From IMG/VR virus record IMGVR_UViG_3300020467_000031, positions 1 through 27,771 of that record: 27,771 nucleotides of DNA; one strand, given 5' to 3'. A program made the position numbers and the translations under genes. This DNA is from a virus. Position 1 is the stretch's first letter. Every line of letters begins with the position of its first letter. The notes under the pieces were generated by a model that was not told where the DNA came from, made no database searches, and saw only the letters and a list, made by a program, of their open reading frames with translations. This document shows positions 1 to 27,771 of this stretch, piece after piece.

Positions 1-131
1 CATTGTGGAAGAGTAAGAACTCTTCTCTGAACATCAAATGATGCTGTGTCAACTGCCTTATGCTCAATGATAAGATTCTCAGTTGCTAGTAACTTGGCAA
101 GGTTGCCTTTGATTTCAATGTTGACTGGCAT
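1..131 (-). CDS. N-terminus of a conserved marine T4-like phage protein, probably metallopeptidase-like (cut by window edge)
   Basis: An open frame starts at the ATG at 131-129 on the minus strand and runs off the left edge, giving about 43 residues. It begins MPVNIEIKGNLAKLLATENL and reaches an RRVLTLPQ segment. The pattern GNLAKLLATENL, then an H..A.FD segment, then a LTLP-W segment is one I recall from a conserved marine T4-like phage protein whose later part carries a metallopeptidase-like helix (GHEVGHAL type). That catalytic part lies outside the window, so the enzyme function is inferred from family memory only. A sigma70-like promoter lies just upstream (155-183). The start is the first ATG in a clearly coding frame. 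Confidence 0.6.
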   Translation of the reverse strand, partial: MPVNIEIKGNLAKLLATENLIIEHKAVDTASFDVQRRVLTLPQ

Positions 132-154
132 TATATTTGGTGTATATACTATTC

Positions 155-183
155 ATTATAGTCACAACTATTCTATATGTACA
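155..183 (-). promoter_or_regulatory. sigma70-like promoter upstream of the partial gene at 1-131
   Basis: On the minus strand TGTACA (183-178) is followed by exactly 17 bases and then a perfect TATAAT (160-155). The ATG of the next gene is 24 bases after the -10 box. The -10 box is perfect and the -35 box matches TTGACA at 4 of 6 positions. This would be read by host RNA polymerase, as expected for early or middle transcription, unlike the TATAAATA boxes of the fibre genes. It is a sequence match only. Confidence 0.45.
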
Positions 184-209
184 CCCCCATGTGCCAATAT
201 TATTATTGT

Positions 210-629
210 CTAGTATGATTTCGCTTCGAGAGGATAAGTTTCGATTCTCTTTTCAAGCGTGTGAGAAACTGCGAGCGTCTCTTCCTCGCCTGTCTCAATG
301 CCTGTGGTCGCTTTCTTGGTTTGGCAACCTTTTTGGAGTGATGTATCCAGTTTGGTATATTCATGTTCCTGTAGTATTCTTATATTATAGAGTTGATTGA
401 TACAAACATTGATTGCTCTACCCTCTGCATTGCAACCGACACACACACTCATGTACCCACCTGATACAAATGAGATCACACCACAGTCAGGTTTGCTTGG
501 TTGCATCACACCATTGAGACAAAGAAAGCACTCAACTATGTCTCCAACCTTGAACTCTCCTATCTCCCAACGAGGGTCTAGATCTTGATTCCCATAGTTC
601 TCTGGTCTAGGTGGGTGCGGTATCGCCAT
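210..629 (-). CDS. small cysteine-rich hypothetical protein
   Basis: This 139-residue protein begins MAIPHPPRPENYGNQDLDPR and I do not recognise its function. The segment around residues 20-50 (W.IGEFKVGDIVECF..) looks like the start of a small SH3/KOW-type beta-barrel (FKVGDIV pattern). Seven cysteines occur, including C-x2-C pairs in ECFLC and in VCVGC, so metal binding or disulfides are possible. The C-terminal third is charged and polar. It starts at an ATG that overlaps the plus-strand ATG at 628 on the palindrome CCATGG. A sigma70-like promoter (652-680) lies directly upstream, and no clear Shine-Dalgarno sequence is visible. It lies beside a probable peptidase gene, away from the tail operon. 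Confidence 0.65.
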   Translation of the reverse strand: MAIPHPPRPENYGNQDLDPRWEIGEFKVGDIVECFLCLNGVMQPSKPDCGVISFVSGGYMSVCVGCNAEGRAINVCINQLYNIRILQEHEYTKLDTSLQKGCQTKKATTGIETGEEETLAVSHTLEKRIETYPLEAKSY

Positions 630-651
630 GGAGGTGCTAATATATGGAAGT

Positions 652-680
652 AGTATAGATAATATTATGAAATTTGTCTA
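652..680 (-). promoter_or_regulatory. sigma70-like promoter for the gene at 210-629, lying across the start of the divergent gene
   Basis: On the minus strand TAGACA (680-675, 5 of 6 to TTGACA) is followed by 17 bases and TATACT (657-652, 5 of 6 to TATAAT). Transcription would begin about 15 bases before the ATG at 629. The site overlaps the ATG at 667 of the plus-strand gene, so opposite transcription could interfere. This is a sequence match only. Confidence 0.4.
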
Positions 681-1635
681 CTGGGGTGCTGTAAATAGTG
701 GTAGTGACCACTTGAACAGAATGTTTGAGTTCAATGAACGACAACATGTGTTCTTCACTAATAGTACCTATAAATTTGATAGATATATTTATCCAGAACC
801 TAAGAAACAAGAGTGGTATCACTATTACAAACCACGAAATGAAAACAAATTAGTTAGAGTATTATATAGAACAACTAGGGTAAAAAACCCTTTGAAAGAG
901 GAATCATATAGTTATATGGAAAAATATAATTTTGTAGATCATAGAACCACAGAATTTTATAAAAATAAAACTATCACAGACAGTTCTGATAGACGAGGAT
1001 TGGATAAACTAATCACTAATATTGATGATTATGAACCATTCTTGAATCATGCACCAAATACATGGGAGTTTGCTTTAGACGATATGTTTGATGGAGAGAT
1101 ACTCATAAGACCACATCATCTATTAGGTATCGTAAACTATCAACGAACATATATTACTACAGCAAAAATAATATCACTACTCAAAAATACCACGAATATC
1201 GTGCCTTACAAAGTAAACATCATTGATAGTATGATAAGTAAATTGAATATGTTTGACCCACCAAAGCAATCTAAGAAATATACGAAACAAACTGGTAGAC
1301 CTGTATTTTTCAAGACAATAATAGACGCATATAAAAGGGATAAAGAGATCGTGTGGAATCATCTAGACGATTTTACTAAACAGCAAAGAGATATAGAACA
1401 AGCATTACAAGACTATAATATACCTTACGATTACATGAACCTTGATGAGGACGATTATAGTCAGTTTGGTTGTAAAATTGTTTTAGATAAAAAATACTCA
1501 CACCCGAATTTTGATTCAGATAATCCAGTTGTAGAGCATAAACGTAAGATGCTTGAGGATATTGCAAATGAGTATGTGACAGTTCGTGGATTGACAGACA
1601 CTCGTTTATCTGGTAGAATAACCGACATGATATAG
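667..1635 (+). CDS. paralogue 1 of an unknown pair flanking kdsB; possibly sulfotransferase-like
   Basis: The open frame extends up to an ATG at 628, but I choose the ATG at 667 (322 residues). From there the N-terminus MKFVYWGAVNSG lines up with MKYTYFGGVKSG of the gene at 2340, whereas the 13 residues before it have no counterpart. Two further blocks match that paralogue: NIVPYKVNIID near residues 177-187, and a C-terminal YNIPYDYMNLDEDDY near 250-264. I do not know the family for certain. A short N-terminal beta strand followed by G-A-V-N-S-G, and a later segment with a D-x3-S spacing (IDSMIS), are weakly like the two PAPS-binding motifs of sulfotransferases, but the usual Lys/Arg-Ser-Gly-Thr is degenerate. 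The kdsB gene follows after 6 bases. No convincing promoter was found for this plus-strand cassette. Confidence 0.7.
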   Translation: MKFVYWGAVNSGSDHLNRMFEFNERQHVFFTNSTYKFDRYIYPEPKKQEWYHYYKPRNENKLVRVLYRTTRVKNPLKEESYSYMEKYNFVDHRTTEFYKNKTITDSSDRRGLDKLITNIDDYEPFLNHAPNTWEFALDDMFDGEILIRPHHLLGIVNYQRTYITTAKIISLLKNTTNIVPYKVNIIDSMISKLNMFDPPKQSKKYTKQTGRPVFFKTIIDAYKRDKEIVWNHLDDFTKQQRDIEQALQDYNIPYDYMNLDEDDYSQFGCKIVLDKKYSHPNFDSDNPVVEHKRKMLEDIANEYVTVRGLTDTRLSGRITDMI

Positions 1636-1641
1636 TACCAC

Positions 1642-2343
1642 ATGTATCAAAACAAAAAAATTATCTGTGTTATCCCTGCTAGATTGGGTTCTAGTCGATT
1701 TCCTAATAAACCACTTGCTAAGATCAAGGGTAGAGAAATGGTGCTGAGAGTGGCAGATATAGCAAAGCAGTCTGAGTATCTTGATGGAATAATTATTGCA
1801 ACTGAAGATAAGATCATACAAGATTTAGCAAATGAAAATGGTTATGACAGTATAGTTACCTCTTCACACTATACATGTACTCATAGAGTTGCTGAAGTCG
1901 CTGGAGATCTGCTGGCGGATTTTATTTTCAACCTGCAAGGTGACGAACCACTCACCGACCCGAAATGGATTGACGATATGATACGATATGGTGTTGATAA
2001 TAATATAGACGTACTTCAATCATCTAGAGAACTAGAACCAGAGGAGATAGAGGACGAAGATGTTGTCAAAATGATTTTGAATAACGGGGTTGTCACTCAC
2101 ATGCAGAGAAAATGTGATGTGATATGTGATAATATTGTCACTCAGTTAGGATTATACATGTATAAGAAAGATGTGATCGTGGACTTTCCTAATTGTGATA
2201 TGACATTTGTTCAGTATTGGCATGGTCTCGATACCATAGGATTCTGTGGTAAGTATGATGTAGTGCCATTTGATTTGAAATGTGGCAAAGTCAGAGCAGT
2301 TGATCGCCCACATCATATAGACGAAGTAGAAGAGCAATTATGA
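1642..2343 (+). CDS. kdsB: CMP-Kdo synthetase-like cytidylyltransferase
   Basis: This 233-residue protein fits 3-deoxy-manno-octulosonate cytidylyltransferase (KdsB), which joins CTP and Kdo to make CMP-Kdo in the cytoplasm for lipopolysaccharide or capsule synthesis. Visible signatures are the N-terminal nucleotide loop IPARLGSSRFPNKPLAKIKG (residues 11-30, with R14, R19 and K23), the THRVAE segment near 80-85, the metal-binding QGDEP at 99-103, LGLYMYKKDVI near 169-179, and AVDRPHHIDEVE at 219-230, whose Asp221 matches the second metal-binding Asp of E. coli KdsB. It is slightly short for the family (about 245-250). The usual FSR..IP segment is altered to MQRK, and the EQLR segment is replaced, so a different 2-keto sugar acid is possible. 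Its stop overlaps the next ATG (ATGA). Confidence 0.85.
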   Translation: MYQNKKIICVIPARLGSSRFPNKPLAKIKGREMVLRVADIAKQSEYLDGIIIATEDKIIQDLANENGYDSIVTSSHYTCTHRVAEVAGDLLADFIFNLQGDEPLTDPKWIDDMIRYGVDNNIDVLQSSRELEPEEIEDEDVVKMILNNGVVTHMQRKCDVICDNIVTQLGLYMYKKDVIVDFPNCDMTFVQYWHGLDTIGFCGKYDVVPFDLKCGKVRAVDRPHHIDEVEEQL

Positions 2344-3161
2344 AATATACCTATTTTGGCGGTGTCAAAAGTGGTAAGTTTTTTATCAGAAGTTTATTCC
2401 AATATAATCAGAAGTCTTACTCACTTTTAAATGCAGGTTACATTCCATTTACTATCATAACGAAACCATGTGGTAATGGTTATCACTCATACGAATGGAA
2501 TTGGGAAGATAAATTTTCACACGAACTCAAGAGTTGGTATGAAGTAAGACATTTAGAAACTATAGACGAAGTATTGTCTCAAAGATCGGAGAACTCTGGC
2601 ATGAGTTTTGCTGATAAAAATAAGTTTGCTAAGTTTCCAGTAAATTTATATAAAATGTTTTCACGAATATATGAGTCAGATATAGTAGTCAACCCACTTA
2701 CATCATTAGGATATTGCTCTGGTGTTGGTAGCAGGGAAATGAATTGGAATATGAGAATGAGACGACCACCAATGAATGTAGATTTGGAATATAGTTTAAA
2801 CGAACTTAGGAATAGATGTAATATCTTAGTATATAAAGAAAATTTGTATGATTGGGTTCATAACTTTTTTCTTGAGGGTTCTACAAAAGTATTAGAAGAA
2901 CGAGGAGAAGATGGATATGTTGAATTTATCACGAATAATATCAATGAATCACGAAGATTTGAAAAATACTTGAAAAATTTGCTAGAGTACTATAAAATAC
3001 CTTATGAGACCTTTAGTCTTGACACAGGAGATTATTGTAAAACTTTCGGATTGAGTAAAAGTATAGATATATCATTGCATGATAATCGTTTCACCTTTCT
3101 ACCTCACATACTACGAGAAAAAGCAAAAACATGGACGGAAAATTATCTACTGAATCACTAA
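2340..3161 (+). CDS. paralogue 2 of the unknown pair flanking kdsB; possibly sulfotransferase-like
   Basis: This 273-residue protein is related to the one at 667. Shared blocks are MKYTYFGGVKSG (1-12), NILVYKENLYDW (161-172) and YYKIPYETFSLDTGDY (217-232). The segment IVVNPLTSLGY (115-125) also lines up with ILIRPHHLLGI of the paralogue. The GGVKSG turn near the N-terminus is compatible with a phosphosulfate or phosphate-binding loop, and NILVYKEN sits where sulfotransferases have their RNP motif, but Ser and Pro of that motif are absent. I therefore keep the function open. The gene starts by ATGA overlap with kdsB and its 3' end overlaps the next gene by 31 bases, so the four cassette genes are probably co-translated. 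Confidence 0.75.
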   Translation: MKYTYFGGVKSGKFFIRSLFQYNQKSYSLLNAGYIPFTIITKPCGNGYHSYEWNWEDKFSHELKSWYEVRHLETIDEVLSQRSENSGMSFADKNKFAKFPVNLYKMFSRIYESDIVVNPLTSLGYCSGVGSREMNWNMRMRRPPMNVDLEYSLNELRNRCNILVYKENLYDWVHNFFLEGSTKVLEERGEDGYVEFITNNINESRRFEKYLKNLLEYYKIPYETFSLDTGDYCKTFGLSKSIDISLHDNRFTFLPHILREKAKTWTENYLLNH

Positions 3162-3976
3162 AATTATTTTCTGATGCAAAACGAATTGCATTGATAGGTA
3201 ATGGTGGTAATCTTGCTATCGCTCAACACATGGCAAGTGATATCTATCGTCACACTGGTAAATTTTGTTTTGCTCCTGATAGTATTAGTCTTACTGCTTT
3301 AGGTGGTGATGGAGATTGGAAACACGAATGGATAAGATATGCTAATAAAGGTGCTGATCTTATCATAGGTATCACTTGTCGTGTCAATAGTCCTCTCACA
3401 CAAGAATTGGAAAAAATATCAATCACCGCACCCTATGGTGGTTCAACAGAAACACTACTCATAGCACCAGATAAACATGAAACGATAGAAACGATTGTAA
3501 TTGATGCGACACACTATCATCATTTTGAAGTGAAAGCTTTATCAACAATATATGAAATAATGGAACAGACTGGAGTTATATTACCAGAACTACCCAAAGT
3601 TGTACAAAGATATAATGATGTAACTGAGAAAAGAGACGACATATACTGTATTGATATTGATGGTACATTGACTGAACCTCATGATGGTAGTCCATGGGAT
3701 GCTATACCAAGAAGAGATCGTATTAAAAAAGTAAATAAACTATATGAGGATGGTTCTACAATATATCTTATGACTGCAAGAGGATTTATTCATAGTACTG
3801 GTAGGTATCCAGATGACATAAATTGCCAACAACGTGAAGCAGATTATCATTGTAGATCAAGAACTGAAGCACAACTTGCTAGTTGGGGTGTAAAGTATCA
3901 TAAGTTATTCTTTGGTAAACCAAGAGCAAACAAATATATTGATGACCGAGGCATACATGATAGTGATTTCTTTTAG
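3131..3976 (+). CDS. fusion of GmhA-like SIS sugar isomerase domain and HAD phosphatase domain
   Basis: The protein has 281 residues and two domains. Residues 1-155 are a SIS domain close to sedoheptulose-7-phosphate isomerase (GmhA): GNGGNLAIAQHMASDIY at 23-39, SISLTALGGDGDW at 51-63, and a C-terminal helix HHFEVKALSTIYEIME at 130-145. Residues 168-281 are a HAD phosphatase: DIDGTL at 175-180 supplies the nucleophile and acid/base Asp pair, MTARG at 214-218 is motif II, and FGKP (261-264) plus IDDRG (270-274) give the motif III Lys and motif IV Asp pair. SIS and HAD enzymes act in both heptose (GmhA/GmhB) and Kdo (KdsD/KdsC) nucleotide pathways, so beside kdsB this is probably a two-step sugar-phosphate enzyme. 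The N-terminus is shorter than in GmhA. Its stop overlaps the stop of the opposing gene. Confidence 0.8.
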   Translation: MDGKLSTESLKLFSDAKRIALIGNGGNLAIAQHMASDIYRHTGKFCFAPDSISLTALGGDGDWKHEWIRYANKGADLIIGITCRVNSPLTQELEKISITAPYGGSTETLLIAPDKHETIETIVIDATHYHHFEVKALSTIYEIMEQTGVILPELPKVVQRYNDVTEKRDDIYCIDIDGTLTEPHDGSPWDAIPRRDRIKKVNKLYEDGSTIYLMTARGFIHSTGRYPDDINCQQREADYHCRSRTEAQLASWGVKYHKLFFGKPRANKYIDDRGIHDSDFF

Positions 3977-4977
3977 AGTTTATTGTAAAGGTCTGATACT
4001 ACCTGTGAACATTTAGAATTATACGTTTTTTCAACCTTTTCCTTTAAGTAGAGGTAAGCATTTTCATATTCACTCTGGATCGGTGATCCAAACCTACCAT
4101 CAATTATAAAATGATTATCAAAAAGGTCTTGGTATAATACTTCTGGTGACTTTATAACATCAAGACCCAACATTTTACTTGTTAGAAACTTTCTGTCCTG
4201 CTGGTGAAGAGTGTCCCACTTCTCCGTGAGATGAAAAAATTCTTTTTGTATATCATTCAGATAATCATATCCCCACTTCAGATATAATAATACTGAGGAA
4301 CCAAATCTTTCTTGTTCATGTGGTTTCTTAGTTCTATACTTTGTGATGTCATCATAGACATGTACCTGCCGATCTAAGAACTCAGCATAATATACATCTG
4401 TACCTGGCCATGGTATAAAGATATGCTCATGTTGTAACAAGAGTGTTGCTAATGTATATTGTCTCGTTTCTGGATCAGACATCTGGATGACGGTGCTGGA
4501 TTCACCCAGGTTCAATTTATCCCAATGCTTCCATATGTCACAACTACGCCATGGTACTAAGAATGTAATAGGTCGTGGTGCATCATCTATAATACGTTGT
4601 ACACTTTCATATTCTTCCTCTCTTATGGTACATTGATCATCTCTAGGTAGAAAAAATAACGATCCAGCAGGTAAAGCATAAAACTCTGGCGTATTCTCTT
4701 GAGCATATGCTATCTTACCAAGTTCCCATAAAAAAGGTGCTGTACCGTAATATGGTACGACACCTCTTTGTTGATTTACCAGTCTCTTGTAGTGATAATC
4801 AGACCAAGCATATACTTTATTGCTATTGAATGTACCTTTCTTAGTATAAAGGTAATCATTCCTACCTAATGCTTCTCTGCATACACCTGGTAGAATGCCA
4901 AAATCAAAAAAGGTACCTTGGTTCAATCCAAGATACCTACACATGGTATGATGCCACTTATCTGATCTATCTGCCAT
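3973..4977 (-). CDS. GT-B-like glycosyltransferase candidate
   Basis: This is a 334-residue soluble protein without signal peptide or membrane segment. Residues 104-208 carry the best clue: AGSLFFLPRDD (104-114), an acidic-aromatic stretch, PITFLVPWRSCDI (136-148), then HEHIFIPWPGTDVYYAEFLD (183-202) followed by RQVHVYDD. This resembles the nucleotide-sugar half of GT-B-fold polysaccharide glycosyltransferases, in which a strand ends in a G-T/S turn followed by a YA..LG helix. I infer transfer of an activated sugar, fitting the CMP-sugar and sugar-phosphate enzymes next door on the other strand. The acceptor cannot be told. The start is the ATG after a short A-rich spacer following the fibre-region gene at 5000. 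The gene converges on the plus-strand cassette. Confidence 0.6.
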   Translation of the reverse strand: MADRSDKWHHTMCRYLGLNQGTFFDFGILPGVCREALGRNDYLYTKKGTFNSNKVYAWSDYHYKRLVNQQRGVVPYYGTAPFLWELGKIAYAQENTPEFYALPAGSLFFLPRDDQCTIREEEYESVQRIIDDAPRPITFLVPWRSCDIWKHWDKLNLGESSTVIQMSDPETRQYTLATLLLQHEHIFIPWPGTDVYYAEFLDRQVHVYDDITKYRTKKPHEQERFGSSVLLYLKWGYDYLNDIQKEFFHLTEKWDTLHQQDRKFLTSKMLGLDVIKSPEVLYQDLFDNHFIIDGRFGSPIQSEYENAYLYLKEKVEKTYNSKCSQVVSDLYNKL

Positions 4978-4999
4978 TATAAAAAAATCAATTTAGTTT

Positions 5000-5530
5000 T
5001 TAGTAACTTCCCTCCGTTGTTACACCTGCTCTCACAAAAGTTTGATGTTTATTTTTTAAGAATTTATCTGCTCTTGGGAATGGTGGTGTCAAACCTGCTT
5101 CCCTCAGTGCCTTATGTCTTGCCTTTCTATCGTCTCCTTTTTCATATAAATCAAAGAATCCTTGTCTTTGTGGTTTCTTACCACTCAATCTAGTGGTCTC
5201 GCCATACAGAGATACAGTCCAAATATTAGATGCTGGTACATTTATTTGTACAGTTTTTCTCTCATCTGGTTTTGTTGGATCGAACTCAGAAGTTGATATT
5301 CCAGCAGCATCAAATTCTCTTGCAGTCCATTCAACCCATGCAGCAGTCGGTGCAGTAGAACCAAATCCAACATTATAAGTTGGAATTCCCTTTGTATTAG
5401 ACACGAAATTTACCTGCTGGTTATTTCGTATCATTTGACCACCATTACCATTAGTCTCTATGGTAGTGGCATAACCATCACCAATGGCTGTCAAATGATC
5501 ATTTTGGTAATTTCCTTCTGAAGTAATCAT
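5000..5530 (-). CDS. hypothetical small protein at the end of the fibre cluster
   Basis: This is a 176-residue protein of unknown function. The N-terminal half is rich in Asn, Gly and Thr (for example ETNGNGGQMIRNNQQVNFVS), like the beta-rich fibre proteins before it. A middle segment VQINVPASNIWTVSLYGETT looks like beta strands. The C-terminal 60 residues are basic and helical (KGDDRKARHKALREAGLTPP), which is unlike a fibre. It could be a fibre-associated structural protein or a fibre assembly factor; neither can be shown. The start is an ATG 18 bases after a weak late-promoter-like GATAAAAA that contains the stop of the previous gene. No Shine-Dalgarno sequence is visible. Confidence 0.65.
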   Translation of the reverse strand: MITSEGNYQNDHLTAIGDGYATTIETNGNGGQMIRNNQQVNFVSNTKGIPTYNVGFGSTAPTAAWVEWTAREFDAAGISTSEFDPTKPDERKTVQINVPASNIWTVSLYGETTRLSGKKPQRQGFFDLYEKGDDRKARHKALREAGLTPPFPRADKFLKNKHQTFVRAGVTTEGSY

Positions 5531-5548
5531 TGGTTAAAGACTGTGTTT

Positions 5549-5556
5549 TTTTTATC
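5549..5556 (-). promoter_or_regulatory. weak late-promoter-like box for the gene at 5000-5530
   Basis: The minus strand reads GATAAAAA, two changes from TATAAATA. The stop TAA of the gene at 5552-5956 lies at the same position in the box as in the stronger promoters of this array. The ATG follows after 18 bases. On its own the match is poor; its placement is the main support. Confidence 0.25.
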
Positions 5557-5956
5557 TACCGTCCCAGTCACCATTCATTGATGAGTCGGTAGTAGTACGA
5601 GCAAAAGCGACTGTTTTTGTGTTCTCCACAAGAATTGCATCTACATCATAATCATCTAACAAACCTTTTTCTAGTAAGATTTGTACCAAACCTACATTAG
5701 AAATATCAACAGTACTTTGATCAATTGGGTGCCATAATCTATGATGAGTATAATCTGATACCGTACCATAATCACCATTCACTGCATTTGCATAAATGGT
5801 ACGAGAATGTTCTACCACATCAGTTGGACTTGCTGTAAACGAGACATAATCTGAATCAGTAATTTCAGCAAAATTAACTTCTAATGTAATAGCATTTTTA
5901 TCGTCATTTGCCCAAACTGGGTTTCTTGCATCAGTGACTGTAAAATTAACTGCCAT
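5552..5956 (-). CDS. hypothetical small protein in the fibre cluster
   Basis: This is a 134-residue acidic protein, beginning MAVNFTVTDARNPVWANDDK, with alternating hydrophobic residues suggesting beta sheet. A central HHRLWHPIDQ segment and a helix-like VGLVQILLEKGLLDDYD follow. It is not a repeat-type fibre, and I do not recognise the family. In marine myoviruses small proteins of this kind are often found between fibre genes, so a tail-fibre accessory or host-specificity role is an inference from position. It has its own late-type promoter (5978-5985) and a GAAGGT sequence 11 bases before the ATG that could serve as ribosome binding site, so independent late expression is likely. Confidence 0.7.
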   Translation of the reverse strand: MAVNFTVTDARNPVWANDDKNAITLEVNFAEITDSDYVSFTASPTDVVEHSRTIYANAVNGDYGTVSDYTHHRLWHPIDQSTVDISNVGLVQILLEKGLLDDYDVDAILVENTKTVAFARTTTDSSMNGDWDGR

Positions 5957-5977
5957 AGTTTTTAGAACCTTCGATTT

Positions 5978-5985
5978 TATTTATG
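5978..5985 (-). promoter_or_regulatory. T4-type late promoter box for the gene at 5552-5956
   Basis: The minus strand reads CATAAATA, one change from the T4 late consensus TATAAATA. The internal TAA is also the stop codon of the gene at 5981-6856. The next ATG is 21 bases downstream. Confidence 0.55.
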
Positions 5986-6856
5986 CAGAACGCATCCAGA
6001 GAGAAGTAGGATAAGCAACTGTAGTGTTTACGTTTACGTTTGTGTTGACGTTCACTGTAGCATTACCACCAACGTTTAAGTTATCAGTAGTTACGTTACC
6101 TGCAACATCCAATCCAGATGTTGTGATACTTGTGTTACCAGCAACGTTCAAACCTGATGTATTTACGTTACCACCAACTCCCATGTTATCAAGAGATACT
6201 GAACCAGAACCAGAGAAGTTACCACCTGCAGTAGCAGCTTTTGAGTCACCAATTCTAGTGTGGTTACCTGTGGATGGAACACCATGAGAGTGTGATGATA
6301 CAGAAATATTACCAGATACGTTTACGTTTGTATTACCTTGGATGTTACCTGAAGAAAGAGAAGAGTTACCTTGAACTTCACCACCTTGCAATGCACCTGA
6401 GACGTTACCTTGAACTTCACCACTTGATAATGATGTGTTACCCTCAACGTTACCAGATATATTACCAGAACCTGAACCTGATCCAGAACCTGAACCTGAG
6501 TTTGTTCTTGGTGACCCTGAGTCATAACCCATGAGTTTCCAAGTTCCACTTGGCGTTACATTACTTGATACTCTACCTGTAGAGTCTGCATAACGTAAGT
6601 TAGAACCTGCTAGAGTTTGACCTGGTTCATATGAGGTATTTCCTGATGCTTGCATCAAGAATCCATATGTTCCTAAGTCACCTGTAGATGAATTAGTATT
6701 CACTGATGCATCTAATGTTAGTGATGCTGTATTAATAGCACTAATTCTTTTATCTGAGTCAACTGTTATAACAGGTATTGCGTTGCTAGAACCGTAATTA
6801 CCTGCTGCAGGGTCAACTGTAACATTAACATTAGCAGCATTTCCGTAAAAAGCCAT
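5981..6856 (-). CDS. tail-fibre-like repeat protein with Gly-Ser linker
   Basis: This 291-residue protein has low-complexity, beta-rich composition and no membrane segment. Residues 10-50 contain AGNYGSSNAIPVITVDSDKR, a module also found in the fibre at 6884-7759. Residues 119-131 are an unbroken Gly-Ser linker. On either side of a short His-bearing stretch (SSHSHGVPSTGNHTRIGD, 187-204) lie Gly-Asn-rich repeats with Val, Ser or Thr (GNVEGN, QGNVSG, VAGNTS, VGGNAT). Such repeats fit trimeric phage fibre shafts. The end AYPTSLWMRSA is a compact aromatic C-terminus. It is expressed from its own late promoter (6881-6888) with a strong AAGGAAGGAG ribosome binding site 12 bases before the ATG. The receptor is unknown. 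Confidence 0.75.
   Translation of the reverse strand: MAFYGNAANVNVTVDPAAGNYGSSNAIPVITVDSDKRISAINTASLTLDASVNTNSSTGDLGTYGFLMQASGNTSYEPGQTLAGSNLRYADSTGRVSSNVTPSGTWKLMGYDSGSPRTNSGSGSGSGSGSGNISGNVEGNTSLSSGEVQGNVSGALQGGEVQGNSSLSSGNIQGNTNVNVSGNISVSSHSHGVPSTGNHTRIGDSKAATAGGNFSGSGSVSLDNMGVGGNVNTSGLNVAGNTSITTSGLDVAGNVTTDNLNVGGNATVNVNTNVNVNTTVAYPTSLWMRSA
6464..6502 (-). repeat. coding Gly-Ser dipeptide repeat
   Basis: This stretch encodes residues 119-131 of the fibre-like protein at 5981-6856, an uninterrupted run of alternating Ser and Gly. It is a likely flexible hinge between the N-terminal domain and the repeat shaft, and a possible slippage site. Confidence 0.7.
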
Positions 6857-6880
6857 TTAGTTCAAATTCTCCTTCCTTGT

Positions 6881-6888
6881 TATTTATA
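6881..6888 (-). promoter_or_regulatory. T4-type late promoter for the gene at 5981-6856
   Basis: The minus strand carries a perfect TATAAATA. Its central TAA is the stop codon of the gene at 6884-7759. The spacer to the ATG is 24 bases and contains AAGGAAGGAG, a strong ribosome binding site. Confidence 0.75.
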
Positions 6889-7759
6889 CTTCTTGAAGTA
6901 CGAACTTGTATTGCTTACCAGTTCTTCTGTTTTTCAAGAATAGATCGTTCTCACCTTCTTCTATAAGGTATGAACCCCATGTGTTGTCAATGCTGTTAGC
7001 ACCTTTTGCCTCGTTTGATAAATCTAAGTCAGAACTGTAGATGTTTGCCCATCTTGTGCCACTAGCACCGAGGTCTCTAGTACCGTTTGCTTCTGGTAAT
7101 ATATTACCAGTTACAGTAATCAGTGCTTGATCAAACACCGCAACTGTTGAACCGTCAGCAGTAACAGTAACTAATCCGTTTGTACCTGTATCAGTACATG
7201 CAACAGATGTGTTCAACTGTTCAATAGTTGTGCTATCAACTGCAGTTGTGCTTGCCGAAGTCACTTGACCTTGAGCATTTACGACTAGAATAGGTATAGC
7301 AGTAGAACTACCATAAGTTCCAGCCGATACACCTGAGTTTGCAAGGTTACTGCTTGCTAATTTCGTACTCAGAGTGGTTGTGCCTGTTACGGTCAGATCA
7401 CCAATGACCCCTGCATTACCATCAACGTCTAAAGTATCAATATGTGCTGTGCCATCTATGAATAAATCTTTCCATTCTTGACTCGAAGAACCTAAGTCAT
7501 ATGCATTATCTGTATTTGGTATAATATTTGAGTTTACGTCTGCACCAAATACAACGTTATCAGAAGCACTATCTCCTAAAGTAAGTGTTCCACCGTTGAA
7601 GGCAGTAGTTCCAGTCACAGTAACGTTACCACCTACATCTAGGTTAGCGAACATATGTACATTATTCAGAAAGGTAGATACACCAACGTGGGAAGATAGA
7701 CCTGCTATTACCTGTTGATTCTTTCCACCGACCTTTGCTAATTCTCTAGCTCTAGACAT
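6884..7759 (-). CDS. tail fibre protein with the RWANIY/TWG C-terminal module
   Basis: This is a 291-residue beta-rich fibre protein. The N-terminal half has repeats such as VGGNVTVTGTTAFNGGTLTLG and a NAYDLGSSSQEWKDLFIDGT block, both common in phage fibres. The middle has AGTYGSSTAIPILVVNAQG, shared with the protein at 5981-6856. The last 80 residues contain TRDLGASGTRWANIYSSDL and, further on, TWGSYLIEEGENDLFL, ending in a KQYKF..QEV segment. This C-terminal module recurs almost intact in the next gene upstream (7794-9665) and is characteristic of marine T4-like fibres, where it is a candidate folding, trimerisation or attachment unit. The gene has its own late promoter (7791-7798). Confidence 0.8.
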   Translation of the reverse strand: MSRARELAKVGGKNQQVIAGLSSHVGVSTFLNNVHMFANLDVGGNVTVTGTTAFNGGTLTLGDSASDNVVFGADVNSNIIPNTDNAYDLGSSSQEWKDLFIDGTAHIDTLDVDGNAGVIGDLTVTGTTTLSTKLASSNLANSGVSAGTYGSSTAIPILVVNAQGQVTSASTTAVDSTTIEQLNTSVACTDTGTNGLVTVTADGSTVAVFDQALITVTGNILPEANGTRDLGASGTRWANIYSSDLDLSNEAKGANSIDNTWGSYLIEEGENDLFLKNRRTGKQYKFVLQEV

Positions 7760-7790
7760 AATGGGTATTTTGTTAAAATCCTATCGTTTG

Positions 7791-7798
7791 TATTTATA
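7791..7798 (-). promoter_or_regulatory. T4-type late promoter for the gene at 6884-7759
   Basis: The minus strand carries a perfect TATAAATA with the stop TAA of the gene at 7794-9665 embedded in it. The ATG follows after 31 bases; AGGA lies about 19 bases before the ATG. Confidence 0.75.
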
Positions 7799-9665
7799 CC
7801 TCAGTGAGGTTTATACTATACTTCTTTCCATTACGATTATTCAATAGGAAGAGCGTATTTTCGCCCTCTTGCATAGTCCAGTCACCCCAAGTTCCGTCCA
7901 CTGAATTTCTCATATCTTTGTTAGAGAAATGCATATCTGCTGTGTATATATTTGCCCACCTAGCAGAGGGACCTCCTAAGTTTCTAGTATTATCAGCATC
8001 GGGAACTGATGACCCTGCCACTGTCAAATCACCAACTGTAACTGAAGGAGTTCCAGTCAATCCTGTGGCATTACCATTGAATGTGGTGGCAGATAAAATA
8101 TTTGTACCAGGATTATAAGTAAGGTTCGTATCTGTACGAACATCCTCATTACCTGTTGCAGTATCTACAAAAGTTAGAAAATGTGTAGCATTTGTAGTGT
8201 TAGTTGCAGTTAGTTTTGTTTTTTCTGATATGACATCTGTCAATGCAGAACCATCAACTGCAGCGAGTGCACCTGTAATTTGACCACCTGGTATATTGGT
8301 CAATGATGCTCCTGAACCACTGAATACAGCAGCAGTAAATGTTCCAGTTGCTGCATTATATAATAACGCACTACCATCTGTTTTAGGAGCAAGATCACCA
8401 GTGGCACCAGTAGCGAACACTGGGAAGCAAGTAGTGTCAGCTGACTCGTCAGCTAAAGTAACAAGAGATGCTGCACCAGCAACACTTCCAGTTACATTAC
8501 CAACAAACCCACCTGTAGCAGTTATAATACCACTCGCATTCACATGAGTTGTTTGTTGGTAGGTGGTGGTAGAAACCCCTAAAGATTTTATATCTCCAAC
8601 AACATCTCCTGTCAATCTACCAGTAAATCCTGAACCGCCAGGTGTGGCAACAAATCCTCCGTCAGCAGTCGCTATACCACTAACATTGATGTTAGTACCA
8701 CTAAAGAATGCCACAGTTGAAATACCTGTAGAATTCAATGACCCACTGAATCCAAAACTTCCTACTGGTGCTATAAAACCTGTGGATGTTGTTATAATAC
8801 CAGTAGCGTTGATTGTTGTTGCTTTCAACTCAGTGACAGTTGAGATACCAGCGTTGAAATCACCTGTCAAATCTCCTGTCACATTACCAGTGACATTACC
8901 CACAACATTACCAGTAACGTTTCCGTTGACAGCTCCTGTATGAGTTCCGTTTGTATTACCTGTTACGTTACCAGTTATGTTACCAACAAACCCCTGTGTT
9001 GCTGTAACAAACCCTGTGGCATTCACATGTTCAAACTGACCCGTTGGGCTGATTGATGCAATACCAGTGGCAGATTGACTCACAGTCAAACCTGCACCAA
9101 CTCTTATTTGACCTATGTTAGTAAGAGTGGTTAGTCCTCTATCATCTTGGAATGTAAGTTTTGCCTCTGCTGTATTGAATATTGATACTATACCTGCCTG
9201 ACCTGCTAGTGGTACAAAGGATAAACCTGCACCAACTTTGAATGTAGTTACACCAACAACTGAGACAAATCCTGAAGGATCCATCACATCATTAGTTGAT
9301 TTGTTTATGAATACTGTTGCTAAACCTATCTGTGCATCGCCAACCTGTTCTTTGATTTGTGTTACTGTAACACCATTACCCTCAAAGTTTAGTTTTGTTA
9401 TTGAACCAGCGAAACCTGAAGGAGTTATATTCTCGTCTAATACAGTTATACCATCAACAGCACCTGATGGTGTAAAGACATCCCATCTTCGAGTACCATC
9501 TGTATTACCAAATAAAATATAATCATTATTAGATGGCAACCCAAGGTTGGGTTCCATGTCTCCCACACCCAAAAACTTAAGGGGATCTGATGTGGTCTGA
9601 TTTCGTGTAGTTGATAATCCAGCAAAACTGGTTACACCAACCTTTCCCGATAAGAGTCTTGGCAT
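7794..9665 (-). CDS. long tail fibre protein with GNVTG repeats and RWANIY/TWG C-terminal module
   Basis: This 623-residue protein is a modular fibre. Residues 40-72 include NDYILFGNTDGTRRWDVFTP. Residues 90-210 show repeated VGAGLSF/VGAGLTV and GI.SI units. Residues 228-270 are a tetra- to hexapeptide repeat based on GNVTG, and residues 270-400 alternate INATGII/INVSGIA/VNASGII with GGFV units in roughly 40-residue periods. The C-terminus (about 545-623) has NTRNLGGPSARWANIYTADM, TWGDWTMQEGENTLFLL and a final KKYSINLTEV, matching the C-terminus of the fibre at 6884-7759. It most likely forms a trimeric shaft with a terminal module for folding or receptor contact. One base separates its start from the stop of the small protein at 9667, so the two are probably translated together. 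Confidence 0.85.
   Translation of the reverse strand: MPRLLSGKVGVTSFAGLSTTRNQTTSDPLKFLGVGDMEPNLGLPSNNDYILFGNTDGTRRWDVFTPSGAVDGITVLDENITPSGFAGSITKLNFEGNGVTVTQIKEQVGDAQIGLATVFINKSTNDVMDPSGFVSVVGVTTFKVGAGLSFVPLAGQAGIVSIFNTAEAKLTFQDDRGLTTLTNIGQIRVGAGLTVSQSATGIASISPTGQFEHVNATGFVTATQGFVGNITGNVTGNTNGTHTGAVNGNVTGNVVGNVTGNVTGDLTGDFNAGISTVTELKATTINATGIITTSTGFIAPVGSFGFSGSLNSTGISTVAFFSGTNINVSGIATADGGFVATPGGSGFTGRLTGDVVGDIKSLGVSTTTYQQTTHVNASGIITATGGFVGNVTGSVAGAASLVTLADESADTTCFPVFATGATGDLAPKTDGSALLYNAATGTFTAAVFSGSGASLTNIPGGQITGALAAVDGSALTDVISEKTKLTATNTTNATHFLTFVDTATGNEDVRTDTNLTYNPGTNILSATTFNGNATGLTGTPSVTVGDLTVAGSSVPDADNTRNLGGPSARWANIYTADMHFSNKDMRNSVDGTWGDWTMQEGENTLFLLNNRNGKKYSINLTEV
8856..8984 (-). repeat. 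tandem coding repeat for GNVTG-type units in fibre shaft
   Basis: The stretch encodes residues 228-270 of the fibre at 7794-9665: about nine copies of a G-N-V/I-T-G-like unit with variants (GNTNG, GAVNG, GNVVG, GDLTG). Repeats are short and imperfect at DNA level, so copy number may vary between related phages. Confidence 0.7.
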
Positions 9666-9666
9666 T

Positions 9667-10005
9667 TTACTTAGCGTTCTCTAATACACTGATGATACCT
9701 TTCATGGTATTATTGACATCACCAGAAATTTTCAATATATCTCCTGTTTCTAATACAAGTCGTCCTTCTATAAAAGACATCGCATCAGAAGCTGGCACTC
9801 CAATGTTTGATACTATCTCAGTATCAACAGAGTCTCTACTATGTGATACAGTAAAGGTTCTTACAGATGAACTACTTCCAACGTTTGATACATTACCATA
9901 AATGATCAACGCTGCAACACCTGGTGGGCATGTGTAAATCCCAACTGCAGAGGTTGTAAGTGTGTGGGTTATAGTCTTGAACCTATTTAAAGGAATTGCA
10001 GCCAT
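9667..10005 (-). CDS. small beta-rich structural protein of the fibre cluster
   Basis: This 112-residue protein begins MAAIPLNRFKTITHTLTTSA and contains GIYTCPPGVAALIIYGNVSN near residues 22-41, a pattern I associate with small conserved structural proteins that sit between fibre genes in marine T4-like phages. It has no repeats and no membrane segment, and the alternating pattern suggests a beta-sandwich. It lies 3 bases after the large fibre gene at 10009-12357 and ends 1 base before the fibre at 7794-9665, so translation is probably coupled. A role as a fibre connector or capping protein is inferred from position only. Confidence 0.7.
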   Translation of the reverse strand: MAAIPLNRFKTITHTLTTSAVGIYTCPPGVAALIIYGNVSNVGSSSSVRTFTVSHSRDSVDTEIVSNIGVPASDAMSFIEGRLVLETGDILKISGDVNNTMKGIISVLENAK

Positions 10006-10008
10006 TGT

Positions 10009-12357
10009 TTATTGTCCTAGTGCTATGATGAGTGGTGTAAGTGTTGCTTGAATACTCTTATTAAATGCATCACCAGTGACAGTACCTGTCTGTTGATTGA
10101 TTGTGAATTGATCACCAACCTTCAGATTTCCTCTCTCATCTGTTGATGTGTAAACTACCTTACCACCTTCCTCAGAAGTTGTTTCATTCTCAGGTATTGT
10201 AGTACCACCTTTTCTTGGTAGTGCTTGCCCGATAGTAAGACCTGCACCTATGTATTCAAAGGTGTAGGAAGAAGCAAGAATCAATGATTGTCTTGCAAAT
10301 GGAACTGTTGAACCTACGCCCACATTAGATGGGAGATTTTGGTCAAGAGTTATAGTAGAAACACCAGCTGTAACTGGGGTCGTACTATTTATAGTAAAAT
10401 AAGATGGTTCTAATGATGCTGTTGCTGTTGCAGTAATACCAGATGAAGGAGCAGCAATCGTAACTGTCGGTGCTGACCTGTACTGGGAACCAGTAGCAAA
10501 CATATTTACAGCAGTTATGCTACCAAAACCACTAACAACTGCCACACCCTCTGCAGTAATACCATCAGGACCTGTAGGTGATCCTATAGTTACTGTTGGT
10601 GGGTTAGAACTTGTATATCCTGAACCAGGATTTCCTACAGTTACCTTACTAACACCGTTGAATAATTCTCCAAGATATAATACCTGTCCTGTATATGGTC
10701 TCTCTACTGTGAGTCCTGAAACCACCACCTGATTATCTTCTGCTACTGCTGCTTGTGCCAATGCTCCTGTCTGAGTAACAGTTCCAACACCTGATGCTAT
10801 AAGACCATAAGTACCGAATGATGCGTTAGAGTTGTTGACATCACACTGACCACCTGATACACAAGTGATAGCAGACTCATCACATATAGTAAAGATAGAA
10901 ACTAACTGAGCATATCCATCATTAGATATAGTAACACCAATACCACCTTGATTATATTGTGTATATGAGTCAACATTCATGGCTTTCAGACCCATGACTG
11001 CGTTTCCGTCAATCTTCATACCAATTGAATCTGGTACAAAGTTTGTACAGTTTCTAACGTAAGGTCCCTGTGTGATGATACCTGCAATTCTTGCACCAGT
11101 ACCAGCATCACCAACATTTATAGTAAATGTATCTGTATCTGCTGCTGTAATTGCAGTGAATATACCTGCTACAGGGTCAGATGCTCTAGGATATGAGTGA
11201 GTTGAAGCATGTGAATCTTGATCACAAGAAAATGCTATACTATTGGTAACAATACCAACTGTATCGCTGACTGTCAATCCATGAGATGACTTAGTAAATG
11301 TAGTAATACCTGTAAGTGGATCGTACGATACATCTGTAGGTGTGACTGATGAACCAGTGTGCCAATTAGGACCTACCTTTATTGCATTAGTTGCACCATA
11401 TCCTGAAGAGAATGTATGTCTATTGACCACACCCTCTGGTGGAAATGCTATAATAGCACCTGTATTTGCAGCACCAACGAAGGACAAGTTCTGAATCAGT
11501 GTTCCGTTAGTAACATGAAATAGATCCTTACCAACATTTGTTGGAACTATTTGTGTATTTCTAAGGTCATCACCATCAATCGTGACATTTCTTGGTATCA
11601 AGACTGGATTATTTTCTGTGTATATACCACCTGCAACTCTAATAACATTACCAGCTACCGCTATACTTGTGGCACCGCCAACGGTTCTCTTAGCAGTTCC
11701 TGGCGATAGTCCATTATTTTCATCATTTCCATTCTCAGTTACAAATATAACATTTGATATTTCTGATCCCTTTGGTTCCCATACAGATTTACCTGATGCA
11801 TCTGCACCCAACACTGAACCTGCAGCACCAACAGTCTTATTACTATCTAATAGTTGGGAGTCAAAATGAACCTGACCACCTTCTGTTTGTAGTAAGTATT
11901 CAGGTATAGTACTACCAATACCTACTCTATTATTTCCTGAATCATAAACAAAATTATCTGCTCCTCCAAACTTACCATCTGCTCCTTTGAATTGTACAGT
12001 CTTTGTACCACCTGCAGCGTTTGTGGTTATATCTGCCTGAGATGTGAATGAAATTCCTGTGCCTGTACTGATAAGAACCTGACCATTTGTACCCTCAGAT
12101 ACATTAGAATCAAAGAGTTTCTTTCTTATAATAGTATCTTTGTTTATATCAAAGTCTTTACCTGGTTGGGTACTACCAATACCCACAGATTCTGCTGCGA
12201 CTATCCCGTCAAAATTTGCAGTCAGTGCAACATCTAATCCGTATTTCGGATCGGTTTTACCAATACCAGTCTTTCTACCATCAGCATCAACGACCAGTGC
12301 GTCATCACCAACTTCAAGACCTTTTTCTACAGCAAATTTTTTATTTACTGATGCCAT
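10009..12357 (-). CDS. large tail fibre or adhesin with beta-helix core
   Basis: This is a 782-residue virion adhesin. Residues 5-60 (KKFAVEKGLEVGDDALVVDA and on) look like the shaft-attachment N-terminus of phage fibres, with VGIGST repeats at 58-63 and 145-150. Residues 200-300 resemble a pectate-lyase-type right-handed beta-helix (NVIFVTENGNDENNG, VIRVAGGIY, NVTIDGDDLRNTQIVPTNV), continued at 440-520. Residues 572-650 hold two GSGY..PTVTI-type repeats. Residues 690-780 contain SSYTFEYIGAG and GGKVVYTSTDERG. The beta-helix and the FEYIG block have counterparts in the giant fibre at 12389-17959, so the two are paralogous in part. A late promoter lies upstream (12383-12390) and AAGGAG 11 bases before the ATG gives a good ribosome binding site. 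Confidence 0.85.
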   Translation of the reverse strand: MASVNKKFAVEKGLEVGDDALVVDADGRKTGIGKTDPKYGLDVALTANFDGIVAAESVGIGSTQPGKDFDINKDTIIRKKLFDSNVSEGTNGQVLISTGTGISFTSQADITTNAAGGTKTVQFKGADGKFGGADNFVYDSGNNRVGIGSTIPEYLLQTEGGQVHFDSQLLDSNKTVGAAGSVLGADASGKSVWEPKGSEISNVIFVTENGNDENNGLSPGTAKRTVGGATSIAVAGNVIRVAGGIYTENNPVLIPRNVTIDGDDLRNTQIVPTNVGKDLFHVTNGTLIQNLSFVGAANTGAIIAFPPEGVVNRHTFSSGYGATNAIKVGPNWHTGSSVTPTDVSYDPLTGITTFTKSSHGLTVSDTVGIVTNSIAFSCDQDSHASTHSYPRASDPVAGIFTAITAADTDTFTINVGDAGTGARIAGIITQGPYVRNCTNFVPDSIGMKIDGNAVMGLKAMNVDSYTQYNQGGIGVTISNDGYAQLVSIFTICDESAITCVSGGQCDVNNSNASFGTYGLIASGVGTVTQTGALAQAAVAEDNQVVVSGLTVERPYTGQVLYLGELFNGVSKVTVGNPGSGYTSSNPPTVTIGSPTGPDGITAEGVAVVSGFGSITAVNMFATGSQYRSAPTVTIAAPSSGITATATASLEPSYFTINSTTPVTAGVSTITLDQNLPSNVGVGSTVPFARQSLILASSYTFEYIGAGLTIGQALPRKGGTTIPENETTSEEGGKVVYTSTDERGNLKVGDQFTINQQTGTVTGDAFNKSIQATLTPLIIALGQ

Positions 12358-12382
12358 CTACTACAATGCTCCTTAGTATGTG

Positions 12383-12390
12383 TATTTATC
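12383..12390 (-). promoter_or_regulatory. T4-type late promoter box for the gene at 10009-12357
   Basis: The minus strand reads GATAAATA, one change from TATAAATA, and its first two bases are the end of the TGA stop of the giant fibre gene. AAGGAG (12374-12369) lies between the box and the ATG, which is 25 bases downstream. Confidence 0.6.
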
Positions 12391-15300
12391 AACTTACTCG
12401 TATAATGTAAGCAATAGCGAAGTATGGTGGTAGGTTCTTATCAGTTCCTGAGACACCCTCTGAACCAGTATTACCTGTTATGGTAACAGTCTCTGTACTG
12501 GTTGTTCCAGTATCACTAAAGTTTGTTCTATCTTCAGGTCCACCACTCTGGTTCTGTTCAGGTCCTGATCCACTTGGGTGTGTTGCTACAGTATGAGTGT
12601 GAGAGTGTGATGCACTTCCACTAAATCCGTGTTGGTGATCTACTAATATTGAATCTTTTGAACCACCCGTGCTACCAGCAGAATAATTTGAACCACGACC
12701 AATTACAAATCTATCCTCTAAGTTTGGAACAGTGATACCGTTGACAACATTTCCTCCGTTAGCAGTATTACATAGCCTCCAATCTGAAGGAACATCTCCA
12801 TCAGTTCCAGACCACATTATAATACCACCCAACGGTATGGCACCACCACCAGTGAAACCACCTGTTGCTGTGACAGATCCTGTAACAGCAACATCACCAC
12901 CAACAGTCAAATCATCAGCAATTGATGCATCATCAGTAGAAACTAAGTGTTCACCTGTGACTGTCTGAGATGCGGTTAGATTTGCTGCATTAGCAGTGGT
13001 TGTAACTGTTAATGTATTTGCAGTAAGTGTTGCTCCTGAGAATGTAAGTGATGAACTATCCTCTAATTCTCCACCTGATCCAGCGATTACAACTCGTCCA
13101 GCAGTAAGATCTTCCACCTTTGCACTGCTTGCTGCAAGAGTACATGTAGTAACACCTGATATGGTTATGTTACCAGTAATAGCAACATTACCAGTTACAT
13201 CAACTACCTTATCATTCTCTGCATTTGTTTTTCCAACAGCTAACTTATCAAAAGCATAGTGTTCCGAGCTTGCCTCGTATGATATAGGTCCGAAACGTTG
13301 CCAAGGATTACTTGCATCTGTTGTCCTGACCCATCCAAGATATCCACCTTTATCGTAAGATGTAGCAAATATAATATTATCTGTACTACTTGAAGGTGTG
13401 TTCTGACTTATACCAAGATAAACTGATTGAGCTTGATCACCAGATCTATTACCCTTCAGTCTTAGATCAATAACTTCCGTATCACCACCACTGGTCAAAC
13501 TATTTGTTACGTCTATATCACTGAAACTTGCTGTAAGAGGTAGTCTATTTTGTGAAGGAGTCTGATCTATTTGAGCAATAGTTGATGTCTCTTCACCAGT
13601 GATAGCGTCAATCTTCTTACGTCCTATAAAGAACTCACCTTTATCATTCAAACCTGTGTAAACAACAGCACCACCATTTACGTTGATAGACTGAGCAAAG
13701 ATCTGATCATCTTCACTTAGAACTCTATCTTGTGTTTGTGGTAATGATGTTGAGTAGTTACCTGGACCAAATCCAAGGTATTCAAATGTATGTCCTGAAG
13801 CACGTATAGTAGAGTTTCTTCTATTTTCTACAGGTACGATTCTTATCTTTCTTACAGCATTGAATCTTACATGTGCTACTGCTTGTGTACCAAAAAGTCC
13901 TCTTATAACTTCTGTGCAGTTTTTATTTGCAATTCTTAGAATCTCCTCATCTATCATTATATAATCACCACGCCTGAACATTGCCTTCTTCTGCAAACCA
14001 ATTGTGGTTGAGGTTGCAGACATAGCAGAGTCAATCACAGTTGTTTGTCCACCATAGATGGGAACATTCTGATTGAATCCCCTCATCGAGATACCTGCAT
14101 CATGTCCATATGCTGTACCTGAAGGTGCGAAAGTAGGTGATGATGATGCACCTATATTCACAGATAGTGATGAACCATATCCTATTCTATCTTCAACAAG
14201 ATGAGTTCCATTGTACTCGTTATTAGCATTATTGATGACAATCATGTCACCACGCCTTAGACCAATATCTTGGTATAATGTGACAGTTGCTATACCACTT
14301 GTAGTATCATGAACAATATTTGTAATTTGTGTAGAGATACCAACATGATATGCAAAACCTCCTGGTGTAGACCAGTCACCAATAGACTGTCCTAAGAATG
14401 TAACTCGTGTTTGCTCGTCAATAGCAGTAATTTTATTAATACCATTGAAAGCTGTAGATCCAATACCAACTGTTTGGACAATATCGTTAATCTTATTATC
14501 AATAGCACCAACTGTAACTTGACAATCAGTACCAGGTGCTATGAAAGGAACGCCTTTGACTGTGAGGACATCATTCACAGCATATCCACTTCCAGCATCA
14601 ACTAAATCTACGCCAGTAATAGTAGCAGCAGCAGACACAGTTATATCTGCAGTTGCACCTTGTCCAGTTCCACCAAGTAAGTTTACACTATAATAAAATT
14701 CAGCACTTCCACTATTAGTACCATAGTTTGATCCACCTGTTACATTTGTAACAGACTCAACACCATTGAGGTTGTGTTGTCTTCCAAGATCAACGCTAAG
14801 ATTTTTTATACTTCCAGATCCTGTTACACTAGCACCTGTAACACCAATACCAATACCTGTGTGTTCAATAAATGAAAATATAGTTTCCTTTGTTATACTC
14901 TTAGATGTATCGTTGGTTTTTACCTGTCCAATCTTATCTCTAAGTGCAAAACTCACTGCTGCGTTAGGATCATCATCGTTATTATCAACACTTACTTCTG
15001 GCTTGAAATCGTTGACATCCTGTGCAAACTTTATTGAATCATCTGTGTATGGTGATACATTAGCAGAGTTCAAATATCCAAGAACTGTTATATCGTAGAT
15101 ACCATCTTGTGCAGACTTTTGGAATCTTTGTACCTTTTCTTGTGCAAATATCTGGAAGTCAGGTCCAAAATCTTTTCTTGTAAAGAATGGATTGAATGTT
15201 CTTCCTGTTCCAACAATAGTTCTATCTACCTGAGTGTATGGTATAGTTGTAATCTTTGTGATTGCACCAGGATCTGTGTTGAGTCCTACTCTGAATGTCT

Positions 15301-17959
15301 TAGGATCATCAACTGAAGAGACAACATATGCTCTGTTGAATCCAGTATTATCAACACCTGTAGTATTGTTAGCACTTCTAATTCTCTTGATCTCAACGGG
15401 CTGTCCGACAAGAAGATTGTGAGGTTGTTTTGTTGTTATAATACCAACATTACTTGCCCAAGATGCAGTTATAATACTATTATCAGTTCTTAGATCTGTA
15501 TCAGATGTAAGAGAAGCATCATTATCTTGGAACTTACTATCATCAAGTACAGATGCACTATCCTGAATTACAAATCCGTTGATTGGTTCTGCAGCAAGTG
15601 TTGAACCTTCTGGTATAGAATATCTTAGGCGATATATCTTCTCTAAATCTATTCTTGCGTCTGCCTTTCTTGCAATAGTAGTGACTGGTGTCTCAGGTGC
15701 TAATAATAAAGCATTATTAGCAATAGATGTAGATAATCCATTACCTGTATTTACATTGACGTACCATCCACCAGCAGTATCATCATATTGTATTGGATGT
15801 CCCTCATCACCTGGTTTCTTATCTGAAACAGATGATACGATAGTCAACTTACCACCAAGGTTGTTGATACCACTGATAGCATTAGCATTTATAGCAGCGT
15901 TTCTACTTGTTGCTAACTTGAGTTGATGTGTACCAATACCAGTTGTTACAGCAAAATACTTTTGACCGTGTTCTAAACCATCAGGTAATGAACCATTCTC
16001 TGATATAACTCTTACAGATTCACCTGGTACTAATTGGTGGAATGTCTCAAGTGTAAAGATATTACTTGTTATACTATTGATACCTGAGTTTTGTCCAACT
16101 CTTACCTCCTTTATAGCAGATGCACCTAAATCAGGTATCTGAGGAGTAGGCATCAAAACATTAGCAGTTTCTGCTACATTATTAATAAGGCATGTAAGAA
16201 CTTCTCCTCTTCTATTACCAACCTGATACTTAGTTGCTTTATCTGGAGGAGGATTACCCTTACTTGTATATCCTTGTAAGAATAACTTAGTATCACCTGC
16301 TGTAGTTGTGGTGAGACCTGTCGCTATTGACAACCAGTTAAACTTACCTTCTTTTACTGTATTCTTTTGAGGTGGTACGATGGAAGTAATATATCCCTTA
16401 TCATCCTTTGTGAAAGCCTCATCTCTAAAACCTTTTGCTTCAAGTGCTAAAGCACCAAAGTTGGAGTTAGAGTTTGTAAGTGAGAAATCAGCACCAGATT
16501 CTGTTACGAAATGCTTTGCATATCCTATAGCGAATACAGATACAAGTTGTAAACCTGCTTTGTTAGATCCCTTGATATGGAAGTTTTCATAATCTGGTTT
16601 GAATCTTGCTAAACTATCTACATGTAGTGTAGTTGTAGATCCTAGTGTTGTTTGATCCTCATACACACCAGAAGTAGTATTATATTTTACAAATGCTTGA
16701 TCATCTTTCTGTAGTCCAATACCAGTAAACTGTGCAGCAAGCATAGATTTGAATCCAGTTGCCTTATTACCATCAGCATGAAGTCCATTCATACCGAATA
16801 CTGATCTGGTAGTACAGTTGAATATGTAAGGAGAAGCAGATGATACAGTATCACTCTCAGGTACAACAGTTGGGTTGATACCTGTTAGGTTTGGTAATGC
16901 AGTTGTTGCAGGTGTAACTGATAATGAATATGTAAATGTAGTGTCATTGATAACCTGTGCTACCACATGAGTTCCATCATACTCATCACCATTATTACCA
17001 CTAGCATTTACATCACTAATAAGAACTGCAGTTCCTTTTGCTAAGTTATGATCTGTCTTGGTTATAACAGTAACAATCTTTGTAGCGTTTGTATCTGTAG
17101 AATTGGATCCTGAGAATATGTCTTCTATTTCAATAGCACCTATTTGTGATACAGGTCCTACAATCTTACTCTCTTCAGAAATTTTTTGGAAATCTTTTGT
17201 TGCTGGATATGGTGGTAAACTACGTCCTGAGTTAGTACCATAAGCACGGGTCAACTTAGCATAATACATGTCTAAGTCAGTATTACCTGATGCTCCCTGA
17301 AGGTTTACGCCATCAGCATACTCAAAACAAGTAAGTTTATGGTGTGAATAGTTTGGATTATATGTATTTTGTGTATAGTCTCTGAATACTCTGTCTGCTG
17401 GATCACCATCAAAGAATGTAAATCCAAAGAAGAAGCAACCACCAGTTACCCTAAAAATTGCACTGTTTGCAATAGCGTTATTATTAGGTTGTGGTATAAA
17501 CTTAGGTCTTATCTTTGTTTTTCTTAGGTCAGCACCTATGATAGATGTACCTCTTGGTAATATAACTCCACCCTCTACAGAGTTGAATATGTGTAATACG
17601 TTTGATGGATCCTGAATATCAAAGTTTGTACCTATAGAAAACTCAGATATAGTCTTAGATGTACCATTAATATCTGTTATATTACCACTCGTATCAATTA
17701 GATATCCTGGTCTATTATCAATATAGTGTGTACCTGTAGATACATGTATTGTTGTTTTATCAAATCTATCGTTATCTTGACCTGGCTGATATGAAAATCT
17801 CGCTGACTCAATCAGTGCTCTCTGAATCGTCCTAAAAGGACGAGTTCTCGAATTACCCCTATTGCTAACGTCATCTGTCGCATCGAGTTCTTCTGGATTT
17901 ACGTATAATACGTTACCCTGTACATTTTTTAAAAAATTCTCAAGTCTACTTAGAGGCAT
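12389..17959 (-). CDS. giant tail fibre / baseplate adhesin with tail-collar C-terminal domain
   Basis: This 1856-residue protein begins MPLSRLENFLKNVQGNVLYV, an N-terminus I recognise from a large conserved virion protein of marine T4-like phages. Residues 19-170 look like a beta-helix opening (RPFRTIQRAL, HVSTGTHYIDNRPGY, LPRGTSIIGADLRKTKIRP), with more helix turns around residues 370-520. A GSGY repeat lies near 1090-1135. A DEEILRI...RGLFGT segment precedes an ASGHTFEYLGFGPGNY block near 1385-1400. The last 150 residues are a phage tail-collar domain as in T4 short tail fibre gp12: IPLGGIIMWSG, P.DWRLCN, VPNLEDRFVIG, then HxH pairs (HQH, HSHTH) and the terminal LPPYFAIAYIIRV. Receptor binding at the baseplate is inferred. 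AAGGGA 5 bases before the ATG and a perfect late promoter (17991-17998) precede it. Confidence 0.88.
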   Translation of the reverse strand: MPLSRLENFLKNVQGNVLYVNPEELDATDDVSNRGNSRTRPFRTIQRALIESARFSYQPGQDNDRFDKTTIHVSTGTHYIDNRPGYLIDTSGNITDINGTSKTISEFSIGTNFDIQDPSNVLHIFNSVEGGVILPRGTSIIGADLRKTKIRPKFIPQPNNNAIANSAIFRVTGGCFFFGFTFFDGDPADRVFRDYTQNTYNPNYSHHKLTCFEYADGVNLQGASGNTDLDMYYAKLTRAYGTNSGRSLPPYPATKDFQKISEESKIVGPVSQIGAIEIEDIFSGSNSTDTNATKIVTVITKTDHNLAKGTAVLISDVNASGNNGDEYDGTHVVAQVINDTTFTYSLSVTPATTALPNLTGINPTVVPESDTVSSASPYIFNCTTRSVFGMNGLHADGNKATGFKSMLAAQFTGIGLQKDDQAFVKYNTTSGVYEDQTTLGSTTTLHVDSLARFKPDYENFHIKGSNKAGLQLVSVFAIGYAKHFVTESGADFSLTNSNSNFGALALEAKGFRDEAFTKDDKGYITSIVPPQKNTVKEGKFNWLSIATGLTTTTAGDTKLFLQGYTSKGNPPPDKATKYQVGNRRGEVLTCLINNVAETANVLMPTPQIPDLGASAIKEVRVGQNSGINSITSNIFTLETFHQLVPGESVRVISENGSLPDGLEHGQKYFAVTTGIGTHQLKLATSRNAAINANAISGINNLGGKLTIVSSVSDKKPGDEGHPIQYDDTAGGWYVNVNTGNGLSTSIANNALLLAPETPVTTIARKADARIDLEKIYRLRYSIPEGSTLAAEPINGFVIQDSASVLDDSKFQDNDASLTSDTDLRTDNSIITASWASNVGIITTKQPHNLLVGQPVEIKRIRSANNTTGVDNTGFNRAYVVSSVDDPKTFRVGLNTDPGAITKITTIPYTQVDRTIVGTGRTFNPFFTRKDFGPDFQIFAQEKVQRFQKSAQDGIYDITVLGYLNSANVSPYTDDSIKFAQDVNDFKPEVSVDNNDDDPNAAVSFALRDKIGQVKTNDTSKSITKETIFSFIEHTGIGIGVTGASVTGSGSIKNLSVDLGRQHNLNGVESVTNVTGGSNYGTNSGSAEFYYSVNLLGGTGQGATADITVSAAATITGVDLVDAGSGYAVNDVLTVKGVPFIAPGTDCQVTVGAIDNKINDIVQTVGIGSTAFNGINKITAIDEQTRVTFLGQSIGDWSTPGGFAYHVGISTQITNIVHDTTSGIATVTLYQDIGLRRGDMIVINNANNEYNGTHLVEDRIGYGSSLSVNIGASSSPTFAPSGTAYGHDAGISMRGFNQNVPIYGGQTTVIDSAMSATSTTIGLQKKAMFRRGDYIMIDEEILRIANKNCTEVIRGLFGTQAVAHVRFNAVRKIRIVPVENRRNSTIRASGHTFEYLGFGPGNYSTSLPQTQDRVLSEDDQIFAQSINVNGGAVVYTGLNDKGEFFIGRKKIDAITGEETSTIAQIDQTPSQNRLPLTASFSDIDVTNSLTSGGDTEVIDLRLKGNRSGDQAQSVYLGISQNTPSSSTDNIIFATSYDKGGYLGWVRTTDASNPWQRFGPISYEASSEHYAFDKLAVGKTNAENDKVVDVTGNVAITGNITISGVTTCTLAASSAKVEDLTAGRVVIAGSGGELEDSSSLTFSGATLTANTLTVTTTANAANLTASQTVTGEHLVSTDDASIADDLTVGGDVAVTGSVTATGGFTGGGAIPLGGIIMWSGTDGDVPSDWRLCNTANGGNVVNGITVPNLEDRFVIGRGSNYSAGSTGGSKDSILVDHQHGFSGSASHSHTHTVATHPSGSGPEQNQSGGPEDRTNFSDTGTTSTETVTITGNTGSEGVSGTDKNLPPYFAIAYIIRVS

Positions 17960-17990
17960 TACTATCCCTTGTTACACCGTTCCGTAAACT

Positions 17991-17998
17991 TATTTATA
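17991..17998 (-). promoter_or_regulatory. T4-type late promoter for the giant fibre gene
   Basis: The minus strand carries a perfect TATAAATA 31 bases before the ATG at 17959. It lies 4 bases after the TGA stop of the gene at 18003-18341, so unlike the later promoters in this array it does not contain the stop. It would start the whole fibre array. Confidence 0.78.
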
Positions 17999-18002
17999 CT
18001 AC

Positions 18003-18341
18003 TCAGATTCGAGGTACTCTTTGTATCAATGGCACTATGTCAGATTCAACCTTTTCTACTATATTATCTATTATATTGATGTCTATATCCATAAACGGTG
18101 GTGTAATACCTAATAACCTAAGTAAACCATCTACAAATAACGCTAATGTTGTAAACCCTAATATCATACTAATAACAGTTGCATCACGATTATGTTTTGC
18201 CATAGATTCCTCATCTATCCGCCTTGCTTCATCAACAGCATCCTTTATCAGTTTGTCTACCTCTTTTTTAGTATAAAACTGACCAATAACAGGAATGCTG
18301 TGGAATCTCACATCAGAAAATGGGAATCTACCTTTAGACAT
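18003..18341 (-). CDS. small single-span membrane protein at the end of the baseplate operon
   Basis: I start the gene at the ATG at 18341 (MSKGRFPFSDVRFHSIPVIG, 112 residues); two codons upstream is only a TTG. It has a charged helix near residues 24-52 (YTKKEVDKLIKDAVDEARRI), one hydrophobic span near 55-78 (ATVISMILGFTTLALFVDGL), and an acidic C-terminus with an amphipathic helix. The single span fits a type II or anchored membrane protein. This protein type recurs in marine T4-like phages, but I know no function. It could be tail-associated, a lysis helper, or a membrane contact protein used at infection. Its start overlaps the stop of the gene at 18334 by 8 bases, so it belongs to the baseplate operon. 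Confidence 0.7.
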   Translation of the reverse strand: MSKGRFPFSDVRFHSIPVIGQFYTKKEVDKLIKDAVDEARRIDEESMAKHNRDATVISMILGFTTLALFVDGLLRLLGITPPFMDIDINIIDNIVEKVESDIVPLIQRVPRI

Positions 18342-18534
18342 ATACAACTTTTATTTCACTATCTATCTCCTCCGCCATCTTAGAAACCTCTAATACTTTC
18401 ATAAACTGATCACTTGTGTCACATAATAGTTCCTGTACGTGACCATCAGACCCAAATATCTTGAATAATCTTTTTGTCAAAGATATTTCTACTCTGTCAA
18501 CGTACTCGTCTTGAAATTTAGGAAAGGATTCCAT
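18334..18534 (-). CDS. small hypothetical protein
   Basis: From the ATG at 18534 this encodes 66 residues, beginning MESFPKFQDEYVDRVEISLT. An in-frame GTG at 18567 would add 11 residues, but these are unlike the rest and I prefer the ATG. The sequence alternates strands and one helix (SDQFMKVLEVSKMAEEIDSE) and ends in a short strand. No cysteine cluster, signal peptide or membrane span is present. I do not recognise the family. It lies in the baseplate operon and overlaps the membrane protein gene downstream by 8 bases, so translational coupling is likely. Confidence 0.55.
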   Translation of the reverse strand: MESFPKFQDEYVDRVEISLTKRLFKIFGSDGHVQELLCDTSDQFMKVLEVSKMAEEIDSEIKVVYV

Positions 18535-18579
18535 GTGAAAAAGGTAACTGCATCTATGATAGCACACCCTGCCACAAAG

Positions 18580-18840
18580 TCAAATATCAGTTGTGCGATA
18601 ATGAGCATGATCATCATCCTCTAAGGAATTTGCATGAATGTGATAGTATGCATTTATAGGACCACCTGCACTATTTCTAATTACAACTTTTGCTCCATAT
18701 GGTATTGATTCAACAAATAACTCTTGAGATACACCAATAGGAGTGAGTTGCACACAAATACTTTCGGGGTCAATCTTACCTACCATGTAATCTGGTAGTT
18801 CAATGATACCATCGATCTTCACTTTTCCACAAGTTTCCAT
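18580..18840 (-). CDS. small paralogue of half of the GPE/LPDY/TPIG structural domain
   Basis: This is an 86-residue protein. Residues 10-70 (GIIELPDYMVGKIDPESICV through LTPIG.SQELFVESI to AYYHIHANS) line up with residues 164-224 of the structural protein encoded just upstream (IELPDYW, SITVQITPIG, CFYHVYGER). It lacks the first half of that domain (FDIKHPT...GPE...RGR) and the N-terminal fibre-like part. It ends in an acidic and His-bearing tail (SLEDDDHAHYRTTDI). A tandem duplication followed by shortening is the simplest explanation. It may be a small structural subunit that packs like the larger one. The coding frame is clean, so it is not an obvious pseudogene. Confidence 0.75.
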   Translation of the reverse strand: METCGKVKIDGIIELPDYMVGKIDPESICVQLTPIGVSQELFVESIPYGAKVVIRNSAGGPINAYYHIHANSLEDDDHAHYRTTDI

Positions 18841-18855
18841 GATTTTTTTCTTTTA

Positions 18856-19674
18856 TTATAATACGGTTTTCGTATTTTGTCCAGTATCGTAGTTAGGATC
18901 CTTAATATTTCTATCTTTGTCAGATGGATCTAATCTGATGTTTGGATCAGGATAATCTTCCCATGTCTCACCTTCATACTCTACTATTAGTGGGTTTATA
19001 TCATTTCTCTCACCATATACATGGTAGAAACAATCAATATCTGAATCAGATTCTAATATAATTTTCTCACTATTGAATGACTTGACATATATATCATCTT
19101 GTTTTCCAATAGGTGTAATCTGCACTGTAATACTATCTTCATACACCATATTCTTCCAGTAATCTGGTAATTCAATCGTATTAGAATCTTTCAATCTACC
19201 TCTATGATATATTGCTACCTCTGGACCTTCGATACATGCATATCTCAGTCTATATCCTTCTTTAGTAGGGTGTTTTATATCAAAAGACTTACCAAGTGCA
19301 TCAGCAGTTCCAAATCTAGAAGCGAGTCTGCCTTTATTATCTCCATCTATCTTACCTGTAACAAATAAATCACCATCAATAACCAAAGCATTTTCTTTTT
19401 GAAAACCTCCACCATCACCTACTATACTTACATCACCTTCAATATCAAGTGCTCTACCTTTCATCTCAGGTTTGAAGTCACCCAATGCTGTGCCCATATT
19501 GACAACACCAAATGCTATTTCGCTATGTGCACCTAAAAATATAGGACCTGTGACAGCAAGAGTACCATCGAAAGGTTTGTCTCCATTCTTTGTCTCTACT
19601 GATTTGTCAAGTTTTTTTGGTTCTTCAGGTCCTATGTAAATTTTACCTGAGTCTAAGTCACGTAATCCAGCCAT
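18856..19674 (-). CDS. baseplate or spike-associated structural protein with GPE/LPDY/TPIG domain
   Basis: This is a 272-residue protein. Residues 1-130 are fibre-like (GTLAVTGPIFLGAHSEIAFG, ALDIEGDVSIVG, ALVIDGDLFVTGKIDG), suggesting a beta shaft. Residues 131-236 form a domain I recognise from many marine phage structural proteins: FDIKHPTKEGYRLRYACIEG, then PEV..YHRGRL, ELPDYW, TVQITPIG and CFYHVYGER. It ends in an acidic Asp-Pro-rich tail with DPNIRLDPSDKDR. The start overlaps the stop of the beta-helix spike gene (TAATG), so the protein is co-translated with hub proteins. A role on the central spike or in a short fibre at the baseplate centre is inferred from that position. Confidence 0.75.
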   Translation of the reverse strand: MAGLRDLDSGKIYIGPEEPKKLDKSVETKNGDKPFDGTLAVTGPIFLGAHSEIAFGVVNMGTALGDFKPEMKGRALDIEGDVSIVGDGGGFQKENALVIDGDLFVTGKIDGDNKGRLASRFGTADALGKSFDIKHPTKEGYRLRYACIEGPEVAIYHRGRLKDSNTIELPDYWKNMVYEDSITVQITPIGKQDDIYVKSFNSEKIILESDSDIDCFYHVYGERNDINPLIVEYEGETWEDYPDPNIRLDPSDKDRNIKDPNYDTGQNTKTVL

Positions 19675-20222
19675 TAGTTCTTAAGAGTATCTGTAAGGGA
19701 ATCGATGTGGGCACCAAAGGTAGGTGGTATGAGTTGTGATGTTGGTTCATGTATTCGCACGTATCTACCAACAAGATAGGACATGTCCTCTGAGAAAAGA
19801 ATTAGTTTATTATGTGCATCTAATGTAACATCTTTACCCATCAGTATAACATAATTCTTAGCATCTAACCTAAAGTCATGCTTTGGATTTAACACTATAT
19901 CACCTACATCAGCATCGGTTGTTTCCATAACAATATCCTTTGCTTTTAGATTAAAAGTACCATCCACATCAATATTGAGATCACCCTCTGATTTAATGTT
20001 GAGAGGTCCTGTTCCTTTTTGTATTATATTACTACCTTTACTATTAGTTTGAGACTTGAGTTCCCATCCACCATCTTTAAACAAACGCAAACTACATGCA
20101 GATCCAGATGCTAATTGCACCTGACTGTCTCTTTTTTGTGCTTCTTTTTCTTTACCAATACGAAGAAAACCATCTTCAGGATTAGTAAAAATAATTGGTG
20201 GGCAATCAGATGGTTTAGTCAT
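19674..20222 (-). CDS. beta-helix spike protein, gp5 C-terminal-like
   Basis: I use the ATG at 20222 (MTKPSDCPPIIFTNPEDGFL, 182 residues), because it forms a TAATG overlap with the stop of gp5; the in-frame TTG further upstream is less likely. Residues 50-150 are a regular succession of short strands with polar turns (GPLNIKSEGDLNIDVDG, TFNLKAKDIVMETT, HDFRLDAKNYVILMG, KDVTLDAHNKLILFS). This is the pattern of the triple-stranded beta-helix of T4 gp5C and VgrG spikes. In T4 that helix is the C-terminal part of gp5, whereas here gp5 has no such tail and this protein follows it directly, so it probably supplies the membrane-piercing needle or its shaft. Confidence 0.65.
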   Translation of the reverse strand: MTKPSDCPPIIFTNPEDGFLRIGKEKEAQKRDSQVQLASGSACSLRLFKDGGWELKSQTNSKGSNIIQKGTGPLNIKSEGDLNIDVDGTFNLKAKDIVMETTDADVGDIVLNPKHDFRLDAKNYVILMGKDVTLDAHNKLILFSEDMSYLVGRYVRIHEPTSQLIPPTFGAHIDSLTDTLKN

Positions 20223-22336
20223 TAGTAAGAGGAAACACAATCGATAACTTGAATTACCTTTGTAGTAGGTAATATTGGTTTTTCATAATCTTCAACCTTC
20301 ATAATATTCAATATTGGTCTGACCATAGCACCAAAACCAGTATCACTGTTTATAGTAAGATCAGGAAGTTCAGTAACATCTCTCACATCAATAGGATTAG
20401 CACCAATAATACGTCCTCCTTGTATGATAGGTTCTAAAACTTGTCCATCAGAAGTAGTTATAGTATCACCTTCTTCGTATCCCACACCAGTTCCTATAAC
20501 ATCAATTCCATCAAGAACTGCAATGACTTGTTCTCCATCACTATCAGACATACCACCACCCAAGTAACCAGTTCCAGATTCTTGCATTACAACCTTGACT
20601 ATCTTACCATCTTCAATTATTGCCTTACCTGAAGCACCTTGACCATTTTCACATTCATCAACAAAAGCTACATCTGGTGGAGATGTGAAATTGAATCCCA
20701 TATCAATCATAGAGACACCAATAATCTCTCCTATTTCATTTATAACTGCTTTTCCAGCACCACCAATACCTTCTCCCCCGAAAAATACGACTTTAGGAGG
20801 TCCACATTTTTTAGCAAAAGGTCCGTCATCACCATCACATCCACCAACTTCATCAAGAAGTTCCATTGCTTCTGGGTTGGTTTCTTCAAGTTCTGCTAAT
20901 CTCTTTTCAGCACGAGTACCAAATCCATCAATCGAAGAAGAAATACCTGCAAAAGGAGTCTTGACATTTTTAAGACCAGGAAATATAGATTCTCCTAGAC
21001 CCTCTATTTTTGGTATCAAATTCATTCTATCTGCTATTTTACCAAGTCTACCTGTGTTAGGTTTTGCAAGACCATCAGGTCCTACATTAAGATCCCAATC
21101 AGTTGGATCTTCCTCACACTCCTGACCTTCACAAGAAAACAACTTGAGTCCTACTTGAGCAAAACCCATTGCTTTCTTCATCATTGAAGAAAAATCTGGT
21201 AAACTAGGCATGCCACCTAATAGAGCACCAAGTGGATTTGATAGTGTGTTCAACACACCAGTAATAGCATTGAGAGCAGGTCCGATTGCAGAGGATATTT
21301 TATCTGTTATATTAGATAATAGACCGCCCAATAAGTTTTCAGCAGCACAGAGTGGGAGACTTACTAATTTACCTAAAACATTTTTCAATAAACCTTTGAT
21401 CATATTGCTAAGACCACCCAATATATTTTCAAATAAACATGATAATTCGTTTTTTGATTTATCTATCTTGAGTTTTTTCAACAAAAAATCAGGTTCAGTA
21501 AATTTCAACATGCCATCAACAGCATCGTCGATTTTTACCATCATCTCCGCTTTTGCCAATCTAAGATTGACTGACAAAGCACCACCTATTTTACTTGATA
21601 CTTTTTCAAGGACTTTATCAAAATCCTCTGTTGGAATAGGAATATTGAATATTTTATCAATATAACCAAATGGAGTTGGTTCCAATCTTTCAACAAACTC
21701 CATTATCCCTTTCATTTCCTTAATAGCATCACTAAAAACCTGTGCAGGTTTAGTACACTTCTGTGCTTTCTTTACTACTATTTTTTCATTGTTTACTTTT
21801 TTAATATGAGTCTCTTGCCTTGAACCACTTTCATCAAAAATTTGATTATTTGCATTTAGGAAACCACCCAGGCTATGTGGTTTTCCATCACCTGTAAGTT
21901 TTATGTGAGCACCATACTCATATGCCTGTCTGAATGATATAGGTTGATACTTTGAGGATTCATTACTTGTTGCCAGTTCCCATTTTATTGGAGATGCAAC
22001 AAAAGTACTCTGTGGCATTGAACCAAATATCACAGGTTGTTGCCCTTCATCACCATCCAAGAAGAAACCCATTACGGTCTCTCCTCCTTGCAAAGCAAAA
22101 GACTGTCCACCATAATTATTCCCAGACCCCCAGTTTGCAGGGGTTAGGAATTGTGCCCATGGCAAGTCTTTATCTTTCATTTCGGGAGGATGAACTCCTA
22201 AAATTCTTACCTTTGCCCTGTATCCATCGGTTTCATCAAATTTACGCCAAGCTTTATCCGTTGTTACCTGTGCGATGAACCAATTAAATCCATCCTTTCC
22301 AGCAAAATCAATTTTAGATAATTTTTGTTCAAGCAT
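20222..22336 (-). CDS. gp5: baseplate hub OB-fold protein gp5, without lysozyme domain
   Basis: This 704-residue hub protein has an N-terminal OB-fold like T4 gp5 (residues about 18-108): FNWFIAQVTTDK, YRAKVRILGVHPPE, LPWAQFLTPANWGSG, and GGETVMGFFLDGDEGQQPVIFG. T4 gp5 then carries a lysozyme domain, but here no lysozyme-like catalytic segment is visible. Instead there is a helical and hydrophobic region with Gly-Leu runs (about 200-400, for example LLGGLLSNITDKISSAIGP), a CEGQECEEDPTDW patch, and from about 510 repeats with G.GY/GFNFTSPPDVAFV and GKAII.DGKIVKVV units. It forms the central hub trimer with gp27, and the beta-helix protein downstream probably caps it. It is much longer than the OB domain alone requires. 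Confidence 0.82.
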   Translation of the reverse strand: MLEQKLSKIDFAGKDGFNWFIAQVTTDKAWRKFDETDGYRAKVRILGVHPPEMKDKDLPWAQFLTPANWGSGNNYGGQSFALQGGETVMGFFLDGDEGQQPVIFGSMPQSTFVASPIKWELATSNESSKYQPISFRQAYEYGAHIKLTGDGKPHSLGGFLNANNQIFDESGSRQETHIKKVNNEKIVVKKAQKCTKPAQVFSDAIKEMKGIMEFVERLEPTPFGYIDKIFNIPIPTEDFDKVLEKVSSKIGGALSVNLRLAKAEMMVKIDDAVDGMLKFTEPDFLLKKLKIDKSKNELSCLFENILGGLSNMIKGLLKNVLGKLVSLPLCAAENLLGGLLSNITDKISSAIGPALNAITGVLNTLSNPLGALLGGMPSLPDFSSMMKKAMGFAQVGLKLFSCEGQECEEDPTDWDLNVGPDGLAKPNTGRLGKIADRMNLIPKIEGLGESIFPGLKNVKTPFAGISSSIDGFGTRAEKRLAELEETNPEAMELLDEVGGCDGDDGPFAKKCGPPKVVFFGGEGIGGAGKAVINEIGEIIGVSMIDMGFNFTSPPDVAFVDECENGQGASGKAIIEDGKIVKVVMQESGTGYLGGGMSDSDGEQVIAVLDGIDVIGTGVGYEEGDTITTSDGQVLEPIIQGGRIIGANPIDVRDVTELPDLTINSDTGFGAMVRPILNIMKVEDYEKPILPTTKVIQVIDCVSSY

Positions 22337-22563
22337 TAGTCGTCATAAATTAAACACTCAGGTTCGTCTGGATGCTGATCACACCATAATTCTATTGTAT
22401 TAGGATCGTGATGATCTCCAGCTTCAATCTCGTCATGATGATGTTCTTCATAATCTATAAGATCATGGAGTTCATCTTCAATGTGATGACGTGTTGGTTC
22501 GGATATTGTAGGATCTTTTAGGATCTCCTTATCCTTTGCAATGTGATCTTCGATAGTTTTCAT
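22336..22563 (-). CDS. small acidic protein with CP12-like C-terminus
   Basis: This is a 75-residue acidic, His-rich protein. Residues 1-40 are predicted helical (MKTIEDHIAKDKEILKD, then HHIEDELHDLIDYEE) and 41-54 is a His/Asp run. The last 15 residues, C-D-Q-H-P-D-E-P-E-C-L-I-Y-D-D (61-75), match the GAPDH-binding C-terminal loop of CP12, the redox regulator of the cyanobacterial Calvin cycle: two Cys with eight residues between, Pro at the fifth position, Glu before the second Cys, then Y-[DE]-D. The N-terminal cysteine pair and AWD..EEL core of full CP12 are absent. Overlaps on both sides (ATGA and TAATG) place it between hub genes gp27 and gp5. It may be a true CP12 mimic, or a structural or assembly protein with a similar tail. 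Confidence 0.7.
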   Translation of the reverse strand: MKTIEDHIAKDKEILKDPTISEPTRHHIEDELHDLIDYEEHHHDEIEAGDHHDPNTIELWCDQHPDEPECLIYDD

Positions 22564-23783
22564 GATAGCTCCTGATAGGAATCTCTAACCAATTCTAGTC
22601 CAGTATAGTCTTTATCACCACCAAATTGATGGCATAATTTAGAAATCATATAAAGACCTGATTGAGGACCAGTTGTATACGTACTATTTATTTCGGGTAA
22701 TTTGAGAAATATTATCATACCTGCTCTTAGATTCAAATTTGTGGGAACCACTACTTTTGTTATCTGTGAAAAAAGAGAAGCATATCTTGAAGTTGATTGT
22801 GCCTGTCTAAAGTAGGATTCTTCATTTTTTGTTTTTGAATCCCCTGAAGGTGCCATCGCACCATTATCAGTTATTTGTAATAAAAGTCTAGAATAATTAT
22901 TATCAATACCATCTGGTATTATATTTTCATCAGCAGAACTTTTCATCTGACCCTGACTATCCCTGTAACTATATTCTACAAAAGTTGCTTTTCTTGTGAT
23001 TATATTATAATGCCAATTAGCAGTTTTGAAATGACCCACTGATAATTGTTGTAATAGATTATGATTTACTGATAATGTGGGTTGAGCAGAGAGTGTATAG
23101 TAATTACTTACATCAAGAGTATTTTTACCAATTTGATATTCATAGTTTATTACATTATCTTTATCTGCTGCATCAAATGTTTTGTCAATGTCAAGTAAAT
23201 TGAATCCATCTTGTGTTTGAAAAAATAAAAAACCCGCAGAACCCTTTGTTTCGCTCATATCTCCATTGATACATTTCTTTGCTAACCATGTGCATGCAAG
23301 CAAAGGTCTACGATACCCTCCACAAAATGCTAAAGTATTTGATGAAGAATCAGATACTATCATTTCTCCACCCATATCATTTACTATTGACACTATATTA
23401 TCTGATATATTTCCAGTATATTTTTTAGTAATCCTAGTGGTATGATTATCAAAGGCAGATTGTGGTTCACATATAATGTTATACATCTCACGTTTTGCTG
23501 TTGCTACGTAAGCAGTGATATTACTTATTTTCATTTCCTGTTTTATAGTTTCCCCATTAGACTCTATTTCAATCACTACTTTATTACCACTTCTCACAGG
23601 CAATTTATTATATCTTCCAAAAACATCTATAATACCAACTTCCAAATGAACTGATGTATCTGTAACATCCTCGTAAAAATTAATACCATTAGTCTGTAAT
23701 GAAAAATCTAACGGTGTTCCTTCTCCATCTGGGGGAAATATCTCAAAACCTAAAATTTTAGAACCAATTTGGAATTTACTCAT
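22560..23783 (-). CDS. gp27: baseplate hub protein, gp27-like
   Basis: This is a 407-residue protein, close to the length of T4 gp27 (391). The sequence is beta-rich. The N-terminal part (FSLQTNGINFYEDVTDTSVH, GIIDVFGRYNKLPVRSGNKV) has the form of the first gp27/gpD tail-tube-like domain. The C-terminus (NLNLRAGMIIFLKLPE..., GLYMISKLCHQFGGDKDYTG) matches the gp27 pattern of a final strand pair, PG-type turn and a metal-free YxV..I.H.. ending. The order gp27, CP12-like gene, gp5 also fits, since gp27 and gp5 trimers bind each other at the hub. The start overlaps the stop of the upstream gene (ATGA). Sequence identity to T4 gp27 is low, so the call rests on shape and context. Confidence 0.7.
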   Translation of the reverse strand: MSKFQIGSKILGFEIFPPDGEGTPLDFSLQTNGINFYEDVTDTSVHLEVGIIDVFGRYNKLPVRSGNKVVIEIESNGETIKQEMKISNITAYVATAKREMYNIICEPQSAFDNHTTRITKKYTGNISDNIVSIVNDMGGEMIVSDSSSNTLAFCGGYRRPLLACTWLAKKCINGDMSETKGSAGFLFFQTQDGFNLLDIDKTFDAADKDNVINYEYQIGKNTLDVSNYYTLSAQPTLSVNHNLLQQLSVGHFKTANWHYNIITRKATFVEYSYRDSQGQMKSSADENIIPDGIDNNYSRLLLQITDNGAMAPSGDSKTKNEESYFRQAQSTSRYASLFSQITKVVVPTNLNLRAGMIIFLKLPEINSTYTTGPQSGLYMISKLCHQFGGDKDYTGLELVRDSYQELS

Positions 23784-25615
23784 ACCGTCACCTTCGCAAT
23801 TAGTTCACTGTATTTAGTGGCAACATCAAAAGGATTTGCTTCTACAATTATAGGTACCATCTGTGCTTTTGGTGTTTGTATGGATTGTTGTGGTTGAGTA
23901 TTATTATTACTATCTTGGAATATGAATATGTTTTGCTTCATACCTTGTGATTGACCCCTTGACCTAGTGTAACGGTTCTCCTCTGGTATAATTCTTTCTC
24001 TACCATGCAATACAGCAAGATAACCTGTCTCAGGTCCTGACATTATACCACCTTTTTCATTAGATATGGTGGCACTTTGGTTTATGTTTGAGTATTTCTT
24101 CTTTATTACTCTGAATTGCTTCATTATACCACCTGTCATCACTTCTGAACCTTCAGCAGATGGTTTAATCTTATTGAGAACCTGATTTCCTTTCAATTCG
24201 TTGAATAATGCTCTTACCTCATCACCATATCTTGTGATTTCTAGAATTTTAGTTTCATATACTTTTCTCAATTTATCTACTTTCTCTAACATCCTTACCT
24301 CATCCAATCTAGTTGGATTTTTTATTTTATTATATGATTCCATTATATTATTATAATTACTTTTATAAACTTTATTGAGATCTATTCTTAGTTTGTCTGG
24401 GGAATGCAATTTTGATGACTTCAAGAAATCCATGAATTGAAATTCGGGATTTTTCTTGAACATTTTATCAAAATTTTTCTTGAATAAGGAATTTTGTCTT
24501 ACTGTTATACCTTTTTTACTAATACCTGGTGCACCTTTTTGACCAGGTATTATGGTACCTCTTTTAGTCATGAAAGGACTGTTTGCCATTCTCTCAAGTA
24601 ATGTCTGAGGTTTGATTTTAGATGCATCTTGACTGAATTTTAAAAATCCAGATGCTTTTCTAGATTTTTTACTTACTATAAGGTTTCTTGCAACTTGTTT
24701 CCAAGTAAGTTGTAGAGGTTTAGCTTGTGGAACTACAACAACCGCAGCATTGAATAATGTATCAATCAGTCTCATGAAAGCTGGAGTTTGAGTTGAAACT
24801 TTCTTTTTAGGAGATATACCAAAAAGCATAGCAGATATAGACCCAACGACCTCTTCAAAAGCTGGGTCAAATTTTGATTTGGTAGAAGTAGCTTCAAACT
24901 TATCTAATACAACGTCAAATTTGTCTAAATTTTCACCAAATAATGTTTTTCCTTGTCTTGTTCTTTCTAACTCTTGAATTCTTCTAAGATCAGCACCTGC
25001 TCCTAATGTATTTTGACCATATAATCTATCAAATATATTACCACCCATCAATCCACCTACTGCACCACCCAACAATCCACCTACAGCAGTTCCAGGACCA
25101 GGCATTATTGCTGTACCTAACATTGCACCAAGTTTTGCTCCACCTGCAAATCCACCAAGACCTGCAAGTGCACCACCACCTGCCTGTAGATTACTTTGAC
25201 CTGATTGTTTCCTAGAAAAGAAATCTAAACCTGTTGATGCTAGTGCTAGAGGTCCAATCCTACCAAACTTTGATAGACTTTTTGCAAGAGGTCCTCTAGG
25301 TAGTTTAGGTGCACCACTTCCACCACGGAGTCCACCACCTCCACCACCAAATCTTCTTACTACTCTACCTGTTCCTCCTATTCCAAGTACACCCAATAAT
25401 GTTGTAAGACCGCCTTTCTTTCCTTTCTCTCCTAATGTTTTAGAGAGAGCAGAAAATGTATCTTCTCTTAGTTTTTGTAGTTTTTCCTCTTCTTTATATA
25501 ATTTGGTTCTTGATACTGTGTTTGTAAGAGTATTTCTCTTAAACATCATGGCAAGTCCACCAGATGATGTATCTGCTATCCTTGAAATCTTTACTAACTT
25601 TCTTACATTTATCAT
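23780..25615 (-). CDS. tape-measure or hub-like structural protein, C-terminal of a related pair
   Basis: This is a 611-residue, basic protein. Residues 30-65 are a charged helix (LYKEEEKLQKLREDTFSALS), residues 75-195 are Gly/Leu-rich with runs such as GGGGGGLRGG and MLGTAIMPGPGTAVGGLLGG, typical of tape-measure or hub proteins that enter membranes. A segment RRIQELERTRQGKTLFGEN follows, then helix-rich basic sequence. Residues 522-545 (GGIMSGPETGYLAVLHGRER) match the GP.SGY..LHG..A-type motif near the end of many tape-measure proteins. T4 gp29 (590 residues) is the positional and length equivalent, but homology is not certain. TAATG and ATGA overlaps link it to its neighbours. Confidence 0.65.
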   Translation of the reverse strand: MINVRKLVKISRIADTSSGGLAMMFKRNTLTNTVSRTKLYKEEEKLQKLREDTFSALSKTLGEKGKKGGLTTLLGVLGIGGTGRVVRRFGGGGGGLRGGSGAPKLPRGPLAKSLSKFGRIGPLALASTGLDFFSRKQSGQSNLQAGGGALAGLGGFAGGAKLGAMLGTAIMPGPGTAVGGLLGGAVGGLMGGNIFDRLYGQNTLGAGADLRRIQELERTRQGKTLFGENLDKFDVVLDKFEATSTKSKFDPAFEEVVGSISAMLFGISPKKKVSTQTPAFMRLIDTLFNAAVVVVPQAKPLQLTWKQVARNLIVSKKSRKASGFLKFSQDASKIKPQTLLERMANSPFMTKRGTIIPGQKGAPGISKKGITVRQNSLFKKNFDKMFKKNPEFQFMDFLKSSKLHSPDKLRIDLNKVYKSNYNNIMESYNKIKNPTRLDEVRMLEKVDKLRKVYETKILEITRYGDEVRALFNELKGNQVLNKIKPSAEGSEVMTGGIMKQFRVIKKKYSNINQSATISNEKGGIMSGPETGYLAVLHGRERIIPEENRYTRSRGQSQGMKQNIFIFQDSNNNTQPQQSIQTPKAQMVPIIVEANPFDVATKYSELIAKVTV

Positions 25616-27063
25616 TATCTATTAATATTCAGAACTAATCTATTCATAAATTTATCAATACTACCTTTGAAATCCACCTCTACGAAAGGATCCCCTACAC
25701 CTGCATCAGACTCTGCTATTTCACCCTGATCAACAAAGGATGGTATTTCACTATCACCTGATGGCATCGGAAAAAATATATCTCCTAAAGAATCAGTATC
25801 GAATTCAATTTTTGTTATAGGTTTATAATTTATTGACTTACTTCCGAAACTATTAGCAATAGATAATAATTTATCGTCATCTGACGATGGTACAAACTGT
25901 GTTTTTACAACTCCTAAAAAGTTAGTCATAATATCTTCCATTTCCTTTCCCTTTGTTGAACCTAAAATTGAAGAGAAATCAAAATCTCCTTCTTGACTTA
26001 TCCTAAATGAATCAGATATATTCATTAAATTATTTCTAGATTTTATGAGATTTTCATTTGTTTCGTCATTATTACTAGGCAAAACACCACCATCCTTGAG
26101 AAATTCATCAAGTGTCCCCGCTTTTGCTTCTTGGGGTCTGAATAAGTTCATCACACCATCAAACATAGTACCAAATATAGCAAAAGTATCTTTAGAATCT
26201 TGCAAATTCTCTTCATCAGACTTAAAAGAACTAGACATTCCCTTGAATGGATCAAGCAATGATAAGAAATCTACAATTTGATTTCCTATATTCTTTTTAC
26301 CATCTTTATCTCTTCCCTCTTCATCTCTATCATCATCTTCATTTTTATCATCAGTCATATCAAAGCCTAGCAATGATTTGTTTACATTTTCTGATGTTTT
26401 TCTAGTTCCTCCCATACCATCCAATATTTGTTCAAATCTATCAAGTTGTTTACCAAATCTCTCAGTATCACCAGAATTAATAATATTCTTTCTCGTTTTC
26501 CTTAATTCTTGTTCTCTTCTAAATTCAGAAGTGGGTGAATTACCTTGATTATTTCTACCTGCACCCATCAATAATGGTGCCAATGCTAGTAAAGGTAGTG
26601 CCATTAGACCTGCTTTACCTTTAGGAGCACTTGCTGCCAATCCCTTACCACCACCAATCAAACCCTTAGTAGCAAGACCACCTACTATAATATTTGATGT
26701 AATACCTATAATCTCAGGCAAAAATGATGCAATCGCCACACCTGTTTCCTGTAGTCCTTCACCAATATTTCCTTTCGAGAAACTTCTAAGTGCAGATGCA
26801 CCAGAAATAGAACCTATAATTGTTCTTAGATTGAATGTTGCTGCTCTCAGACCTGTTAGTGATTCTTCTTCCTTCTTAAATAATTTTGCTCTCTTCTCTT
26901 CAAACTTTTGCTTATCTAACGTATCTGTTTTCAACTGTGTTCTAAGTTGAATCATATTTGTATTTACTTTCTCAAAATTTACTAACGCCCTATTACTACT
27001 CAACCTTGCAATAGGCGAGTCCACCATACTTGATTTAGATTGATAGTTAGAAGGAGTTTGCAT
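25615..27063 (-). CDS. tape-measure or hub-like structural protein, N-terminal of a related pair
   Basis: This is a 482-residue protein with the same order of elements as its neighbour at 23780: a charged helix (LFKKEEESLTGLRAATFNLR, about residues 65-84), a hydrophobic Gly-rich stretch (about 95-165, for example GLMALPLLALAPLLMGAG), then RREQELRKTRKN..., FGKQLDRFEQILDGM. The rest is acidic, with a DDKNEDDDRDEEGRDKDGKK patch near residue 240 and a Ser/Asp-rich C-terminus, unlike the basic neighbour. It contains no final tape-measure motif. It may form the core of the hub or tube with its partner. Start overlaps the previous gene by 17 bases. Confidence 0.65.
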   Translation of the reverse strand: MQTPSNYQSKSSMVDSPIARLSSNRALVNFEKVNTNMIQLRTQLKTDTLDKQKFEEKRAKLFKKEEESLTGLRAATFNLRTIIGSISGASALRSFSKGNIGEGLQETGVAIASFLPEIIGITSNIIVGGLATKGLIGGGKGLAASAPKGKAGLMALPLLALAPLLMGAGRNNQGNSPTSEFRREQELRKTRKNIINSGDTERFGKQLDRFEQILDGMGGTRKTSENVNKSLLGFDMTDDKNEDDDRDEEGRDKDGKKNIGNQIVDFLSLLDPFKGMSSSFKSDEENLQDSKDTFAIFGTMFDGVMNLFRPQEAKAGTLDEFLKDGGVLPSNNDETNENLIKSRNNLMNISDSFRISQEGDFDFSSILGSTKGKEMEDIMTNFLGVVKTQFVPSSDDDKLLSIANSFGSKSINYKPITKIEFDTDSLGDIFFPMPSGDSEIPSFVDQGEIAESDAGVGDPFVEVDFKGSIDKFMNRLVLNINR

Positions 27064-27238
27064 TCTTTGCCTGTTGTGCCTCTAAATTTTTTTTCTCTAT
27101 GTAATTAGAAAGAAGTGTTATGTAGATTTCACGTTCAAAAGGAATCATATCTTCTATATCACTTAAATTCCAGTCATGATGCTGCATCAAGGAGAAATTT
27201 GACTCATAATAAGAGTCAAGACTCGTATGATAAAGCAT
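27047..27238 (-). CDS. small tail-assembly protein after gp26
   Basis: This is a 63-residue protein: MLYHTSLDSYYESNFSLMQH, then HDWNLSDIEDMIPFEREIYI and LLSNYIEKKNLEAQQAKN. It is all helical, acidic in the middle, and ends in a charged helix. The pattern FxLMQHH.W...DIE.M.P.ERE.Y..LL..Y is one I recall from a short protein that regularly follows gp26 in marine T4-like phages. I think of it as a tail or hub assembly factor, comparable to the short second partner of tail assembly chaperones, but this is inference. It begins by TAATG overlap with gp26 and overlaps the next gene by 17 bases. Confidence 0.7.
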   Translation of the reverse strand: MLYHTSLDSYYESNFSLMQHHDWNLSDIEDMIPFEREIYITLLSNYIEKKNLEAQQAKNANSF

Positions 27239-27771
27239 TATGCGAAAAAATTTGATAAACCCTCAACTAGAACTTCAGACTCTACATCTGTCTTTGGGTT
27301 TTTGACTGTAGATTTATACTGCAATCTAGGCATTGTGGTAAAAAAGTTTTCTATTTTACCAAACTGTTGAGAATTTAGTGACTCAATAAAAGCAACCAAT
27401 TCTTTCTTAGTACAATCACTTGCTGACCATGCCTCTTCTTCGGTGAATACCTGATCAATACAACCTGCAACAGATTCAAATGCCTTATCAATTCTGTCTT
27501 GATTTGTCTCGTCTGGAGGAGAAATGAAGTTATTCTCTAGAAATTGCTGCATTGATGGATATTTCATCTTTATTGAAATACCACCTCCAATGTCTACGGT
27601 ATCACTATGTCCATCAGGTATGTGTAACTTGATGTCAGATAAACCTATGGTAAGTGGTACCGTTGTTTCTCCGTCATCTTGACATGTTACTATGAGGTCA
27701 ACAGTCTCTCCAACTGATTTACCTCTCACATTTAGAAAAAGATATTCAAGATCGAATGAAGGTAGATCATC
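27238..27771 (-). CDS. gp26: baseplate hub subunit gp26-like (5' end outside the window)
   Basis: The frame is open to the right edge, so the gene is cut. An internal GTG at 27729 could be mistaken for the start, but sense codons continue upstream (DDLPSFDLEYLFLNVRGKSV), and LP.FDLEY.FLN.R.KSVGE is the hallmark of the T4 gp26/baseplate hub family. The visible 177 or so residues continue with GLSDIKLHIPDGHS, a KMKYPSMQQFLENN segment and a C-terminus QFGKIENFFTTMPRLQYKS ending in EGLSNFFA, also typical. The full protein would be about 230-240 residues. It helps build the central hub. The stop overlaps the ATG of the next gene (TAATG). Confidence 0.85.
   Translation of the reverse strand, partial: DDLPSFDLEYLFLNVRGKSVGETVDLIVTCQDDGETTVPLTIGLSDIKLHIPDGHSDTVDIGGGISIKMKYPSMQQFLENNFISPPDETNQDRIDKAFESVAGCIDQVFTEEEAWSASDCTKKELVAFIESLNSQQFGKIENFFTTMPRLQYKSTVKNPKTDVESEVLVEGLSNFFA

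Follow-up and report, generated by a model that had tools for sequence, protein, structure and literature searches.

LPS-type clusters with sugar genes have been described in the T4-like cyanophages P-SSM2, S-SM2 and S-SSM7, and those of P-SSM2 lie near tail-fiber genes (accessible part of PMC3037559). The locus analyzed here is similar in these respects. The likeness to P-SSM2 extends to a carbamoyltransferase, an epimerase and a relative of the HAD phosphatase that bears the annotation phosphoheptose isomerase (same part of PMC3037559), whereas P-SSM2 has heptose kinase/adenylyltransferase-type genes and the present cassette has a KdsB-like enzyme, a SIS domain and a predicted GT-B-fold protein (GTB). 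The host recognition cluster of pelagimyophages is likewise a variable island with tail fibers and glycosyltransferases (PMC7029224, in the portion available); in contrast, our cassette is a fixed quartet, the tail relatives of its phage are mainly cyanophage proteins, and no CsgG match was found in 15 records. Among bacterial enzymes, the CMP-Kdo synthetase KdsB has its fold family and CTP/Mg residues in common with the phage enzyme and differs from it on the sugar side, as detailed below. The Haemophilus influenzae b capsule polymerase Bcs3 combines a CroT GT-B domain with a HAD-type phosphatase, and GTB finds its best structural match in the CMP-bound GT-B fold of this polymerase; the HAD-like phosphatase in the same machine (PMC10299916, as far as available) is a further likeness. 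However, Bcs3 uses a CDP-ribitol donor, the corresponding phage parts are separate proteins, and the GTB sequence profile found no such chain.

Sugar genes of marine phages tend to be listed singly, under "LPS biosynthesis". A module of four proteins that is constant across two distant arrangements, beside fiber genes, is a defined and testable unit. If it decorates fibers, ocean phages would have phage-made glycans as a new layer of host recognition; should it act on the host surface, phage remodeling of cyanobacterial surfaces to exclude rivals would become directly testable. The analysis also urges caution: phage kdsB calls need not mean Kdo metabolism.

Gene organization of the locus

The window is the whole stretch of DNA that was analyzed, 27,771 nucleotides of the IMG/VR record IMGVR_UViG_3300020467_000031. 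The ORF list bears out the five-gene layout proposed in a sequence-only reading of this DNA. The genes and domains are as follows.

210 to 629, minus strand: left flank gene, with relatives in the same place at many, not all, loci
667 to 1635, plus strand: A (ORF), first member of an expandable A/B family, assigned a P-loop-type fold by family membership only
1642 to 2343, plus strand: KdsB-like cytidylyltransferase with a divergent sugar side (Pfam CTP_transf_3; NCBIfam kdsB models below cut-off; residue comparison)
2340 to 3161, plus strand: B, second A/B member (relatedness to A; P-loop-type fold in an AlphaFold2 model)
3131 to 3976, plus strand: SIS-HAD fusion, whole gene (ORF)
3131 to 3604, plus strand: SIS domain of SIS-HAD, residues 1-158, border approximate (Pfam SIS below cut-off; E. 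coli GmhA comparison)
3605 to 3976, plus strand: HAD phosphatase domain of SIS-HAD (phrog_1238; PDB 9iqw, 1xpj; HAD motifs)
3973 to 4977, minus strand: GTB, GT-B-fold protein by predicted fold
5000 to 5530, minus strand: fiber-operon gene, seen among the relatives only in the closest three (contigs L002, L006 and L020)
5552 to 5956, minus strand: fiber-tip gene (phrog_1795 / phrog_1141 tail fiber)
5981 to 6856, minus strand: Gly/Ser/Asn/Thr-rich protein in the fiber gene run, a possible acceptor

A gap of 6 bases separates A from the KdsB-like gene, which overlaps B by 4 bases; B and SIS-HAD overlap by 31 bases, and SIS-HAD and the converging GTB gene by 4. The latter is on the strand of the tail-fiber genes and downstream of them. 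Although the ORF of A opens upstream, at 628, we kept the start at 667 given by the sequence-only reading, because the L006 relative starts at the methionine of MKFVYWG.

The source is probably a T4-like cyanophage. Its tail relatives are mainly from cyanophages, and the closest portals are cyanophage portals. Some ocean viruses carrying this gene set also have photosynthesis genes. A pelagiphage origin was considered with CsgG as the curli marker and rejected on the lack of a CsgG match in those 15 records and on the portal of the nearest relative, which is closest to that of AG-345-D19 and then to those of cyanophages. The only record of the phage collection matched by GTB is AG-345-D19; the same holds for SIS-HAD across most of its length, and only there does the KdsB-like protein exceed 60% identity.

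Conservation and arrangements of the quartet

The KdsB-like cytidylyltransferase, the SIS domain, the HAD phosphatase and GTB form a quartet whose gene order and conservation are observed directly. With one locus taken per contig, a scan for KdsB covered 51 contigs and a scan for SIS covered 66. SIS, HAD, GTB and the same fiber-tip gene lie near KdsB in 39 of the 51, while 9 (27-39% identity, two of them 4-kb contigs) have neither a quartet partner nor the fiber-tip gene. The other three are partial: L107 has no HAD in the stretch examined, L112 has no fiber-tip gene within 6.5 kb, and the L116 contig ends after SIS. The full set was present in 39/66 contigs of the SIS scan, and the quartet without that fiber-tip gene in 11/66. 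A second, distant arrangement, GTB-KdsB-HAD-SIS in a single direction, was seen in these 11 contigs; its GTB is 23-26% identical to that of the window (six compared), and it adjoins fiber genes in L172 and L173, the two loci annotated further. The recurrence of the quartet in dozens of contigs of the KdsB and SIS scans is more than chance. The fiber tie of the main clade may be due to common descent alone.

Across loci GTB is mostly co-directional with the fiber genes. In L083 the fiber genes, GTB, an A/B member, KdsB, SIS and HAD all run in one direction, and in L043, where no HAD was found in the stretch examined, GTB is turned and overlaps SIS. These gene orders indicate that GTB travels together with the cassette. 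In L005, L014 and L041, enzymes for sugar tailoring are encoded upstream of KdsB.

The cytidylyltransferase and the SIS-HAD protein

The KdsB-like protein matches Pfam CTP_transf_3 (E 1.4e-27; 97.3 bits, with the cut-off at 22.6) and its nearest family is KdsB. Residues P8, R10, R15, K19, R78, G99, D100 and D235 (E. coli numbers), with CTP/Mg roles transferred by motif reading from the Aquifex aeolicus enzyme (PMC3149649, in the part accessible), are directly seen to be conserved in all 33 KdsB-like sequences; the place of Thr14 is taken by Ser in 20 sequences and by Gly in the other 13. The sugar side is unlike that of E. coli KdsB in 33/33. There, SGTER becomes TCTHR (with Asn for the second Thr in 3/33), the place of His181 is Gln in 32/33, and the 12-residue loop I160-L171 is missing from every sequence, whereas R157 and Y185 are conserved in all; the place of Glu210 is alignment-dependent, being Asp in one alignment and not in another. 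We take the sugar-side residues of E. coli KdsB to be those that touch Kdo. Given this divergence and a score below the NCBIfam kdsB equivalog cut-off (89.7 against 155.2 bits), the sequence-only claim that the enzyme makes CMP-Kdo is not supported. In contrast, its doubt about KdsA, and its alternative of another sugar acid, look right. In 16 records, mostly fragments, a search for ulosonic-acid synthases gave neither a KdsA- nor a NeuB-type match. Bacterial relatives of the KdsB-like protein or GTB were absent from the contig scans, which is weak evidence because each scan used only two peptide patterns. We found no paper joining "3-deoxy-manno-octulosonate cytidylyltransferase" with "cyanophage".

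The SIS part of SIS-HAD matches PF01380 at E 4.6e-4 and 20.4 bits, under the curated cut-off of 25. Compared with E. coli GmhA in a weak alignment (hhalign E 0.13), the place of Glu65 is Asp in 36 of 37 rows and a gap in one, and His180 is present in 0/37; both residues are catalytic in GmhA. Isomerase activity of the SIS domain is therefore doubtful. The HAD part is matched by phrog_1238 (E 1.1e-20) and by PDB 9iqw and 1xpj. Its residues D175, D177, T215, K263, D271 and D272 are invariant in eight fused proteins, and the sequence motifs DxD, (T/S)(A/S)R and GKP are directly visible in 37/37 domains, with DDR in 30/37; the cut-off of the EcbF-BcbF capsule phosphatase subfamily (TIGR01689) is missed (17.1 against 162 bits). 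In 26/43 records, SIS and HAD are encoded separately. In the phage collection, SIS-HAD as query matched 153 records, one of them over at least 80% of the query, and the partial matches, among those listed, span the HAD half. Relatives of the HAD part are thus frequent in other phages, and this part is not module-specific.

Predicted folds of GTB and the A/B proteins

The predicted GTB model (pLDDT 84.3) has a GT-B fold, and its best structural match is CMP-bound Bcs3 (8a0c_B, Z 10.2). Z values of at least 8 were obtained for 49/1000 chains, same-fold epimerases among them, and Foldseek gave no match at E 0.001 or better. Pfam found no meaningful match and no recognized glycosyltransferase family for 30 GTB members, nor a meaningful match for seven distant members; against the PDB, the GTB profile hit nothing but proteasome entries, all with E above 1. 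The (K/R)XHP motif, a feature of CMP-sialic and Kdo transferases (PMC12887879, accessible part), occurs in 0/30 members and in 0/13 of a mixed set. The earlier suggestion of a GT-B transferase for the converging gene thus survives as a predicted fold only and has no convincing sequence-family match.

A and B are related (BLASTP E 4e-6, 22% identity) and belong to one HMM family, in agreement with their earlier description as a paralogous pair. Members occur in 1-6 copies in 21/45 records; the other 24, some of them incomplete, show none. The fold is predicted for B only: its AlphaFold2 model (pLDDT 94.6) has a P-loop-type fold and resembles sulfotransferases and P-loop kinases. Pfam listed no sulfotransferase family for 42 A/B members, the A/B profile had no match among PDB sequences, and the viral structure library gave nothing but weak matches, all with E worse than 0.001. 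In the phage collection, neither A nor B nor an A/B member from L043 had a match. A 403-aa gene in L021 was tried as a candidate sulfotransferase and rejected (no PDB match, no convincing Pfam match). Profile searches placed none of the cassette proteins in unrelated, non-carbohydrate families, yet A, B and GTB are without a convincing sequence-family match.

Proposed pathway and target

We suggest, with a probability of about 0.62, that the genes of the cassette form a glycosylation module of the phage, which makes and transfers a CMP-activated acidic sugar. The SIS and HAD parts would bind a phosphosugar derived from the host and remove its phosphate, the KdsB-like enzyme would use CTP to activate the sugar acid so formed, which is probably not Kdo, and the GT-B-fold protein would transfer it; where present, the A/B proteins would most likely attach one more group, plausibly sulfate. 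The identity of the sugar, the order of the steps, the transfer and the sulfation are what we infer. The "compact glycan cassette" of the sequence-only reading is retained for its KdsB relative, its SIS and HAD parts and its GT-B candidate, while "self-contained" is doubtful, given the missing synthase match and a GTB that reads with the fiber genes.

Three of the four enzymes of Kdo synthesis have the fold types of SIS, HAD and KdsB. A true Kdo pathway, with KdsB making CMP-Kdo from host Kdo, a KdsD-like SIS and a KdsC-like HAD, would agree with this and with the nearest family of the cytidylyltransferase; moreover, Kdo is reported in some other cyanobacteria (review, PMC4515613, in the part available), and an ocean-virus survey names kdsB and kdsA among viral genes (accessible text of PMC10653327). 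We nevertheless consider such a pathway improbable and plain Kdo synthesis by the cassette unlikely, because the KdsB sugar side is divergent, no KdsA/NeuB-type match was found in the 16 records, mostly fragments, the SIS domain lacks GmhA His180, and LPS of the marine Synechococcus WH8102 and CC9311 is reported without Kdo in the same part of that review. Synechococcus elongatus is listed among the controls for the KdsA and KdsB models, but only four controls, not given by name, pass each cut-off, and we base no conclusion on this. The KdsD/KdsC reading of SIS-HAD was also rejected on short and local hhalign matches to the E. coli proteins; the GmhA alignment to SIS is longer, yet of low probability. 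It is likewise unlikely, on the structural model, that GTB is an epimerase (UDP-GlcNAc 2-epimerase-like) preparing the sugar: such epimerases reach Z 9.3, level with TagF and TarL, but 8 of the best 10 Foldseek rows are glycosyltransferases or TagF polymerase, and the best VIA row is CMP-bound, though epimerases are within 1 Z of it. That A and B are P-loop kinases (sugar or nucleotide) rather than sulfotransferases is less improbable, though still short of even odds. The top structural row, at Z 8.7, is 3kb2, a P-loop nucleotide-binding protein. Kinases, including adenylate kinases, lie at Z 6 to 7.4 and score similarly to Stf0 (Z 7.8, 183 residues); however, Stf0, NST-1, 3-OST-1 and TPST-1 cover residues 1 to 273 and most kinases reach only ~240.

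As the target of the proposed glycosylation, the phage's own tail fibers are slightly favored over the host surface, because the quartet adjoins fiber genes in both arrangements. A product that changes the glycan on the surface of the infected cell and keeps other phages from co-infecting it is a serious contender at a little under even odds; it has been proposed in print for the P-SSM2 LPS genes (PMC2984593, part available) and for the pelagimyophage host-recognition clusters (PMC7029224, same portion), and the sugar-tailoring slot is variable. GTB mostly, and the whole quartet in L083, read with fiber genes, which would fit late expression and argues against host-surface action, as does the lack of a polymerase, flippase or lipid-carrier enzyme among the matches listed in general family searches, not aimed at these, of the proteins of the window, itself a fragment. 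The most specific form of the tail-fiber reading is a dedicated virion glycosylation in marine T4-like phages, in which the quartet would build a CMP-activated acidic sugar that the host is not known to have, GTB would put it on the tail-fiber tips, A/B proteins would in some phages modify it with sulfate, and swappable tailoring enzymes would change decoration and host recognition; taken as a whole, this picture is rather unlikely.

Other features of the window

PADLOC reported nothing for six window proteins, and a repeat search of the window gave nothing notable. Promoter-like sites number 32 in the window against a shuffle mean of 27.8, and there are 6 terminator-like sites, where shuffles average 2.6 (sd 1.4).

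Conservation of the proposed sugar-activation cassette

The sequence-only reading had proposed a five-gene glycan cassette at 667-4977 of the window. ORF calling and protein comparison confirmed all five genes as real and positioned as that reading had them. The comparisons below concern a quartet (a KdsB-like cytidylyltransferase, a SIS domain, a HAD phosphatase and GTB, a predicted GT-B-fold protein) together with these window genes:

667-1635, plus strand: A, one of a related pair
2340-3161, plus strand: B, the other member of the pair
5552-5956, minus strand: fibre-tip gene
6884-7759: tail-fibre gene

KdsB, B and GTB served as queries in viral scans, and the contents of the contigs obtained were compared by HMM, in a set of 45 records (43 IMG/VR contigs, MH319720 and the window). 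SIS was present in 44, HAD in 43 and KdsB in 39, the six records without KdsB having a contig end within ~2 kb of GTB; the presence of GTB in all 45 is uninformative alone, because the GTB scan had itself picked up every one of the IMG/VR contigs. Counts that do not depend on GTB as the query come from the KdsB and SIS scans. In the first KdsB scan, GTB adjoins the cassette in 16/16 contigs.

Second scans used the KdsB and SIS alignments as queries, with one locus per contig. With KdsB, 39 of 51 loci carry SIS, HAD and GTB, plus the fibre-tip gene, no more than 6.5 kb away. Three are partial (L107 lacks HAD in the stretch examined, L112 shows no fibre-tip gene at up to 6.5 kb, and L116 stops after SIS), and nine loci at 27-39% identity, two of them on 4-kb contigs, lack SIS, HAD, GTB and the fibre-tip gene. 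The SIS scan gave the full set in 39 of 66 loci and the quartet without that fibre-tip gene in 11. The others had KdsB only (6), HAD, GTB and fibre tip (3), KdsB and GTB (2), KdsB, GTB and fibre tip (1), KdsB and HAD on a contig starting at KdsB (1), nothing at the threshold used (2, including L187, with a weak KdsB match in another comparison) or no SIS ORF (1). The two scans share contigs, some of which are near-copies (e.g., L175-L177), so there are fewer independent events than locus counts. The cassette is a genuine conserved gene module, most likely one for a CMP-activated sugar, its predicted product.

LPS-type clusters in cyanophages (PMC3037559 and PMC2984593) were already known, pelagimyophages are likewise known to have host recognition clusters that include glycosyltransferases (PMC7029224), and the ocean-virus genes named in PMC10653327 include kdsB and kdsA. 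A description of the quartet was not met in searches of an open-access library that were not worded around its component proteins.

The predicted enzymes

The sugar side of E. coli KdsB includes R157, H181, Y185 and the loop I160-L171, which are expected to contact Kdo. Alignment of 33 distinct phage sequences, including the window's own, with this enzyme shows P8, R10, R15, K19, R78, Q98, G99, D100, R157, Y185 and D235 (E. coli numbering) to be invariant in the phage proteins. SGTER is replaced by TC(T/N)HR, His181 by Gln in 32/33, and the loop I160-L171 is absent in 33/33; ten distant members are likewise without this loop and carry Ile or Met in place of His181. The position of the Glu210 equivalent is alignment-dependent. 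These replacements suggest that the KdsB-like enzyme uses a sugar acid other than Kdo. The CTP and metal residue roles, known from the A. aeolicus enzyme (PMC3149649), were carried over by motif. A review (PMC4515613) records neither Kdo nor heptose from LPS in two marine Synechococcus, WH8102 and CC9311, and records Kdo from some other cyanobacteria.

Of the 43 records with both SIS and HAD, 17 encode them as a fusion and 26 as separate genes. In a weak alignment with E. coli GmhA, the phage SIS has Gln-His in place of Met-His at 60-61, Asp at Glu65 and Arg at Ser121, and no His180 equivalent; GNGG is kept, or nearly so. HAD motifs are mostly intact, and the nearest solved structures are 9iqw (named capsule biosynthesis protein) and 1xpj (hypothetical protein). 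SIS would bind a phosphosugar, from which HAD would remove the phosphate.

The AlphaFold2 model of GTB (pLDDT 84.3, pTM 0.88) gave no Foldseek match at E 0.001 or better; glycosyltransferases or TagF make up eight of the best ten rows. In VIA-align, the Hib polymerase chain 8a0c_B, which has CMP bound, scored Z 10.2 across 245 residues, and TarL, TagF and UDP-GlcNAc 2-epimerases scored Z ~9.3. The CroT domain of the Hib polymerase holds CMP (PMC10299916). No sequence family supports the assignment among the GTB members searched, distant ones included, and the (K/R)XHP motif was not found in the sequences checked.

The A/B family has 45 distinct members (42 aligned), with 1-6 per record in 21/45 records. 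The B model (pLDDT 94.6) has a predicted P-loop-type fold, to which kinases and sulfotransferases score at similar Z. Upstream of KdsB, L005 has an aminotransferase, an amidinotransferase-like protein and an oxidoreductase; L014 an epimerase, a DegT aminotransferase and a carbamoyltransferase; L041 an oxidoreductase; and L054, past an A/B member, a below-cut-off GDSL-hydrolase match. The amidinotransferase-like protein occurs at L005:6128-7027 and L043:2429-3313, the Cys of the L005 GGLHC motif being Arg in L043.

Arrangements of the module

GTB runs opposite to KdsB and with the fibre-tip gene in 127 of the 146 loci having both GTB and KdsB, a count that includes repeated contigs. L083 has fibre genes, GTB, an A/B member, KdsB, SIS and HAD all on the same strand; in L043, GTB is inverted and overlaps the SIS gene, and HAD was not found in the stretch examined around the cassette. 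An additional 280-aa gene (cluster c62) lies between HAD and GTB at L102:7568-8410, L109:7596-8438 and L110:6345-7187, and a 209-aa gene with a weak Pfam match to DUF6071 between SIS-HAD and GTB at L006:10383-11012.

The 11 distant loci, those without that fibre-tip gene, have the order GTB-KdsB-HAD-SIS in a single direction, and six of their GTBs compared are 23-26% identical to that of the window. In both L172 and L173, the immediate downstream neighbour belongs by its match to a tail-fibre connector family. In L173, whose helicase has cyanophages as nearest relatives, tail-fibre families are matched by one of the genes upstream, and a 2OG-Fe(II) oxygenase by another. P-SSM2 likewise has such an oxygenase near a tail-fibre gene, and hydroxylation preceding glycosylation is conceivable. 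L173:1238-2448 holds two tandem genes of one cluster near the quartet; a search with one of them gave a match to phrog_81, a 2OG-Fe(II) oxygenase family.

In L166, L167, L169, L171 and L188, a 280-304 aa gene (cluster c28) immediately precedes KdsB, and SIS follows where the contig goes on; GTB and HAD were not detected in these five. L165 is a contig of this type cut off at KdsB, and some c28 contigs appear to be near-copies. These loci may be a third version of the module with another transferase.

Phage identity and host

Most other long genes of the 27,771-base viral record match T4-like tail families. Among matching phage records, 147/159 for a tail protein and 409/417 for the hub lysozyme are named Synechococcus, Prochlorococcus or cyanophage. 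The nearest relative is a 122-kb contig whose portal shares 75% identity with the AG-345-D19 portal and ~65% with those of Synechococcus and Prochlorococcus phages. Photo_RC photosystem genes occur in 3/16 and 4/14 records of two sets searched; because none was found in the nearest relative, we only infer a cyanobacterial host for the window's own phage.

The adjoining window genes 18580-18840 and 18856-19674 both match phrog_17490 and phrog_28536, which suggests a duplication. Relatives of the tail-fibre gene at 6884-7759 range from 162 to 1265 aa across the loci compared, many matching at the C-terminal end and some at the N-terminal end. At L002:3030-6490, the left neighbours are an AAA_5 ATPase gene and one for a 736-aa protein without a convincing match in a Pfam search; similar-sized genes occupy this place in many other loci.
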